From: Idiomarina seosinensis
GTDB lineage: Bacteria > Pseudomonadota > Gammaproteobacteria > Enterobacterales > Alteromonadaceae
Direction: 5' to 3'
Length of the DNA stretch: 64,000 nucleotides
Assembly (NCBI RefSeq): GCF_003987275.1
Contig: NZ_PIQF01000001.1
Coordinates: forward strand, 992,001 to 1,056,000
Of the stretch, positions 1-64,000 are shown piece after piece (the first letter of the stretch is position 1; the number at the start of each line of letters is the position of its first letter). The position numbers and the translations under genes are program-made. The notes beneath the pieces are model-generated. The model was not told the DNA's origin and ran no database searches. It saw only the letters and a list, made by a program, of their open reading frames with translations.

Positions 1-1101
1 TTGCTGCCAGCGCCAAAGCGTCGAAAAAATAGTGCCAAGTGCAGTTACCGACAGCCAAAACCCGGCGTCAAGCCAAGCGAGAGGATCGATGACGAACAGC
101 AGCGCGGCTGTTCGCAACAACAACTGCCAGCTGCTAACACGCAGCGCCAACACCTGATGCAACACAATCACCGAAAACATAATTAACGCTCTAACAGTAG
201 CGATAGCAAAGTCGGCCAACCAGGCATAACCAGTTGCTATGAGTAATGCCAGTAACAGGCTAAGCCATTTGATGTTGATTTTTTCTAGTCTTTCCATCGA
301 CAGCGTTAAGCAAAAGATACGACTGAGTAAAACTCGACCTAGCATAAGGCCCGCCCAACCCACTAAACTTAAGTGAAGTCCTGAAATAGCCAGCGCATGA
401 GTCAATCCATTGTGTTGCCACTGCCGTTTATCCTCAGCCGTTAAAAAACTTCTGACCCCAATGCTTAATGCAGCCAACACGCCATTGTAACGGTTAGCGT
501 CATCGGCGAACCTTTGTGCCAACCGCGCTCGAATGTTATTGGACTGTTCGATTAGGTGCCCCTCGGTTACAGAGGCCAGAGCAATAATTCCCTGCCGACT
601 CAAGCGCAGGCGGTAATCCCTGCTGCCCTCATTCCAGTAGTTTTGCGCCTGCTTAAACTTTACCTTTAACAGCCAAAGCTGACCCAGCTTCAATTGCCGA
701 GGAAAGTTTCCATACCATGAAGCTTGTATTTTGGGCGGATTCAAAAATGTTTGCTGCTTACCAGTTATCGATAAAACCGTTCCAACAAAGCGGCTATGAG
801 TCGCGTATTGCTCTGGAATACTGCTGATCAACAACTTAACTTGGGTTGTTTCAGTCAACTCATCAACTTGCTTTCTCTGATAGTGCTGCCAATTTAGATT
901 TGCAGTCGTTAACGCAATACCGCAAAATACGCTTAAAACTAACATTGCCAGTAGTCGCGCTCGCGGCAGCGCTTGCGATGAGACCAGGATAACCGCAAGA
1001 GCAAGGCTTACGGCAGCGCAGCTCCACCAAAAGGTACCGGCGCTTGAAATGTTTAAACTCAGCCCAACACCTATAATAAACATGAGTAAACAACGGTCCA
1101 T
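1..1101 (-). CDS. comEC: DNA internalization-related competence protein ComEC/Rec2 (N-terminal part, cut by window edge)
   Basis: Reading the complement from the ATG at 1101 gives 367 uninterrupted codons that run off the left edge. The start is chosen because GGGAG lies 5 bases upstream; an in-frame ATG at 1083 is an alternative. The product opens with hydrophobic segments, then a soluble OB-like region with the family motif around NEGSRDYRLRL, then the ComEC hallmark THALAISGLHLSLVG followed by further membrane helices. ComEC forms the inner-membrane channel that takes single-stranded DNA into the cytoplasm during natural transformation. The C-terminal metallo-beta-lactamase-like domain would lie outside the window. 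Its divergent neighbour is a DUF2062 gene, an arrangement common in gammaproteobacteria. Confidence 0.9.
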   Translation of the reverse strand, partial: MDRCLLMFIIGVGLSLNISSAGTFWWSCAAVSLALAVILVSSQALPRARLLAMLVLSVFCGIALTTANLNWQHYQRKQVDELTETTQVKLLISSIPEQYATHSRFVGTVLSITGKQQTFLNPPKIQASWYGNFPRQLKLGQLWLLKVKFKQAQNYWNEGSRDYRLRLSRQGIIALASVTEGHLIEQSNNIRARLAQRFADDANRYNGVLAALSIGVRSFLTAEDKRQWQHNGLTHALAISGLHLSLVGWAGLMLGRVLLSRIFCLTLSMERLEKINIKWLSLLLALLIATGYAWLADFAIATVRALIMFSVIVLHQVLALRVSSWQLLLRTAALLFVIDPLAWLDAGFWLSVTALGTIFSTLWRWQQ

Positions 1102-1145
1102 CGTTGCTCCCGGTCAGCGGTTAATTAAATTTAGCAGGTAGTTCC

Positions 1146-1667
1146 ATGGCTCGACGGGTAATCAAAAAACTAGTACCTAATCATGAAACGATTAGGCAAA
1201 CTAAGGTTATGCGCCTGTTTGGCAGTCTGTTACATGACGCCAACCTCTGGCACCTAAACCGGCGTTCTGCCTCGGGCGCGTTTGCGGTTGGCTTATTCAC
1301 CGCATTTATCCCTGTGCCCTTTCAAATGGTTTTAGCGGCAGCTGTCGCGATTCCTTTTAGAGTCAACTTGCCGCTGTCGGTAGGGTTAGTCTGGATATCT
1401 AATCCTATTACCATGCCCCCGATGTTTTACTTAGCTTATCGGTTAGGTAATTGGTTACTGGCTGCGCCGCCTCAACCGTTTTCATTTGAACTCAGCTGGA
1501 CTTGGTTAATTGCCAGCATTTCAACTATCGGCCCATCATTACTGCTTGGTTGCCTGGTGCTAGGTACGCTCGCCAGTCTGACCGGATATTTAGGCATCCG
1601 ACTGCTTTGGCGGCAGTCGGTTGTTAGAGCATGGCGCAGACGTCCGGGCTCACGCCACTCAGGCTAA
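1146..1667 (+). CDS. DUF2062 domain-containing inner-membrane protein
   Basis: A 173-residue protein with two or three hydrophobic stretches. The central region matches the DUF2062 pattern: a Gly-rich AFAVGLFTAFIPVPFQM segment followed by a SNPITMPPMFY motif about 40 residues later. The basic N-terminus (RRVIKKLV) and basic C-terminus suggest cytoplasmic ends. It is divergent from comEC with only 44 bases between the two starts, so both promoters must overlap in that gap. The molecular function of DUF2062 is not known; family members commonly sit beside comEC and lipid A transport genes. Confidence 0.85.
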   Translation: MARRVIKKLVPNHETIRQTKVMRLFGSLLHDANLWHLNRRSASGAFAVGLFTAFIPVPFQMVLAAAVAIPFRVNLPLSVGLVWISNPITMPPMFYLAYRLGNWLLAAPPQPFSFELSWTWLIASISTIGPSLLLGCLVLGTLASLTGYLGIRLLWRQSVVRAWRRRPGSRHSG

Positions 1668-1676
1668 TCACACAAA

Positions 1677-2906
1677 CTAGTGGGAGCCGTGTAACGCTTT
1701 AGCCGGAGCTACCTGAGTCGCTCGCCAGGCGGGATAAATTGTCGCTAACAAGCTCATTACTATGGCCACTCCAGCAACAAGGGCAAGGTCCTGCCAACGA
1801 AGTTCCGAAGGAATTTGGCTGACAAAGTAAACGTCATCATTGAGCATTTGTAGTGACAGTAATTGTTCTAGCCAAAGCATTAACTGGGGTAAACTTAAAG
1901 CCAGAACAGCACCGACTATGGTTCCCAGAAAAGCTCCCCACAAGCCATTTTGAAGGCCCTGCCAGATAAATATCATCACAATTTTCCGGTCCTCAAGACC
2001 CATCGTCTTCAGCATCGCAATTTGCGCCCGTTTTTTAGTGACAGTTAACACCAACGTCGACACAATATTAAAGCAAGCGACTGCCATAACGAGCACTAGC
2101 ACCAAATAAATGACAGTCCGTACCAGTTCTATATCCCTATACAAATGCCCATGTGTACGCATCCAGTGATTAACATAAACTAATTCCGGCAGTCGATTAC
2201 CAACGCGCTTTGCCACTGCATCGGCATTAAACACATCACGCACCGATAGCTGTATCCCCGTGACTCCTCTTTCTATACCTGCTAACCGACGAGCCGTAGG
2301 TAACGATACATAAGCATTTTTGTGATCGACTTCCCCTCCAAAATTAAACAAACCAACAATTCTTAGTTGATGCCGTTTGGGTGCCTGAAAAGCTCGATTC
2401 CCCTGCTCTGCAATCAGCAATGTTAAGCGGTCACCGAAAGACAGTCCTAGCTCTCTGGCGAGGCCTGCACCTAACACCATAGTCGGCTCCGCCTGCTGCA
2501 GTGCCTGCAGTGCATCGTTTTTAATAAAGTCGCTAATACCATTACCAGAGGTTTCCGGATCAATGCCTTGCAGCATTATTCCTTTAAATTCTTGCCCCGA
2601 CTGCACCATTGCTGTTTGTTGGATGACTGGACTTACACCAGTCACAGCATTGTCTTGCATAGCTAATTCCGCGATCGCAGACCAATCTTCAAATGGACCA
2701 TCTACGCGTTGGTACTCGACGTGTGGAACCACCTTCAGCAGTTTATTTTGCAGCGCCAGTTGAAAACCATTCATCATCGACAGTGCTGTGATCAAAACCG
2801 CACACCCGAGCACAATACCAATGGTCGACGAAGCCGATATAAACGATAAAAAGCCGTTATGTGCTGTATTTTTCCTAAAACGATAGGCAATATCCCAGCT
2901 CAGCAC
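1677..2906 (-). CDS. lolE: Lipoprotein-releasing ABC transporter permease LolE
   Basis: A 409-residue MacB/FtsX-type permease: one N-terminal helix (SSTIGIVLGCAVLITALSMM), a large periplasmic domain of about 230 residues, and three C-terminal helices. The NGFQ segment after helix 1 is typical of LolC/LolE. With LolC and LolD it extracts mature outer-membrane lipoproteins from the inner membrane and passes them to LolA. It is the last gene of lolC-lolD-lolE; its ATG overlaps the end of lolD by 7 bases, indicating translational coupling. Separate lolC and lolE genes, rather than a single lolF, fit a gammaproteobacterium. Confidence 0.93.
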   Translation of the reverse strand: MLSWDIAYRFRKNTAHNGFLSFISASSTIGIVLGCAVLITALSMMNGFQLALQNKLLKVVPHVEYQRVDGPFEDWSAIAELAMQDNAVTGVSPVIQQTAMVQSGQEFKGIMLQGIDPETSGNGISDFIKNDALQALQQAEPTMVLGAGLARELGLSFGDRLTLLIAEQGNRAFQAPKRHQLRIVGLFNFGGEVDHKNAYVSLPTARRLAGIERGVTGIQLSVRDVFNADAVAKRVGNRLPELVYVNHWMRTHGHLYRDIELVRTVIYLVLVLVMAVACFNIVSTLVLTVTKKRAQIAMLKTMGLEDRKIVMIFIWQGLQNGLWGAFLGTIVGAVLALSLPQLMLWLEQLLSLQMLNDDVYFVSQIPSELRWQDLALVAGVAIVMSLLATIYPAWRATQVAPAKALHGSH

Positions 2907-3574
2907 AATTTACCTCGCTGTAATCGTTCAACCCGTTGTAGCTGATCAGCCATGCGCTCATCGTGAGTGACCACAACAAAAGCAGTCCCTTGCTCCTGGT
3001 TTAACTGCAACATTAGCTGATACACCGCCTCCGCAGCCTCACCGTCAAGGTTCCCGGTCGGTTCATCAGCAATAATTAGCTGAGGCTGATTAGCAAACGC
3101 TCGTGCCACCGCAACTCGTTGTCTCTCTCCACCTGAAAGCTGGGCTGGACGATGGTTGACACGGTCCGCCAAACCAACCCGTTGCAGTAGTGACTGAGCG
3201 CGTTGCAGAGCTTGTTCTTTGCTTGCGCCCGCAATTAATAATGGCATAGCGACATTTTCCAGCGCATCAAATTCGGGCAACAGGTGATGAAACTGGTACA
3301 CGAACCCTAAATGCTGATTACGCCAACGCGCCAACTGGCTAGCTGACCAGTGGGTTATTTCATCGCCGCTAAAAAGCACTTTGCCCGAAGTCGGCTTATC
3401 CAGCCCTGCGAGGATGTGCATCAGCGTGCTTTTACCTGAGCCTGACGCTCCCACAATCGCTACCATTTCACCCTTATTAACGGTAAAGTCAACGTCATCT
3501 AGCACGGTCACCTGGCCACTTCCATCATTAAATATCTTACTCAGCTGCGAGCCCTGCAGCAACGCATTAGTCAT
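2900..3574 (-). CDS. lolD: Lipoprotein-releasing ABC transporter ATP-binding protein LolD
   Basis: A 224-residue ABC ATPase. Walker A is GASGSGKST near residue 42, the Q-loop lies in FVYQFHHLLPEF, the signature is LSGGERQRVAVARA, Walker B is LIIADEPTG, and the H-loop is VVVTHD. The FHHLLPEFDALENV stretch is characteristic of LolD rather than MacB or FtsE. It supplies ATP hydrolysis for LolC/LolE-driven release of lipoproteins to LolA. The start overlaps lolC by 8 bases and the stop overlaps lolE by 7, so the three subunits are likely made in step. Confidence 0.96.
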   Translation of the reverse strand: MTNALLQGSQLSKIFNDGSGQVTVLDDVDFTVNKGEMVAIVGASGSGKSTLMHILAGLDKPTSGKVLFSGDEITHWSASQLARWRNQHLGFVYQFHHLLPEFDALENVAMPLLIAGASKEQALQRAQSLLQRVGLADRVNHRPAQLSGGERQRVAVARAFANQPQLIIADEPTGNLDGEAAEAVYQLMLQLNQEQGTAFVVVTHDERMADQLQRVERLQRGKLC

Positions 3575-4802
3575 AGCGTAACGCCTCCGATGGTTGAGTT
3601 TTAGCGGCCATCAACGCCGGATAGACGGTAGCACCTAAACATAAGGTAAGTGATGCCAACGCCACCATAGTAATTTGTAAAGGGTCAATCATAACCGGTA
3701 ATCCGGCAGGACTTATGCTCATTAAGTTAACACCGAAAAACAACAATATAGGGTTTAGGTAATAGCTTAATAACAATCCCATTAATAGACCTAACAATGT
3801 TCCTATGACACCGTTATAAGCCCCCTGCAATAAAAACACACGACGTATTTGTACTTGTGTTAACCCCAAAGTTTGTAATATCGCAATGTCGTGTCGCTTT
3901 TCGTTGATTACCATAACCAGTGCCGACAAGGTGTTAAATGCAGCCACCGCAATAATCAGTGCTAACATTAGCCACATCATCCGCTTTTCCATGGCCACAG
4001 CATCGAATAACTGACCAAACTGCTGACGCCAGTCACTAACCTGATAAGAGGTTTGTTCTCGGTAACTGGCGGCGACTTCCGGTGCCATAAAAGCATCCTC
4101 CAGTTGCAGCTGAAAGCCCATTACCGAATTTTCTGGTTGGCGGGTCAAACGGTTTAAATCCGCGGCATCAGCAACAACTAGCCCATTATCAACTTCGGAT
4201 TGCAACGCAAAAACACCAGTAACCGTAAACTGTCGTTGAGCCGGAACCATACCAAATGGCGTGTACACGCCACCTCTAGAGGCTATAAGCCGAACTCTGT
4301 CGCCAACAGTAAGCCCCAACCGATGCGCAATACCCTGACCAATAATCAACTGGTAGTCGCCAGCTTTTAAGTCCGTCCAGCGTCCCACTTGTAATGACTT
4401 CTGCAGCATTTGCGGGAGCCCTTGCGAGTCAGCCGCCGCGGTCGAATTCATCCGCCCCCTTGCTATCGCCACCATCATGTCGCCGCCAGATTGCAGCAAC
4501 GCCTGAGTCTGAACGAACGGAAACACTGACTCAACAGCTGCGTGTTTAGGCAGCTGTTGACGTTGCTGCTGCCAGTTATCAATGGGATCGGAATGGGTTA
4601 ACGTGACCTGTGGCACAGCCCCTAAAATGCGTTGTTTAAGCTCACCTTCAAAGCCATTCATTACCGACATCACCACAATTAGCGCCATTAACCCCAGGGC
4701 AATGCCGCCAAGCGCGAAACGGTTGATAAACCGGGTGAAAGCTGAGCTTTTTTGCGCTCGTCCATAGCGAAGCGCGATAAACAGCGTAACGGGTTGGAAC
4801 AT
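3567..4802 (-). CDS. lolC: Lipoprotein-releasing ABC transporter permease LolC
   Basis: An open frame reaches 4871, but the ATG at 4802 is preferred: it has GAGAGGG just upstream, and the protein then begins FQPVTLFIALRYGR like other LolC proteins. The 411-residue product has an N-terminal helix (GGIALGLMALIVVMSVMNGFE), a long periplasmic domain and three C-terminal helices. It is the first gene of lolCDE. LolC recruits LolA by a periplasmic hook, while LolE binds the lipoprotein cargo. The divergent PilZ-like gene starts 84 bases away, so the operon promoter must lie between 4803 and 4886. Confidence 0.94.
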   Translation of the reverse strand: MFQPVTLFIALRYGRAQKSSAFTRFINRFALGGIALGLMALIVVMSVMNGFEGELKQRILGAVPQVTLTHSDPIDNWQQQRQQLPKHAAVESVFPFVQTQALLQSGGDMMVAIARGRMNSTAAADSQGLPQMLQKSLQVGRWTDLKAGDYQLIIGQGIAHRLGLTVGDRVRLIASRGGVYTPFGMVPAQRQFTVTGVFALQSEVDNGLVVADAADLNRLTRQPENSVMGFQLQLEDAFMAPEVAASYREQTSYQVSDWRQQFGQLFDAVAMEKRMMWLMLALIIAVAAFNTLSALVMVINEKRHDIAILQTLGLTQVQIRRVFLLQGAYNGVIGTLLGLLMGLLLSYYLNPILLFFGVNLMSISPAGLPVMIDPLQITMVALASLTLCLGATVYPALMAAKTQPSEALRYD

Positions 4803-4886
4803 TACCCTCTCAAAATCAATTGTTGCGTAATAGTATCGAGCAAGGATAATGAGTTGTAGTAAGCCTGACAACTAAAAGGGCAGATT

Positions 4887-5501
4887 ATGACAGATTCCCC
4901 ATTAACACAGACACAACAAATCGGCGATTTCTTCACCGTTAGCGAGTCATTTCCGGTCAACCTGGAAATCGTCGATAACGACTTTATAGTGCCGGATCAG
5001 TTTGAGTTTGAAGACACTATGCCGGAGCTGTTTAAAATGGCATCCAGTATGGCGGGTTCCGATCAGGATATGCTCGAAAGACTTAAAATGGACAATCAAC
5101 AGTCGCCTGCGCTAATCGGCCTACTCGACCATATGAACCAGCGAATGATCACCATGCTAGGTTATTTGTTGCGTTACGAAGACGACCCCAACCACCGCTT
5201 CGAAGGAACTGAGTTTGGCGGTGGTGGCATACGCATTATATCCCCACACTCGTTTGATTTTGATCAGGTTGTTCGAGCTAAGCTGTTCTTTAAAGCGGAG
5301 TCGTTAGCTATCTTTTGCTACCTGCGCTGTGTCGCCAGTGAGCCGCATGAGCCATCAGGCAGCTACAAAATCACTTTCGAGTTTGAGCAAATCTTAGAAC
5401 AAGATCAGGAACACTTAATTCGGGCCAGTCTGCATTCCCAAAGTCGCCACTTAAAACGGCGCGCCCAACAACGCCAGCAAAAAACTGACGAAAATGGATA
5501 A
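4887..5501 (+). CDS. PilZ-like domain protein upstream of mfd
   Basis: A 204-residue acidic cytoplasmic protein. Residues from about 95 to 175 look like a PilZ barrel: a turn rich in glycine (EFGGGGIRIISPH) followed by alternating strands (VVRAKLFF, YKITFEFEQI). The canonical c-di-GMP signature (RxxxR and D/NxSxxG) is not evident: the second motif position is a Gly run, so ligand binding is doubtful. Genes of this type are common next to mfd in Alteromonadales. The C-terminus is strongly basic and glutamine-rich (RHLKRRAQQRQQK). Function is unknown; the PilZ call is moderate. Confidence 0.6.
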   Translation: MTDSPLTQTQQIGDFFTVSESFPVNLEIVDNDFIVPDQFEFEDTMPELFKMASSMAGSDQDMLERLKMDNQQSPALIGLLDHMNQRMITMLGYLLRYEDDPNHRFEGTEFGGGGIRIISPHSFDFDQVVRAKLFFKAESLAIFCYLRCVASEPHEPSGSYKITFEFEQILEQDQEHLIRASLHSQSRHLKRRAQQRQQKTDENG

Positions 5502-5540
5502 ATTGTCACTGAGACTCATCCAAAAACACGCATAGATCGG

Positions 5541-5546
5541 TATAAT
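5541..5546 (+). promoter_or_regulatory. Putative -10 box of the mfd promoter
   Basis: A perfect TATAAT occurs 33 bases before the mfd ATG, in the short gap after the PilZ-like gene. No good -35 hexamer lies 16-18 bases upstream, so it is a weak or activator-dependent promoter candidate. Confidence 0.4.
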
Positions 5547-5578
5547 GCCCACGTATTTTAACCGGCAATTGAGTAGTC

Positions 5579-8500
5579 ATGGCTGAAATTTCTGTATTAC
5601 ATCCACCGTTTCCGAAGTCGTCCGAACGCGATATTAGCTGGATAAATTTGCGCGGCAGTTCCGAGGCACTGGCACTGGCCAAGCTCATTGACCATACCCC
5701 AGGCCGGGTATTAATCGTTACCCCTGATGCAAATCAAGCCCATCGAATCGAGCAGGAAGTGCGGTTTTTTGCGGGTGAAAATACAGAATACCACGACGAT
5801 ATAACCCTATTCCCTGACTGGGAGACTTTGCCTTACGATAGTTTTTCTCCACATCAGGATATAATCTCTGAACGGTTGAGCGTGTTAGCCCGTCTCCCCG
5901 CTGCGAAGCGCGGCGCTTTAATTGTTAGCGTTAATACATTAATGCAACGCATCGCTCCCAAAACCTTCGTTAAAAGTCAGGCACTTGAATTTACCGTCGG
6001 TCAAAAACTCAATAGTATTGCTTTGCGTGAGGAGCTTGAGAAAGCTGGCTACCGACACGTCAATCAGGTTATGGAGCACGGTGAATTTAGTGCCCGGGGG
6101 TCTATCCTTGATCTGTTCCCAATGGGCAGTCAGCTGCCCTATCGGCTGGACTTTTTCGATGATGAGATTGATAGCATTCGGCCATTCGACCCAGAAACTC
6201 AGTTATCTCAACAACCGGTTAATGAAGTTCGACTGTTACCAGCGCATGAATTCCCACTAACGAAAGCCGGTATCGAGCAGTTTCGTAGCCAGTTTCGCGA
6301 GCGTTTCGAAGTAACCACCGAGCGCGACTCGGTGTATCAGCAAGTCAGTAAATCTCAACTTCCCGGCGGCATCGAGTATTATTTACCGTTATTTTTTGAA
6401 GAAACCGCAACCCTTTTTGATTACTTGCCGGATGACACGGTGTTAGTTACTTTTGGCGACATCCAGGGTGCCTTAGAGCGCTTATGGACCGATATTAACC
6501 ACCGCTATGAACAACGTCGATACGATAAACAGCGACCATTACTACACCCCAACGAACTGTTCTTGCCTGCCAACGAAGTTCACCGGGGCTTTAAAAAACT
6601 GCACCGTATCCGCACAGCTATCCCTGCGGATAAACCAACCCCAGGCGCTGTCCAATTTAATACCGAGATTGTAACGGACATTGCTGCAGATCATCAGCAC
6701 AAGCAGCCATTTGCAAAGTTAGCAAAAACTATTGAGCAAGCACTAAATGATAATGAACGCGTCATTTTTTCCGCCGAGAGCGCAGGCCGCAAAGAAACCT
6801 TACGTGAAATTGCCGCCCGTTTAGGCTGGCAGCTCGCCAACTTCACCAGTCTGAATGAGTTTTTAGCGTCGGATGAACCGATTGGACTGCTGGTCAGCCC
6901 TATCGTCAACTCATTCCATCTGGTAGAGGAAGGCGTCTGGTTTATTACCGAAACGGAATTGTTTGGTAATAAGGTAGCGCAGCGACGTCGCCGCGAGCAA
7001 AAAGCCACTGTCAGTCCAGATACCTTAATCCGTAATCTAGCAGAGTTACAAGTAGGACAGCCGGTAGTGCATATCGATCACGGTATCGGTCGTTATCAAG
7101 GGCTAACAACTCTGGATGCAGGTAACGTCACCACTGAGTTTGTGACTATCGAATATGCCGGCGCTTCAAAGCTCTATGTTCCGGTTTCTGCACTCGATGT
7201 ATTGAGCCGCTACAGCGGTGGCGAAGATAATCATGCGCCATTGCACAAATTAGGTAATGACAGTTGGGAAAAAGCGAAAAAGCGCGCTGCCGAAAAGATC
7301 CGGGATGTCGCCGCCGAGCTGCTTGATGTGTACGCGCAGCGTGAAGCGAAGCCCGGTTACCCATTTACCATTAATCAAGACGACTACCAAAGATTTTCGA
7401 ACGGCTTTCCGTTTGAGGAAACCATTGACCAGCAACAAGCGATTGAAGCTGTTAACGCCGATATGCAGGCGCCACGGGCTATGGACAGGTTAGTGTGCGG
7501 TGATGTTGGCTTTGGTAAAACCGAAGTTGCCATGCGCGCTGCTTTCATTGCCGTGAATGACAGCAAACAGGTAATGGTCTTGGTTCCCACTACTTTGCTA
7601 GCGCAGCAGCATTATGAAAACTTTAAAGATCGTTTTGCTGACTGGCCGGTCAGAGTCGAAGTGTTGTCACGTTTTAAGACAACTAAGCAGTCCAAACAGA
7701 TTTTAGAAGATCTGGAGTCAGGCCAGGTGGATATCATTATCGGTACCCACAAGTTGCTGCAGGATAATATTAAATGTAATGACCTTGGCTTGCTCGTGGT
7801 CGACGAAGAGCACCGGTTTGGTGTTCGCCAAAAGGAGACGATTAAACGAATGCGCGCCGATGTCGATATTCTGACGTTGACCGCAACACCAATCCCGCGG
7901 ACGCTCAACATGGCGATGCATAACATTCGTGATTTATCCATTATCGCTACTCCGCCAGCGAAACGCCTTGCCGTAAAAACCTTTGTCCGTGAATCTGACG
8001 ATGCCACCGTGCGCGAAGCCGTGTTGCGCGAGATTTTGCGCGGTGGTCAGGTTTACTTTTTACACAATAACGTTGAGACCATCGATAAGATTGCCCGTGA
8101 TCTGGAAACCCTGGTTCCTGAAGCTCGTATTACAGTCGCTCATGGGCAAATGCGCGAACGCGAACTCGAGCGTATTATGTCCGACTTTTATCATCAACGA
8201 TTTAATGTATTGGTTTGCACGACTATTATCGAAACCGGTATCGATGTTCCCAGTGCTAATACCATCATTATGAACCGGGCCGATCACCTGGGATTGGCAC
8301 AGATGCATCAGCTTCGGGGACGGGTCGGCCGTTCACATCACCAAGCCTACGCCTATTTATTAACACCCAATCCTAAGCGTATGACCAAGGATGCCGCTAA
8401 GCGGCTTGAAGCTATCTCACAGCTTGAAGACTTGGGAGCTGGCTTTATGCTCGCTACGCACGACCTAGAAATCCGCGGCGCCGGTGAACTACTAGGTGAT

Positions 8501-9055
8501 GAACAAAGCGGACAAATTGAAAGCATTGGCTTTACTTTGTACATGGACATGCTGGAACAGGCAGTACAATCGCTTAAGGACGGTAAACAACCCTCGCTGG
8601 AAAATTTATCCAGAACTCGTACCGAGGTCGACTTACGCATTCCCGCTCTGTTACCTAATGACTATATTCCCGACGTCAATAACCGCTTAAGTTTATATAA
8701 GCGCATCGCCAGCAGTGACAGCGAACAGCAGCTGCAAGACATTCAGGTTGAATTAATTGACCGTTTTGGGTTACTCCCGGATGCTGCGAAAAACCTAATC
8801 CGACAAACCAGTGTGCGAAATCACGCCGAATTGTTAGGAATTCGAAAAATTGAAATGGGTAATCAAGGTGGCGTTATCGAGTTTTCCGACAACACCAAGG
8901 TTAAACCCGAAGTGATTATTGGTTTGATGCAACAGGCACCGAATAATTACAAGCTTGATGGACCAAACCGGCTCCGCATCAGTCAGCCTATAGAGGATAC
9001 TCAAAGCCGGTTAAAACTGATAGAGTCGCTGTTGAATGACTTTTCTCAGGAGTGA
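5579..9055 (+). CDS. mfd: Transcription-repair coupling factor Mfd
   Basis: An 1158-residue protein of full family length. Order of parts: UvrB-like N-terminal region (about 1-330) for UvrA recruitment, CarD-type RNA polymerase interaction domain beginning near residue 490 (VGQPVVHIDHGIGRYQG), RecG-like SF2 translocase with Walker A GDVGFGKTE near 640 and DEEH box near 741, motif RGRVGRS near 922, and a C-terminal TRCF domain. Mfd pushes RNA polymerase off lesions and hands the site to UvrAB. A TATAAT box stands 33 bases upstream. The csiV start lies immediately at the stop, so the two may be co-transcribed. Confidence 0.98.
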   Translation: MAEISVLHPPFPKSSERDISWINLRGSSEALALAKLIDHTPGRVLIVTPDANQAHRIEQEVRFFAGENTEYHDDITLFPDWETLPYDSFSPHQDIISERLSVLARLPAAKRGALIVSVNTLMQRIAPKTFVKSQALEFTVGQKLNSIALREELEKAGYRHVNQVMEHGEFSARGSILDLFPMGSQLPYRLDFFDDEIDSIRPFDPETQLSQQPVNEVRLLPAHEFPLTKAGIEQFRSQFRERFEVTTERDSVYQQVSKSQLPGGIEYYLPLFFEETATLFDYLPDDTVLVTFGDIQGALERLWTDINHRYEQRRYDKQRPLLHPNELFLPANEVHRGFKKLHRIRTAIPADKPTPGAVQFNTEIVTDIAADHQHKQPFAKLAKTIEQALNDNERVIFSAESAGRKETLREIAARLGWQLANFTSLNEFLASDEPIGLLVSPIVNSFHLVEEGVWFITETELFGNKVAQRRRREQKATVSPDTLIRNLAELQVGQPVVHIDHGIGRYQGLTTLDAGNVTTEFVTIEYAGASKLYVPVSALDVLSRYSGGEDNHAPLHKLGNDSWEKAKKRAAEKIRDVAAELLDVYAQREAKPGYPFTINQDDYQRFSNGFPFEETIDQQQAIEAVNADMQAPRAMDRLVCGDVGFGKTEVAMRAAFIAVNDSKQVMVLVPTTLLAQQHYENFKDRFADWPVRVEVLSRFKTTKQSKQILEDLESGQVDIIIGTHKLLQDNIKCNDLGLLVVDEEHRFGVRQKETIKRMRADVDILTLTATPIPRTLNMAMHNIRDLSIIATPPAKRLAVKTFVRESDDATVREAVLREILRGGQVYFLHNNVETIDKIARDLETLVPEARITVAHGQMRERELERIMSDFYHQRFNVLVCTTIIETGIDVPSANTIIMNRADHLGLAQMHQLRGRVGRSHHQAYAYLLTPNPKRMTKDAAKRLEAISQLEDLGAGFMLATHDLEIRGAGELLGDEQSGQIESIGFTLYMDMLEQAVQSLKDGKQPSLENLSRTRTEVDLRIPALLPNDYIPDVNNRLSLYKRIASSDSEQQLQDIQVELIDRFGLLPDAAKNLIRQTSVRNHAELLGIRKIEMGNQGGVIEFSDNTKVKPEVIIGLMQQAPNNYKLDGPNRLRISQPIEDTQSRLKLIESLLNDFSQE

Positions 9056-9060
9056 ATAAG

Positions 9061-10152
9061 GTGGCGCTGACGCGTATTTTAACAACAGCTATTGCTCTAA
9101 CCCTGTCAACATTGAGTGTGACGACGGCTCATGCACAGGTTCCAGATAGAGAGTATTGGCGTTGGTTCGAAGTAGAAGTTGTTTTGTTTAAACACACTTC
9201 GGAACAAACTATTCGTGAGCAATTCCCGCTCCAGGTCTCCGCTATCCCGATTACGCTGGGTAATGATCTTCTTACGCCCTATCACAATCGAAGCTACCCT
9301 GCGCTACGCGGCGGTTTAGACAGCTGTGAGCCGCTCGCTGAACAGTCTGAATTAAATCTGCGAATTGACTGCCAGTTTGAGCATGAGGATGTTTGGATCC
9401 CGATTCCCGGTAACCCGTTAACACCACCAACACGAACGCAAGAACTCGCCAAAACAGACGTTATTATTGACGGCAGAGGCGGTGATATTAACTCTGCAAG
9501 ACAGGCATTTTTGATGCCGGAAAGTGTCCACGAACTGACTGAAACGCGCCAGCAATTAGTGAATAAAGGGCTGGTGAAGCCGCTGCTACACGTTGCCTGG
9601 CGACAGCCTGTTTTTAGCGAACGGGATAATAAAACAATACGACTGTTTGCCGGCGAACAATTTACTAATGAATTTAATTACGACGGCCTTACCAAACAGT
9701 CGCTCGGTGGAACTTCAGTTGAGCGACGCCTGCAACAAGGCTCGTTAGTAGAACAAGTAGAAACGTTACTGCAGAAAGTAGATGCTGAACAAGTTATCTT
9801 TACTAACGCCGACTCGCAGGCCCCTAAACCACTGGATGACACCAGCCAATTACCAGAGCTTATCTGGGAGTTAGACGGCCTCCTGCATATATTCTTAATC
9901 GGCAATTACTTGCATATAGACAGTGATTTTAACTTACGCGAAACAACAGCAATCGAATCGGCAATGTCTGACTTAAAGCAACAGGCGCAACACGCCCTAT
10001 CCGGAAAGTCCTCAGAGCAACCTTTTTTAAGAGCTTACCCGTTTAAGCAGCGACGTCGGGTTATTAGCCACGAAACACACTATTTTGACCATCCAAAAAT
10101 GGGCATGGTTATCCAAATTCGTCGAACAGACTTGTCGGCTCGTCGTTACTAA
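9061..10152 (+). CDS. csiV: CsiV family protein (exported)
   Basis: A GTG at 9052 overlaps the mfd stop, but the GTG at 9061 is preferred because AGGAG lies 8 bases before it. The product, about 363 residues, has a signal peptide (ILTTAIALTLSTLSVTTAHAQ) and then the family start YWRWFEVEVVLFKH, which identifies the CsiV group annotated as peptidoglycan-binding. The C-terminal part has the repeated pattern of barrel-like strands and ends ISHETHYFDHPKMGMVIQIRR, also conserved in the family. It most likely acts in the periplasm. Position directly after mfd is conserved in marine gammaproteobacteria. Its biochemical role is not established. Confidence 0.78.
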   Translation: MALTRILTTAIALTLSTLSVTTAHAQVPDREYWRWFEVEVVLFKHTSEQTIREQFPLQVSAIPITLGNDLLTPYHNRSYPALRGGLDSCEPLAEQSELNLRIDCQFEHEDVWIPIPGNPLTPPTRTQELAKTDVIIDGRGGDINSARQAFLMPESVHELTETRQQLVNKGLVKPLLHVAWRQPVFSERDNKTIRLFAGEQFTNEFNYDGLTKQSLGGTSVERRLQQGSLVEQVETLLQKVDAEQVIFTNADSQAPKPLDDTSQLPELIWELDGLLHIFLIGNYLHIDSDFNLRETTAIESAMSDLKQQAQHALSGKSSEQPFLRAYPFKQRRRVISHETHYFDHPKMGMVIQIRRTDLSARRY

Positions 10153-10174
10153 TTCATTAAACAAGGATTGGCTT

Positions 10175-10660
10175 ATGGAAAAGTACGAGGAACTATTATT
10201 GGCGTTGCGTAAAGTTATTCGCGCTATCGACCTTTATTCCAAACAGCTTAATAAATATTCCGGATTGACTGCTCCTCAACTTTTAATTCTCAGAGAAATT
10301 GTTGCTCGCGACGGAATTACTGCCAGTGAAGTTGCGCAAAATATTACCCTAAGCCCAGCTACCGTATCTAACGTCATTGAAAGGATGGAGCATCGGCAAC
10401 TTATCCATAGACACCGCAGTGCTACCGATAAACGCCGAGTTTTGCTATATCTAACCGAACAAGGCCGTGCGCTCCTGAGTAAAGCTCCACAACCTCTGCA
10501 AGAGGACTTTATCGAGAAGTTTCAGGCATTAGATGAATGGGAACAATCTTTATTATTGTCCTCTATGCAAAGAATTGCGGCTATGATGGACGCGGAAAGA
10601 CTCGACGCCGCTCCAGTACTGGAGGTTGGCAGTTATCACAAAATGGATTCAGGTCAATGA
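10175..10660 (+). CDS. MarR family transcriptional regulator
   Basis: The frame is open from 10085, but the ATG at 10175 has AAGGA 9 bases upstream and gives a normal 161-residue MarR protein. The winged helix spans about residues 30-110: recognition helix ITASEVAQNITLSPATVSNVIERME, then the wing HRHRSATDKRRVLLYLTEQG with the conserved D-KR-R motif. C-terminal helices complete the dimer interface. Its TGA overlaps the ATG of the following nuclease gene (ATGA), so both are translated from one message and the regulator may control the nuclease. The ligand cannot be inferred. Confidence 0.88.
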   Translation: MEKYEELLLALRKVIRAIDLYSKQLNKYSGLTAPQLLILREIVARDGITASEVAQNITLSPATVSNVIERMEHRQLIHRHRSATDKRRVLLYLTEQGRALLSKAPQPLQEDFIEKFQALDEWEQSLLLSSMQRIAAMMDAERLDAAPVLEVGSYHKMDSGQ

Positions 10661-12408
10661 AACAACTTACCCTTATTGCCTCAGCAATACTTTTTAGCGC
10701 TGGCGTTACTGCTCAAAGCTGCGAAAACAACGCCCAGTTGGTCGCGATTCATGATGTTCAGGGAGCAGCTGAAAGCTCACCGATGGAAGGTAAACAAGCC
10801 ACCGTATCCGGTATTGTCACAGCCAACTGGAGTAATAAAAATCAGCTAAGTGGTTTTTTTATCCAGTCGCCAACGGACCATGTCGATGATGATCCGTTAA
10901 CATCTCAAGGTCTGTTTGTTGCAACCCAAAATATAAGTCATAAAGCGGAGGTTGGTACTCAGGTTCGGGTAACCGGCACAGTTAGTGAAATAAACGGTCT
11001 TACTCAACTAACCAATCCAAGTGCCATCTATGACTGCGGCCCGGCGGAGCAACAGCCATCGACTATTACTGTAAGCTTGCCGTTTGACTCGCGCGCTCAA
11101 GCCGAAGCGTTGGAAGGAATGCAGGTTATCGTAGAAGGCGATGAACCGTTGACGATTTCTGGCCATTACCAATTTCCTCGTCATGGCTACTTTGATGTTT
11201 CTGCCGGACGTCTCTGGACCCCAACTCAAGTCGCTAAACCCGGAAGTGCCGCTAACGCGCGACGCGCCAGCAATCGGCTAAACCGACTACAAGTGGACGA
11301 CAACAGCAACCAGCAACCCGACGTGCTGCCACATCAAAGTTTATTTCATGGCCCACAAAACAGTTTACGAAGTGGCGCGAGACTAAAGCCGATCAGCGGA
11401 ATTTTATCGCAGTATAATGACATTTACCGGTTGCAACCGACTGTCGATCTGCAACTTGCAGAGCGCTCCAAGATAACACCAATATATCCTAAGCGCACCG
11501 AGCATCTTCGGGTTGCTAGCTTTAATGTGCTGAATTATTTTAACGGCGACGGCAAGGGTGGCGGCTTTCCAACTGAACGCGGCGCTCACTCACCGGAGCA
11601 ATTAAAGCGTCAGCAACAAAAGATTATCGCCGCACTGGTTGCACTTGATGCAGACGTGTTGGGTTTAATGGAAGTAGAAAATGATGGTTTTAGTCAGTAC
11701 AGCGCTATTACTCAACTAACAAAGGCATTAAACCAAGCCCAGAGTAAAACTTACGCTATCGCTCAGCCGCGCTCAGAGCGGGTGGGAAGCGATCAAATTA
11801 GTGTTGCTATTATCTATAACTCCGAGCGGCTAACTCCAGGCTCGCATGCTAAAACTTTGGTACAGGGCCCTTTTACATGGGGTAGCCGGGTACCATTAGC
11901 ACAGGTATTTGTTGATAAAAACAACGATAAAACCTTTACTGCGGTAGTTAATCATTTTAAATCAAAAGGAAGTTGTCCTGATAGCGGCTCTAATGCTAAC
12001 CAACATGATGGTCAGGCATGTTGGAATTCTCTGCGACTAGAGTCAGCCGAGTCACTACTGTCATGGGTGGCTAACGAGCAATTCCCGGCACCGGTTTTAT
12101 TGGGGGATTTTAATGCTTATTATCACGAAGATCCGATCCAATACATGACCTCTAACGGGTACAAAAATGTTTCCTCCGAACATGACTACTCATACGTTTA
12201 TGACAGTCAGGCCGGTGCATTAGACCATATTTTAGTGGCTGATGAATTGGTGCCCTCTATCGACTTGGTGCAACATATCAATTTTAATGCCGATGAACCG
12301 GGCTTTTACGACTACCGTGATAAAACGTACTATCAACCCGGCCCCTATCGGTCATCAGATCATGATCCACTTGTCGTTGACTTCGATTGGCGCGAATCTG
12401 GCAAGTAG
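10657..12408 (+). CDS. Extracellular endonuclease of the ExeM/NucH type
   Basis: The start ATG at 10657 overlaps the MarR stop; the open frame continues upstream but the signal peptide MKQLTLIASAILFSAGVTAQ fixes this start. The 583-residue product has an N-terminal OB-like region (about 25-150; EGKQATVSGIVTANW) and a C-terminal endonuclease/exonuclease/phosphatase domain from about 285: RVASFNVLNYF, GLMEVEN, LLGDFNAYYHEDP and [11 protein letters not shown] carry the metal and catalytic residues. Such secreted nucleases degrade extracellular DNA for nutrition or biofilm dispersal. The last 49 bases overlap antisense the end of the next gene. No C-terminal sorting tail is seen, unlike some longer ExeM proteins. 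Confidence 0.87.
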   Translation: MKQLTLIASAILFSAGVTAQSCENNAQLVAIHDVQGAAESSPMEGKQATVSGIVTANWSNKNQLSGFFIQSPTDHVDDDPLTSQGLFVATQNISHKAEVGTQVRVTGTVSEINGLTQLTNPSAIYDCGPAEQQPSTITVSLPFDSRAQAEALEGMQVIVEGDEPLTISGHYQFPRHGYFDVSAGRLWTPTQVAKPGSAANARRASNRLNRLQVDDNSNQQPDVLPHQSLFHGPQNSLRSGARLKPISGILSQYNDIYRLQPTVDLQLAERSKITPIYPKRTEHLRVASFNVLNYFNGDGKGGGFPTERGAHSPEQLKRQQQKIIAALVALDADVLGLMEVENDGFSQYSAITQLTKALNQAQSKTYAIAQPRSERVGSDQISVAIIYNSERLTPGSHAKTLVQGPFTWGSRVPLAQVFVDKNNDKTFTAVVNHFKSKGSCPDSGSNANQHDGQACWNSLRLESAESLLSWVANEQFPAPVLLGDFNAYYHEDPIQYMTSNGYKNVSSEHDYSYVYDSQAGALDHILVADELVPSIDLVQHINFNADEPGFYDYRDKTYYQPGPYRSSDHDPLVVDFDWRESGK

Positions 12409-13364
12409 GCATTGTCAGTACCAAAATGGATTTCAATCTCTAATCCCAGCATCCAGTGGCCCCGACGAACTTCATTAACAGTCTCTCGGGGCCTGTGATA
12501 GCCCACCCAAGTTTCCACAAACAGCCATTCACGCAAATAACGTTGCCGATTGAGTAGCCGTACTCCATAGTCATTTATCGGCACAGCATGATCGGTTTGT
12601 CCTTCAATCCAGGTTTCAACCGCCATCGCCTTGTCTTCAGCATAAAGTTTATAAGCACGAGCTGAACTACTCCAACGCAAACCATTAGTTTCCTGCGCAA
12701 AGGTTCCCAATGCCGACCAGCGCGCCAGAATGCTATCGGTAACGTTCGCTTCAAAGTCAAACCGTTGCGCGACTCCAAAGCCATCACTATCCCGCCAAAA
12801 GGCTGAACTTTGCAGTCTCACCAAGGCGCTCTCCCCCAGCGCAGCATCGGTTCTGTAGCGCGCTCTTAGGTAGCTATCAAAGTCGAGACCACCACGAATG
12901 CCGACGCTGTAAGACAGCCGGTGCTGCTCGTTCATATGAGGGTCGAAACCCAGGCCGACTAACCATTCCTCGTCGGTAGCTGTGGAGCGAATAACGGAAG
13001 GTCGTCCGGCGGATGCATCATCCAAAAATTCATCACTATCGACTCGACCGATAAACGCGGATAACTCATCCTTGGCGTGAGGTAAATTTACTTTTGCCCG
13101 AAACCGAGACTTTAACTCAAAGCCGTCGTAAGCGCTCCATTGAGGCGCTAATGACAGTCGACCGTATGAACTGTAGCTATCTGACAATCTGTCTTCGGCA
13201 AAAAAACCGTCAACCCAGCGAGCGGATGCATCGACAGTGCCAGCGAGTCCTTCACGGAAGCTGTCGTACCACTGTTTATCAGAGTGCTGCCCGGGCTCCT
13301 CTGTTTGTGCCTGTACCAATGGCGTTAATAATAAAAGCAGACCGATAGAGAACTTTTTCACCAA
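12360..13364 (-). CDS. Conserved hypothetical exported protein, probable outer-membrane beta-barrel
   Basis: A 334-residue protein with a clear signal peptide ([18 protein letters not shown]). The mature part has alternating polar/hydrophobic strands rich in aromatic residues, many Arg/Asp pairs and no long hydrophobic helix, as in outer-membrane barrels; for example [42 protein letters not shown]. The chain does not end in Phe/Trp: a 15-residue polar tail follows the last strand. Its 3' end overlaps the convergent nuclease by 49 bases. I do not recognise a specific family. It shares a 44-base divergent gap with msrAB. Confidence 0.7.
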
Positions 13365-13386
13365 AATACACCTATTACATTATAAT
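13357..13386 (+). promoter_or_regulatory. Putative msrAB promoter, overlapping a divergent -10 box
   Basis: TTCACC and TATAAT (13381-13386) are separated by 18 bases and stand 22 bases before the msrAB ATG. The complementary strand has its own TATAAT at 13384-13379, placed to serve the divergent outer-membrane-like gene, so the two promoters would overlap and could compete. Confidence 0.45.
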
Positions 13387-13408
13387 AGTCGTATTATCTG
13401 GAGAGCAC

Positions 13409-14548
13409 ATGCGAATCATTTTAACTTTCACCTGCCTGCTGTTAGTCAGTAATTTCAGCATCGCACAAAATGAAGTAACAGAAAAGCAACAAAATGAAGC
13501 GGTCGCGACACTCGCCGGTGGCTGTTTTTGGTGTGTAGAGGAAGCCTTTGAACAACTTGATGGTGTCCGAGAAGTTGTTTCTGGTTATGCCGGCGGTAAC
13601 CAGCCAAACCCGAGTTATGAGCAAGTTTCGTCGGGCCAGACCGAGCACACCGAAGCTGCGCAGATTTACTACGACCCCAGTGTTATCAGCTACGCTGGTC
13701 TATTACAAAAGTTTTGGCGAATTATGGACCCTACCGATAACCAAGGCCAATTTGTTGATCGTGGACAGCAATATCGTCCAGAAATATTCGTCCATAACGA
13801 TACTCAGCGACGTGTTGCAGAGGCCTCTAAACAGTGGTTATCCGAAAACGGCCCGTTTCAACAACCGATTGTTGTGCCAATAACAGACTTTACATCGTTT
13901 TATCCAGCAGAAGATTACCATCAGGACTATTACGACAAAAACCCAATTCGATATAGAGTTTATACATACAATTCCGGTCGCTACGACTTTGTAGAAAAGC
14001 ATTGGGGAGAAACAAACAACATTGATTACCATCGATTCACCAATGATAACCCCGGCGGTGAAAAAACGGCAGGTAGTAACCCTTGGCAAGACTTTAGCAA
14101 ACCGTCAAAACAGCAACTAAAAAAGCAATTAACACCAATTCAGTACGCCGTCACTCAGGAAGATGAAACCGAGCAAGCCTTTAACAATGCCTACTGGGAT
14201 AATAAGCGTGCCGGTATATACGTTGACATTGTTAGTGGTGAACCGCTGTTTTCATCGGCAGATCAGTACAAATCGGGCAGCGGCTGGCCAAGCTTCACTC
14301 GCCCCATTACACCGAACGCTGTGGTCGAAAAGGAAGACAACAGTTGGTTTTATACCCGTACCGAAATCCGCAGTCGCTATGCCGACTCGCACTTAGGCCA
14401 CGTGTTTAACGACGGACCCGAACCAACAGGCTTGCGCTATTGTATGAATTCAGCGGCAATGGAGTTTGTCCCGCTCGATAAAATGCAAGAAAGAGGCTAC
14501 GGTGACTATATCGACGCAGTCACCGAGTCCTCAAAAGGTGCTCAGTAG
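13409..14548 (+). CDS. msrAB: Periplasmic bifunctional methionine sulfoxide reductase MsrA-MsrB fusion
   Basis: The ATG is preceded by GGAGAG. A signal peptide ([19 protein letters not shown]) predicts export. MsrA occupies about 31-200 with the catalytic Cys39 in GGCFWC; it reduces S-sulfoxides. MsrB occupies about 240-365 with the catalytic Cys in LRYCMNS; it reduces R-sulfoxides. The four zinc-binding cysteines of classical MsrB are absent (VSGEPLF and YADSHLGH instead of CxxC pairs). The usual recycling Cys of the GCGWPSF motif is Ser (GSGWPSF). The fusion probably repairs oxidised envelope proteins, with electrons from a periplasmic thioredoxin-like partner not present here. Confidence 0.95.
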
Positions 14549-14578
14549 GAGCTAGGCTACCCAGCCTAGTTCCTGAGC
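14540..14578. terminator. Stem-loop between the converging msrAB and asnB ends
   Basis: An 11-bp stem (14548-14558 with 14563-14573, one G-T pair, loop ACCC) extended by a CTCAG/CTGAG outer arm lies across both stop codons. There is no strong T-run, so it may act as a bidirectional structural barrier rather than a textbook terminator. Confidence 0.5.
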
Positions 14579-16567
14579 TCGCTGTGCCGCTTGTTTCGGC
14601 ACATCCGTCGCAACAAAATGGTGATGCAAAACCTGAACACCCAGCATATGATTGATCACTGCATCTAATTGCACATGTTCCTCAGCCGGAACCGCCGAGT
14701 CCTGATGCCTTTCAAAAGTTTTTACCACTTGCTCATAGTCGAGCAAACCGGCATCTTCGACGGCTTTCTTATTGAGAAACTGTTCAGCCAGCTTTTCCAC
14801 CGCCTTCCATTTTTCAGGGTCGGTATGCGCCGGTGGTGCCATAAACGCAAATTTCTCTCGCTTATACAGCGTTTCCGGTAACAAGCCCTTCATCGCCTCA
14901 CGCAGCACATATTTTTCTTTGTTCCCTTTAATTCGCAAATGCGGCGGTACAGAAAAAGCATACTCCGCTAAATGGTGGTCCAGAAATGCAGGTCGTGCTT
15001 CCATTGAGTTTGCCATATCAACCCGATCACCGCCCCAGGTCAGAATCTGCCCCTCCAGCATGGTTTTAATCCAGACATATTGAGCGCGGTCGAGCGGATG
15101 ACGCCCTTCTAACATGTTTTGGTCGAGAGTATCGGCTATCGCCGTGCTAGGATCATAACTCTCTACCTTTTGTCGCATGGTATTAGACATCAGTGGCAAG
15201 GCAACCGAGCTGCACGATAACCAGGGTTGAACGCAGCTTGGAGTAAAGCCCACTTTTTGATTAAACGCATCGCTGACAAACTCTTCGCGCGCCAACATTG
15301 CGCCTTTAAACAACTTATTGTTTTTTTCAAGTAACTCCTGCCACTCCACACGCTCGATTTCCGGTAAATGATCCAGACCATGCAAGAACATATCTTTACG
15401 GAAAGCAGGATATCCGGCAAAGAGCTCATCCGAGCCTTCCCCGGTCATCACCACTTTATAACCAGCCTCATGCACCGCTTGACTCATCAGGTACTTAGCA
15501 ACACCCAGAGTGTTGTATATCGTGCGTTCCGTATGCCATAAGGTTTTCACAAAATGGTCGTATAAGTCATTCGCTTTCAGTGCCATGATATGGTGGTCAG
15601 CATTAGTTGCTTCGGCCATTTCTTTAGCTATTGGTGTTTCGTCGTAGTCGTCAGAATCAAAGCCGATAGTAAATGCCTTAACTGAAGTTTGCGTCGACGC
15701 AGAAGCCAGACCAAGGATGGCACATGAGTCGATACCACCGGATAGATAGCAGCCCACTGGCACATCAGCCGTCATCCGGTGTTGTACCGCTTCCAACAGT
15801 TGGGCTCGAACTCCCTCAATGTATTGTTCTTCGTCAACGTCGTCGCCGGGGTAATCTCTCTCATCCGGGAAGTTAACGTCCCAGTACTTATGTTCCGTGA
15901 TCTGTAATTTACCGTTAACCCGAGTTACTTTTACCACATAGCCCGGCTGCACCTGATTAATCCCCGAGAATGCGGTTGAACCTGGAACCATTACCTGAAT
16001 TAACTGATGGTACAAGCCTTCAGCAGAAAACTCCCGCTTGACATCTGGGTGGGCAAACAACACTTTCAGTTCGGATCCAAACACTATCCCGTGCTCTGTT
16101 TCTGTCCAATACAACGGCTTGATGCCGAATCGATCGCGGACTAGATAGAGACTGTCTTCCTGACTATCAAAAAGGCCAAACGCGAATTCTCCACGTAGCT
16201 CTTTTAAAGTGGCCTCTAAGCCATAACGTTCGAACAGGTGCAATACAATCTCGGAGTCACTTTTGCTACGGAATTGAGCGCCTCTAGCAGTCAGATCCGC
16301 ACGGATCCGTTTAAAGTCATAAAATTCGCCGTTATGTGTTAGCAGCAGCCGGTTGTCGGCTGATAAAAAAGGCTGTCGACCGCGCTGTTCATCCAAATCG
16401 ATAATTGAAAGTCGTGCGTGACTAAAACCGACCCCCTGTTCTTGATTAATTTGGTAGCCATAACCATCGGGGCCCCGATGGTGCATAATCGCGGCCATGT
16501 TAACCAGCGTTTGAGCGTTTATCGGACGTTCCGTTTGGTGATGAAAAACTCCAGCAATTCCGCACAT
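14552..16567 (-). CDS. asnB: Asparagine synthase (glutamine-hydrolysing)
   Basis: A 671-residue class II amidotransferase. Cys2 directly after the initiator Met (MCGIAGVF) is the Ntn glutaminase nucleophile; RLSIIDL, HNGEFYDF and SDSEIV complete the glutaminase pocket (about 2-190). The synthetase domain has the PP-loop SGGIDS at 276-281 and EGSDELFAGYP further on. It makes asparagine from aspartate, glutamine and ATP. It is about 115 residues longer than the E. coli AsnB, in the range of the longer bacterial family used in secondary pathways. It lies 18 bases downstream of the PyrB-like gene and probably shares its transcript. Confidence 0.93.
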   Translation of the reverse strand: MCGIAGVFHHQTERPINAQTLVNMAAIMHHRGPDGYGYQINQEQGVGFSHARLSIIDLDEQRGRQPFLSADNRLLLTHNGEFYDFKRIRADLTARGAQFRSKSDSEIVLHLFERYGLEATLKELRGEFAFGLFDSQEDSLYLVRDRFGIKPLYWTETEHGIVFGSELKVLFAHPDVKREFSAEGLYHQLIQVMVPGSTAFSGINQVQPGYVVKVTRVNGKLQITEHKYWDVNFPDERDYPGDDVDEEQYIEGVRAQLLEAVQHRMTADVPVGCYLSGGIDSCAILGLASASTQTSVKAFTIGFDSDDYDETPIAKEMAEATNADHHIMALKANDLYDHFVKTLWHTERTIYNTLGVAKYLMSQAVHEAGYKVVMTGEGSDELFAGYPAFRKDMFLHGLDHLPEIERVEWQELLEKNNKLFKGAMLAREEFVSDAFNQKVGFTPSCVQPWLSCSSVALPLMSNTMRQKVESYDPSTAIADTLDQNMLEGRHPLDRAQYVWIKTMLEGQILTWGGDRVDMANSMEARPAFLDHHLAEYAFSVPPHLRIKGNKEKYVLREAMKGLLPETLYKREKFAFMAPPAHTDPEKWKAVEKLAEQFLNKKAVEDAGLLDYEQVVKTFERHQDSAVPAEEHVQLDAVINHMLGVQVLHHHFVATDVPKQAAQRAQELGWVA

Positions 16568-16585
16568 TCTTTGCTTTTCCTTCTA

Positions 16586-17653
16586 TTAGACAACATCGAT
16601 AACGCGCTCCGCGCGCTGAACCATACATGTTAGTAACGCCATGCGTAAAAACACGGCACCACGGGCTTGGCTGAAATACCAATTATGCGGTGTATGATCA
16701 AGATCGGTACTCAATTCTGCGCCACGAGCCAATGGGTGCAAGATAATAGCCCCCTCTTTAAGCGGCGATTTAGCCGTTAGACTAAATGTTTTACCATAGG
16801 TATTAAACGTCTCTCCCTCCCAGGAAATAGCATTAATATAAATAACGTCCAGATCGGGTAAAGTTTTATCCAGATCGGTTGCGGTACGGATACTAATACC
16901 CGCTTGCTCAATTTGTTCTCGTTGTTGCTGGCCGAATAACTCATCCTGCACCGAGTCGTCGTGAATAATAACCAACTCTTTTATGGCATTGGGAAACTTA
17001 CACAACAGCTTTATCAAACTGCGTACCGTGCGCATTTTATTCGGCACACCAATGATACCAACACTGACAGCATGCTCTGCAGCCTCCTCGGTAACCAATT
17101 CCGGCCGCCATTTGAACATCGCATAAAGATCAGCCAGTGCTTGCGTTGGATGCTCATCGCTCCCATTACCGGCATTAATAATCGGGATACGCAACGAGTC
17201 GACCATTTCTTCTAGCGACGTTTCGTTGTTATCTCGCAGTACCACACAGTCGCCGTAATTATTAAACATTTCGGCCACATCCGCTAAGCATTCACCTTTC
17301 GCAATACCTGTGGTAGATCGGTCGGTAATTGACATAATATCGCCACCCAGACGATGCCAGGCGCTCTCAAACGAGAGTCTGGTTCTAGTGCTGGGCTCAT
17401 AAAAGGCAGAAATCAAAATCTTACCCTGCAATGAGGTACTAAACCGCCGCGGGTTAGCTTCATATTTTGCGGCTAGCCGAAACAACTGCAGCAGACCGTT
17501 TTGGGTAAACTGATCCGAAGACACAATGTGCTGATTGGACAGCTTCAACAAATAATCGCCATCTTCCTGAATAGCTCTAAGTAACGCCTTAGGATGGGCG
17601 TTACCACAAACATCCGGCCGCTCCCTTTCAAACGACACATCTTTTATGTTCAT
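16586..17653 (-). CDS. Aspartate/ornithine carbamoyltransferase superfamily protein, PyrB-like with altered acceptor site
   Basis: A 355-residue protein with a 38-residue N-terminal extension, then a fold colinear with PyrB. The carbamoyl phosphate motif STRTR (88-92), Arg140, HPTQ (168-171) and RTVRS (208-212) are intact. However, the motif that in E. coli holds aspartate through Arg229 and Gln231 (TRVQKE) reads NAISWE at 274-279, and HPLPR reads HPLAR at 306-310. It could therefore be a carbamoyltransferase for another acceptor, or a degenerate paralogue; no pyrI follows. Neighbours are a symporter with a 40-residue peptide upstream and asnB downstream. Assignment to the superfamily is firm, substrate unknown. 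Confidence 0.8.
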   Translation of the reverse strand: MNIKDVSFERERPDVCGNAHPKALLRAIQEDGDYLLKLSNQHIVSSDQFTQNGLLQLFRLAAKYEANPRRFSTSLQGKILISAFYEPSTRTRLSFESAWHRLGGDIMSITDRSTTGIAKGECLADVAEMFNNYGDCVVLRDNNETSLEEMVDSLRIPIINAGNGSDEHPTQALADLYAMFKWRPELVTEEAAEHAVSVGIIGVPNKMRTVRSLIKLLCKFPNAIKELVIIHDDSVQDELFGQQQREQIEQAGISIRTATDLDKTLPDLDVIYINAISWEGETFNTYGKTFSLTAKSPLKEGAIILHPLARGAELSTDLDHTPHNWYFSQARGAVFLRMALLTCMVQRAERVIDVV

Positions 17654-17657
17654 AGGG

Positions 17658-17780
17658 TTACCATATTGTTTTAGAAAAATAGTCTTTGATAAACAGTGCC
17701 AGCAAAATCACCGGAGTTAAACAAGTGATTACCAGCGCAGCGATAATTAATACCGAGAAAAACAGTTCAGGAATTTGCAT
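17658..17780 (-). CDS. Small single-helix membrane protein coupled to the SSS symporter
   Basis: A 40-residue peptide starting at the ATG at 17780, with GGAGAA about 6 bases upstream; a longer open frame to 17870 is only a reading through the symporter end. It is one transmembrane helix (LFFSVLIIAALVITCLTPVILLALFI) with a short basic tail. The start is 2 bases after the symporter stop and the stop is 4 bases before the PyrB-like gene. It resembles in size and layout the MetS-type small subunits of some sodium symporters, so an accessory role is inferred from position only. Confidence 0.65.
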   Translation of the reverse strand: MQIPELFFSVLIIAALVITCLTPVILLALFIKDYFSKTIW

Positions 17781-17782
17781 TT

Positions 17783-19201
17783 TTAGTTCTCCTCGTTTAG
17801 CTGCCGCCAGTCGAATAGGCGCTGACTGTTTACTACGCCAACCCAACAAATAACACCGGAAACAGCGCAAGAGATCAGTGCCGCGACGTAAAAACCAATA
17901 GCAAAGTAGCCAACGAGCCCACTTAAAGTACCAAATGCCATTGCTGCCGCAGCATAGCTACCGCTTAACTTCCGTTGATAAAGACCAAGTACAATTGGCC
18001 AGATAGTACTGGCTACAAAGGCACCGGCAAAGTTTAATAAAGCGCCTAAGGTGGCAATGCGAGGTAAGCAAAACAACCAAGTCATTATCCCAAGTCCTAA
18101 AATGCAGTAACGGTTAAACCGCATCAGCGTTTTGTCAGAAGCCTTGGGTTTGAATTTTTTATGGAATAAATCTTGAGTGACTAAATCTGATGTAGCCGCC
18201 AATAACGAATCCAGACTGGAAGCTAAAGCCGAAAAGATAACAATAAAGACAACAATCGCGCCCGCCTTACCGAGTACCGCTGCAGCGACTGTCGGACCAA
18301 TCATATCAGCGCTTGGTGGAAAAATACCCAACTGCGGTGCCGCCAATGCAATAAACCCAGTAACAATTGGGATCGGCAACCACATTAAACCACCCGTTAA
18401 ATAGGCTTTGTAGGCAACATCTTTTTTAAAGGATAGTGCTCGCGACCACCAAACATTGGAATGAAAAATTTCACCCAAACCAAAGAAAATATTATTAAAC
18501 AAAAACATCACAGCTGCCGGAAATAATACGTCCAATAACTGTGGGTGCTCAGCGGATAAGTTTTGGTGAATACTGTCCAGCCCAACATTATCAATAAGCC
18601 AGTAAGCAATAACACTAACACCGACAATAATGATTAACGCCTGAATAAAATCGGTCGCAATGACCGCTCGCATTCCACCAAACAATGTATAACCCACACA
18701 AATAATTAAAATAGCGGTCATACCAATGTGATAATCAAGGCCACTCAGCGACTCGAGCAAAATACCGCCCGCCATCCCCAAACTTATCAGCCAGCCGAAC
18801 GCGTAAACCACCGAGATAATAATAAATACCCACCATGCCACCTGACCATAACGCAACCTTACAAAGTCGCCTGAGGTATACCCGTTGGGTAGCAATTGTT
18901 TAATACGTTTAGCCATAGGTGCAAATAACAATAGCCCCAGAGCGGCAAAGGAGTAACCAATCATCCCCCAAAGACCAAACTGGTAGGTTAGTTGTGGTGC
19001 TACCAGGGTCGTATTACTGGTGACCCAGGTGGCCATTGCCGTTGCTGCCGCAAAAGCAAAGCCTACATTACGCCCGGCCAGGGCAAAGTCTTCGTGGGTT
19101 TTGTTTTTACGGCCTAACCAGTAGCCAAACAAGATCCAGCCAATACCGAATAATACGACGATGGTTAAACCAACCGACGTATCCAGAGCAAACTCAGTCA
19201 T
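17783..19201 (-). CDS. Sodium:solute symporter (SSS) family transporter
   Basis: A 472-residue protein with about 13 hydrophobic helices. Family marks are GRKNKTHEDFALAGRNVGF after helix 1, GGMRAVIATDFIQALI in the middle, and the sodium-site helix FSALASSLDSLLAATSDL near 320. The substrate is not evident; family members move amino acids, urea, sugars, pantothenate or organic acids with sodium. Its ATG overlaps the end of the upstream unknown gene by 8 bases, and the 40-residue peptide follows at once, so these genes, the PyrB-like gene and asnB look like one transcription unit. A nitrogen-containing substrate would fit the neighbours, but that is inference. Confidence 0.88.
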   Translation of the reverse strand: MTEFALDTSVGLTIVVLFGIGWILFGYWLGRKNKTHEDFALAGRNVGFAFAAATAMATWVTSNTTLVAPQLTYQFGLWGMIGYSFAALGLLLFAPMAKRIKQLLPNGYTSGDFVRLRYGQVAWWVFIIISVVYAFGWLISLGMAGGILLESLSGLDYHIGMTAILIICVGYTLFGGMRAVIATDFIQALIIIVGVSVIAYWLIDNVGLDSIHQNLSAEHPQLLDVLFPAAVMFLFNNIFFGLGEIFHSNVWWSRALSFKKDVAYKAYLTGGLMWLPIPIVTGFIALAAPQLGIFPPSADMIGPTVAAAVLGKAGAIVVFIVIFSALASSLDSLLAATSDLVTQDLFHKKFKPKASDKTLMRFNRYCILGLGIMTWLFCLPRIATLGALLNFAGAFVASTIWPIVLGLYQRKLSGSYAAAAMAFGTLSGLVGYFAIGFYVAALISCAVSGVICWVGVVNSQRLFDWRQLNEEN

Positions 19202-19673
19202 CTGCAGGCTCCGCTTCAGATTTTTGATGAAACCGAATTATTGTTACAACCAGAGCAGTAAATATTAAAAAACCAACCACAAATAAGCCAAGCGCTTGCC
19301 ACAATGGGTAATGCTGAACTCGAACCTGAATTACATTACTGTATTCAGAAACATCTTCGCTGCGTGCTCGCAAATAATATGTGCCATCGCTAAAGCCAGT
19401 TAGCGAGAGTTTCTTAAAATCACCTAATGCGGGGAAAGTTTGCAGGTTTTGCTTAAAATCTTTACTTGAGGAAGCTTCTATTACAAGAGAAGCAATAGGC
19501 TCTGAAGCATCAGTAGTCGACGACACGTTTACCGTGAAATATCCCTCTCTGACGGTTGAATCCGGCCCATTTAACTGCAGTGATTGCGCGGCCGACGGCG
19601 CAGCCAGTGTTAACAAGAAACACAAACTCAACATTTTAATCATACGTCCGGCACCTATCGAGGGTTTCACCAT
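19194..19673 (-). CDS. Unknown signal-anchored protein with one C-terminal helix, upstream of the SSS symporter
   Basis: Up to 159 residues from the ATG at 19673; an ATG at 19643 is an equally good start because the signal peptide (KMLSLCFLLTLAAPSAAQS) follows it. The mature part is a beta-rich domain of about 90 residues resembling a fibronectin-III or Ig-like fold (FTVNVSSTTDASEPIASLVIEAS, DGTYYLRARSED), then one membrane helix (LWQALGLFVVGFLIFTALVVTII) and a short cytoplasmic tail. It overlaps the symporter start by 8 bases and heads the cluster. I do not recognise a named family; a periplasmic accessory of the transporter is possible. Confidence 0.65.
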   Translation of the reverse strand: MVKPSIGAGRMIKMLSLCFLLTLAAPSAAQSLQLNGPDSTVREGYFTVNVSSTTDASEPIASLVIEASSSKDFKQNLQTFPALGDFKKLSLTGFSDGTYYLRARSEDVSEYSNVIQVRVQHYPLWQALGLFVVGFLIFTALVVTIIRFHQKSEAEPADD

Positions 19674-19764
19674 GCGTTGGATTGCTCTCTTGAGTAACTT
19701 GAATTATCAGGCTATCAGCCCGTTAGAACGATTTCAACTTAACAAGCAGGTTGTTGTTTGAACG

Positions 19765-19794
19765 TTCATTTTTATTAACATTTTATCTTATAAT
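19765..19794 (+). promoter_or_regulatory. Putative promoter of the folK-like/folM pair
   Basis: TTCATT and a perfect TATAAT (19789-19794) are separated by 18 bases, 72 bases before the first ATG of the pair, in a 190-base divergent gap that is AT-rich. Confidence 0.4.
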
Positions 19795-19866
19795 TGCATC
19801 AACAATCCGTTTCCCGCAAGCTAACGTACTGCTTTAACGTGATTAACTACAGGAAGCTGCTTACTT

Positions 19867-20238
19867 ATGATGTATCTTTGCAGTCTAGGCTCAAATATAG
19901 AGCCTGAGCTCCATTTTTCCAGAGCAAAACACTATCTCGCTAAGCTCTCTGAAAAGCTTGAGTTTTCCCGGGATATTGTCACTCAACCGGTTGGAATAAA
20001 TACCAACAAGCCCTTTTTAAATGCCCTTTTCACGTTAGAAACTACATTGCCTGCTAACGAGTTAAAGCAACATTTTAACGAAATAGAGGAACTATTAGGG
20101 CGCGACCGCTCTGACCCACAGAGTAGTATTAAGGACCGTCCCATCGATATTGATATATTAGGTCCTTTAAGCGAACAACCGCAAGTTCCTGAATACTTGC
20201 ACCATTTACAACAAGAACTGATGAGCCTAAAACAATGA
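19867..20238 (+). CDS. Short FolK-like (HPPK) protein
   Basis: A 123-residue protein with AGGAAG 10 bases before its ATG. It shows the HPPK start CSLGSNIEPE (family GLGSN), the segment TQPVGINTNKPFLNALFTLET, and the metal/ATP motif region GRDRSDPQSSIKDRPIDIDIL, where RPIDIDIL matches the family RTLDLDIL. Normal HPPK has about 160 residues; here the C-terminal third after the DxD motif is missing, and the WGPR element is replaced. Activity is uncertain. It overlaps folM by 4 bases, so a pterin role is likely; it could act on dihydromonapterin or dihydropterin. The main folK is expected elsewhere. Confidence 0.75.
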   Translation: MMYLCSLGSNIEPELHFSRAKHYLAKLSEKLEFSRDIVTQPVGINTNKPFLNALFTLETTLPANELKQHFNEIEELLGRDRSDPQSSIKDRPIDIDILGPLSEQPQVPEYLHHLQQELMSLKQ

Positions 20239-20942
20239 ATAAAGTCGCCCTAATTACCGGAGCCGGAAGACGGTTTGGTTATGAACTGGCTGAGAGTCTT
20301 CTTAACGAGGGCTATACTGTATTTGCCCACTATAATAGTTCGAAACAAGGTGTCGAGAAACTTGAGAAAAGCGGTGCCATCGGCCTGCAGGCTGACTTTA
20401 GTGATAACCAACAGATTGACCAAATGGTTGACGCTGTATTGGCCCAAGCCAATCATCTAGACTTGCTGGTCAACAATGCATCATGCTTTTTTAATAATGA
20501 CACCGTGGATCAGAACGACAATGCATTAAACGCTGTGTACCAGGTGCATGCTGTCGCCCCCTATAAGTTAATAACAGGCTTGTCGTCACTGTTAGCCAAA
20601 GCCAACGATGGGCTGGTCATCAATATTACCGATATATATAGCGACCGCCCATCAACTGACTATATTGCCTATTGCGGTGCCAAAGCCGCGTTAGCCAATA
20701 TGACCCAGGCATTCGCAAAATCGTTAGCTCCGGAGGTTCGGGTAAATGCTATCCAGCCAGGTCCAATTTTATTTTTACCGGAACATGATAGCGCGCACAA
20801 ACAACAAATTTTAGAACAAACCCCGTTGACGGTGGAAGGTGGTTTGCAGCCAATGATAGATACCGTGCGCTTTTTACGCGACAATACATTTTTGACCGGC
20901 GAATCGATTAAAGTGGATGGCGGCCGAGCATTAAAAATTTAG
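20235..20942 (+). CDS. folM: Dihydromonapterin/dihydrofolate reductase FolM (short-chain dehydrogenase)
   Basis: A 235-residue short-chain dehydrogenase. The NADPH site TGAGRRFG (residues 8-15), with Arg-Arg inside the glycine motif, is typical of FolM and pteridine reductases. LLVNNAS, the catalytic Y-x3-K in IAYCGAK, and RVNAIQPGPI follow. Such enzymes reduce dihydromonapterin to tetrahydromonapterin, a cofactor that can serve phenylalanine hydroxylase, and weakly reduce dihydrofolate. The start overlaps the FolK-like stop by 4 bases. An intrinsic terminator follows at 20955. Confidence 0.87.
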   Translation: MNKVALITGAGRRFGYELAESLLNEGYTVFAHYNSSKQGVEKLEKSGAIGLQADFSDNQQIDQMVDAVLAQANHLDLLVNNASCFFNNDTVDQNDNALNAVYQVHAVAPYKLITGLSSLLAKANDGLVINITDIYSDRPSTDYIAYCGAKAALANMTQAFAKSLAPEVRVNAIQPGPILFLPEHDSAHKQQILEQTPLTVEGGLQPMIDTVRFLRDNTFLTGESIKVDGGRALKI

Positions 20943-20954
20943 CCCAACACGCAT

Positions 20955-20986
20955 AAAAAAAGGCCCTCTTTACGAAGGCCTTTTTC
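20955..20986. terminator. Bidirectional intrinsic terminator between folM and acnA
   Basis: AAAAAGGCC (20957-20965) pairs perfectly with GGCCTTTTT (20977-20985) around an 11-base loop. The A-run and T-run let it stop transcription from folM (+) and from acnA (-). Confidence 0.88.
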
Positions 20987-21004
20987 TTGTTACAGCTTAA
21001 ACTT

Positions 21005-23677
21005 TTAGTCTTTAAGCATTTGCCGCAACACGTAATGCAAAATACCACCATTTTTGTAGTAACGCATTTCGTTTCCGGTATCAATACGGCATTTAACCTG
21101 GAATTTCACTTCCTCACCGTTGTTGCGCTTAGCCACTACATCGAGTATCTGACCTGGCTTCAAATCTTTATTCAATCCTAAAATTGAGATTTCCTCTTCA
21201 CCAGTAAGGCCATGCTCTTCGACACCCTCAGCTTCGTCGAACTGCAGTGGTAAAACGCCCATGCCAATCAGATTAGAGCGGTGAATACGCTCATAGCTTT
21301 CAGCAATAACGGCTTTTACACCGAGCAGACGAGTACCTTTAGCAGCCCAGTCACGGCTAGAACCGGTGCCATATTCCTTACCGGCAAGCACGACAAGTGG
21401 CGTATCATTTTCCATATACTTCATGGCCGCATCATAGATGGCCATCTGCTCGCCCGTAGGGATATACTTAGTGTAGCCGCCTTCGACATCATCCAACATT
21501 TGGTTCTTAATACGAATGTTGGCAAAGGTGCCGCGCATCATGACTTCGTGATTACCACGGCGCGAACCATAAGAGTTAAAGTCTTTAACGGCAACCCCAT
21601 TCTCCTGCAGGTATTTACCCGCCGGAGCGTCTGCTTTAATCGCACCTGCTGGCGAAATATGGTCAGTGGTAATAGAATCAGCAAACACGGCTAATACATT
21701 AGCACCTTTAATGTCCTGCAGCTCTTCAAGTGGTTTATCAATGCCCTCAAAGAACGGCGGATTTTTAACGTAGGTGGAGTCATCCTGCCAATCATATACC
21801 TTGCCTTCGGCAACGTTAATTTCACGCCACTCTTCATCACCTTCGAACACTTCCGCATATTCTTTTCGGAACATTTCGTTGTCGACAGTTTTGACCGCTT
21901 CAGCGATTTCACTGGTCGTCGGCCAGATGTCTTTAAGATAGACATCGTTGCCGTCTTTATCGGTACCCAGCGGATCTTTGCTTAAGTCAGTACGAGTTGT
22001 ACCCGCCAGTGCATAAGCCACAACTAATGGTGGTGAAGCCAACCAGTTGGCCTTCACTTCTGGGTGCACACGACCCTCAAAGTTACGGTTACCCGAAAGT
22101 ACTGACGACACTGTTAAGTTGCCCTCGTTAATAGCCTCGGTAATTTCATCGTCCAGAGGACCCGAGTTACCAATACAAGTTGTGCAGCCGTAGCCAACTA
22201 AGTGAAAGCCAAGGTCTTCCATATATGGCGTAAACCCTGCTTTCTTCAGGTAGTCGGTGACTACTTTCGAGCCTGGAGCAAAAGATGACTTGACCCAAGG
22301 CTTCCGATCTAACCCTTTTTCAATCGCTTTTTTCGCTAATAAGCCTGCGGCCATTAGCACACTCGGGTTCGACGTATTAGTACAGGAGGTAATGGCAGCA
22401 ATCACGACATCGCCGTGGCTTAGACTGTAATCCTGTCCTTTAACCGGCACTTCCTTATCCGTTTCGTTCGCTTGTCCATTGTTTTCGAGGATTAGATCAA
22501 AGTTGCTACCCAGTTGCTCCATGTTCACCCGATCCTGAGGACGTTTTGGACCTGCCAGTGACGCTGTTACCGTCCCTAGATCTAGTTCCATGCCGTCAGT
22601 AAACTCAGGCTCGTTGTCGTTACGGCGCCATAACCCTTGCTCTTTACAGTAAGCTTCGACCAGATTCAGTGTTTCTTCATCGCGACCAGACAAACGCATG
22701 TAATTAATGGTTTCGTCATCGACTGGGAAGAAGCCACAGGTCGCACCGTACTCAGGTGCCATGTTTGAAATAGTCGCACGGTCTGCTAATGGCAAGTTAT
22801 CTAAGCCAGGACCATAGAATTCGACGAATTTACCCACCACGCCTTTCTCACGCAGCATTTGCGTTACCGTTAATACCAAGTCAGTAGCGGTGACGCCTTC
22901 TGGAAGTTTTCCGGTCATCCGGAAACCAACCACTTCTGGAATCAACATCGATACCGGCTGGCCCAGCATTGCTGCTTCGGCTTCGATACCACCAACACCC
23001 CAGCCTAGCACGCCAAGCGCGTTAATCATGGTGGTGTGAGAGTCAGTACCAACCAAGGTATCCGGATACGCGACTGTTTTACCGTCTTCTTCTTTGGTCC
23101 AGACGCTTTTACCAAGGTATTCTAAATTAACCTGGTGGCATATACCGGTGCCTGGCGGCACTACCCGGAAGTTCTCGAACGCGCCCTGCCCCCATTTTAG
23201 GAACTCATAGCGTTCTTTATTGCGGTCCATCTCCATCCGCACGTTCTGTTTAAACGCTTCTGGTGTGGCATACTTATCCACCATAACCGAGTGGTCAATA
23301 ACAAGATCCACTGGCGACAATGGATTTATAATCTCTGGATTGTGACCTGCTTTATTGACGGCATCTCTCATTGCCGCCAAGTCGACGATTCCGGGCACAC
23401 CGGTGAAATCCTGCATCAATACGCGAGCTGGACGATATTGAATTTCACGATCGATCTTCTTCTTCTTGAGCCAGTCGACCATTGCCTGCAGATCGTCATG
23501 AGTAACCGTTTCACCGTCCTCATTACGCAATAAATTCTCTAGCAAGACCTTCATCGACGCTGGAAGCTTGTCGATATTTCCTAATGACTTGGCTGCCTTA
23601 GGCAAGCTGTAATAGTCGTAACTTTTGCCCTTAACATCCAATGTACTTAACGTATCCAGACTATTTTTGCCTGACAT
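21005..23677 (-). CDS. acnA: Aconitate hydratase A
   Basis: An 890-residue aconitase of the AcnA/IRP1 type. Iron-sulfur ligands are visible in ITSCTNTSNPS and GCTTCIGNSGPL; DFTGVPGIVDLAAMRDA, GTDSHTTMINALGVLGWGVGGIEAE and the swivel-domain GKEYGTGSSRDWAAKGT with the catalytic Ser are all present. It isomerises citrate to isocitrate in the TCA and glyoxylate cycles; this form is the stable, stress-associated aconitase in enterobacteria. It stands alone: the promoter must lie in the 277-base divergent gap before tesB, and the bidirectional hairpin ends the transcript. Confidence 0.98.
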   Translation of the reverse strand: MSGKNSLDTLSTLDVKGKSYDYYSLPKAAKSLGNIDKLPASMKVLLENLLRNEDGETVTHDDLQAMVDWLKKKKIDREIQYRPARVLMQDFTGVPGIVDLAAMRDAVNKAGHNPEIINPLSPVDLVIDHSVMVDKYATPEAFKQNVRMEMDRNKERYEFLKWGQGAFENFRVVPPGTGICHQVNLEYLGKSVWTKEEDGKTVAYPDTLVGTDSHTTMINALGVLGWGVGGIEAEAAMLGQPVSMLIPEVVGFRMTGKLPEGVTATDLVLTVTQMLREKGVVGKFVEFYGPGLDNLPLADRATISNMAPEYGATCGFFPVDDETINYMRLSGRDEETLNLVEAYCKEQGLWRRNDNEPEFTDGMELDLGTVTASLAGPKRPQDRVNMEQLGSNFDLILENNGQANETDKEVPVKGQDYSLSHGDVVIAAITSCTNTSNPSVLMAAGLLAKKAIEKGLDRKPWVKSSFAPGSKVVTDYLKKAGFTPYMEDLGFHLVGYGCTTCIGNSGPLDDEITEAINEGNLTVSSVLSGNRNFEGRVHPEVKANWLASPPLVVAYALAGTTRTDLSKDPLGTDKDGNDVYLKDIWPTTSEIAEAVKTVDNEMFRKEYAEVFEGDEEWREINVAEGKVYDWQDDSTYVKNPPFFEGIDKPLEELQDIKGANVLAVFADSITTDHISPAGAIKADAPAGKYLQENGVAVKDFNSYGSRRGNHEVMMRGTFANIRIKNQMLDDVEGGYTKYIPTGEQMAIYDAAMKYMENDTPLVVLAGKEYGTGSSRDWAAKGTRLLGVKAVIAESYERIHRSNLIGMGVLPLQFDEAEGVEEHGLTGEEEISILGLNKDLKPGQILDVVAKRNNGEEVKFQVKCRIDTGNEMRYYKNGGILHYVLRQMLKD

Positions 23678-23954
23678 AGTACTCTCCCATTCGCATTGAG
23701 CGTTGATTGTGCTGAAAGGTTTTTATTTGAATCCTGACTTTAATATAGCCAAAGGAAACCTCTTCAGCCATACCTTTTATTGTTTACAGTCAAACATAAA
23801 CGACCGTATCACGCCAGCCGCGTCGGCCCTCTTGTTTGAAGATAAATACCTATTTTTACTATTAATTGTGTTTATATTGGATAGTCGTTAAAGACGAAAT
23901 CAGATCAATTCGATACACTAGACAAAGGATTTCAGGGTCACAGGAACAGCGTCA

Positions 23955-24818
23955 ATGAGCCAAGTATTGGATAATTTATTAAACTTATTAAAGTTAGAAA
24001 CGATCGAGCAAGGACTTTATCGCGGTAATAGCCAGGATTTAGGCTTCGGCGCGGTTTTTGGTGGGCAGGTTATCGGCCAGGCGCTGTCTGCCGCAAAAGA
24101 AACTTTGCCTTCTGAACGGGTTGCTCATTCATTTCATAGTTATTTTTTGCGTCCCGGTGATGCAAAAAAACCGATTGTCTACGATGTCGAAGTTATCCGT
24201 GACGGTAACAGTATCTCTACCCGTCGCGTCAAAGCCATTCAAAACGGTAAACCAATCTTTTATATGACAGCCTCGTTTCAGAGCGACGAGCCTGGCTTTG
24301 AGCACCAGGATACCATGCCCGAGGTTCCGGGACCTGAAGGATTGGTGTCCGATATGGATATTTATCGACAGCATCAGGACTTAATCCCAGCCCCGATTCG
24401 CAACAAGTTTATATGTGAAAAGCCCATCGAGATGCGGTTTGTTACTGCTTATAACCCGTTTAAACCAGAAAAAGATGAGCCAAAACGTTACGTGTGGCTA
24501 AAAGCTAACGGAGATATGCCGGATGACCCCCGGGTCCATAAATATATGCTGGCTTATGCGTCCGATTTTAATTTTTTACCAACAGCATTGCAGCCACATG
24601 GCGTTAGCTTCGCTCAACCTGATATGCAAGTTGCCACAGTCGACCACGCGATGTGGTTCCATCGTCCTTTTCGGATGGATGAATGGTTACTCTATGCTAT
24701 TGATAGTCCGTCAGCGAGCGGTTCACGCGGACTCGTACGGGGCCAGATTTATAGTCGCGACGGTACTCTGGTCGCGTCAACCATACAAGAAGGGGTTATG
24801 CGTAAGAAGCAGCGCTAG
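23955..24818 (+). CDS. tesB: Acyl-CoA thioesterase II TesB
   Basis: A 287-residue double-hotdog thioesterase. The first hotdog has [23 protein letters not shown] and [14 protein letters not shown]; the second has [11 protein letters not shown]-like [19 protein letters not shown] and [19 protein letters not shown], both standard TesB motifs that include the catalytic Asp/Thr/Gln network. It hydrolyses medium- and long-chain acyl-CoAs to free fatty acids. It is monocistronic; its last codons form the 5' arm of an intrinsic terminator. The 23678-23954 gap before it holds the acnA and tesB promoters, but I could not assign clear boxes. Confidence 0.95.
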
Positions 24819-24832
24819 GCTGCTTCTTTTTG
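24804..24832 (+). terminator. Intrinsic terminator of tesB
   Basis: AAGAAGCAGC (24804-24813) pairs with GCTGCTTCTT (24819-24828), loop GCTAG, followed by TTT. The stem begins inside the tesB coding end, and the stop codon TAG is in the loop. Confidence 0.8.
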
Positions 24833-24846
24833 CGTGCCTGAGTCAA

Positions 24847-26055
24847 TTAGGTCAAGGACACAAAGAAACCGGCGATAGCAGCACTCATCATGTTAGCCAT
24901 GGTCGCCGCTAACAATGCCCGCATACCCAGCCGGGCAATATCATGCCGACGACTAGGTGCCATTCCGCCAAGTCCACCTAATAAAATTGCAATAGACGAG
25001 AAGTTCGCAAAGCCACACAGTACAAAGGTGATAATGACTTGAGAGTTCTGACTCAATTGCTCTTTGTAATTCACGAAATCTAAATATGCGACAAACTCAT
25101 TGATTACCAGCTTTTGACCAATAAAGCTGCCCGCTAACTGAGCTTCGTCCCAGCTTACGCCCAACACATATGCAACCGGCCGGAATACGTAACCAAAAAT
25201 TTCCTGCATGGTCAGTTCAGGATAACCAAACCAGCCACCAACCCAGCCAAACATGCCGTTAACCAGAGCAATTAAGGCAACAAACGCCAGCAACATGGCA
25301 CCTACGTTCATCGCTAACTGCAGGCCACTTGATGCGCCAGAGGCCGCTGCATCAATAACATTGGCCGAATTATCTTTTACTTCAACTTCTTCCAGATCAT
25401 TACGCGGCTGCTCGCATTCCGGAATCATCATTTTAGCCATCAGAAAGCCAGCAGGTGCTGCCATAAAGCTTGCTGCAATAAGGTATTTAAGTTCGACACC
25501 AACACCCGCATAACCGGCTAACACCGAACCCGATACCGAACTCATACCACCGACCATGACCGCAAACAACTCACTGCGCGTCATGGTACCGATGAAAGGC
25601 CGCACCATCATCGGCGCTTCGGTCTGCCCCACGAAAATATTTGCCGCTGCCGACATTGATTCTGGCCGACTGGTTTTTAGCAATTTTTGCAGACCGCCGC
25701 CAAGCACGCGAATGATCCACTTCATGATCCCCAGGTAATAAAGAACCGAAATTAAAGAGGAGAAAAATACGATGACGCTGAGAACCTGAATGGCGAATAC
25801 AAAGCCAAACTCCTCTGACGCTAGACCGCCAAACAGAAAGTTTATCCCAGCCTGGGTGTAGCCAATTACCGTCGATACCCCTTGCGCAAAACTAAACAGC
25901 ATTTCGCGGCCAATAGGTACATACAGAACAAACCCGGCCAGTGCCACCTGTATAGAAAACGCACCGATAACGGTGCGCCAGCGAATCATTTTTCGGTTTG
26001 TTGAGAATAAATACGCAACAAAAAGAATTACAGCAATGCCGAGCAAACTATTCAT
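24847..26055 (-). CDS. Concentrative nucleoside transporter (NupC/CNT family)
   Basis: A 402-residue membrane protein. CNT motifs are present: SPVFF-like region [36 protein letters not shown] (nucleoside-binding NQTEAP type), and [18 protein letters not shown] (family EF-Y motif). It imports nucleosides with sodium or protons. It follows udk by 12 bases, so uptake and phosphorylation of nucleosides are joined in one salvage operon. The final segment [12 protein letters not shown] is the usual C-terminal helix. Confidence 0.94.
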
Positions 26056-26067
26056 AGAAGACCAACT

Positions 26068-26700
26068 TTATTCCGCCAATAACTGGCGTATTTTTGTTTT
26101 TATAATGTCGATAGCGATTTCATTTTGACCACCACGAGTTACCACCAAATCTGCATATTGCTTCGACGGGAAAATATGATCAAAAAAGGCCGGGCGTACA
26201 TACTGTTCGTATTGCTCTGTTACCGACTGCAAGGTACGACCACGTTCTTCGATATCCCGTTTTATTCGACGCAGTAAACACACGTCTAAGGGTGTGTCCA
26301 TAAATACTGCAATATCAAATTCTTCTCTTAACGCAGGATCAGTCAACAATAAAATGCCTTCGACCATGATGACTTTTGCCGAAGCAACTTTAATCGTGTC
26401 TTCCATTCGCGTATGCGACGTATGGCTGTATTGTGGCATCTCGACAGATTTACCCGCTCGTAACTGCTGAATATGCTGTAACAACAAATCATGTTCGAAC
26501 GCAGAGGGCTGATCATAATTAGTCAACACGCGCTGTTCCATCGTCATGTGGCTCTGATCGCGGTAGTACGCATCCTCGGCTAAAATTGCGATGCCATCGG
26601 TGCCAAGCTCCGCTACCAGCTCCTGGTATACGGTAGAAGCGAACAAGCTTTTGCCAGAAGCTGACGCACCAGCAATTGCAATAACTGTCGTTTTACTCAC
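26068..26700 (-). CDS. udk: Uridine/cytidine kinase
   Basis: A 210-residue P-loop kinase. Walker A is GASASGKS near residue 11; the uridine kinase motifs EDAYYRDQSHM, NYDQPSAFEHDLLLQHI, MVEGILLL and RRIKRDIEERGR are all in order. It phosphorylates uridine and cytidine to UMP and CMP for pyrimidine salvage. It is the first gene of udk-nupC and is divergent from the M16 protease gene across a 189-base gap. Confidence 0.95.
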   Translation of the reverse strand: MSKTTVIAIAGASASGKSLFASTVYQELVAELGTDGIAILAEDAYYRDQSHMTMEQRVLTNYDQPSAFEHDLLLQHIQQLRAGKSVEMPQYSHTSHTRMEDTIKVASAKVIMVEGILLLTDPALREEFDIAVFMDTPLDVCLLRRIKRDIEERGRTLQSVTEQYEQYVRPAFFDHIFPSKQYADLVVTRGGQNEIAIDIIKTKIRQLLAE

Positions 26701-26889
26701 AAGCGTGTGTTTTCCCTTTAGCGTTTCAGACCGCGCGCAATTATCCTTGATTGTGATGACAATTAAAAGCCTAGCGGTAAATTTGCTTTGTCTAATTTCG
26801 TTACAATTTTTTAACCCATTTACCTATAGTTATACAAGCACCCTCGTTATAGTAACAACGCACAATTTCATTAAGGACAACAAATAACG

Positions 26890-29670
26890 ATGAAAATGAT
26901 TAAAACTTTAACCGCGGTGGCCGTTAGTACGGCGCTATTAGGTGGTTGCCAGATGACCCAGTCGACAGCTGGCGAACCGTCAACATCTCAACAAACAAGC
27001 CAACAACAATTCCCGCAAGTAGAAGTAAACTACGAGACGTTTACTTTGGATAATGGTCTAACGGTCGTGGTCCACGAAGATCGTAAAGCACCAATTGTTG
27101 CCGTTAATGTTTGGTACGCCGTTGGCTCTAAGGATGAAAAGCCCGGCAAAACGGGTTTCGCTCACTTGTTTGAGCACTTAATGTTCAATGGTACTGAAAA
27201 CTACGATGATGAGTATTTCGGCCCGTTTGAACGCGCTGGTGCCACCGAAATGAATGGTACCACCAATAATGACCGTACCAACTATTTCCAGAATGTACCG
27301 ACTCCAGCTCTAGATATGGCGTTATGGATGGAATCTGACCGGATGGGTCATCTCTTAGGCGCCGTTACTCAAGATAAACTCGATGAGCAACGTGGTGTCG
27401 TTCAAAACGAAAAACGTCAAGGCGAAGCACAACCTTACGGAAGAGTATGGGGATACCTGGCAGAACAGACATTCCCTGAGGGGCACCCCTACTCATGGTC
27501 CGTCATCGGGTCAATGGAAGATTTAAATAATGCTTCTTTGGATGACGTTCACCAGTGGTTTAAAGACTACTATGGTGCGTCCAACGCGGTCGTTGTTCTA
27601 GCCGGCGATATCGATGTCGAGACAGCCAAAGAAAAAGTCGAGAAGTATTTTGCCGATATCGACCCCGGAAAACCACTGCAAAAGCTGCAAGCGTGGGTAG
27701 CCAAACGTGAAGGCTCAAAACGCGCTTCAATGAAAGATGATGTTCCTGCATCGCGCATTTATCGTGTTTGGAATACGGCCCAGATTGGCACCGCAGATGC
27801 TGAGTATTTAGGATTGTTATCCGATATTTTAGCGAATGGTAAAAACTCTCGCCTATATCAACGGTTAGTTTATGACGAACAACTAGCAAGCTCTGTTGGC
27901 GGCTTTCAGTTTAGTCGTGATTTAGCAGGTCAGTTCTTTATTACCGCCGATGCCAAGGCAGGAGTCGAGCTTGACCGCATCGAAGCAATTATTGATGAAG
28001 AACTGAATAAGCTATTAACCGAAGGTCCGACTCAAGAAGAACTGAGCCGAACTAAATTCAGTACCACGGCACAATTTGTTCGCCAGGCCGAGAAAGTCGG
28101 TGGGTTTGGTGGCAAATCTGACATTTTAGCGTCAGGCGCGGTCTATCATAACGATCCCGGTTTTTACCAACAAGAAATGGATTGGATTAAAGGGGCTACC
28201 GTTGCCAACCTACAAAAAGCCGGACAACGTTGGTTAACTGATGGCGATTTTGTCTTGCACGTAGAACCACGCGGTGACTATCAGGCAGGCGAAGCTCAAG
28301 CAAGCCGTGAGCAACTACCGGAAATTGGCGATTTGCCAATGCTCGATTTGCCAGAGCTTAAGACGTTTGAACTGTCTAACGGGTTGGAAGTCTACCTCGC
28401 CGAGCGCAGCGATACACCAACCGTCGAAATGAACCTGGTATTCGATGCTGGCTACGCTGCAGATGCCGGTAACAAACCGGGAACCGCCAGTTTTACCATG
28501 TCGATGTTAAAAGAAGGCACCGAAAATTATGGTCCAATGGAGCTTTCAGCACGTCTTGACAGCCTGGGAACAAGTCTGTCAGCCGGCGCGTCACTGGATA
28601 GTTCAAATGTTCGTATGGATACACTAACAGTAAATCTAAACGAAAGTCTGGACCTAATGAATGAAGTACTGCAGTCTGCAACCTTCCCTGCAGAAGAAAT
28701 TGAACGCAAACGCTCTAACTGGATAGAGAACATCCGTAAAGAGCAAGCGAGGCCACAAACTCAGGCGCTGCGCGTAGTACCAGGGCTAATGTTTGGTGAA
28801 AACCACGCGTATAGCCAGCCATTAACAGGTTCTGGCACGGTCGAATCGATTGAGTCATTAACCCGTGATGATTTGGTGCAACATGCAAATACCTGGATGC
28901 GTCCGGATAATGCACGTCTGGTTATTGTCGGCGACACCACAGAAGATCAAGTTAAGCCATTGCTCGAGCAAAAGTTCAGCAGCTGGCAGGCGCCAGAGTC
29001 GGCCTTACCAACCAAGCAGCTTGATACTCCTGAGCCGCAGTCAGACGCGCGTGTGTTCTTGATCGATAAGCCCGGAACACCACAGTCGCTGATCATTGCA
29101 GGTCAGTTGGCACCTTCAGGTACCGTAGAGAACGCAGACACTATTGATGTTATGAACACCATATTGGGCGGCAGCTTTACCAGCCGTTTGAACATGAACC
29201 TGCGCGAAGATAAAGGCTGGTCCTATGGTGCTCGGTCAATATGGTTGGATAATTTGGGACCGGGTTTGCTGATTGCGTTAGCCCCTGTACAAACCGATAA
29301 GACTAAAGAGTCTATTGAGGAAATTGTTAAGGAGTTTACTCAGTACGAAGGTTCTGATCCTGCAACCGCGGACGAACTGGCAAAAGTTAAAGCCAACAAA
29401 ACGGCGAAGTTGCCAGGCGCTTATGAAACCAAAGGCGCGCTTATTGGAGCTGTTACCGAGACCTTAAATAAAGGTAAGGACATGCAGTACCTTGAAGCTT
29501 ATGCCCAACGCATCGAGGCTATTGACCTGGACAGCGTTAAGCAGACAGCCGATTCAGTGCTGCGTCCTGGTGCAATGACTTGGGTTATTGTTGGTGATTT
29601 AGAACAAATCGAAGACAAAGTCCGGAACCTAAATTTAGGCGAAGTGACTATCTTAGATGGCGTAAAATAA
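26890..29670 (+). CDS. M16 (pitrilysin-type) zinc metalloprotease, predicted lipoprotein
   Basis: A 926-residue protein with a lipoprotein signal: LGGC with the acylated Cys at residue 20, followed by Gln, so outer-membrane sorting is likely. The N-terminal M16 half holds the inverted zinc motif HLFEH (His92, Glu95, His96) and downstream NEKRQGE with the third ligand. The second half (from about 490) repeats the fold without the zinc motif but keeps the family SFTSRLNMNLREDKGWSYGA region. Such proteins degrade peptides in the periplasm. It is monocistronic and ends in a strong terminator. Confidence 0.93.
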   Translation: MKMIKTLTAVAVSTALLGGCQMTQSTAGEPSTSQQTSQQQFPQVEVNYETFTLDNGLTVVVHEDRKAPIVAVNVWYAVGSKDEKPGKTGFAHLFEHLMFNGTENYDDEYFGPFERAGATEMNGTTNNDRTNYFQNVPTPALDMALWMESDRMGHLLGAVTQDKLDEQRGVVQNEKRQGEAQPYGRVWGYLAEQTFPEGHPYSWSVIGSMEDLNNASLDDVHQWFKDYYGASNAVVVLAGDIDVETAKEKVEKYFADIDPGKPLQKLQAWVAKREGSKRASMKDDVPASRIYRVWNTAQIGTADAEYLGLLSDILANGKNSRLYQRLVYDEQLASSVGGFQFSRDLAGQFFITADAKAGVELDRIEAIIDEELNKLLTEGPTQEELSRTKFSTTAQFVRQAEKVGGFGGKSDILASGAVYHNDPGFYQQEMDWIKGATVANLQKAGQRWLTDGDFVLHVEPRGDYQAGEAQASREQLPEIGDLPMLDLPELKTFELSNGLEVYLAERSDTPTVEMNLVFDAGYAADAGNKPGTASFTMSMLKEGTENYGPMELSARLDSLGTSLSAGASLDSSNVRMDTLTVNLNESLDLMNEVLQSATFPAEEIERKRSNWIENIRKEQARPQTQALRVVPGLMFGENHAYSQPLTGSGTVESIESLTRDDLVQHANTWMRPDNARLVIVGDTTEDQVKPLLEQKFSSWQAPESALPTKQLDTPEPQSDARVFLIDKPGTPQSLIIAGQLAPSGTVENADTIDVMNTILGGSFTSRLNMNLREDKGWSYGARSIWLDNLGPGLLIALAPVQTDKTKESIEEIVKEFTQYEGSDPATADELAKVKANKTAKLPGAYETKGALIGAVTETLNKGKDMQYLEAYAQRIEAIDLDSVKQTADSVLRPGAMTWVIVGDLEQIEDKVRNLNLGEVTILDGVK

Positions 29671-29692
29671 CCATTAGTTAGTTATATTTTTA

Positions 29693-29727
29693 AAGCGGCA
29701 TCAGCTAAACACTGGTGCCGCTTTTTT
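29693..29727 (+). terminator. Intrinsic terminator after the M16 protease gene
   Basis: AAGCGGCATCAG (29693-29704) pairs with CTGGTGCCGCTT (29712-29723) with one T-G pair and a 7-base loop, followed by a T-run. Confidence 0.88.
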
Positions 29728-29735
29728 CTTGGTCG

Positions 29736-30191
29736 TTAGAAAATATGATTACCCAGTACCAATAGCTGGCAAACAATTACACCTGCGGTCAAAATTAGAC
29801 GCATAGGATAATAACCGGACTGCGTCGTCATCAGACTGCCTCTGGCAAGCACCCGTTCGAACGTGAGTACCAGAGCAAACCCAACCATTTGAATCAGTAG
29901 CGCCCAAAACACACTATCAAGCAGCAAGCTAAACCAAGCCAGCAACGCGAACGCATTACTTAACACCAGTAAACTATTGGTCGGTTCACTGTCAGCGCGG
30001 TGAATCGCTCTTCCCCACAAAATCCCCGCTAAAAAGCTTAAAATAATAGCCCCGTAAGTGAGCAGCAGTGTCATTGGTGCAACCGGTAAAGGTAACTTAA
30101 CCCCCATTAACTGGGCTAAGGAAAACACCAGAAAGGGAATTAACCCGGCAAAGCCGAGTAGCTGCATAATTTTTGTTTTTGCTGTACCCAT
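29736..30191 (-). CDS. DUF3429 domain-containing membrane protein
   Basis: A 151-residue protein with five hydrophobic helices. The motif SFLAGILWGRAI in the second or third helix and the initial LLGFAGLIPFL match DUF3429, a family related to the mitochondrial TMEM69 protein. No function is established. It is divergent from the Cry-DASH gene with a 67-base gap, a pairing that suggests a shared regulatory region but nothing more. Confidence 0.82.
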   Translation of the reverse strand: MGTAKTKIMQLLGFAGLIPFLVFSLAQLMGVKLPLPVAPMTLLLTYGAIILSFLAGILWGRAIHRADSEPTNSLLVLSNAFALLAWFSLLLDSVFWALLIQMVGFALVLTFERVLARGSLMTTQSGYYPMRLILTAGVIVCQLLVLGNHIF

Positions 30192-30258
30192 ATCACACGT
30201 CCATTTTGGTTTTTATTTCGTAATTTATAACGATAATTCCGCTAGTTAAGTTTAAATT

Positions 30259-31587
30259 ATGACAAAAAAATACCAGCGCGCCCTATATTGGTTCTCGCAC
30301 GATCTACGACTCAACGACAATGCTGCTCTAACCATAGCACAGCAGCAATGTGAGCGACTCGCTTACTGTTATGTTATCGATAGGCAAGCCCTCACTAGGG
30401 GGCGCTACGGTATGCCCTCTTTAGGTAAGCATCGTCTGCGTTTTATTATGCAGTCATTAGCCGAGCTAAAGCAGCAATTAGCCGAGGCCGGGCACCAACT
30501 TATCGTGCTTAACGGCGAACCACTTGAGGAGCTTAGTGCGTTAATTAGCCAGTACAGTCTGGACGCGGTGTTTGGAGCAAGGACTGCCGGTATTTACGAA
30601 CAACGTCGTTGGCAACAACTGGCGAAAAGGTTTCCCTATCTGAGCTTTCAGCAAATTGACAACTCCACCTTATTTGCAGAACAGCAGCTGCCTTGTTCCA
30701 CTAATGAACTGCCCGCTAGTTTTAGCCAGTTTCGTAAACTGGTCGAGCCGCTTTCAGACTCACTGCCCAGCAAGCAACTTTATAACCCGAACTTTAACCA
30801 CAAGACGCTGGTGATCAACAAGCATCATCAACTGCCGCAACTGCCGGAACCATCCGGAGCTTTAGTCGAGGGTGGCGAACTTGCCGCAGCCCAGCATTTA
30901 CAGCAGTACTTTAGCAGCTCCGCCCCTGCCCGTTATAAACAAACCAGGAATGCCTTAGAAGGTTTTGATCAATCAACCAAACTTTCCGCATGGCTGGCTG
31001 CTGGTAATCTTTCTCCACAACAAGTGGTTAATCGGGTGCGTGACTATGAACAACAATATGAGGCTAACGACTCAACCTATTGGATACTATTTGAATTACT
31101 CTGGAGAGATTACTTTTTTTGGTATCTGATCCGTCACCAGCACAAAGTTTTTAGCTTTAAAGGTTTGAGTGATAAACGACCCAAAACCAGTTTTTATCCG
31201 GGCCGTTTTAAACAATGGTGTGAGGGTAATACTCCCTATCCTTTAGTGAATGCCTGTATGAAGCAATTAAATGAAACCGGCTATCTGTCAAATCGTAGCC
31301 GTCAAATCGTGGCCAGTTGTTTGATTAACGAATTGGGTATCGACTGGCGTTACGGGGCAGCCTATTTCGAGCAGCAACTTATTGACTATGATGTAGCCTC
31401 AAACTGGTGCAACTGGCAGTATATAGCAGGCGTTGGCGCGGACCCTCGAGGGGGGCGTCAATTTAATTTGCAAAAGCAGACCAGTCAATTCGACCCTGAG
31501 GGTGAATTTATAGCGCGCTGGCGAGGCGATAAAACATCAGTGCTCGATCATAATGACGCGGCTGATTGGCCGGTGGTTAATAATTAA
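30259..31587 (+). CDS. Cryptochrome DASH / photolyase family protein
   Basis: A 442-residue cryptochrome/photolyase. The N-terminal Rossmann domain begins ALYWFSHDLRLNDNAAL and binds an antenna cofactor. The FAD domain has the DASH-type marks: LLWRDYFFWYLIRHQHKVF, SNWCNWQYIAGVGADPRGGRQFN and KQTSQFDPEGEFIARW. The WQY motif has Trp at the position of E. coli photolyase Trp382 and Tyr at Trp384, as is usual in DASH proteins. DASH proteins repair cyclobutane dimers mainly in single-stranded DNA and may signal. It has no obvious operon partner; a PAS-GGDEF gene converges on it. Confidence 0.93.
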   Translation: MTKKYQRALYWFSHDLRLNDNAALTIAQQQCERLAYCYVIDRQALTRGRYGMPSLGKHRLRFIMQSLAELKQQLAEAGHQLIVLNGEPLEELSALISQYSLDAVFGARTAGIYEQRRWQQLAKRFPYLSFQQIDNSTLFAEQQLPCSTNELPASFSQFRKLVEPLSDSLPSKQLYNPNFNHKTLVINKHHQLPQLPEPSGALVEGGELAAAQHLQQYFSSSAPARYKQTRNALEGFDQSTKLSAWLAAGNLSPQQVVNRVRDYEQQYEANDSTYWILFELLWRDYFFWYLIRHQHKVFSFKGLSDKRPKTSFYPGRFKQWCEGNTPYPLVNACMKQLNETGYLSNRSRQIVASCLINELGIDWRYGAAYFEQQLIDYDVASNWCNWQYIAGVGADPRGGRQFNLQKQTSQFDPEGEFIARWRGDKTSVLDHNDAADWPVVNN

Positions 31588-31594
31588 CTGCGAT

Positions 31595-32503
31595 TTATTG
31601 GGATTGCGCCAGTACTACTGCGTTTTTCCCCTCACTTTTCGCCTGATACATGGCTTTATCCGCCATATCGATAATGTTTTCTACGGTATAGCATTTTGAT
31701 AGCTGGTCACACTGACACAGGCCAATCGATAAAGTTACCGGCAAATGTTCCGATTCAATGCCGGTGACTAGCTGAGAGCGCAGCCGTTCCATCATTTGCA
31801 ACGCATTATCAGCTGAAATCATCGGGTGGATTGTGGCAAACTCGTCACCACCTATCCGGGCAATATGGTCCGAATGACGACTGCAATTAGTAATAAGCCG
31901 GGCAATAGACTGCAGCACCTCGTCACCGTATTGGTGACCAAACTTGTCATTAACCTCTTTAAAGTCGTCCAGATCAATAAACCCAACAGCAAATGGCGTG
32001 CCCTGCTCTGCCAACTGTTGTAATTCATCGTTTAACTGAGCGACAAATGCTCTGCGATTCATTACCCCAGTTAAGTGATCCGTCAGGGCCTGACGCTTCT
32101 CATACTCAAGTTCGCGGCGAATCTTTTCTTCAGCCTGTTGTTGCAGCGTATAGTCACGCACAATGGCGACCCCGAATAACTCACCATCGACATCCATTTG
32201 ATTCAGCATAATGTCCACATAAAACTCGGCACCATTACGTCTTACAGCGGGAAAACGTAAACCGTTACCCATTGAACGTTTACCCGGGTGTGAGAAAAAA
32301 CTGCTCAAATGTTGATCATGCTGCTTACGAAACTGTTCCGGAATCAATTGATTTAATGGCAAGTCAATAAGAGTGCTCGACGTATAATCGAACATGTTTG
32401 CCGCCGCTTCATTAGCCGCTACAATATTGCCTTCACAATTAATAACGATAGCTCCATCAGGAATGATTTCTAGAAACTCCCGGAATGTCCTTTTTACTTC
32501 CAT
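31595..32503 (-). CDS. PAS-GGDEF diguanylate cyclase
   Basis: A 302-residue soluble protein. The PAS domain (about 5-120) has EIIPDGAIVINCEGNIVAANEAAANMF and a PAC-like AIVRDYTLQQQAEEKIRRE, followed by a short coiled coil. The GGDEF domain (about 135-300) has an intact RIGGDEF active site and an upstream RHSD inhibitory site (RxxD, five residues before the active site), so it should make c-di-GMP from GTP with feedback control. It lies 15 bases downstream of the PAS-GGDEF-EAL gene, so a cyclase and a probable phosphodiesterase are co-transcribed. Confidence 0.93.
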   Translation of the reverse strand: MEVKRTFREFLEIIPDGAIVINCEGNIVAANEAAANMFDYTSSTLIDLPLNQLIPEQFRKQHDQHLSSFFSHPGKRSMGNGLRFPAVRRNGAEFYVDIMLNQMDVDGELFGVAIVRDYTLQQQAEEKIRRELEYEKRQALTDHLTGVMNRRAFVAQLNDELQQLAEQGTPFAVGFIDLDDFKEVNDKFGHQYGDEVLQSIARLITNCSRHSDHIARIGGDEFATIHPMISADNALQMMERLRSQLVTGIESEHLPVTLSIGLCQCDQLSKCYTVENIIDMADKAMYQAKSEGKNAVVLAQSQ

Positions 32504-32518
32504 TGACCAAACTTCCCT

Positions 32519-34114
32519 TTAATTAAGCCATTTAGATAACTGCGGAGCCGGCTTGCCGATGTAATAGCCCTGCAAAAACTCGATTTGCTGTTGCGTCAAA
32601 TAACCATTAACCGCCTCATCTTCAACGAATTCAGCCACCATCGGAATATTCATTTCTCGGCAAATACTAATCATTCCAGTCAAAATACTGGCATTACTCT
32701 TATCACTTAAAATATTGCGAATAATACTACCATCGATTTTCAAATAATCCGGATGCAACTGAATAAGCCGGGAAAAATTCGAGTAGCCAACTCCGAAATC
32801 GTCAATGGCGATTTTTCCGTTACGCAGGCGAACTTGCTTGGCAAAGTCCTCAACGGCGCTAAAATCTTCAGTTGACTCAGTCTCAGTAATTTCAAAGATG
32901 AGCTGAGCAGATTTATGCGCCTCCAGTGTATCAAGCATAAATTCAACAGTTTGTGGATTAAGAATATCTTCGATGGATATATTAACCGAAATCGCGACAT
33001 TATGTTGTTCGGATTGAATCACCGCTTGCTCTATCACTGAGCGGGTTATCTGACTGTAGTAACGGGTCGTCTTTGCTTTGTCGAGGAACATACCCGGAGG
33101 CAAATCAATGCCATTGTCACGCATTCTTACCAAAGCTTCGAAATAATCAACATTCTTGCCATCACTGCTTTTGATCGGTTGGTAATAGTTAATAAAATCG
33201 TGGTTATCCAGCGCCGCCTGTATTTTTGGCATCCAGTTAACTTTGTTGCTGTTAACGAATTCGCGCTCCTTAACACATTCAATGCGATCGCCGGAAAACA
33301 CTTTTTTCGCCTTTGCCAGCGCACTTTCAGCCAACTGCACTAACTTTTTGCGACCTACCCCCATGCCCAGCGCAATATCAATCGCCACGTCGCCACCGTT
33401 TATCTGAAACTGAGTGGACGATAGTGCCTGATAATAATGTTTTAAATGCAATTCGAAAACGCTGGGGATCATTCTAAAGTCGGCGACAATAGCGAATTTA
33501 TCCCCGTATAAGCGATAAATCTTTAAGTGTCTGTCATTTAAAAATTGCGCAGACCAAAGACTAAAAGCACGTAGCAATTCATCACCAAATTCCAGCCCGT
33601 AAAAATCGGCAAATGAACGAAACTTTCTAATATCCAGAATGGCCAAACATTGCGCATTGGTGGTTTTTATATCGTTCAATAAATCCACCCGAGTAGCTAA
33701 ACCTGTGACCGAATCGAAACGAGTCTCGCTAAGCAACTCATCCAGGTATACCTCTCGCGACACATCTTGCAATAGCAGCACAATTTCAGAAAGTTTATCC
33801 TGCGTATCGAACAAAGGAATTGTAAGGCACTGAAACCAAGCACCCTGGGTTTGCTGTGTCGCTAATTTTATAATGCCATTCCAGCTCTGCTGGTTACTAA
33901 CGGTATACTTAATACGATCTTCGAGCTGCTCGCGATGGGCGGGATCAACAAATTGTTTGAGCGCCTTACCGACAAGCGGCTGATCGGTATTCAGCCGGTT
34001 TTGTAAAGACTCACTAATGAAGATGACTCTGCCCTGCGCATCTAAGCGAATACACAAAGCTGATGACTCCAATGCTGACACATACTGGCTCAACAAATGA
34101 TGATTTCGCACCAC
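32519..34114 (-). CDS. PAS-GGDEF-EAL protein, probable c-di-GMP phosphodiesterase
   Basis: A 531-residue protein: PAS at about 10-125 (LCIRLDAQGRVIFISESLQNRL), degenerate GGDEF at about 130-275 where the active motif reads YGDKF, and EAL at about 290-525. The EAL part keeps YYQPI, the catalytic YFEALVRMR, the DDFGVGYSNFSRL loop with metal Asp residues, KIDGSII and the last EFVEDE Glu, so hydrolysis of c-di-GMP is likely. The GGDEF part is probably only a GTP sensor. It is followed by a PAS-GGDEF cyclase 15 bases on. Confidence 0.93.
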   Translation of the reverse strand: MVRNHHLLSQYVSALESSALCIRLDAQGRVIFISESLQNRLNTDQPLVGKALKQFVDPAHREQLEDRIKYTVSNQQSWNGIIKLATQQTQGAWFQCLTIPLFDTQDKLSEIVLLLQDVSREVYLDELLSETRFDSVTGLATRVDLLNDIKTTNAQCLAILDIRKFRSFADFYGLEFGDELLRAFSLWSAQFLNDRHLKIYRLYGDKFAIVADFRMIPSVFELHLKHYYQALSSTQFQINGGDVAIDIALGMGVGRKKLVQLAESALAKAKKVFSGDRIECVKEREFVNSNKVNWMPKIQAALDNHDFINYYQPIKSSDGKNVDYFEALVRMRDNGIDLPPGMFLDKAKTTRYYSQITRSVIEQAVIQSEQHNVAISVNISIEDILNPQTVEFMLDTLEAHKSAQLIFEITETESTEDFSAVEDFAKQVRLRNGKIAIDDFGVGYSNFSRLIQLHPDYLKIDGSIIRNILSDKSNASILTGMISICREMNIPMVAEFVEDEAVNGYLTQQQIEFLQGYYIGKPAPQLSKWLN

Positions 34115-34169
34115 ACGATCCCTTAAATGCGTAAATTGTTATTATATCGTTACTGTAACCTGAGAGTCA

Positions 34170-34724
34170 TTAAAATGCGACTGGACAATAACAGCCTTTT
34201 GCCGCGAGGTTGATCCAACCAGACTGCTTTTGGCTATGCCGCGCGTTTACCAGCGGTATCAACTGCTCAACAAAACTGGTTTCGGTATTACAAAAAGCAC
34301 CATCGGCATAAGGTCCCAAATAGACTAAATGTTCGTTTTGATTAAAAATTATAATAGCTGGCGTGGCTGGAATATAATTTTGTAAAGCAGATATTTGGTC
34401 GATATCGAGCTGATAATTATGGCCCTTATTAGCGCTGACTTGTCGTTTTACTTGAGCCTGGTGGCCTTGAGTTCGCCAGTTACAGCGACAATCTTTCTGA
34501 TTAATGTGAAAAACTGCGCCAGCTAATTCATCGGTATGTTTTCTTAATTGAGCTTTTAGCTGCTCAGTAAACCCCTCGTCAGCTATTCGTGTTTGCAGCC
34601 GGCCAGAGCCATCAAACCAGGTCAGTCGAGCATCGAGCAGCCACCACAATCCAACCAAAATGATAGCAAACCAGCTTACCACCAGCACCACCAGCCATGG
34701 TTGGTTTCGCTTTCTATTACACAT
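34170..34724 (-). CDS. Membrane-anchored thioredoxin-like protein (DUF6436 type)
   Basis: The ATG at 34724 overlaps the chemoreceptor stop by 8 bases and has CAGG just upstream; a GTG at 34739 is a weaker alternative. The 184-residue product has an N-terminal membrane helix ([21 protein letters not shown]), then a periplasmic domain with a thioredoxin-like course: [13 protein letters not shown] (Cys79, Cys81), [22 protein letters not shown] and a C-terminal GCYCPV. The CxC pairs replace the usual CxxC. DUF6436 is my best family guess. Redox activity is possible but not shown; the coupling with a chemoreceptor is curious. Confidence 0.6.
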
Positions 34725-36201
34725 CAAACCTGGAAACACGCTGTTTTAAGCGCTTTGCAACATCCGCTAATTCTCTGGCTTTATCATCATTGGCCTCAAC
34801 CAACTGCAGTTCCTCGTGTGATAAAGCGGTAAGGGCCTGGGCCGAATTCGACATTTCTCCCGTAGCCGAATTTTGTTGTTCGGTCGCAAATGCCACTTGC
34901 TCGATGCGGTCTGCCATACTCGCCACTCGCTCACTCACGCGTTCAATTAATTCCTTTAAGTCTGAAGACAATGATACGCTCTGGTCTATTTTACTCGACG
35001 CATTACTCACTTTGCTAACCGACAGCTCTACTTCCTCAAGTATTTGCTGAGAAATATCGCTAATTTCTTTGGCGTTGCGTTCAGTCGTCTGAGCCAAACT
35101 TCTCACTTCATCCGCAACCACAGCAAAGCCACGACCATGTTCACCGGCTCGCGCGGCCTCAATGGCTGCATTTAACGCCAACAAATTAGTTTGTTTGGTA
35201 ATGTCATTAATCGCTGTAACCACCGTATTGATACGGCTGCTTTTTTGCTCCAGAGACTGAATGTGTTGATTCGCCTGATCGATCGTTTCGCGAGCTGAGA
35301 CGATCTCTGCATTAACCTGTTGCGTGTAGTCAACGGCCTGACTGCTTGTGTCTAAAGATTCATTGGCTGCTTCCCGGGCTTGCTGCGCCTGATCCGAAAT
35401 CGAGGCAATGGTACTGCCCATCTCATCAATAGCGCTAACGATTCGTTCGATTTGTGCCGCTGAATTTTCGCGTTTACCGGTTAGGGTCCGCGTGTTAGTT
35501 GTCAATTCATCAGAGTTCTGATTAACCGTAGAACTCAGATCATACGTCTCAGCAATACTCTCGCGGACGGTATTAATTAAGTCAGCAAATCGCTGTGTTT
35601 CGGGATTATCGGCAACTATTGAGGTCTTTAGGTTTATCCGTTGCTTATCACTGACAATAGTTTCTATCGCTGACTTTATCGTTATTGCCGTTTTCGCCTC
35701 AACATAGCTCTTATGCGAAATAAAGGCTAAAACTGCGCCCTCGGCAACGGCAAAGCTCGCATGAATGGCTAAAATACCCAGCGTCACATAGCCTTCAGCA
35801 AAAATATAAACACCAACATCGTTTAGCTGCAGAACAAAAAACAGTACATGATGAACGGCAACAACCGTCACGCTGGTTACCAAAACTTTCCAGTCTCGGT
35901 AGTAAATCAAAAATGCTAATACCGCAAAAATTTCAAAGTGCATTTCAACCAGCCCCATCGTCTGGTCAATATGCAGCGCGGTAATTAGCTGTATCGCCGC
36001 AGCTACCGTATGCCGGGTTATTGGCTGATGCGGCAACCAGCGGATTAACGCAAGAGGCAAGGAAACAATCACCAATGACAGACCAACGGGTAATAACCAT
36101 TCGCCCGTGAAAAAACAAATCAGGACGGTAATCGCCAACTGACTTAACAATACACCGGTAAAGACACGGTTGGCGGACAGAGTCCAGGGATAAGCAGACA
36201 T
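34717..36201 (-). CDS. Methyl-accepting chemotaxis protein with a multi-helix membrane sensor
   Basis: A 494-residue chemoreceptor. The N-terminus (about 15-180) holds about six membrane helices and no large periplasmic domain; inside are several His residues ([18 protein letters not shown] and [11 protein letters not shown]) that could bind a metal or haem. After a short linker comes the cytoplasmic coiled coil with the conserved tip [20 protein letters not shown]. The tip binds CheA and CheW. There is no C-terminal CheR-docking pentapeptide: it ends RVSRFDV. A signal acting in the membrane (redox, oxygen, light-driven energy change) is more likely than a periplasmic ligand. Confidence 0.93.
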
Positions 36202-36299
36202 TAAATAACCTCACTGCGTTAAAGTCAGAGGCTAGTACGTAAATAACTCAGTGACTGGATTAATTACCTAGTATATTTGTAGATGTTTTTTTAACCCAC

Positions 36300-37658
36300 C
36301 TATAGATGATAAACCCCCTGATAGTCGGCAATATCAACATCAAAGTTAGTGGTCTGATTTAAATGGTCGCGGAAGGATTCCATTGCATCCGGTTCGCCAT
36401 GAATTAGTTGAATTGGAGTTCCCGCTCGCAAATCCGATTGTTTTAGCCAGTCGCTTAACTCACTATAGTCTGCATGAGCAGACAACCCATCGAGTTGCCG
36501 TACCCGCGCTTTTACCGGTAACCACTGGCCGTGCAGTTTAATCGACTCAACGCCCTGCAGCATCTTCGCACCCCGTGTACCACCCGCTTGATGTCCGCTA
36601 AACAGCACGGTACAACGATGGTCAGTAAGCCAGCGTTTAAAATGATGCAAAATACGTCCGCCAGTGGCCATGCCACTACCCGCAATAACGATATGCGGCC
36701 CCGACTGCGAGGCAATAGCCTTAGACTCATCCACCGACCGCGTGTAAATAACTTTATCAAAAGAATGCTGACATACGCTGTCTGATAGTTTGTGCAGTTG
36801 GTGATGACGACGATAGATCTGAGATACATTAATGGCCATGGGCGAATCCAGGAAGATTGGCTGACGCGGAATGTCCCCCTGATCCATTAATTTAACCAAC
36901 AAATACTGTAGCAATTGTGCGCGACCTACTGAAAAGGCGGGAATCAACAAAACACCACCGCTACTGCTACATTCATTGACTACATCAGCCAGCTGCTTTT
37001 CTGCACTCTCAGTTTTATCATGCTGGCGGTCGCCATAGGTCGACTCCAATAATAGCAAGTCGACCTCAGGCAATGGTGCGGCCGGATACATCATAACGTC
37101 TTGCGGCCGTCCTACATCTCCTGAAAATGCAACGCGCTTGCCTTCTGCCTCAATGATGACCGAGCTGGCTCCTAAGATATGTCCTGCTGGTTGTAATGTT
37201 ATATTAATATCACCAACGGCAAAACTTTGACCAAAACTCACCGATTGAAATAACTTCATGCTGGCCAGTGCCATGGCTTCGTCATACAGCGGTTGTGGGG
37301 TCTTATGTTTGCTCAATCCGTGCTTACCCAGGAATTTAGCATCCTCTTCCTGGATACGGCCGCTGTCGGCCAACAAAATATCGCATAAAGCAGTGGTCGC
37401 CTCTTGCGCAAAAATGGGACCACGGTAACCTTCTTTATAAAGCACCGGAATAAAGCCTGAGTGGTCAAGATGCGCGTGGGTTAGGACCACCCCGTCAACT
37501 TCATTAATTCCCATTGGCAAGGGCTGCCAATTACGTTTTCGTAGCCATTTGTAGCCTTGAAATAAACCGCAATCAACCAATAACCGGGTATTTTCAGTCT
37601 CAACCAGATATTTAGAGCCAGTTACCGTTTCTGTACCGCCTAAAAAAATAATCTTCAT
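36300..37658 (-). CDS. MBL-fold/beta-CASP RNA-specificity nuclease family protein
   Basis: A 452-residue protein of the archaeal CPSF-like and bacterial YSH1-like group. The metallo-beta-lactamase domain has THAHLDHSGFIP with zinc ligands, then GHILGASSVIIE and FSGDVGRP. The beta-CASP domain (about 200-380) has ESTYGDRQHD, SAFSVGRAQ, SGMATGGRILHH and ends in LSAHADYSEL and LIHGEPDAMESF. Family members cleave RNA; bacterial ones are poorly studied. It sits 6 bases downstream of the MASE1-GGDEF gene, so the two are likely co-transcribed, an unusual pairing. Confidence 0.9.
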   Translation of the reverse strand: MKIIFLGGTETVTGSKYLVETENTRLLVDCGLFQGYKWLRKRNWQPLPMGINEVDGVVLTHAHLDHSGFIPVLYKEGYRGPIFAQEATTALCDILLADSGRIQEEDAKFLGKHGLSKHKTPQPLYDEAMALASMKLFQSVSFGQSFAVGDINITLQPAGHILGASSVIIEAEGKRVAFSGDVGRPQDVMMYPAAPLPEVDLLLLESTYGDRQHDKTESAEKQLADVVNECSSSGGVLLIPAFSVGRAQLLQYLLVKLMDQGDIPRQPIFLDSPMAINVSQIYRRHHQLHKLSDSVCQHSFDKVIYTRSVDESKAIASQSGPHIVIAGSGMATGGRILHHFKRWLTDHRCTVLFSGHQAGGTRGAKMLQGVESIKLHGQWLPVKARVRQLDGLSAHADYSELSDWLKQSDLRAGTPIQLIHGEPDAMESFRDHLNQTTNFDVDIADYQGVYHL

Positions 37659-37664
37659 CGAACC

Positions 37665-39068
37665 TTATCCCCTTGCTACGCAATTTCTGCCTGCGCGTTT
37701 GGCATTCAGTAGCGCCTGATCGGCTCTATCGACTGCTTCCATAATATGCTCACCAGCCGCAATCTCAACAATGCCAAAACTGCAACTTACATGAATGTCT
37801 GGAACCGACACTTTAAGGCAAGCGATTGCTTTTCGCAGACGTTCGGCGGTTTCTAACGCTTCGCCTAAATTTGTAGTGTTTAGCATCACCATAAACTCAT
37901 CGCCGCCAAAACGCCCAAGTAAATCTCCATCACGCAATTGTTGTTTAACCGTTGCGGTAACGCCGACCAGAACTTCGTCGCCAACAATATGACCGAAGTT
38001 GTCATTAATATGCTTAAATTTATCAACATCAAACAACAACAATGCGGTTGGTTTTTGTTGATACTTTGCCTGGCGCAGTTGCTGCTGCAACCGCTGCATA
38101 AAAAACTCACGCGAAGATGCCTGAGTGAGTCCGTCTTTAGACACTCGTTCAGTTAACACTAAATTACTTGCTACCAGCGTTGGTACCGAAACTCCGAACC
38201 AGGCGCTGGCAGCAATCACGGTAATGGCAAACTGAAACACCAGCGCATAATTCATTAACTGCAACAATGGCACCAGACTCGCGAGTAGAAAACTAAACAA
38301 GGTTATCGCCAGAGCGGTATAGATCGCCGGTTCTGTATAGGCGATCCATAAAAAAGGTAAAATTAAGAAGAATACGGCAAACGCCGCTTCCTCACGCTGG
38401 CTGTAATTAACCAGCAGCAGACTGACAAACAATAGACCAAGGATGAGAGAAAGTTTGCCAACAAATGAACGGTAGTTTCTGTCGGAGACTGCAAAGGTAA
38501 GCCCTCCCAGCCATTCCTCGAGTTGCGGATAGCGCCAGCTAATAACAGCTATAAATATAGGCGCTAATACAATCACTTCGGTTAAGTCACCAATCCACCA
38601 AGGCAACCAGGTATCCCATATTTCTGCCCGGCTCAATAAGCCACTTTCAGCGATGGTTAATGTTCCTAACCAGGAAACCACCAAAGAACTTAAACAGGCA
38701 AGTAATAAAAAGTTAAGGACGGTGGTGGTGATTCCACTATCTTGCAAACGGGTCATTTGCCATCGTAGCAGCAAGGCACCGACGAAATAAGGGACCACAT
38801 GTGCAAAAAAGAATCCGACTCCAGCCTTAGCCAGGCTTAGTGGGCCGGCGTCCAACTGGTAAAGAGAAGCCATCCAGAATGTTGAGACAATACTGGCGAC
38901 AAATAGTGTGGGGATAGCCCGCCAGCTCATTACCAGCAATGCAGCAAATGTTAAGCCAGCTGGCGGAAACCACAGACTGGCGTGCTCACTGTACTCCATT
39001 AACGCGGACAGCCGCCACAGGGCTAGCCATAAAACTAAAAGAAGCAGTGATCGAAATAGTAAACGCAC
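37665..39068 (-). CDS. MASE1-GGDEF membrane diguanylate cyclase
   Basis: A 467-residue protein beginning at a GTG. The MASE1 sensor (about 1-290) has eight or so helices with family marks YSEHASLWFPPAGLTFAAL and WWIGDLTEVIVLAP. The GGDEF domain (about 305-467) has an intact RFGGDEF and an RDGD inhibitory site. It should make c-di-GMP in response to an unknown membrane or periplasmic signal. No ribosome-binding site precedes the GTG: a TATAAT stands only 7 bases upstream, so the message may be leaderless. The start lies at the edge of a perfect inverted repeat (39067-39110). Confidence 0.9.
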   Translation of the reverse strand: MRLLFRSLLLLVLWLALWRLSALMEYSEHASLWFPPAGLTFAALLVMSWRAIPTLFVASIVSTFWMASLYQLDAGPLSLAKAGVGFFFAHVVPYFVGALLLRWQMTRLQDSGITTTVLNFLLLACLSSLVVSWLGTLTIAESGLLSRAEIWDTWLPWWIGDLTEVIVLAPIFIAVISWRYPQLEEWLGGLTFAVSDRNYRSFVGKLSLILGLLFVSLLLVNYSQREEAAFAVFFLILPFLWIAYTEPAIYTALAITLFSFLLASLVPLLQLMNYALVFQFAITVIAASAWFGVSVPTLVASNLVLTERVSKDGLTQASSREFFMQRLQQQLRQAKYQQKPTALLLFDVDKFKHINDNFGHIVGDEVLVGVTATVKQQLRDGDLLGRFGGDEFMVMLNTTNLGEALETAERLRKAIACLKVSVPDIHVSCSFGIVEIAAGEHIMEAVDRADQALLNAKRAGRNCVARG

Positions 39069-39110
39069 GTTATGAATTATAGGTTAGTTGAATGCTATAA
39101 TTCATAACGT
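39067..39110. repeat. Perfect 16-bp inverted repeat with mirrored -10 boxes at the MASE1-GGDEF start
   Basis: The arms 39067-39082 and 39095-39110 are exact reverse complements, separated by 12 bases. Each arm carries TATAAT on one strand: minus-strand box at 39081-39076, plus-strand box at 39096-39101. The minus-strand box is 7 bases from the GTG of the MASE1-GGDEF gene. It may be an operator for a dimeric regulator covering the promoter, or a hairpin in a transcript from upstream. Confidence 0.75.
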
Positions 39111-39138
39111 AGCACTTTGTTAGGTAGTTACCTAGATT

Positions 39139-40053
39139 TTATTGTAAGAATTTTAACGCGCCTACGACTGCGGCAACCTGCGCCCGGTTGCACTCTTCTG
39201 GCGTCGCTTTAGGACTATCTGGATACACTTCGGTGGTGGTTGTGTACATAGCATTGGTTAAGCTGATACATAGACCTAATTGATTAACCGGAAAGCTAAT
39301 TAACCCATGCAGATCAACCGGCGCACCAATTAGTTTGTCCTCCTCATCGGCGTCCGCGATATGAGTAACCTCGGACACTTCTTCTAGCACCGCTATCTGA
39401 AATTCTTGCTGTAAATTTTCTGAATTACCCACCAGGTAAAATCCGTCTGGAATATTCCAGTTGGTGTTCACCTCTCCTTCTCTAGCCGCTTTAGCAGGGC
39501 GAAACTCGGAGTTATCAGTATCGGTTGTCTCATGCAAATCAATATGAGCTAAGAAGTCCACACCTAGCTGGTCAAGATAAGACATAACCAACGCACATTC
39601 CTGCGCCGGGCTGTCCTGTATGAACGAACGATTCGGATCGACAGTATCTGGATTCCAGCGATTAATGGTTTCGTATCCCCATGGACTCAGGCAGGGAAAC
39701 ACAACAATATTAAAATCATCGCTGTACTCCTGCATTTGTTCTTCAGCAAATAGTAATGCTCCCTGCACTCCACTGGTTTCATACCCATGCACACCGCCAG
39801 TCACTAACACAGCTGGCTTTTCTTCATCCCAGTTTTTAGTTTTGATAACAAACAGTGGAAACGTAGCGTCCTGATAATTTAACTCGCCGTATTGTTCTAC
39901 TTGAAAGCGGTCTTTTAACGCGTCGATTTTTGCCACGACTTGCTCTTGATACGAGCGTTTTTTAGTTTGCTGGGCAAGCCACTCAGCCTTTTCTTGTTCA
40001 CCCCAAGGTTTACCTTGCGTTCCAATTGGATAAATCGCTGTCTTATCGTTCAT
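39139..40053 (-). CDS. M14-like zinc carboxypeptidase / succinylglutamate desuccinylase-aspartoacylase family protein
   Basis: A 304-residue cytoplasmic protein. The zinc site is recognisable as GGVHGYETSG (His and Glu ligands) and AHIDLHE (third His). NPDTVDPNRSFIQD corresponds to the substrate-binding Asn-Arg motif of M14 enzymes. It lacks a signal peptide, and the N-terminal 60 residues are a family-specific helix region. It probably removes an acyl or amino acid group from a small amide; the substrate is unknown. The gene is flanked by the inverted repeat at 39110 and the divergent MFS gene. Confidence 0.82.
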   Translation of the reverse strand: MNDKTAIYPIGTQGKPWGEQEKAEWLAQQTKKRSYQEQVVAKIDALKDRFQVEQYGELNYQDATFPLFVIKTKNWDEEKPAVLVTGGVHGYETSGVQGALLFAEEQMQEYSDDFNIVVFPCLSPWGYETINRWNPDTVDPNRSFIQDSPAQECALVMSYLDQLGVDFLAHIDLHETTDTDNSEFRPAKAAREGEVNTNWNIPDGFYLVGNSENLQQEFQIAVLEEVSEVTHIADADEEDKLIGAPVDLHGLISFPVNQLGLCISLTNAMYTTTTEVYPDSPKATPEECNRAQVAAVVGALKFLQ

Positions 40054-40177
40054 TACAATATACCTCGTTACTACTAATAATATCGCTCACTCTATCATAA
40101 ACAACAAAGTGGATAGCGCTAATAGCTGTTCTGCGATAAACTTTGCGGCCATTAATCAATAGCCCTATTAGCCACCA

Positions 40178-41359
40178 ATGCCCAATTCAAAATTAACAAT
40201 CGGTTTCGCCATTTTTGCTATGGCCATCGGTACCTTTGCTATTGGTATTGGCGAATTCGTCATGATGGGTTTACTGCCGGATGTTGGTCAGGAGTTTTCC
40301 ACCAACTCACAACAAACCGGCTACCTGGTTAGTTTATACGCATTAGGGGTGGTTATTGGAGCACCACTAATCACCGTTATTTTTGCCCGTGTTCCTAAAA
40401 AACTGCTGTTGCTGATACTGATGCTGATTTATGCGGCAGGCAACATCGCAAGTGCTAATGCCTCGAGTTTTATCGAGTTGCAATGGTGGCGGTTTCTCAC
40501 TGGATTACCGCATGGTGCTTATGGCGGTATCGTCTGTTTAATGGCGGCGGCAATGGTGCGGAAGGATCAACGAGGCATGGCGGTAACCATGGTAATGATG
40601 GGCTTAACCATTGCTATTTTAGTCGGCAATCCGGTAGCCACTTGGTTTGGTCAGCTTTTGGACTGGCGTTGGGTGTACCAGGGGGTCGGTATTACCGCTT
40701 TAGCCGCCGCAGTTTTAATTCTGCTGGTGGTGCCAGCCTACCCAGAAAAAAATCGCACTCGAACACGCACAGAACTTAGCGCCCTAAAGAACCATCAGGT
40801 TCTGCTAACACTTGCAATAGGCAGCATTGGATTTGGTGGTATGTTTGCAGTATTAAGCTACCTAGCACCTACGCTACTCGAAGCAACTCAAGTTTCTGCC
40901 GCCTGGATACCCGTTGCGCTATTAGTTTATGGTATTGGCTCGCTAACGGGCAGTTTGGTTGGCGGTTGGGCCACTGATGTCAATATAAAATGGGCCATTG
41001 GCGGGTCGCTAGGCTGGTCAATGCTGGTGCTATTAGTTTTTCCTTTTAGTATCGAAAAACTGGCAACTATTTTACCCATGGTATTTTTGCTGGGATCTAC
41101 CGCAGCCCTTGTTCCAACCTTACAAGTTCGCCTGATGGATGTCGCTGGTGAAGCACAAACATTAGCGGCGTCGTTAAATCATGCGGCTTTTAATATCGCC
41201 AACGGTCTGGGTGCCTACTTGGGTGGGCTGGCTATCGTTTCCCCCTGGCAATGGCAAGGCACTGGTTGGGTCGGCGCACTGCTTGCTGGCTCCGGGCTTG
41301 TTTTATTTTTTATTACCAAACATCACAGTCGCAAAAACAGCTACGCGGAAAGCCTTTAA
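40178..41359 (+). CDS. MFS transporter of the AraJ-like drug/sugar efflux type
   Basis: A 393-residue protein with 12 predicted helices. The start GFAIFAMAIGTFAIGIGEFVMMGLLPDV matches the DHA1/AraJ group, with the internal RVPKKLL loop and motif RFLTGLPHGAYGGIVCLMAA in helix 4. It likely exports a drug-like or sugar compound with proton antiport. The gene appears monocistronic; no ribosome-binding site is strong. The 41360-41445 gap after it holds a dyad symmetric element. Confidence 0.87.
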   Translation: MPNSKLTIGFAIFAMAIGTFAIGIGEFVMMGLLPDVGQEFSTNSQQTGYLVSLYALGVVIGAPLITVIFARVPKKLLLLILMLIYAAGNIASANASSFIELQWWRFLTGLPHGAYGGIVCLMAAAMVRKDQRGMAVTMVMMGLTIAILVGNPVATWFGQLLDWRWVYQGVGITALAAAVLILLVVPAYPEKNRTRTRTELSALKNHQVLLTLAIGSIGFGGMFAVLSYLAPTLLEATQVSAAWIPVALLVYGIGSLTGSLVGGWATDVNIKWAIGGSLGWSMLVLLVFPFSIEKLATILPMVFLLGSTAALVPTLQVRLMDVAGEAQTLAASLNHAAFNIANGLGAYLGGLAIVSPWQWQGTGWVGALLAGSGLVLFFITKHHSRKNSYAESL

Positions 41360-41381
41360 GTCATCAATTAATATTTAAATG

Positions 41382-41397
41382 ACAGTTTTTAAACTGT
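41382..41397. promoter_or_regulatory. 16-bp dyad before the 7TMR-DISM-GGDEF gene
   Basis: ACAGTTT and AAACTGT form a perfect 7-bp dyad around TT, 49 bases before the next ATG. The 2-base spacer does not favour an RNA hairpin, so a protein binding site is the more likely reading. No regulator is indicated. Confidence 0.35.
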
Positions 41398-41445
41398 TAG
41401 ATTACTGCTAGTATCGGCTCATTAACAAAAATATATCATTTAGAC

Positions 41446-43224
41446 ATGATCGACGTACGCAAACTTTTTGTTCTATTCATGCTTGTTTTAGTCAGTCCTT
41501 TTGTCGCTGCGTCGACCTGGGCCTCGGCAAACAGCGCCAACTTGTATTTGAGCGGCAGCCTCGACGAAGTTCAGTTGACTCACTATTCACGCGTACTCTA
41601 TGACGATCGCGGGCAACTGTCATTAGCCGATATTCAGAAAAATACTGAGCAATTTGTCCCCGTGTTAAAGCCAGCCCAATTACACCTTGGCTACTATGAC
41701 GGTACTGTCTGGCTTTCAAATGTTATTACCAATACTTCAGACGATGAGCTATTAAAAGTTTTATCCTTTGATTACGCTAACCTGGATAAAGTCTCGGTAT
41801 ATGTTGTAAACGAAAACGGTAAGTTAGCCAGAGAAATGCAGTCCGGGTCGCACGTGGCGAGCGACAAACGTACCTTACAAAACCGTCACCCCTCGTTTCC
41901 TTTAACCATACCGGCAAAACAAACAGTTCAGGTGTACACAAAAATTGAGAGCAATGGTAGTTTAACCGCTTTTCACCGGCTCTACTCTCCGGCAGTCTAC
42001 GATTCCACCTTCAGTACCGAACTATTCTGGATATCACTATACTGCGGCATGCTATTTGCGCTGGGGCTTTATAACCTTTTACTCTTTATCTCGTTAAAAC
42101 AAAAAACCTTTCTTTTTTATTCCCTTTTTGTATCCAGCTTCCTGATTGGCACGTTGTCAATGAACGGTATTGGCCCGCAACTATTTTGGGACCACAGCGC
42201 CTTAAACGTTAACCGAGTTATGGCGTTTGGTTTCTGTGCCGCTGGGTTTACTGCAACGTTATTTGCACGGGATTTTTTAAACCTAAAACAAAACAATCGA
42301 TTTTGGTATCGAGTTACATACTTGCCATTGTTTGTATCCGGCAGCGGACTGATCGGTGCCATCCTGCTCTCCGCACAAAACGCATTGCTATTATCCGATT
42401 TCAACGGGTTAGTCGCCGGGGTGGTACTGCTGAGCTGCGGCATTGGTTGTTTAATAAAACGGGTACCCGGTTCAACACTGTTTGTCATCGCCTGGACATT
42501 GTTACTCTCAGGGGCAACCATTCACGCGCTGCGCAACCTGGGAGTTCTGCCAACGCACTTCTTCACTTTGTACGGAATGCAAATAGGGTCCGCGCTGGAA
42601 ATGATTCTGTTGTCATTTGCTATCGCCGCCAAATTTAACCAACTAAAACAAGACAAAGAACGAGCCCAGGAAGGCATGTTAACCGCACTAAAAACCAACG
42701 AAGAGCAACTTGAAAATAGAATTGCTCAACGGACCTACGAACTTGAGCAAATGGCAAAGCATGATGGCTTAACCAACCTATTTAACCGTAATGGACTTAA
42801 CGAAATACTCTCTAAAGTCATGCAAAGCTGCGATTCGGCGGCGACACCAGTGACATTATTTATGTTAGACGTTGATGAGTTTAAACCGATTAACGACAAC
42901 TATGGTCATGACGTTGGGGATAAGGTACTCATCGTGTTAGCTGATAGAATCCAAAGTGCAATCCGCGACTGTGATGTGGCTGCACGTTTTGGCGGTGATG
43001 AGTTTATTATTGTCACTGACAGTTTGCATGACGATGCTGAAATAACCCAGTTTATTGAACGTCTGCAAAAACACCTTAATCAACCGATTCAGGTGCGCCG
43101 GGATCTGTCGTTAACCGTATCAACAAGCATTGGCTACTATCGGGCAACTACCCAGTTGTCGGTTAACGATTTATTAAAACGCGCGGACCAGGCAATGTAT
43201 GAGGTAAAGAACCGTCAGCGTTAA
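41446..43224 (+). CDS. 7TMR-DISM-GGDEF membrane diguanylate cyclase
   Basis: A 592-residue protein. A signal peptide (FVLFMLVLVSPFVAAST) precedes a periplasmic 7TMR-DISMED2-type beta domain (about 35-180; LHLGYYDGTVWLSNVITN). Seven membrane helices (about 190-395) begin with ELFWISLYCGMLFALGLYNLLLF, typical of DISM receptors. A coiled coil leads to GGDEF (about 430-590) with intact RFGGDEF and an RDCD inhibitory site. It should make c-di-GMP in response to a periplasmic, probably carbohydrate-like, ligand. Its last codons form one arm of an inverted repeat. Confidence 0.93.
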   Translation: MIDVRKLFVLFMLVLVSPFVAASTWASANSANLYLSGSLDEVQLTHYSRVLYDDRGQLSLADIQKNTEQFVPVLKPAQLHLGYYDGTVWLSNVITNTSDDELLKVLSFDYANLDKVSVYVVNENGKLAREMQSGSHVASDKRTLQNRHPSFPLTIPAKQTVQVYTKIESNGSLTAFHRLYSPAVYDSTFSTELFWISLYCGMLFALGLYNLLLFISLKQKTFLFYSLFVSSFLIGTLSMNGIGPQLFWDHSALNVNRVMAFGFCAAGFTATLFARDFLNLKQNNRFWYRVTYLPLFVSGSGLIGAILLSAQNALLLSDFNGLVAGVVLLSCGIGCLIKRVPGSTLFVIAWTLLLSGATIHALRNLGVLPTHFFTLYGMQIGSALEMILLSFAIAAKFNQLKQDKERAQEGMLTALKTNEEQLENRIAQRTYELEQMAKHDGLTNLFNRNGLNEILSKVMQSCDSAATPVTLFMLDVDEFKPINDNYGHDVGDKVLIVLADRIQSAIRDCDVAARFGGDEFIIVTDSLHDDAEITQFIERLQKHLNQPIQVRRDLSLTVSTSIGYYRATTQLSVNDLLKRADQAMYEVKNRQR

Positions 43225-43243
43225 AAAATGCTTAGCTGACGGT
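43211..43243. terminator. Inverted repeat at the end of the 7TMR-DISM-GGDEF gene
   Basis: ACCGTCAGC (43211-43219) and GCTGACGGT (43235-43243) are perfect complements around a 15-base loop that contains the stop codon. There is no T-run on the plus strand; on the minus strand it follows the DUF3149 gene. It may end both transcripts. Confidence 0.45.
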
Positions 43244-43249
43244 TAGCAG

Positions 43250-43387
43250 TTAATGATTTTTTTCTGCTTCAATCATTTTCTTGTAAAAGAAAATACCATA
43301 AAAAACACACAGGCCAATAACGATACCCAGGCCTACAAAAGAAATAAAAATAACTGGGTCTTTAAAAAACTCTTGCCATAAACTCAT
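43250..43387 (-). CDS. DUF3149 small membrane protein
   Basis: A 45-residue protein: MSLWQEFFKDPVIF, one hydrophobic helix (FISFVGLGIVIGLCVFYGIFF), then a charged tail YKKMIEAEKNH. The W-x-FF-DP start and the helix followed by KKM match DUF3149, a family of single-helix inner-membrane proteins of unknown role in Alteromonadales and relatives. The gene is convergent with the preceding GGDEF gene; its stop is 25 bases from that stop. Confidence 0.8.
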   Translation of the reverse strand: MSLWQEFFKDPVIFISFVGLGIVIGLCVFYGIFFYKKMIEAEKNH

Positions 43388-43465
43388 GGTTCTATCCCCC
43401 TACATCGTTTATGGTTTTAGTGTATTAAAGAGCCGCCCTTTTCAACTTGATGTGGATCAATCATT

Positions 43466-43657
43466 ATGAGTGAAAGTAAAAAAGCCAGTGATAACAACCC
43501 TATGGGAGTGTCCATCGCAATCGGCGTTGGTGTCGGCATTGGCATTGGTGTCGCTATGGATCAACTAGCGCTGGGTATCGCTTTAGGCGTCGCGTTCGGC
43601 ATTGGTTACGGCGCGAGCCTTCGGCGTAAGCAAAAGAATGAAAAGCAGGACTCTTAA
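43466..43657 (+). CDS. Small glycine-zipper membrane protein
   Basis: A 63-residue protein. A polar start (ESKKASDNNP) is followed by a helix hairpin of GxxxG-type repeats (MGVSIAIGVGVGIGIGVAM, then LALGIALGVAFGIGYGA) and a basic tail (RRKQKNEKQ). Such glycine-zipper peptides are widespread; their role is unknown. The stop TAA shares bases with the stop of the convergent MscS gene, and a hairpin covers both. Confidence 0.72.
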   Translation: MSESKKASDNNPMGVSIAIGVGVGIGIGVAMDQLALGIALGVAFGIGYGASLRRKQKNEKQDS

Positions 43658-43668
43658 GCGTCCTGCTT
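43643..43668. terminator. Bidirectional hairpin over the shared stops of the glycine-zipper and MscS genes
   Basis: AAGCAGGAC (43643-43651) pairs with GTCCTGCTT (43660-43668) around an 8-base loop containing both stop codons. Four Ts follow on the minus strand. Confidence 0.65.
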
Positions 43669-44517
43669 GCTAGAAAAATCATTATTTGAGAAAACATCGT
43701 TCAGAATGTTTTGCTCAACCCAGTTACGACTTTCGGCTCGGGCTGGAATTCGAACCACCAAGGTAATATCTTCTGCTTCTTCAAATTGTAACGTTACGCG
43801 CGGTTCGACTGCTGGCGAATCCAGGCCTGTACGATAACTGATCCGATCAAAATGACGTTTTACGTCGCTCAGGTATTCGTCACAGTAGATCTGCGCAACA
43901 CGTAATAATTCTTTTTGCGCTCGCTGCCAGTCGTCTGTTCGTAAGAATGGGATTGCAAATGTATGTAGCACAAAGTCCTTACTATAACTCTCGTTAATTA
44001 GTGGCTCCATCGCAAATAACGAGTTAGGAATCACAACCATGCGACCACTTCGTTGTTGCATATTCTTACCGGGCCCTACTTCCAGAATAGTCGTGGTTAG
44101 TAGGTTCTGATCGATAACATCGCCACGATATTCCTTTATTTGAATACGGTCACCCAACTGAAATGCATTCGACCCACTTTTTATTAAAGTGCCACTGACA
44201 CAAATAATCAGCTCTTTGGTGGCAATCACCAACGCCACCGCAATAGCCACTAATGACAAAGCAAATGTTCGCAGCTCGTTGCCCCAAATCATTACCAAAC
44301 CAAGCAGCAGGACCAACAACAGTCCATTGCGTAGCTGAACTAGCCAACGCCGACGAAGGTCGGTCGAATTGACGTTACGGCGAATATAACGTCGCAATAT
44401 CCAGCGTGCAAAAATCACCACACAGATCAAAACAACGGTGCTAATCACTAGCCGTAATAACGAGTCCGAGCTCTTAAGCTCCTCTAGCAATGCGTTCAAG
44501 AGTTCTTGTAAATTCAT
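43654..44517 (-). CDS. MscS family mechanosensitive ion channel
   Basis: A 287-residue protein with three N-terminal helices and a C-terminal cytoplasmic domain. The pore-helix and beta-domain mark SGTLIKSGSNAFQLGDRIQIKEYRGDVIDQNLLTTTIL is the MscS core, and VVIPNSLFAMEPLINES is the usual following segment. These channels open under membrane tension and release solutes on osmotic downshock, useful for a marine or saline habitat. It appears monocistronic and is divergent from the BON-domain gene, which may respond to osmotic stress too. Confidence 0.9.
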   Translation of the reverse strand: MNLQELLNALLEELKSSDSLLRLVISTVVLICVVIFARWILRRYIRRNVNSTDLRRRWLVQLRNGLLLVLLLGLVMIWGNELRTFALSLVAIAVALVIATKELIICVSGTLIKSGSNAFQLGDRIQIKEYRGDVIDQNLLTTTILEVGPGKNMQQRSGRMVVIPNSLFAMEPLINESYSKDFVLHTFAIPFLRTDDWQRAQKELLRVAQIYCDEYLSDVKRHFDRISYRTGLDSPAVEPRVTLQFEEAEDITLVVRIPARAESRNWVEQNILNDVFSNNDFSSKQDA

Positions 44518-44609
44518 GTTTTCCTACGTAAAACTGGCGTAAAGGTTGTGGCGAAATAAATTAAATCAACTATAGTTTTTTACAGGTTTCAAGGAAAGAG
44601 GAAATTACT

Positions 44610-44999
44610 ATGAAAAACGTATGGTTACCAACCGTAGTTGCACTCAGTTTGTTTACAATCGTTGGTTGCAGCCAAGAATCTGCGGACAGCAAAACCGAGG
44701 ATGCAATGCAATCGGCCGAACAAACAGCAGATGAAATGGGCGAAGCTGCTGAAGCGCAAATGGAAGAAGCGAGTGAGTACCTCAGCGACGCAGCTATTAC
44801 AGCCAAGGTAAAAACGGCTTTATTTGATAATGGTGGTCTAAACAGCAGCAATATCAGCGTCGAAACCCGAGATCGGGTGGTCTATTTATCGGGAACTGTC
44901 AGCTCAGATGTTGATGCTGAAACCGCAGGCCAACTAGCGGAAGGCGTCGATGGCGTTGAAGACGTAGAAAACGATATTATGGTATCCGGTAATTATTAA
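44610..44999 (+). CDS. BON domain lipoprotein (OsmY-like)
   Basis: A 129-residue protein preceded by AAAGAGGAAA. The signal ends in a lipobox (FTIVGC, Cys20), followed by a long acidic helix (about 25-65; SKTEDAMQSAEQTADEMGEA) and a single BON domain (about 70-129; DAAITAKVKTALFDNG, VSSDVDAETAGQLAEGVDGVEDVENDI). BON domains bind membranes and often act in osmotic or envelope stress. A strong terminator follows. Confidence 0.85.
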   Translation: MKNVWLPTVVALSLFTIVGCSQESADSKTEDAMQSAEQTADEMGEAAEAQMEEASEYLSDAAITAKVKTALFDNGGLNSSNISVETRDRVVYLSGTVSSDVDAETAGQLAEGVDGVEDVENDIMVSGNY

Positions 45000-45011
45000 T
45001 ACTATCTAATT

Positions 45012-45043
45012 AGGGGCCAGCACACGCTGGCCCCTATTCTTTT
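45012..45043 (+). terminator. Intrinsic terminator after the BON-domain gene
   Basis: AGGGGCCAGC (45012-45021) pairs perfectly with GCTGGCCCCT (45026-45035) around ACAC, followed by ATTCTTTT. The convergent MDR gene ends at 45042, so it may serve both. Confidence 0.87.
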
Positions 45044-46061
45044 AAAACTCCAGACAAATTTTACCAAAGTGTTGACCCGTCTCTTCATAACGAAATGCAT
45101 CAGCTAAGTCTTCCAACGCAAAGACCTTATCGACCACCGGCTTAATACCATTGGTTTCCAACGCTCGGACAAAGTCTTTTTGGTTATCCCGACTACCAAC
45201 AATTAAGCCTTGCAAGCGCGCTTGTTTGGCCATCAACTTAGCAGTAGGTACTTGTCCCTCGCTACCGGTTAATACGCCAATCAAAGCAATATGACCGGCA
45301 ATTGCAACCGCATTAATGGACTGCGGTAAAGTTCCTGGTCCGCCAACCTCAATCACATGATCGACGCCACGACCTCCGGTTAGCTTACGCACTGTTTTGC
45401 CCCACTCCGGATCTTCTTTATAGTTAATCAAATGATCAGCGCCGAGTTGTTTATAGCGGTCAAGTTTCTCGTTCGATGAAGAAGTTGCATAGACAGTCGC
45501 TCCCAGGCTTTTTGCTAACTGGCAAGCGAATACAGAAACACCACCACTGCCTAATACCAGTACCGAATTACCAGGCTTAATCTGACCATCAACCACCAAG
45601 GCCCGCCAAGCGGTAAGTCCAGCAGTCGTTAATGTTGCTGATTCTGCATGGCTATAGCCGCTAGGTTGATGAGTAAAAAATTCGGTAGGTTTTACCACCA
45701 CTTCGCGCGCATAGCCATCGATGCCGTCACCGGGGGTATTACTAAAGTCACCAACCGGAGCGGGACCGCTCAACCACTGTGGAAAGAACGTGGATACTAC
45801 CTTATCACCAACTGAGAATTCCTGGACGCCTTCGCCAATGGCCTCCACCACGCCGGCACCGTCTGACATTGGAATACGGCCATCGTCAGTCGGAATAAAG
45901 CCACTTGCGACTCCATAATCATGGAAATTCAGCGAACTTGCTTTAATCTTCACCCGAATTTCACCCGGCCCTGGCTGACCCGGGTCCTCTATCTCTGTAA
46001 CCTCAATGTTATTCAATCCAAACGGGTCTTTTAGTCGCAATGCTTTAATGTTGTTCGCCAT
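45042..46061 (-). CDS. Zinc-independent MDR family NAD(P)-dependent alcohol dehydrogenase / quinone-oxidoreductase-like protein
   Basis: A 339-residue medium-chain dehydrogenase. The GroES-like part has SSLNFHDYGVASGF and DGAGVVEAIGEGV; the nucleotide site is LVLGSGGVSVFACQLAKSLGATVYATSSSNEK, and VDHVIEVGGPGTLPQ and LIGVLTG follow. The structural-zinc cysteine cluster is absent and the catalytic-zinc Cys position reads NFHDY, so it is closer to quinone oxidoreductase-like members. Substrate is unknown. It has no operon partners. Confidence 0.83.
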   Translation of the reverse strand: MANNIKALRLKDPFGLNNIEVTEIEDPGQPGPGEIRVKIKASSLNFHDYGVASGFIPTDDGRIPMSDGAGVVEAIGEGVQEFSVGDKVVSTFFPQWLSGPAPVGDFSNTPGDGIDGYAREVVVKPTEFFTHQPSGYSHAESATLTTAGLTAWRALVVDGQIKPGNSVLVLGSGGVSVFACQLAKSLGATVYATSSSNEKLDRYKQLGADHLINYKEDPEWGKTVRKLTGGRGVDHVIEVGGPGTLPQSINAVAIAGHIALIGVLTGSEGQVPTAKLMAKQARLQGLIVGSRDNQKDFVRALETNGIKPVVDKVFALEDLADAFRYEETGQHFGKICLEF

Positions 46062-46180
46062 ATTGATCGTCCTATTACCTAACCAGAGTGTTTAATTAAG
46101 TAGTTATAAGGCTAGGCTATTGGATCAATACAGATTGCTGAATAACCTTGACCAAACACCAATTTGCCCGTATCACTTAA

Positions 46181-46492
46181 TTATTCAGACGGGTTAACCA
46201 CCCACTCGGGATCTTCAAACTCGCCTAATGGGGTTATCTCACAAAACGGTGCCGCGCTTTTAATGATCCTGCTGACTTCCGAATTATCCTTGTTTTCCAT
46301 TGCATCACGCTGGGCTTTGCTGTCCCAGCTGGCAATCGCTATTAACGTCTTATCATCGCCAATTTTCCGATGCAATTCTGTGCCTCGCGCCCCCGGAGCT
46401 TGTTGAATTAGCTCACTAGCTCTGACCCACGCGTCGGCATAATCTTCAGCTGTGTATCCCTCGTTGATGTGAACCAGAAATAGATATTTCAT
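46181..46492 (-). CDS. Small dimeric alpha-beta barrel (ABM/EthD-like) protein
   Basis: The open frame extends to 46720, but the ATG at 46492 has GGAG 7 bases upstream and gives a compact 103-residue protein. It begins KYLFLVHINEGYTAEDYADAW and continues RGTELHRKIGDDKTLIAIASWDSKAQRDAMENKDNSE, the strand-helix pattern of dimeric ferredoxin-like barrels such as antibiotic biosynthesis monooxygenase domains. No catalytic residue can be named. The longer reading would run antisense through the divergent DUF938 gene and is rejected. Confidence 0.65.
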   Translation of the reverse strand: MKYLFLVHINEGYTAEDYADAWVRASELIQQAPGARGTELHRKIGDDKTLIAIASWDSKAQRDAMENKDNSEVSRIIKSAAPFCEITPLGEFEDPEWVVNPSE

Positions 46493-46548
46493 CGGTAACT
46501 CCATCTCGTTATGGTAATGTATCCTGATAACAGCGTAGCAAAAATGAG

Positions 46549-47142
46549 ATGAACATGAGTCTTCCCTTTTCGCAAGCCTGCGAGAACAATAAGCAGCCAA
46601 TTTTAAGTGTATTAACGTCGGCGTTTGCCAAATCATCAGCGGTTCTTGAAGTAGGCAGTGGCACCGGACAACATGCCACGTACTTTGCTGAACAGCTGCC
46701 ACACTTGGTTTGGCAGCCATCTGATCAAGGTGAATATCTACCGGCTGTAACCGCTCGAATACAACAGCAGCCTGTCGCTAATTTACGGCCGCCTTTAGAA
46801 TTTAATGTTTTTGATGCTGCTCCTCAGGGAAGTTTCGACGCACTGTTTACCGCAAACACTTGCCACATAATGCCGAAGTTGGCGGTGGAAGCCCTATTTA
46901 AGCACCTTGAACAGTCGCTTGTTAACGTTAGTAAACTTTGTATTTACGGGCCTTTTAACAACAACGGTGACTATACCAGCGACAGCAATGCTGCGTTTGA
47001 TCAATCACTGAAACAGCAAGACCCAAGCATGGGTTTGCGTGATCAGCAATGGATTGTCAGCCTGGCTAAAGAGTGCGGATTCCGTTTAGTCGCCGACCAT
47101 AAAATGCCAGCAAATAATCAGTTATTGGAATTCGAGCGCTAA
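46549..47142 (+). CDS. DUF938 SAM-dependent methyltransferase
   Basis: A 197-residue class I methyltransferase. Motif I is VLEVGSGTGQHATYFAEQLP near residue 32, followed by WQPSDQGEYLPAVTA and FDALFTANTCHIMP, which identify DUF938. An ATG at 46555 is an alternative start. The substrate is unknown in bacteria. It lies 70 bases upstream of the divergent photolyase-like gene in the same direction, so co-transcription is possible. Confidence 0.88.
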   Translation: MNMSLPFSQACENNKQPILSVLTSAFAKSSAVLEVGSGTGQHATYFAEQLPHLVWQPSDQGEYLPAVTARIQQQPVANLRPPLEFNVFDAAPQGSFDALFTANTCHIMPKLAVEALFKHLEQSLVNVSKLCIYGPFNNNGDYTSDSNAAFDQSLKQQDPSMGLRDQQWIVSLAKECGFRLVADHKMPANNQLLEFER

Positions 47143-47212
47143 TATAGGTAATTGATCCGAACGGTACTCTTTTGCCGTTTATCAGATAACGACTTTTCGC
47201 TCTATAGACCTC

Positions 47213-48670
47213 ATGCCGATCAATGTTATCTGGTTAAAACGTGATCTTCGTTTGCACGATCATGAACCGTTAAAGAAAGCGTCTGAATCGACTTTTCCTG
47301 CGCTTTTGCTATATGCCTTCGAACCGGGTATGGAAGCCGATCCTCATCTAAGCGAACGTCATTTTAGATTTATTATCGAGAGCCTAAACGACATCAAGCA
47401 GCAAAACCCCGAAGCCGCGTTACTGGTTAAACGCGATTCGATTCTAAACATTTTAACGGAGCTGCATTGCGAATTTGGTATCAACCAGTTATTGAGCCAC
47501 CAGGAGATTGGATTAAATTATACCTTTCAGCGAGACATTGAAGTAGGCCAGTGGTGCCGGAATAACCAGATCAATTGGGCTGAATCTTCGAGCGGCGCCG
47601 TTATCCGTGGATTAACCCACCGTCACGATTGGGATAAACGCTGGCACCAACAGATGCGTGCTTCTGCCCAACATCCTCAATTAGAGCAAATTCAGTGGCT
47701 ACAGCCGACACCACAATCTGATTCACTCCCTGATCAGTGGCAACAATCAAACCACCATTTCCAACAAGGTGGGGAAATAAACGCGTGGTCCACACTGAAC
47801 TCATTTTATGCCGGACGTGGTAAAAATTACTATCGTGAACTATCGAGCCCATTGACTGCAGAAACCGCCTGCTCACGATTGTCGCCCTATATCGCCTGGG
47901 GCAATATTAGTCTGCGGCAGGTCTACCATACAGTTTTACGGTCGCGCAAACGACCCGGCTGGAGTCGTTCACTACGAGCACTTTCATCACGGTTACATTG
48001 GCACTGCCACTTTATTCAAAAGTTTGAAAGTGAACCCAGTATGGAATTTGACCACCTTAACCCAGGCTATCGCGATATGCCGGTCAATAAAGGAAACACC
48101 AAAGACCACTATTTGCACGCATGGAAAAACGGTCAAACCGGTGTACCTATGATTGATGCCTGCATGCGCTGTCTGCACCATACCGGCTACATAAATTTCC
48201 GTATGCGTGCGATGTTGGTTAGCTTTTTAACGCACCACCTGGCACTTGACTGGCGGGAGGGAGTCACTCATTTAGCCCAATTATTTTTAGATTTTGAGCC
48301 GGGCATTCATTACGCCCAATTTCAAATGCAGGCTGGCGTGACCGGAATTAATACTATCCGTATCTATAATCCTGTAAAGCAAGGTGAAGACAAAGACCCG
48401 CAGGGCGAATTTATCAAACGATGGTGTCCCGAATTAACCGATCTCCCCGACTATTTAGTGCACCAACCCTGGCAAGTAACGGCCTTAGAGCAACAGCTAT
48501 ACGACTTTAAGTTGGGCGAACACTACCCCGAGCCTGTAATCAACCTTGAACAAGCCGCAAAAGACGCGCGCGAGAGGCTATGGCAATGGCGCAAAAAACC
48601 ACAAGTGAGAAACTCCAGAAAAAGGATACTTAACCGACATGTCGCACCAAAAAAGTCACCTTCCCAGTAA
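47213..48670 (+). CDS. Divergent photolyase/cryptochrome family FAD-binding protein
   Basis: A 485-residue protein. The N-terminal domain begins [20 protein letters not shown]. The FAD domain has [47 protein letters not shown] and [26 protein letters not shown]. Where E. coli photolyase has WQW (Trp382-Gln-Trp384), this protein reads FQM at 370-372, and the Asn378 position appears to be His366. Repair of cyclobutane dimers by the usual route is therefore uncertain. Its end overlaps the DUF2256 gene, a known companion of such proteins. Confidence 0.87.
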
Positions 48671-48788
48671 GCTGTGCCCGGTCTGTGAGAGATCGTTCAA
48701 TTGGAGAAAAAAATGGAAAGACTGCTGGAACGAGGTAAAGTATTGTTCCGAACGCTGTCGCCGACAGCGCAACGCTCAGAACAAGTAA
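48639..48788 (+). CDS. DUF2256 small zinc-ribbon-like protein
   Basis: A 49-residue protein that starts inside the end of the photolyase-like gene, overlapping it by 32 bases in the +1 frame. Four cysteines in the pattern LCPVC and YCSERC (Cys13, Cys16, Cys36, Cys40), with [19 protein letters not shown] between them, are the DUF2256 signature and suggest metal binding. DUF2256 genes are commonly adjacent to cryptochrome/photolyase genes, or fused to them, so a role with the flavoprotein is inferred. AAAAAGG lies 9 bases before its ATG. Confidence 0.85.
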
Positions 48789-48794
48789 TCAGCT

Positions 48795-49424
48795 TTATTG
48801 TTCGGTATTTGGAATAATTTTTAGTTCAACACGACGATTCTGTTCGCGACCACTTGCGGTATTATTATCGGCAATTGGCTGGCTTTCGCCATAGCCGTAA
48901 GTCGTTAAACGACGCTGATCAACGCCATTTCCTGTCAGGTAATTACGAACCGCCATTGCCCGATTTAAGGACAACTGTTGATTGTATTCTGCAGCGCCAG
49001 TACTGTCTGTATGACCTTCCACCATCATTGTGGTTTTTTCATATTTTTTCAGCACCTTCGCTACGTCGTTTAAGACCGGATAGAAGTTCTGCGAGATAGA
49101 AGCACTGTCCGTGGCAAAGGTAATGTTCCCCGGCAACTGCAAACGAATATTATCGCCATCACGAATCACCTGAACACCGCTGCCGGACAGTTCATCACGA
49201 AACTCCTGCTCTTGCTTGTCCATGTAGTTACCAATGGCGCTGCCTGCCAGCGCACCTACAGCGGCCCCCCAGATGTACCGACTTTTATCGTGATCGCCGG
49301 TGCCTTTACCCAGCAAAGCACCAGTGACTGCACCAATCGCCGCACCTTTCTGGGTATTATTCATATTAGCGCAACCAGCTACGACAAACGCAGACAGAGC
49401 GGTAACAAGAATCAATTTTTTCAT
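48795..49424 (-). CDS. OmpA family lipoprotein with a glycine-zipper domain
   Basis: The ATG at 49424 has AAGGA 9 bases upstream; a GTG at 49430 is less likely. The 209-residue product has a lipobox (VVAGC, Cys18), a glycine-zipper region (about 28-65; GAAIGAVTGALLGKG, GAAVGALAGSAIGNYM) and an OmpA C-terminal domain (about 85-205) with ITFATDSASI, VEGHTDSTGAAEYNQQLSLNRA and GYGESQPI that binds peptidoglycan. It likely anchors the outer membrane to the wall. It is convergent with DUF2256. Confidence 0.92.
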   Translation of the reverse strand: MKKLILVTALSAFVVAGCANMNNTQKGAAIGAVTGALLGKGTGDHDKSRYIWGAAVGALAGSAIGNYMDKQEQEFRDELSGSGVQVIRDGDNIRLQLPGNITFATDSASISQNFYPVLNDVAKVLKKYEKTTMMVEGHTDSTGAAEYNQQLSLNRAMAVRNYLTGNGVDQRRLTTYGYGESQPIADNNTASGREQNRRVELKIIPNTEQ

Positions 49425-49520
49425 AGTCACATATCCTTATTATCAACAACTCATCATAAACATAGCACGTGCCTCAAATTCTGGAGACAGGTTTACGATT
49501 CCTTTACTGTAGCTGAGCCA

Positions 49521-51056
49521 TTACGTCGCCTTATAAAACTGCCAATGCTGTTGTGCTATATAATTCAGCATCTTTCGTAATTCCATCTCCAACGGCCGGT
49601 CTTTAGTCAGCAACGGAAACTCTGTTTGTTGCTGCTCTAAGAAAGCTTGCAGTGGTTCCGTAAGCACCAACTCAGATATATTTTTTCTTAACAGACAGCC
49701 GTGCGATGCTGCCATGAAAGCCGCTGCAGCTACTTGCTCTGTCAGTTCTATAACACGTCTGCAGTCTCTGGCGGCAATGGTCCCCATACTCACTTTATCT
49801 TGATTGTGGCACTCAGTAGAGCGGGAAAACACGCTGGCTGGCATGGTCAGCTTTAAAGCCTCAGCGGTCCAGGCGGAACAGCCTATTTGTACCGCCTTAA
49901 AGCCGTGGCTTAATGGTTTTTCTTCACCCGTCGCAGCAGATAAATTAGCCGGCAAGCCGTTATTACTTTTTTCATCCAGCATCAAAGCCATCTGCCGATC
50001 GTGCAGATCCGCAAGGTTAGCCACCTGAGTTTTTAGCAAGTCCATTACCATGGCAATGTGACCGCCGTAAAAATGCCCGCCGTGATGAATTCGCTGCGCT
50101 TGGCTGTCAACAATAGGGTTATCGTTAGCGCTATTCAGCTCATCCAGTAGCGTTCTCTCTATAAACGGCAACGCGTCCTGTACAGCACCAACAATATGTG
50201 GCGCGCATCGAATTGAATAACGATCTTGTAAACGCGTCTGTGTCGGGTGCGTTTCGGCCACTACGAGATCACTGCGTATCCAAGCAGCGACTTGCTGTTG
50301 TCCTGCGTGGGGTTTTACCGCATGCAGTTGCTCATCAAAATGATACGGATTGCCACCAACAGCGGCCAGAGTGAGGCTGGTAATGCGGCTAGAAAGCTGA
50401 CACAAATAGCGCGCACTATCGTAAGCCAAACAAGCTAAAGCGGTCATTACAGCCGTGCCATTCATTAACGCCAATGCTTCTTTCGGGCGTAACTGGTAGG
50501 GCTCGATACCCAATGCCGAAAAAGCTTCGGAGCTGAGCATTGTTTTGCCTTGGAAGCGCACCTCTCGCTCACCAATTAACGCGCCCGCGATGTAAGACAA
50601 CGGTGTCAAATCACCACTTGCTCCAACACTGCCTTCTTCAGGGATTAGCGGTAAAATATCATGCTGTAACATCAAACTAAGGCGCTGTAATAGCTTATAG
50701 CTGACACCCGAATAGCCTTGGCATAACGAGCCTAACCTAACCGCAAGAATGGCCCGAGTTTCAGCTTCAGAAAAATATTTACCCAAGCCGCAACCATGGA
50801 AACGAGTCAAATTAACGGGTAACTGATTCACCGATTCAAGCGGCACGCTTACCTCGCAGCTATCACCATAGCCGGTGGTAACGCCGTAAATTTTTCCGTC
50901 TTTACGCAGAACATCATCAATAACACGAGCGCCCGCTTCTATCCACTCGATAAAATCAGCGGAGTCATCGAGTACTGCGGACGATTTTGCCTGGCTTAAG
51001 TTAACTACATCGGCGACTGACAGCGGACTACGACTAAAAATGATGGATTGACACAT
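49521..51056 (-). CDS. tal: Aromatic amino acid ammonia-lyase, probable tyrosine ammonia-lyase for PYP chromophore
   Basis: A 511-residue MIO-type lyase. The Ala146-Ser147-Gly148 triad (GSVGASGDLTPL) forms the MIO prosthetic group; Tyr57 in YGVTTGYG is catalytic, and SANDNPIVD, NQDKVSMGTIAARDCRRV are family motifs. The substrate-selective pair, which is His-Leu in Rhodobacter TAL and Ser-His in histidine lyases, reads Phe86-His87 (NLTRFHGCGLG), so sequence alone does not fix the substrate. Its operon with a CoA ligase and PYP strongly suggests tyrosine to p-coumarate. It starts 4 bases after the ligase stop and ends the operon. Confidence 0.88.
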   Translation of the reverse strand: MCQSIIFSRSPLSVADVVNLSQAKSSAVLDDSADFIEWIEAGARVIDDVLRKDGKIYGVTTGYGDSCEVSVPLESVNQLPVNLTRFHGCGLGKYFSEAETRAILAVRLGSLCQGYSGVSYKLLQRLSLMLQHDILPLIPEEGSVGASGDLTPLSYIAGALIGEREVRFQGKTMLSSEAFSALGIEPYQLRPKEALALMNGTAVMTALACLAYDSARYLCQLSSRITSLTLAAVGGNPYHFDEQLHAVKPHAGQQQVAAWIRSDLVVAETHPTQTRLQDRYSIRCAPHIVGAVQDALPFIERTLLDELNSANDNPIVDSQAQRIHHGGHFYGGHIAMVMDLLKTQVANLADLHDRQMALMLDEKSNNGLPANLSAATGEEKPLSHGFKAVQIGCSAWTAEALKLTMPASVFSRSTECHNQDKVSMGTIAARDCRRVIELTEQVAAAAFMAASHGCLLRKNISELVLTEPLQAFLEQQQTEFPLLTKDRPLEMELRKMLNYIAQQHWQFYKAT

Positions 51057-51060
51057 TCAA

Positions 51061-52311
51061 TTAACGACTCATTAAATCCGGTTGTAAATCCCAGTCAATT
51101 TCCTTACCCATATCGTTAGTAGGAACCTGACTGGCGACTCTAAATTGTTTTGGTATTTCATGCGATTCAAGCTTGTCTCGCAACCATTCTTGAAGCTTCG
51201 TAATAAGCATTTCATCAGTTTGATCTGATAACGTCGATGTTGGAACCAGTAGCGCTTTCAGACCACTACTGTCGTTAGAGGCCAAGGTTCTGACTCGCGC
51301 CGTTTTAATCCCCGGGTGCGCGACAATTACTTCAGCGATTCTTCGGGGATATACATTGATCCCATTAACCTGAACGGCTTGATCATGACGCGCTAAAGGA
51401 CGAAAATGCCGTTGATCATGCCACTCCAGAGAATCTGGTAGTGCCACCGTCTCGTCCGTACCGAGCCGGGCCAGCTGTTTTATTGACAACCGTTGCCAGC
51501 TTGGCAAAAGCTGATAAAGTCCCTGCCGCTCAGTGCGCACTCCAATGCCCGACGTTTCTGTGCTACCGTAAACTTCAACAACAGTGTCCAACCCTTTCTT
51601 TTGCAGCGTAGTGAGCGCCTGTTGTTCAACTGGACCACCCGAGCAAACTGCACTCGCTCGCTCAGGAAACCCAATGGGTTGCTGCGCCAGCTGTTCATAC
51701 CAACTCGGAAAGCCCACGATCAAATCATCGTTTTGCAAGCGCTGTCCCTGCACCTGGGAAAAAGCTTTAAGCCCACGCACCACTGAAACGTCTAGAAGTT
51801 CGGGAAGTAATACAGAAAAAATAAAGCCATATATGTGATGCGGTGGCACCACACCAATAACACGTTGGGGTTGAATCTGATTTTGCTTTAAGTACTCAGC
51901 AAAAAATTGGGCTTCTGCGACCAAATGTGACCACTGCTGCTGATGCCGTTGTGGCTGGCCGGTCGAGCCTGATGTCGAGAAGCTGATATTACTGCTGGCT
52001 TTGCTGCGGCTGGTTGCAACCACATCGGCCCAATCGCCAAGGCGGGCAACGCGCAATAAGTAGTCTTCCAGTCCGCTGCTTTCTATCTGAAAAAAATCAA
52101 CCACCCGACTGGCAATCGACATCCATTCGAACGAATCAACAACCACCTCGTCGTCATCACCTTTTGCTTTGCCTGCGGTGGTAATAACGGTATCGGGTAG
52201 CCATTGCCGGCCTTTCCACAGTTGGTTATCTTGTTTGCGTATGCGGGTAAGCTCATCGGCGGCTAAAGCGCCAATGAGACTTACAATCGAAGTTTGTGAT
52301 AATTCAAGCAT
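51061..52311 (-). CDS. pcl: Acyl-CoA synthetase (AMP-forming), probable p-coumaroyl-CoA ligase for PYP
   Basis: A 416-residue adenylate-forming enzyme. The phosphate loop is SFSTSGSTGQPQRH (the usual Lys after Pro is Gln), with VEVYGSTETSG for the A5 motif, QVNGINVYPRR near the hinge, and PTNDMGKEID at the C-terminus with the catalytic Lys. It is about 100 residues shorter than plant 4-coumarate ligases, mainly at the N-terminus, as in ligases that serve PYP. It would activate p-coumarate so it can be attached to PYP Cys69. Its ATG shares one base with the pyp stop (TAATG), so translation is coupled. Confidence 0.88.
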   Translation of the reverse strand: MLELSQTSIVSLIGALAADELTRIRKQDNQLWKGRQWLPDTVITTAGKAKGDDDEVVVDSFEWMSIASRVVDFFQIESSGLEDYLLRVARLGDWADVVATSRSKASSNISFSTSGSTGQPQRHQQQWSHLVAEAQFFAEYLKQNQIQPQRVIGVVPPHHIYGFIFSVLLPELLDVSVVRGLKAFSQVQGQRLQNDDLIVGFPSWYEQLAQQPIGFPERASAVCSGGPVEQQALTTLQKKGLDTVVEVYGSTETSGIGVRTERQGLYQLLPSWQRLSIKQLARLGTDETVALPDSLEWHDQRHFRPLARHDQAVQVNGINVYPRRIAEVIVAHPGIKTARVRTLASNDSSGLKALLVPTSTLSDQTDEMLITKLQEWLRDKLESHEIPKQFRVASQVPTNDMGKEIDWDLQPDLMSR

Positions 52312-52688
52312 TACAGGCGTTTTACAAACACCCAGTAGCTGTCACCGGACAGCGCTTTTTTCATATGGACTTTTACTTTGGTTGGCTTCATTTCATAATC
52401 GAAGGTGTACTCAAACATGGTATTTAAGTCACCGTTTTTAACACCTTCGTCAAACTTGCCTTTAAACTCAGAACTATTGGTGCAAGGCGCTACATCAGTA
52501 AAAAAGTTCTTACCAACAACTGCCGATGGATCACGGCCTGTGATATCACCCTCAGCAGCGTTATATTGAATGATCTTACCTGACCCATCCAGTTGTATTG
52601 CGCCAAACGCTACATCATCTAACTGACCCTTGTCCATAGAGGCTAATTTATTCTCAATATCGTTCGATCCAAACTGCACAATTTCCAT
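52311..52688 (-). CDS. pyp: Photoactive yellow protein
   Basis: A frame opens at 52712, but the ATG at 52688 is chosen: GAGGAG lies 6 bases upstream and the product is exactly 125 residues, the length of the Halorhodospira halophila protein. The chromophore pocket is complete: Tyr42, Glu46, Thr50, Arg52 and Cys69 (DVAPC), which carries the p-coumaroyl thioester. [11 protein letters not shown] and [19 protein letters not shown] match the reference PAS core closely. It should be a blue-light receptor in the cytoplasm with a reversible photocycle. Ligase and lyase follow directly. No output domain is fused, so the signalling partner is unknown. Confidence 0.97.
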
Positions 52689-52703
52689 CATATTCTCCTC
52701 ATA

Positions 52704-52724
52704 AAAACACATTCATTGTGTTTT
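52704..52724 (-). promoter_or_regulatory. AT-rich hairpin in the leader between DUF502 gene and pyp
   Basis: AAAACACA (52704-52711) and TGTGTTTT (52717-52724) are perfect complements around 5 bases, ending 12 bases before the PYP Shine-Dalgarno. A T-run follows on the minus strand. It could end the DUF502 transcript or modulate pyp expression. Confidence 0.5.
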
Positions 52725-52768
52725 AGCGAATAAGAGCGCATTTGGATCAAAAGTATATGAATAATGAC

Positions 52769-53368
52769 TCAACGGTAATCCCGATTTTTACCGAGGCCCG
52801 CACTAATGGTTAATTGCAGCGCGTCGGCCGGCTTCATATCTAACGACTCAACGCAGTCACTGGGCACAATCACCATGTAACCGCCGACGTTATAGCTCAT
52901 TGGTAAGAAAACCGCGACCTGATCGTCTTTTAATGTTTTTGATAAGCGATCGTCTTTTTTACCACTTTTTTTGGTAACAATACCGATTAAGCGCATATTG
53001 CTGCCCGGTAAGGTCACCATCACCACCGATTCATCAGCAAAGTCCTTACCCGACATCATTTCAAAGATATCGTTAACGGTACCGTACAGACTGCGCAGCA
53101 ACGGCAGTTTATTCATTAAAATGCCCGGCAGTTGCCAGATCCAGTTCATAAAGCGCCAGCGGGCACTAAACCCGATCAAAATAGCAAGTCCCAAAAAGCT
53201 AATGAACGCTAATCCAGGGAAGTAATAGGTTTCACCGAGAATAGCCAGCCATATTGGGCTAAGCCAGGTTTCTATAGTGACCAACAGCCACTGCACCAAA
53301 AACACGGTAACAATAATCGGCAGCAAAATTGCAAAGCCTTTTAATAAAGACTGAATAATAGTTTTCAT
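52769..53368 (-). CDS. DUF502 domain membrane protein
   Basis: A 199-residue protein. Two N-terminal helices (FAILLPIIVTVFLVQWLLV; YFPGLAFISFLGLAILIGFSA) precede the soluble region with IPLLRSLYGTVNDIFEMM-like LPLLRSLYGTVNDIFEMMSG and FLPMSYNVGGYMVIVPSDCVESLDM, the DUF502 signature. Members are conserved in bacteria and plants; the plant COV proteins belong to this family. Function is unknown. It lies 80 bases upstream of pyp on the same strand with a hairpin between. Confidence 0.88.
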   Translation of the reverse strand: MKTIIQSLLKGFAILLPIIVTVFLVQWLLVTIETWLSPIWLAILGETYYFPGLAFISFLGLAILIGFSARWRFMNWIWQLPGILMNKLPLLRSLYGTVNDIFEMMSGKDFADESVVMVTLPGSNMRLIGIVTKKSGKKDDRLSKTLKDDQVAVFLPMSYNVGGYMVIVPSDCVESLDMKPADALQLTISAGLGKNRDYR

Positions 53369-53466
53369 AACAGCGTTTTAACCCGGTTTAAGTCATAATG
53401 TCCGAAATTAACACTGCTTGACGGCAATTGCATGGAATTTACTCAACTTAACCTGTTCCGGGAGGC

Positions 53467-53486
53467 GCTTAGCCTGTTGGCTAAGC
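53467..53486 (+). promoter_or_regulatory. Short perfect hairpin upstream of the DUF4199 gene
   Basis: GCTTAGCC (53467-53474) and GGCTAAGC (53479-53486) form an 8-bp stem with loop TGTT, 53 bases before the DUF4199 ATG. The stem has no T-run. A 23-codon frame at 53433-53504 contains it; a leader-peptide role is not supported by its content. Confidence 0.35.
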
Positions 53487-53539
53487 TCGAAAAGTCAGGC
53501 TAAACTGGCTACCGGTTTAATAAAAAAAGGATAACACCA

Positions 53540-54004
53540 ATGAAGGAAATTAAATGGGGCGTCATTTTTGCGCTGGCACTGCTTGGCTGGATGTTGCTCG
53601 AACGCGCGACCGGACTGCACGACGAAAACATTAACTACCACGCTGTCGTTTCAAACTTTTTTGCGGTGGTTGCCGTGATTATTTACATTTTGGCTTTAAG
53701 GGATAAGCGTGCCGCGTTGCCCGATCAAAAAATGACCTGGCTACAAGGTTTTATCAGCGGTTTAAAGATCGCCATTGTGGTTGCCATACTCTCGCCACTA
53801 GTGCAGCTATTAACGCACCATGTAATTTCGCCGGACTTTTTCCAGAACATGCGTGAATACAGTGTCGCCTCAGATATGATGAGCGAAACACGAGCTGAAA
53901 AATATTTTAACCTGAATGCCTATATGTTTCAGGCTGTAGCAGGTGCGATCGGTATGGGCGCCATCACCAGCGCTATTGTTGCCTTTTTCCTACGTCGTAA
54001 ATAG
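53540..54004 (+). CDS. DUF4199 domain membrane protein
   Basis: A 154-residue protein with four helices. The start KEIKWGVIFALALLGWMLLERATGLHDE and the loop WLQGFISGLKIAIVVAIL, then FNLNAYMFQAVAGAIGMGAITSAIVAFFLRR, match DUF4199, a family of small integral membrane proteins in Bacteroidetes and some gammaproteobacteria. Function unknown. AAAAAGGATA lies just upstream of the ATG. It is 39 bases upstream of the peptidase gene, so they may be co-transcribed. Confidence 0.83.
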   Translation: MKEIKWGVIFALALLGWMLLERATGLHDENINYHAVVSNFFAVVAVIIYILALRDKRAALPDQKMTWLQGFISGLKIAIVVAILSPLVQLLTHHVISPDFFQNMREYSVASDMMSETRAEKYFNLNAYMFQAVAGAIGMGAITSAIVAFFLRRK

Positions 54005-54043
54005 ACGCACTGAGTAAACAGAGTAACCTTAAAGGATTTTCCC

Positions 54044-55384
54044 ATGTCTTTTCGAAAACAGTTTTCTTTATTCAGTGCAGTGGCCGGTTTATTCCTATTA
54101 ACCAGCACGGCCAGCGCAGCGCAGCAAGGACAAGTGCTTGAACACCGGGAGCGGGTAGCGCCGCAAAACCGTATGCTGAACGAGCGACTGGAAAAGCTAC
54201 TGCCGCAATTGATGGAGTCAGCGCAGCTGGATATGTGGCTTGTTATTAATCGCGAGTATGCCGAAGATCCGGTGTATTTTTCACTGGTGCCACAGCCTAC
54301 TTTTGCCGCTCGTCGAACAACGATGCTGATTTTTAACCGGCTAGACGATGGCACCGTTGAGAAACTCTCGGTTAATACCTATCCATTCGGAGACCCCTAC
54401 CAATCGTATTGGTCAGGAGGCGATTTAAATGAGCAGTGGCAGGCTTTAGCTAAACTGATTCAGGAAAAAGATCCGCAGACTATCGGTATTAATCAATCTG
54501 AACATTGGCCCGAGGCAGACGGTTTAACCAAAGGCCTTTATGATCGCCTGGTCGCAGTACTTCCGGAGACTTATCAAAACCGTTTACAGCCCGCTGAGAA
54601 CCTCACGGTACGTTGGTTAGAAACCCGCACTGACAGCGAACTTAGCGTACTGAGTACGGCAGTATCCCTCGCCCGCGGCGTTATCGCCGAAGCATTTAGT
54701 GCAAAAGCCATTACCCCAAATGCGACAACCACCGAAGATGTGGCCTGGTTCATTCGTCAGCGTTTTGAAGAGCTCGGGCTGGATGCCTGGTTTATGCCTT
54801 ATGTCACCTTTCAGCGTGAAGGCAATGACTGCACTAGCGATATGCCGTTTTGCAGTGTTGGCAAAGGAGTCATTAAACGCGGCGATGTGCTGCATACAGA
54901 CGTAGGCATCTGTTACTTGAAAATGTGCACCGACACCCAGGAGATGGGCTACGTTTTGAAGGTCGATGAAGACAGCGCCCCTGCGGGATTAAAAAATGCA
55001 CTGGCAACCGGTAACCAATGGCAGGACCTGTTAACTAATGAGTTTATCAGCGGCCGCACTGGCAATGAAATACTCGCCGCAACAATGCATGCCAGCCAGC
55101 AGGCAGGTATCGACAGCAGTACCTACACACACCCTATTGGTTTCTTTGGCCACGCACCCGGGCCAACTATCGGCATGTGGGATAATCAAGGCCCCACCGA
55201 CGTTACTGGTGACTGGTTGTTGTACCCGAATACCGCCTACGCGATCGAAGGTAATATTAAGCAAACAGTGCCGGAATGGGGCGATCAAACCGTACAGATT
55301 ATGCTAGAGCAAACGGCCTACTTTGACGGTCGTCGTGTTATCTATGCAGCAAGCCGGCAAACCGAATGGCATTTGATTCGTTAA
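54044..55384 (+). CDS. Exported M24 family metallopeptidase (Xaa-Pro aminopeptidase-like)
   Basis: A 446-residue protein with a signal peptide (FSAVAGLFLLTSTASA). The N-terminal creatinase-like domain (about 45-190) is followed by the pita-bread domain (about 200-440). Metal ligands are visible as LHTDVGICYL (Asp), HPIGFFGHAPGPTIG (His) and AIEGNIKQTVPEW (Glu), although the full five-ligand set needs alignment. It probably removes N-terminal residues from proline peptides in the periplasm. It is the second gene after DUF4199. Confidence 0.85.
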   Translation: MSFRKQFSLFSAVAGLFLLTSTASAAQQGQVLEHRERVAPQNRMLNERLEKLLPQLMESAQLDMWLVINREYAEDPVYFSLVPQPTFAARRTTMLIFNRLDDGTVEKLSVNTYPFGDPYQSYWSGGDLNEQWQALAKLIQEKDPQTIGINQSEHWPEADGLTKGLYDRLVAVLPETYQNRLQPAENLTVRWLETRTDSELSVLSTAVSLARGVIAEAFSAKAITPNATTTEDVAWFIRQRFEELGLDAWFMPYVTFQREGNDCTSDMPFCSVGKGVIKRGDVLHTDVGICYLKMCTDTQEMGYVLKVDEDSAPAGLKNALATGNQWQDLLTNEFISGRTGNEILAATMHASQQAGIDSSTYTHPIGFFGHAPGPTIGMWDNQGPTDVTGDWLLYPNTAYAIEGNIKQTVPEWGDQTVQIMLEQTAYFDGRRVIYAASRQTEWHLIR

Positions 55385-55395
55385 TTCAATAGCAA

Positions 55396-55773
55396 CTAAC
55401 TGACCTTGCCGTTCAGATAAAGCCACTGTTGGTTTTCGCGAACGAACTCTGAATGTTCTTCCATAAAGCCAGTGGCACCGCCGTCCTTATAAAAAGCGCG
55501 GAAGTGCACCTGGCCCTTATCACCATGCGCAGCGGACGACACTACCTGCAGCCCTACCCAGTCTGGTGAATCCGTTAAGTCCAGGGTCATTGGCCGAGTA
55601 CTGGTATGCCAGGTTTTTAACAGGTACTGCGACAGTTTTTTCACAAACGCGCTGTAACGCGAGCGCATCAATTGCTCCGGCGTTTCGGCATTGGCATGTC
55701 CGTTATGCAGTAACTGGCAGCAATGCTGATACTCTTTTTGACTGCCGCAGGGGCAGAGTTCTGGCGAGCTCAT
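55396..55773 (-). CDS. YchJ family SEC-C motif protein
   Basis: The ATG at 55773 (125 residues) is preferred over a GTG at 55785 because AAGG lies 10 bases upstream and the YchJ family starts with a short segment before CPCGS. The SEC-C motif CPCGSQKEYQHCC binds zinc. ETPEQLMRSRYSAFV and QYLLKTWH are the family motifs, and the rest has an NTF2-like fold. The second SEC-C motif found at the end of longer YchJ proteins is missing. Function unknown. Confidence 0.88.
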   Translation of the reverse strand: MSSPELCPCGSQKEYQHCCQLLHNGHANAETPEQLMRSRYSAFVKKLSQYLLKTWHTSTRPMTLDLTDSPDWVGLQVVSSAAHGDKGQVHFRAFYKDGGATGFMEEHSEFVRENQQWLYLNGKVS

Positions 55774-55848
55774 CGGTAATTTCACCTTTGCAACTTCAAA
55801 GCGAGCAGTCTAAGGTAAAACATACAGTTAGCAAATAAGGAAATTATT

Positions 55849-56046
55849 ATGGGTCACGAAATGTTTGCCGGAATGGGATTTCTCTGGATGCTGGTTGGTG
55901 CCATTTTATTGGTCGTTCCTGTTTGGCGGATTTGCCAACGCATTGGTTACCCGGCACCGCTTTCATTATTAATGTTGGTTCCATTCGCTAATCTTGCGCT
56001 GTTGTACTTCATTGCCTTTAGTAAATGGAAGCGCAACGACCTGTAA
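55849..56046 (+). CDS. Small two-helix membrane protein
   Basis: A 65-residue protein with AAGGAAA 9 bases before its ATG. Two hydrophobic helices (MGFLWMLVGAILLVVPVWRIC; LSLLMLVPFANLALLYFIAFS) flank RIGYPAPL, with a basic end (KWKRNDL). The pattern CxRIGYPxxLxLLMLVPxxNL is common to small proteins of unknown role in Proteobacteria. It is followed by a terminator. Confidence 0.75.
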   Translation: MGHEMFAGMGFLWMLVGAILLVVPVWRICQRIGYPAPLSLLMLVPFANLALLYFIAFSKWKRNDL

Positions 56047-56076
56047 CCCCGCAATGGTATTACAATAATCGACATA

Positions 56077-56113
56077 AGCCCGGCACTTTAAAAGCTGGAG
56101 CCGGGCTGTTTTA
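56077..56113. terminator. Probable terminator between the small membrane gene and DUF924 gene
   Basis: AGCCCGGC (56077-56084) pairs perfectly with GCCGGGCT (56100-56107) around a 15-base loop, then GTTTT. The convergent DUF924 stop lies in the loop. Confidence 0.65.
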
Positions 56114-56627
56114 AAAACTCTTTTTCGGCGGATGTCGACTCACGCCCTAACGCCTCATTTCGATGCGGGTACCGACCAAACTGGTCGATTATCTCCTTAT
56201 GCCTTACCTCAAACTTGTAATTGTTTTCAAGACCGGGCTGCTGGAACAGTGACATTGCCTGTTGGTGAATCAGCTTTGACTCGCTGTGCATATAGGGCAT
56301 ATATAAAAATGCTTTTTCGTCCGCATTGAGTGAATTATCGGCTCCTCGCGCCACCGCTTCCTGCGCCAGCACCAGCGCGATTGTGTCCTGTGAAAAAGCA
56401 TCTGCTGTGTCACGATAGATGTTACGAGAAAACTGATCAAGCACGATAATTTCAGCCAAACGTCCTTTTGCAGTCTCGCGCCACTGCCAACATTCACCTT
56501 TAGCGGCTGCGATCAAAGTATTCGTGAATCGCTCTTTAATCGTGCTATCTAGCTCCTTACTTTTTATAAACCATTGCTTGGGTGTTAGTTGTTGGAACCA
56601 AAACTCCAAAACCATTTGTGCGTTCAT
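56088..56627 (-). CDS. DUF924 family protein
   Basis: A 179-residue all-helical protein. LEFWFQQLTPKQWFIKSKELDSTIKERF, GRLAEIIVLDQFSRNIYRDT, DEKAFLYMPYMHSE and HKEIIDQFGRYPHRNEALGR are the DUF924 signature in order. The fold is TPR-like; function unknown. It is 11 bases downstream of the glycosylase gene and likely co-transcribed with it. Confidence 0.92.
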   Translation of the reverse strand: MNAQMVLEFWFQQLTPKQWFIKSKELDSTIKERFTNTLIAAAKGECWQWRETAKGRLAEIIVLDQFSRNIYRDTADAFSQDTIALVLAQEAVARGADNSLNADEKAFLYMPYMHSESKLIHQQAMSLFQQPGLENNYKFEVRHKEIIDQFGRYPHRNEALGRESTSAEKEFLKQPGSSF

Positions 56628-56638
56628 GTAATACCCTA

Positions 56639-57313
56639 CTATCCAACACTGTATGAGAGAATTCTGGAAATATGACTGCGCGGCAAACCTGTCTGTTGGT
56701 GCCAGTGATTGATCGCAGTCTGTACCTGTTTAAGCCCCTTTTGACTAGTTACTGAAGCATCGAGCAACCGATAGTTGGTTAACGCTGTAATTACGTCACT
56801 GGAAAGCACAAAGCCGTCCCAACCCATGGCACGCAATGCGTATTGCGAAGTATTGCCACCCAGCCTGGCGCCATTCTTTTTCAAGTAAACCAGTAATTCG
56901 GCTTGTTCTGAGTTAGGCCACTGCGCCAAAAACTGGCCAAAACTACCGTATTCTTCTGCTACCTCAACAATCATTCTGGCATTAACCGGCACCGTCATTA
57001 TCTTTTGAAAGTTACGTACCACCCTTGGATCCTGCGCAAGCTCTTCTAATACTTCCGGCGACGCCTGTTGCCAGTATAAAGGGACAAAACCTTTAAATGC
57101 CTCTTCGAACGAGGGCCATTTATTGTCGATAATCTGCCAGACAAACCCGGCCCGAAAAACACAACGAGTCAGCAACGATAAAACACGATCATCCGGAGTC
57201 TGAGCAATTTCCTCATTCGACGCAACTCTGGGTAACCGCTGCAGCATCGCTTTTTCGCCGCCTTTGCGCTCACAGGCCCGATCATAAAACACAGAAAAAT
57301 CGACATCAGTCAT
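56639..57313 (-). CDS. DNA-3-methyladenine glycosylase I family protein
   Basis: A 224-residue protein with the fold of Tag: SLLTRCVFRAGFVWQIIDNKWPSFEEAF, VRNFQKIMTVPVNARMI and FLAQWPNSEQAELLVYLKKNGARLGGNTSQYALRAMG. The zinc ligands of E. coli Tag (Cys4, His17, His175, Cys179) are not found, so it is a divergent subgroup. It may excise alkylated purines; specificity is uncertain. It is upstream of DUF924 and downstream of a DUF1653 gene on the same strand. Confidence 0.8.
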   Translation of the reverse strand: MTDVDFSVFYDRACERKGGEKAMLQRLPRVASNEEIAQTPDDRVLSLLTRCVFRAGFVWQIIDNKWPSFEEAFKGFVPLYWQQASPEVLEELAQDPRVVRNFQKIMTVPVNARMIVEVAEEYGSFGQFLAQWPNSEQAELLVYLKKNGARLGGNTSQYALRAMGWDGFVLSSDVITALTNYRLLDASVTSQKGLKQVQTAINHWHQQTGLPRSHISRILSYSVG

Positions 57314-57346
57314 GGTTTAGCACCCTAAACTTTATGTTAGCGAACC

Positions 57347-57562
57347 TCATAATTCGCTAATAAACCGAAATCGTGGCAGCTCTTCACCCGCAACTTCCAC
57401 CAACTCATTAAACATAGCATAGGGCCGCACCCACAGTTTCTGATCACCATAAAGCGGTTGATATAGCACCAGAACCTCTTCGGTCTCACTGTGCGTTACC
57501 GTATCAATAACACGATAACGATTACCTTTATAGTGCTGGTAAATGCCTGGTTTTTGGTTCAT
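57347..57562 (-). CDS. DUF1653 domain protein
   Basis: A 71-residue protein: PGIYQHYKGNRYRVIDTVTHSETEEVLVLYQPLYGD then LWVRPYAMFNELVE, the DUF1653 signature. These small soluble proteins have an SH3-like fold and no known role. The spacing to the glycosylase is 33 bases. It is divergent from the PBPb-GGDEF-EAL gene. Confidence 0.9.
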   Translation of the reverse strand: MNQKPGIYQHYKGNRYRVIDTVTHSETEEVLVLYQPLYGDQKLWVRPYAMFNELVEVAGEELPRFRFISEL

Positions 57563-57669
57563 TTATTATCTCTTCCTTCCTATTAAAATTGCACATATGA
57601 CAAAATGCACTAAGCTTTATTAATGATAATATAAACACAAAAAAAATTTTAACTCATGGATATTCATAG

Positions 57670-59874
57670 ATGAGATCACTCATTAACGCAGTCGGTCTTA
57701 TCGCTTTAGTCGCAGCCACTTTTTTACCGAGTTCCGGGAATACTCGTTCGAACTCTGAATCCCCCCTACAAAACAATACTATTTTGTATGCTGGCTCGGA
57801 ATATTACCCGCCTTTTGAATGGTTGGACGATAATGGCGATGCGCATGGGTTTATTACCGATTTACAGCGCGCCATGGCTGCAACAGATAACACAAACATT
57901 GAATTTCAGCTGTCCTCATGGAGGGCTGCTCTAGATGCAGTCATCGAGGGTGAGGCCGATGCCGTGGCACTAATTCCATCTGATGACCGAAGAGATTTCT
58001 TTAGCTTCACTCAGCCTATACATTACTTAAGTCACGGTATTTTTTCGCACACCAACGGTTCACAGTACACGCAGTTGTCGCAACTTGCCGGGCAAACAGT
58101 CGCCGTCGCTGAAGGTGCCTTTGCCGCGAACAAATTACGTTCGCTAAACCTGGATCTAACCATGCTCATCGCCGCCGACGAACTTGACTGCCTGAGCAAA
58201 GTAGCCAACAAAGCGGCTGATGCCTGTATCGAAGTCAATATCACCTCGGACCAACTGATTAACCGGTACGACCTACCCGTCACCTCTGCTGGAATACAGT
58301 TTTGGCCTCAACCCTATGCCTTTGGCGTAAAAAAAGGCAATGATGAGCTACTCAACCACTTGAATAATAAACTGGCCACTATTATTGTTAACGGCCAATA
58401 CGAAGCCATCTATAAACGCTGGGAGCATTTGCTCGAACCACGTGCGCATGGCGTCTGGAATGCGATACTCAATGCACTATGGTTTATCATTCCATTAACC
58501 TTATTAGCTTTTATCGGGCTATACTGGTCCGTCACACTACGTTACAAGGTTCGCGAAAAAACCGCCGCGCTAAGAATAGAATTACAACAGAATAAAGCGT
58601 TACAGCAACAAATAGAATTTAATGCTGCGCACGACAATATTACGGGTCTTTATACCCGAACTGCATTTTTCAGAGAGCTGGATAAACAGTTAGAACCGGA
58701 CGCTAACGATCACGCCCACGCCGTTACCCTAGTCACCATACAAATTACGAATATAGAATCGATGATAACGGTATTTGGTTATGAAACTGCTTTTAACACC
58801 GTTGCCAAGTTTGGTGAACGTCTTAAAGCAATGCGTCAGTATACGTCTGCACACTTTGGTTCAGGTCTATTCGGGTTAACATTGAGAGACGAATCGAAAA
58901 TGGGCAATGTAATTGATGCATTGCGTGAGCCACTATTTTCCAAGGCCGGTGAAATTGAACCTCAGCTCGCCTTCGGGATCGCTCAATCCCACTGCGCGGT
59001 CGAAAACATAGATGGAGCAGAACTTGTACGACGTGCTATTACCGCATTAACCGCTGCACAAAAAAGAAAAATTCAATATTGTATCTACAGTGATGCAGAT
59101 GAACCCGATGTACAAAATTTGCAGTTACTGAATGATTTTCATAAATTTGGTTGCCAACAATTTGTTCTTTATTTTCAACCGCAGCTCGATATTGCCCGGC
59201 AGAATATTTCTCACGCAGAAGCCCTTATTCGCTGGCAGCACCCGTCGCTTGGCCTGGTACCACCCAATAAGTTCATTCCGTTGCTGGAAGAATCCGGTGG
59301 CATTAAGCAATTAACTTGCTGGGTTATTCAGCAAGCGGTCAATAAAATCCAGAGAGCTGCTCGCAGCGATCCGCAAAACCCGTTAAAACTGAGTGTTAAC
59401 ATCAGTTCTCACGACTTATTAGATGAGGCTTTTTTAGCCTTCGTTCGCAGTGCAATCACTGATATAAATCCATCTCAATTACTATTTGAAATTACTGAGA
59501 GTGGTCTTATTGAAGAGTCTTCTCATGCCAAAGAGGTTATCTATAGCCTTGCTTCAATGGGTATTGGTTGTGCCGTCGATGACTTTGGCACGGGTTATTC
59601 GTCGCTGTATTATCTGAATGAGCTGTCGGTACAGGAAATTAAGCTGGACCAGGTGTTTGTTCAGGCACTTTGTAATAGTCGGCGCAGCTTAACGATTGTT
59701 AAATCGACCATCAATCTAGCCCATGATCTGGGACTGAAAACCGTCGCCGAGGGCGTTGAAGATAAACAAACCTTAGATAAACTTACCGAACTGGGCTGTG
59801 ACCGTATTCAAGGCTTCTACATTGCAAAACCGATGCAGGAAAATGAACTGGACGCCTTTTTGAAAAAAGCTTAA
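57670..59874 (+). CDS. PBPb-GGDEF-EAL membrane sensor, probable c-di-GMP phosphodiesterase
   Basis: A 734-residue protein. A signal/helix (LINAVGLIALVAATFL) precedes a periplasmic substrate-binding domain of the amino-acid type (about 38-265; YAGSEYYPPFEWLDDNGDAHGFITD, RRDFFSFTQPI). One membrane helix (about 275-293) leads to a degenerate GGDEF (about 320-465, active site GSGLF) and an EAL domain (about 480-730) with YFQP, AEALIRW, DDFGTGYSSL and EGVED intact. It likely hydrolyses c-di-GMP under control of a small periplasmic ligand. Confidence 0.93.
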   Translation: MRSLINAVGLIALVAATFLPSSGNTRSNSESPLQNNTILYAGSEYYPPFEWLDDNGDAHGFITDLQRAMAATDNTNIEFQLSSWRAALDAVIEGEADAVALIPSDDRRDFFSFTQPIHYLSHGIFSHTNGSQYTQLSQLAGQTVAVAEGAFAANKLRSLNLDLTMLIAADELDCLSKVANKAADACIEVNITSDQLINRYDLPVTSAGIQFWPQPYAFGVKKGNDELLNHLNNKLATIIVNGQYEAIYKRWEHLLEPRAHGVWNAILNALWFIIPLTLLAFIGLYWSVTLRYKVREKTAALRIELQQNKALQQQIEFNAAHDNITGLYTRTAFFRELDKQLEPDANDHAHAVTLVTIQITNIESMITVFGYETAFNTVAKFGERLKAMRQYTSAHFGSGLFGLTLRDESKMGNVIDALREPLFSKAGEIEPQLAFGIAQSHCAVENIDGAELVRRAITALTAAQKRKIQYCIYSDADEPDVQNLQLLNDFHKFGCQQFVLYFQPQLDIARQNISHAEALIRWQHPSLGLVPPNKFIPLLEESGGIKQLTCWVIQQAVNKIQRAARSDPQNPLKLSVNISSHDLLDEAFLAFVRSAITDINPSQLLFEITESGLIEESSHAKEVIYSLASMGIGCAVDDFGTGYSSLYYLNELSVQEIKLDQVFVQALCNSRRSLTIVKSTINLAHDLGLKTVAEGVEDKQTLDKLTELGCDRIQGFYIAKPMQENELDAFLKKA

Positions 59875-60281
59875 AAATCTTTTTTCCTCAGCGCCTTTTT
59901 CTGTCCTAACTGCTTTTTGCCAGTCAATCGTCGTTCTTTAGCAGAGCGACTCGGCTTGGTTGGAATGCGCTTTTTCTGCACCTGGCCAACACTGCGGATT
60001 AGCTCAATCAGCTGTTCCAACGCCAACTCCCGGTTGCGCGCCTGACTGCGGGTTTCCTGACATTTGATAATCACTTTACCGCTTTGGGTAATACGGTGGT
60101 CCGCTTTTTTTAGCAAGCGCTGTTTATAAAAGTCTGGTAAAGAGGATGCATTAATATCAAAAATAAGCTGAGCAGCGGTCGCCACTTTATTTACGTTTTG
60201 ACCGCCGGCGCCACTAGAACGGATAAATTGCCATTCGATTTCATGTTCAGCAAATTCAACGCGCTGTGAAACCTGAATCAT
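59871..60281 (-). CDS. arfB: Alternative ribosome-rescue factor ArfB (peptidyl-tRNA hydrolase YaeJ)
   Basis: The frame opens at a TTG (60299), but ATG 60281 aligns with the E. coli start (MIxxSxxV). The 136-residue product has the catalytic GGQ in RSSGAGGQNVNKVATA, then SLPDFYKQRLL, and a basic tail (KPSRSAKERRLTGKKQ) that enters the empty mRNA channel of stalled ribosomes. It releases the nascent chain from non-stop complexes. It is 1 base after the stop of the small upstream gene. Its end overlaps the EAL gene by 4 bases in convergent orientation. Confidence 0.95.
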   Translation of the reverse strand: MIQVSQRVEFAEHEIEWQFIRSSGAGGQNVNKVATAAQLIFDINASSLPDFYKQRLLKKADHRITQSGKVIIKCQETRSQARNRELALEQLIELIRSVGQVQKKRIPTKPSRSAKERRLTGKKQLGQKKALRKKDF

Positions 60282-60282
60282 T

Positions 60283-60525
60283 TTATTCGGCGGCTCCAAT
60301 AAAACTACCTATGCCTTCTTCTTTCAAAGCATCCAGTGCTTCGGCAAGAGCGTCGTCTTCTTGTTCAAACTGGTCTTCCCACAATGTCGAGTTATTGTCC
60401 TGATCGACAATTTCTAAAATCCAGCTACTGTCTTCCGTGCGGTAAATATCAATATCTACCGTTTTACCTTCGGCACTATACTGTTGCGTATGTTTGCTTT
60501 GCATTATCTGTTGTTCTTCACTCAT
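60283..60525 (-). CDS. Small acidic hypothetical protein upstream of arfB
   Basis: An 80-residue acidic protein with AGAGG upstream of its ATG. Two or three strands (TVDIDIYRTEDSSWILEIVDQDN, STLWEDQFEQEDDAL) and an acidic helix (AEALDALKEEGIGSFIG) are predicted. The pairing with arfB, 1 base apart, is conserved-looking in related genera. I do not recognise a named family; function unknown. Confidence 0.7.
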   Translation of the reverse strand: MSEEQQIMQSKHTQQYSAEGKTVDIDIYRTEDSSWILEIVDQDNNSTLWEDQFEQEDDALAEALDALKEEGIGSFIGAAE

Positions 60526-60677
60526 AAAACCTCTTTATGTTTACCCGTATAGTGGCCTAGTTTATCACTCTTCTTATACACAAAGGAGTAGCTTTTTGGT
60601 ACCTCCTCATATCACTAGCTAAACCCCGCCATAGCGATATTCTAGAGACATCTTAAGCAAGTCACTAAGAGGTCATC

Positions 60678-61070
60678 ATGAGCATTCATTCTCTTATTAA
60701 GGTTTCACTTATCGCTGCCTCCATCGCGGGACTATTTTTCACTCAACCCGCCGATGCCAGTAGCGGTGAAAACCTTTACAAAAAATACTGCCAGGCCTGT
60801 CATCAGCCAAGCGGCAAAGGCATGCAAGGCGTTTTCCCGCCGCTTGCTAGTAATTCAAACCTGAAAGATAACCCGCATTATATTGCCGAAGTCATCATTA
60901 AAGGTAAGTCAGGACCTATCACAGTCAACGGAACTCAGTATAACGGTTCAATGCCAGCAATGGGCTACCTAAAAGATGCAGACATTGCTGCGTTAGTGAA
61001 TTACATCAACACCCAACTATCGCAAGGCAGCCAAGAAACAACTGCCGATGCGGTTAGCAGTTTACGTTAA
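60678..61070 (+). CDS. Periplasmic c-type cytochrome, probable electron donor of NirK
   Basis: A 130-residue protein with a signal peptide (LIKVSLIAASIAGLFFTQPADA). The haem motif is CQACH (38-42), with FPPLASN and the axial-Met region GSMPAMGYL, so it is a class I cytochrome c. AAGAGG lies just upstream of the ATG. It is 32 bases ahead of nirK on the same strand and probably delivers electrons to it. Terminal polar tail (SQGSQETTADAV) has no motif. Confidence 0.9.
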   Translation: MSIHSLIKVSLIAASIAGLFFTQPADASSGENLYKKYCQACHQPSGKGMQGVFPPLASNSNLKDNPHYIAEVIIKGKSGPITVNGTQYNGSMPAMGYLKDADIAALVNYINTQLSQGSQETTADAVSSLR

Positions 61071-61102
61071 ATCAATTTATTAGTTGTTAAAGGAAAAACA
61101 CG

Positions 61103-62260
61103 ATGAAAACTCTCAGCTTATCCATTATTAGTGCTTCTTTGCTCGCCGCTATGGCTTCTGTCTCTGCTCCTGCCACAGCTACTGATATGAAACTTAAACA
61201 CGACAGCGAGTACGTTATCGACGGTAAAATCTATGGTTTACCAGAAGCTAAGGTTTATCGCGAAGAATACAATGGCCCGGCAGTAGTTGGTGACTACCTG
61301 ACTTCGGTTCCGCATTTAGCGAAACTGGACTATGAAGGTAATAAAACTCACGACGTACGCATGGATGTTTTCTCTCAACAAGTTGAGGTTGCGCCGGGCG
61401 TTAGTTATTCAGCCTGGACCTTCGGCGGCTCAGTCCCCGGTCCTGTATTGCATGTGCGCGAAGGCGACCGTGTAATTTTCAAAATGAAAAACCGCTCTGA
61501 TGAAGACGTAGTCATTACTAAGCCGGTTAAAAATGGCGCGCCATTCTTCCAGCAGATACAGGACAACCCTTATCAGAAAAACCAACCTGTAATTAACCCT
61601 ATGCCACATTCTATGGATTTTCATAGCGGCACCGTAGCGGCGGAAGATAAGTGGCGTACTATTTCTCCGGGCGAGACTATCGAGTTTGAATGGATCGCAA
61701 ACTACCCCGGTACTTATATGTATCACTGTGGTACCTCAAGTGTACTGATGCACACCGCTATGGGTCAGTACGGTGCCGTGGTTGTGTCTCCAAAAGACGG
61801 TTACCCAACCGACAGTGATGTGGATCACGAATACGTGCTGGTTCAGTCAGAGCACTATTTAGAAGAAGCAGCAGAAGGTAATTATATCTATAACCATGGT
61901 GCAGCACTGGATCGTAAGCCAAGCCATGTCACTTTTAACGGTCATGTTGCAGCTCTTAGCGACACTCCTCTGCGCGCTAACGAAGGCGATCGGGTACGAC
62001 TGCACGTACTAAATGCCGGTCCGTCCGGTACTTCCAGCTTCCACGTGATCGGTGCCATTTTTGACCGTATCTGGTACGAAGGTGACCCTCGCAACGAGTG
62101 GTACGGAATGCAAACCGTTCTGTTAGGCGCCAGTAACAGTGCGACCATGGACTTTATTGTACCGGAAGAAGGTATTTATAAACTGGTTGATCACGAATTT
62201 GCAGACGCAGAATTAGGTGCCGCCGGTGCGTTAATCGCTGGCCCTCGTCAACAGAAGTAA
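61103..62260 (+). CDS. nirK: Copper-containing nitrite reductase NirK
   Basis: A 385-residue protein with a signal peptide (SASLLAAMASVSAPATA). Two cupredoxin domains: the first has PHSMDFHSG (His169 type 1 Cu, Asp172 catalytic, His174 type 2 Cu) and YHCGTSSVLMHTAMGQYGA (His208 type 2, Cys209 and His217 type 1); the second has KPSHVTFNGHVAAL and the type 2 His in GTSSFHVIG. It reduces nitrite to nitric oxide in the periplasm. In the usual HxxxGMYGA pattern the axial Met reads Gln222, with a Met at 220, an odd feature. It is the core of a cytochrome c-nirK-nirV-sco run. Confidence 0.96.
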   Translation: MKTLSLSIISASLLAAMASVSAPATATDMKLKHDSEYVIDGKIYGLPEAKVYREEYNGPAVVGDYLTSVPHLAKLDYEGNKTHDVRMDVFSQQVEVAPGVSYSAWTFGGSVPGPVLHVREGDRVIFKMKNRSDEDVVITKPVKNGAPFFQQIQDNPYQKNQPVINPMPHSMDFHSGTVAAEDKWRTISPGETIEFEWIANYPGTYMYHCGTSSVLMHTAMGQYGAVVVSPKDGYPTDSDVDHEYVLVQSEHYLEEAAEGNYIYNHGAALDRKPSHVTFNGHVAALSDTPLRANEGDRVRLHVLNAGPSGTSSFHVIGAIFDRIWYEGDPRNEWYGMQTVLLGASNSATMDFIVPEEGIYKLVDHEFADAELGAAGALIAGPRQQK

Positions 62261-62270
62261 GGGGAAGGTT

Positions 62271-63020
62271 ATGGTTAAGTGGCTCGGAGTTGCCGGTGTT
62301 TTATTTTCTCCGTTAATACTGGCTGACCCTGTGCTGGTAACCGGGGGTACTTTCGAACCTCCGGTATTGCTGGACAAACAGCGACTCAGTATAGAAATGA
62401 ACAGTTTCATGCTGGATGCAACTCCGGTCACTAACCAAGCTTATCTGGAGTTTGTGAGTAGCAACCCTCGCTGGCAGCGAGATAACATCGCTGCCCTATT
62501 CCATGATGGCAACTACCTGAAACACTGGGACAACAATACCGCTTTTGCTCAGGGGAAAGAAAACGAACCGGTTACTTATGTGTCCTGGTTTACTGCGCGA
62601 GAATACTGCGCGGCCCAAGGCGGTCGGCTGCCCAGTCTTAATGAATGGGAATATGCGTCTATGCAATATCGGCAGCAGCAGAACATTAGCGACAATGATT
62701 ATGCACGTAAGCTATTTGCCTGGTACAGCCAGCCTCACAGTAAACAACAGACCGTTAATCCCAATGCTGATCAATTGATGCATATGCACGACCGGGTCAA
62801 TGAATGGGTTGACGACTATCAACTATTGCTTAGTAACGGTGATGATGTCGATTTGCTTTCCGGTTCCTGTGGCGACGGAGCGCGCTTTATGTCCAGTTTT
62901 ACTAACGCCAATTACGCCACATTTTTTCGTTATCAGTCGCGCAGTGATTATGCCCCACAAAGTACAACCAGCACCATGGGGTTTCGCTGCGCATACGATC
63001 TGGAGAATCACGATGAATAG
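62271..63020 (+). CDS. nirV: NirV-like formylglycine-generating enzyme family protein
   Basis: A 249-residue protein. After a signal peptide (LGVAGVLFSPLILADP) comes the SUMF1/FGE-sulfatase domain: VTNQAYLEFVSSNP, EPVTYVSWFTAREYCAAQGGRLPSLNEWEYAS, and MGFRCAYD. The classical FGE Cys pair in the C-terminal part is not obvious. NirV is a frequent companion of nirK of unknown function. It overlaps the following Sco-like gene by 8 bases and follows nirK by 10. Confidence 0.88.
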   Translation: MVKWLGVAGVLFSPLILADPVLVTGGTFEPPVLLDKQRLSIEMNSFMLDATPVTNQAYLEFVSSNPRWQRDNIAALFHDGNYLKHWDNNTAFAQGKENEPVTYVSWFTAREYCAAQGGRLPSLNEWEYASMQYRQQQNISDNDYARKLFAWYSQPHSKQQTVNPNADQLMHMHDRVNEWVDDYQLLLSNGDDVDLLSGSCGDGARFMSSFTNANYATFFRYQSRSDYAPQSTTSTMGFRCAYDLENHDE

Positions 63021-63648
63021 ATTACTGCAAGTTACCGCTCTGGCATCACTGGTGTTTTCTGCACCACTTATGGCTCAAGATCATTCACACCACACTCAGC
63101 ACGGCGATCATACCGATCATACAACGATGAATGCGGCAGAAGTGTCACACTCTCAGTCGATATACCAAATTGATGCGTTATGGAATACTCATCAACAAAG
63201 CTCATTAAAGCTGTCCGAGCTTGCAGGCACACCGGTTATTATTTCGATGATTTACGGCAGTTGCACCACCGCCTGTCCGGTGCTGGTTCATGATGCCAAA
63301 CGCTTATACAACAGTCTGGATGAAGCCACACAAAAACAAGTTAAGCTTGTTATGGTCAGCTTTGACACAGCTCGCGATACTCCCGAAGCACTCGCCGACT
63401 ATGCGAAGCAATATAACCTAAACAACAACTGGCTGTTTTTGAATGGCTCTGAACAAGACATCAGGACATTAGCGACGGTGCTTGGTGTTAGATATCGCCA
63501 GCGCCCGGACGGTGATTTTGACCATAGTAATTTAGTTTCTATTCTTGATAAGCACGGGGTTATTGCTGAACGCATAGAAGGCCTAAGCCAGCCGATGGAA
63601 AAGCCTGCCCAATTAGTAACCCAACTGGCTAAGATGACCGTGCAATAA
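63013..63648 (+). CDS. Sco1/SenC/PrrC family copper chaperone-like protein
   Basis: A much longer open frame exists upstream, but the ATG at 63013 overlaps the NirV stop and precedes a signal peptide (VTALASLVFSAPLMAQ). The 211-residue protein has a His-rich stretch (six His between residues 24 and 36), the Sco motif CTTACP (Cys84, Cys88) and the third copper ligand in DFDHSNLVSILDKHG. It probably assembles the copper site of NirK or a cytochrome oxidase, or is a redox thiol protein. A terminator overlaps its end. Confidence 0.9.
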   Translation: MNRLLQVTALASLVFSAPLMAQDHSHHTQHGDHTDHTTMNAAEVSHSQSIYQIDALWNTHQQSSLKLSELAGTPVIISMIYGSCTTACPVLVHDAKRLYNSLDEATQKQVKLVMVSFDTARDTPEALADYAKQYNLNNNWLFLNGSEQDIRTLATVLGVRYRQRPDGDFDHSNLVSILDKHGVIAERIEGLSQPMEKPAQLVTQLAKMTVQ

Positions 63649-63662
63649 CTGCACGGTTTTGC
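63638..63662 (+). terminator. Intrinsic terminator of the nirK cluster
   Basis: CCGTGCA (63638-63644) and TGCACGG (63650-63656) form a 7-bp stem with loop ATAAC, followed by TTTT. It ends the cytochrome c-nirK-nirV-sco unit. Confidence 0.85.
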
Positions 63663-63728
63663 CATTTATTATCGCTACTTTGGTTCATTTATTTTCTCTG
63701 ATCATATAGGCTTTGAACGTATCGGCAG

Positions 63729-64000
63729 ATGATCAATGAAGTCATGCAATCAAATATCCGCGAACTTGAACGCTTTTTAGAAACAAATAAACCCGTTACG
63801 GTATTAACCGGAGCCGGCTTAAGCACCGCATCAGGCATCCCTGACTATCGGGACAGCGACGGCAACTGGAAAAGTGCGCCGCCGGTTCAGCACCGAGACT
63901 TTATGACCAACGAACTGCTTAGGAAGCGTTACTGGGCGCGCGCACTGCATGGCTGGCCAGTGCTTTATAATGCTCAACCTAATGAATCGCATGTTGCACT
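63729..64000 (+). CDS. NAD-dependent protein deacylase, sirtuin family (cut by right edge)
   Basis: The first 90 codons of a Sir2 protein. TVLTGAGLSTASGIPDYRDSDGNWK carries the GAGxSxxSGIPxxR NAD-binding motif. Start is the ATG at 63729; an ATG at 63744 is an alternative, and neither has a clear ribosome site. The zinc-binding and catalytic His part lies beyond the window. Sirtuins remove acyl groups from lysines using NAD. Confidence 0.9.
   Translation, partial: MINEVMQSNIRELERFLETNKPVTVLTGAGLSTASGIPDYRDSDGNWKSAPPVQHRDFMTNELLRKRYWARALHGWPVLYNAQPNESHVA

Follow-up and report, generated by a model that had tools for sequence, protein, structure and literature searches.

A pyp-pcl-tal row in Idiomarina seosinensis carries an ammonia-lyase of a clade found mostly in apparent aryl-polyene pigment clusters

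Photoactive yellow protein (PYP) of Idiomarina loihiensis absorbs at 447 nm, has a pB lifetime of 0.23 s and influences biofilm, which is lowered by blue light (PMC12826048). According to the same source, most predicted pyp operons lack a tyrosine ammonia-lyase (TAL) gene, which may instead sit at a distant locus unless the cell imports p-coumarate. The minus strand of the window, by which we mean the whole 64,000-nucleotide stretch analysed here, holds a complete three-gene row with the same genes in the same order as the pyp-pcl-tal operon described for Halorhodospira halophila (PMC12826048). The row and its neighbours are:

52311..52688, minus strand: pyp, photoactive yellow protein, 125 aa, a single PAS domain, with Cys69 as the p-coumaroyl attachment site
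51061..52311, minus strand: pcl, AMP-binding enzyme of 416 aa resembling p-coumarate:CoA ligases, with TIGR02372 as its best NCBIfam model
49521..51056, minus strand: tal, 'FH'-clade aromatic amino acid ammonia-lyase, 511 aa, MIO motif ASGDLT, assigned from PF00221, motifs and tree
52769..53368, minus strand: DUF502 protein (PF04367), upstream neighbour, ending 80 bases before pyp
48795..49430, minus strand: YiaD-type glycine-zipper/OmpA lipoprotein (NF053611, 268 bits), downstream neighbour outside the operon
47213..48670, plus strand: photolyase/cryptochrome-like protein, 485 aa (PF03441 and PF00875), neighbour outside the operon

The pyp and pcl genes share one base (TAATG) and pcl and tal are separated by 4 bases, and we expect all three to be read from one transcript. 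In coordinates and spacing, and as a tight row of PYP, chromophore-activating ligase and lyase with no fused output domain, the locus is as the initial annotation described it. Scans of 49.3–53.5 kb returned five promoter-like sites (6.3 expected) and five terminator-like sites (4.6 expected), neither above chance, and an Rfam search of 48.0–54.5 kb gave zero matches. A foreign base composition was considered and dropped, the G+C content of the operon (0.480) being unremarkable against same-size stretches of the window (mean 0.465, sd 0.014). In two pairs of close relatives, pcl and tal are under purifying selection (dN/dS 0.04–0.17). An operon of this kind is already known, and the less ordinary part is the lyase. 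PYP in Idiomarina, which the initial annotation had expected, is likewise already published, including its biofilm effect (PMC12826048). Its further view that the complete operon is less often described agrees with the TAL genes in 7 of 113 predicted operons reported there, but among close relatives of the PYP a nearby lyase is not uncommon: of the 80 pyp loci that we fetched, 40 have a lyase gene in the pyp flank (3 of the 40 being fragments).

We consider it probable that this is a working pyp operon that has captured a lyase from a pigment clade, and that related PYP-bearing species are served by lyases of the same clade. Under this reading, tal would convert tyrosine to p-coumarate, pcl would activate it to the CoA thioester, and the chromophore would then be loaded on Cys69 of PYP. 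The product would be a single-domain blue-light sensor (∼447 nm) acting on separate partner proteins; as for I. loihiensis, its output would probably concern surface attachment.

The PYP scores 208 bits (E 3.6e-62) against TIGR02373, passing the curated cut-off of 143.05, and carries I31, Y42, E46, T50, R52 and C69; the last five, like the length, had been read correctly at first sight. It aligns without gaps across all 125 residues to PDB 1KOU, which we take to be the H. halophila PYP, one of the comparisons that the initial annotation had proposed. Judged by its sequence, it is a true member of the PYP family. The ligase scores 285.6 bits (E 4.8e-85) against TIGR02372, under the curated cut-off of 334.7 yet more than 200 bits ahead of any other model, and the pcl beside another Idiomarina pyp (L015) is likewise under it at 284.9 bits. 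Its position directly downstream of pyp is that of pyp-operon 4-coumarate:CoA ligases, and a pcl-like gene lies in the flanks of 78 of the 80 fetched loci.

The lyase matches PF00221 with E 9.2e-157. Its selectivity pair is Phe-His ('FH'), not the Rhodobacter-type His-Leu ('HL') seen in 24 of the 37 full-length lyases encoded beside pyp at other loci, and because it lacks that pair the usual switch is no guide to tyrosine specificity. Motif 2 reads CHNQDKVSMG, with Gln and not Glu; Gln occupies this position in each of the 45 FH rows, among which the window lyase appears twice, whereas all 17 HutH-type ('SH') rows have Glu. This rule comes from a legend in PMC3992019 and does not separate TAL from PAL; by the classical rule in the same legend, Phe at the first switch position is PAL-like, so that cinnamate may be a product. 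In the flexirubin TAL FlxA, motif 1 resembles that of HAL and motif 2 that of TAL/PAL; the enzyme has a kcat/KM 1010-fold higher for Tyr than for Phe and formed no product from His (PMC3992019). Three FH lyases reach 395–399 bits on the BagA/FevW tyrosine ammonia-lyase model, whose cut-off is 1000, compared with 284 for the HutH of the window's genome and 266 for one HL lyase. We therefore infer that tal encodes a tyrosine ammonia-lyase, since the Gln and the BagA/FevW score favour tyrosine over the phenylalanine or broad aromatic substrate that the Phe would suggest.

Among NCBIfam models, the lyase falls under the cut-off of every one that it matches, and histidine ammonia-lyase models rank first, the best at 409.9 bits (cut-off 524). 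This ranking is what would be expected of a histidine ammonia-lyase that lies beside pyp by chance, a reading that we regard as extremely improbable. On TIGR01225 (HutH), the lyase reaches 402.1 bits, missing the cut-off of 539.15, and the SH pair and Glu are absent. Both are present in a separate HutH of this genome (G000:C4:92952), which scores 640.6 bits on PF00221 and 765.5 bits on the very histidine ammonia-lyase model that tops the operon lyase. With this enzyme present and the operon lyase FH/Gln, action on histidine only, which the initial annotation had named as evidence that would count against it, appears unlikely. The FH clade is, moreover, distinct at full support, and the other chief setting of its members is the pigment cluster.

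The tree comprised 56 of 86 distinct lyases, namely all 45 FH and YH sequences, 6 of 24 HL and 5 of 17 SH; lyases shorter than 400 aa (L022, L029, and L042) were excluded from it and from the motif comparison. The FH clade (44 rows, support 100/98) includes the window lyase, and most of its members are located in apparent aryl-polyene pigment clusters, scored as a lyase beside at least 6 of 13 cluster markers. The 13 FH lyases of pyp operons form one clade (100/97) nested among the pigment-cluster lyases, with three photolyase-linked lyases as its sister (99/92), and two lone FH copies (L110 and L158) are nested within pigment-cluster groups; some inner branches are weaker (88/89 and 92/93). 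The operon lyase appears to derive from the pigment clade, through a single capture by the pyp operon in this lineage. In the three PYP-bearing relatives with photolyase-linked lyases, a homolog of the window's photolyase-like gene lies directly upstream of the lyase, and the window protein is 51% identical to one of them (L151:7813-9267). Because the window gene is convergent with tal and the OmpA gene lies in between, its likeness to that gene order may be coincidence.

An FH lyase was found in 67 of 295 Alteromonadaceae genomes. All 51 FH genomes without a PYP over the cut-off hold the lyase in a pigment cluster; this count is qualified by G184, whose PYP-free status is uncertain because part of its sequence reads N, and other genomes may likewise have N stretches. 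Of the 16 FH genomes with PYP, 12 hold a lyase outside such a cluster (seven in the pyp operon, three behind photolyase-like genes, and two alone) and four have a cluster copy only. With G184 dropped, the rule holds in 50 of 50 PYP-free genomes (Fisher p 3.7e-10); with G184 taken as PYP-bearing p is 1.0e-9, and with all 51 as PYP-free 3.0e-10, relatedness being ignored in each case. Of the 60 genomes that match TIGR02373, 39 do so only weakly, below the cut-off, and were scored as having no PYP; a lyase in G280, at 42% identity and with 3 of the 13 markers nearby, was left out of the FH count. Three of these weak matches, at 59–75 bits, may be remote relatives of PYP, all three lying outside the 67 FH genomes.

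Non-cluster FH lyases could also accompany PYP through shared ancestry, as one inherited capture, with the lone copies as cluster remnants that have no role in PYP maturation. The tree has only three departures from pigment clusters, which is too few to assign significance to their link with PYP, and the lone copies do lie within pigment-cluster groups. All three departures, however, are in PYP-bearing genomes (G184 scored as PYP-free in this test), none of the 50 PYP-free genomes (G184 left out) has a non-cluster FH lyase, and in the four cluster-only PYP genomes the sole other lyase match is 34–35% identical to the window's, the matching loci of two of them (L095 and L097) being typed HutH. 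We consider shared ancestry alone rather unlikely.

We favour the capture reading, in which PYP-bearing relatives without an operon lyase would likely draw their chromophore from a copy of the same clade, whether it stands in a pigment cluster, downstream of photolyase-like genes or by itself. The distribution of FH lyases suggests where the TAL 'missing' from some pyp operons is located. In a sample of 19 Idiomarina genomes, all 13 with PYP have an FH lyase, and no such lyase occurs in the two that lack both PYP and the single cluster marker used as a query; that marker, for the FAD enzyme, is also absent from the window's genome. Outside this group, the rule is only partial. In 30 other PYP-bearing genomes whose pyp flank yielded no lyase, five hold an FH-kind lyase (one reads YH), two hold an HL lyase, in one case a fragment, and 15 have nothing but lyases of the HutH type or more distant kinds; one has a short fragment, and seven have no match. 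If the PYPs of those last 23 genomes are functional, some must be supplied by import or by a different route. The same 23 lend weight to an account in which the operon enzyme acts on phenylalanine or on aromatic amino acids broadly, and PYP relies chiefly on environmental p-coumarate from plant or algal debris. For the window we judge this account distinctly unlikely, as the lyase stands in a row with pcl and pyp and is under the purifying selection noted above, and as every PYP-bearing genome of the genus sample keeps an FH lyase.

A more specific proposal, to which we give about an even chance, is that one p-coumarate pool feeds both the pigment pathway and the photoreceptor, the cluster lyase supplying PYP where the operon tal is absent and the window tal being a captured copy. 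Candidate shared-supply species are four genomes of the genus, together with cases in Pseudomonas, Halomonas, and Modicisalibacter. If the proposal is true, light-sensor maturation would be coupled to membrane-pigment production. In Idiomarina, in some of its relatives and in a small number of further gammaproteobacteria, the data point to a specific gene ready for knock-out: the pigment-cluster lyase is a testable source of the photoreceptor chromophore, the colour of PYP (446 nm) offers a visible readout of its activity, and the published effect of I. loihiensis PYP on biofilm provides a phenotype. In the open-access library searched, no paper combines 'aryl polyene' with 'photoactive yellow protein', the spelling 'arylpolyene' being covered only in combination with 'Idiomarina'.

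As partners for the PYP, the initial annotation had pointed to c-di-GMP enzymes and a chemoreceptor elsewhere in the window. GGDEF is matched at two more sites, near 33.3 and 37.7 kb, and the four proteins checked carry the expected domains:

31598-32503: GGDEF protein
34720-36201: MCP chemoreceptor
41446-43221: GGDEF protein
57670-59871: GGDEF-EAL protein

Conserved linkage to pyp does not support them as partners: a tblastn search with the window's GGDEF, EAL, and MCP domains against the flanks of the 80 pyp loci found no conserved partner gene, and among the 14 Idiomarinaceae loci GGDEF occurred in one (L023) and MCP in two (L013 and L018). The search was not exhaustive, since it missed a weak GGDEF match in L015 that is visible to Pfam (22.6 bits, below cut-off), in a PAS-PAS protein neighbouring pyp. 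Apart from the window, five Idiomarina pyp loci have a PAS protein next to the gene. A PAS-GAF-GGDEF protein of G085 and G308 was separately considered as a new p-coumarate photoreceptor; PYP-like attachment was rejected because its PAS domain has no cysteine.

Among described systems, the PYP of I. loihiensis (Q5QYH6), reportedly the subject of a 2009 study by van der Horst, is of the same genus and single-domain like that of the window. It has an adjacent GGDEF protein, proposed as its putative partner (PMC9664959), whereas the window pyp has none. The difference from the H. halophila operon may lie in the lyase, which in the window is of the FH clade; in another Ectothiorhodospiraceae genome (L057) an HL lyase adjoins pyp. 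The Rhodobacter sphaeroides TAL shares family, MIO chemistry, and the Gln at motif 2 with the window lyase but has the HL switch; its structure is, we presume, PDB 2O6Y, which is the best PDB match of an HL lyase encoded at the pyp locus of a Halovibrio and ranks below AdmH and tyrosine aminomutase for the window lyase. Also comparable are the lyases of the pigment clusters in Alteromonadaceae, Pseudomonas, and Halomonadaceae, with 53–66% identity to the window lyase and the same FH pair and Gln. We take these clusters to be of the aryl-polyene type from their architecture and from Pfam matches for 9 of 10 proteins. There the lyase stands amid ketosynthase, acyl carrier-like, LolA, MMPL, and DUF3261 genes, whereas in the window it stands in a pyp operon instead.

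The pyp, pcl and tal genes lie on the minus strand at the positions and in the order of the initial annotation, whose reading of the junctions (a one-base TAATG overlap, then a 4-base gap) was borne out.

52311-52688, minus strand: pyp, photoactive yellow protein (PYP)
51061-52311, minus strand: pcl, CoA ligase
49521-51056, minus strand: tal, ammonia-lyase

Aligned without gaps to a known PYP (PDB 1KOU), the window protein has the five residues claimed for it (Y42, E46, T50, R52, and C69) as well as I31; its TIGR02373 score is 208 bits, over the cut-off of 143. The best model for pcl is 4-coumarate:CoA ligase TIGR02372 (285.6 bits, below the cut-off of 334.7), and the lyase belongs to PF00221. 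The pyp operon is genuine and probably functional, and the nearest named pyp loci, among the best 80 of 120, are from Idiomarina. That PYP is known in this genus agrees with PMC12826048, where I. loihiensis PYP is listed as a single-domain photoreceptor (447 nm) that plays a part in biofilms. In H. halophila, according to the same paper, the operon runs pyp, pCL, TAL (tyrosine ammonia-lyase), with activity shown for both enzymes. The window operon thus belongs to a known type, and its genus has been studied before. Judging from the gene families and from the enzymes published for H. halophila, tyrosine would be converted to p-coumarate and p-coumaroyl-CoA to yield holo-PYP. Among 113 predicted operons, PMC12826048 counts seven with TAL, inferring that TAL is sited elsewhere or p-coumarate is taken up.

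We compared pyp loci from one scan of genome contigs (best 80 of 120, biased toward close relatives of the window PYP). A pcl-like gene flanks pyp in 78 of these 80, and in the two exceptions (L033 and L056) pyp sits at the edge of its contig. Lyase genes flank 40 of the 80, three being fragments. By the residue pair at the selectivity switch (motif 1), the 37 full-length enzymes comprise 12 FH lyases, like that of the window, from Idiomarina, Aliidiomarina, and Arsukibacterium; 24 HL lyases from Halomonas, Alkalimonas, Rheinheimera, Ectothiorhodospiraceae, and others, one with PDB 2O6Y as best match; and one YH lyase from a spirochaete MAG. Histidine ammonia-lyase (HutH)-type enzymes carry SH. 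Motif 2 has Gln in every FH and HL row and Glu in every SH row. The window lyase differs in ancestry from the HL type. In one Idiomarina MAG (L018), an MCP signalling domain match (∼11100-11400) lies directly 3′ of tal in the opposite direction.

Among 295 Alteromonadaceae genomes, 21 encode a PYP above the cut-off and 67 a lyase at least 56% identical to that of the window. We scored lyase surroundings by 13 marker genes from locus L147, where Pfam identifies an acyltransferase, AMP-ligase, glycosyltransferase, lipid A-type acyltransferase, LolA, MMPL, FAD halogenase-like protein, DUF3261, and ketosynthase, a gene set that we take from its architecture to be an aryl-polyene pigment cluster. 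At least six of the 13 markers adjoin the lyase in all 51 FH genomes without PYP above the cut-off, a count including G184, whose sequence is partly N and which may encode a PYP. The 16 PYP-bearing FH genomes are distributed as follows.

Location of the FH lyase in PYP-bearing Alteromonadaceae genomes
In the pyp operon (7): G000 (the window's genome), G197, G218, G247, G266, G271, G299
Directly behind two photolyase-like genes (3): G117, G145, G304
Alone (2): G041, G254
Only in the cluster (4): G165, G201, G283, G293

The other five PYP-bearing genomes (G055, G094, G123, G205, and G306) correspond by position to L035, L050, L032, L049, and L041, whose adjacent lyase is HL. Four Idiomarina loci (L009, L015, L017, and L021) have pyp-pcl without adjacent tal, yet each genome encodes an FH lyase. 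In G000, the operon lyase and HutH are the sole PF00221 matches, and a search for the cluster FAD-enzyme marker found none. Photolyase/cryptochrome-like gene pairs followed by the lyase span L151:6455-10849, L152:9206-13536, and L154:6163-10563 in three PYP-bearing relatives. The window carries two photolyase-type genes in its 64 kb, at 30259-31587 and 47213-48670: one DASH cryptochrome (497 bits, above cut-off) and one divergent photolyase-like protein, which reaches the cut-off of none of the NCBIfam models that it matches.

In a tree of 56 lyases (all 45 FH and YH, 6 of 24 HL, and 5 of 17 SH), the 13 pyp-operon FH lyases group together with support (100/97), and their sister group is the three photolyase-linked lyases (99/92). 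The remaining 28 of the 44-member FH clade are 25 pigment-cluster and three lone enzymes, and the lone copies L110 and L158 fall within Alteromonadaceae pigment-cluster groups. Support is lower on some inner branches (88/89, 92/93), and the spirochaete row is a very long branch, with a long-branch warning. When all 67 are placed on a quick tree, parsimony requires three departures from the cluster, all in PYP-bearing genomes; with only three pairs, significance is out of reach.

Within the genus, 13 of 19 genomes encode PYP, all 13 with an FH lyase, and the FAD-enzyme marker occurs in 8 of the 19 (at least 61% identity). Among genomes with no PYP detected, G234, G259, G309, and the partly N G184 have marker and FH lyase, and G085 and G308 have neither. 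These two keep an intact pcl, 52% identical to that of the window, which immediately follows the gene for a PAS-GAF-GGDEF protein (L265:6775-9523 in G085 and L264:6752-9509 in G308; domains from Pfam for L264 only); between the two pcl genes, dN is 0.125 and dS saturated.

Outside Alteromonadaceae, four of five PYP-bearing genomes without adjacent tal (two Pseudomonas, one Halomonas, and one Modicisalibacter) have an FH lyase in a 9–12-marker cluster, and the fifth, P. guineae, has one alone. We also searched 30 more PYP-bearing genomes whose pyp flank had yielded no lyase, several being MAGs and one represented by the contig-end locus L033. FH-kind lyases (55–58% identity, one YH) occurred in five, each accompanied in its short flank by one or more cluster markers; HL lyases in two, one a fragment; HutH-type only in 15, three with a more distant kind in addition; a short lyase fragment in one; and no lyase match in seven. 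Given this mixed outcome, the pigment pathway as a source would account for some of the missing TAL but not for all of it. A link between photoreceptor and pigment pathway is plausible.

The closest PYP among the best 80 of 120 loci (L009, 98%) is followed by pcl and then directly by an OmpA gene; tal is missing there, and the genome's lyase lies elsewhere (L110, pigment-cluster group). In G234 and G309, the flanks of the pyp-pcl locus are kept around a C-terminal pcl remnant, and neither locus has a pyp match.

L266:6179-6382: C-terminal pcl remnant between kept pyp-pcl flanks
L267:5861-5971: C-terminal pcl remnant between kept pyp-pcl flanks

Kept flanks, pcl remnant, and missing pyp match indicate that PYP was lost; the light-sensor locus is decayed in both genomes. 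Taken together with L009, this makes the lyase the exchangeable component. Conservation is highest for PYP (87–98% identity between the window and five relatives), with 52–60% for pcl and, in the four relatives possessing one, 67–70% for tal.

No conserved linkage to a partner gene was fixed beside pyp in the loci compared. A PAS protein adjoins pyp in five I. abyssalis-type loci (L015, L017, L021, L270, and L271); that of L015 is PAS-PAS and also matches GGDEF at 22.6 bits, under the cut-off. By sequence, this neighbor has outlasted PYP in G234 and G309. The window operon does not adjoin such a gene; the nearest c-di-GMP protein in the window, an SBP_bac_3-GGDEF-EAL protein at 57670-59874, is ∼5 kb away. 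PMC9664959 proposes that an adjacent GGDEF protein binds I. loihiensis PYP. The window's genome (2.69 Mb) has 46 GGDEF domain matches, a dense c-di-GMP network.

The window lyase is predicted to be tyrosine-specific. Its first switch residue is Phe, which by the classical rule marks phenylalanine ammonia-lyase-like enzymes. Yet FlxA, whose kcat/KM is 1010-fold higher for Tyr than for Phe (PMC3992019), likewise combines Gln at motif 2 with a motif 1 that is not of the TAL type. The BagA/FevW tyrosine ammonia-lyase model scores three FH lyases >100 bits above one HutH and one HL enzyme.
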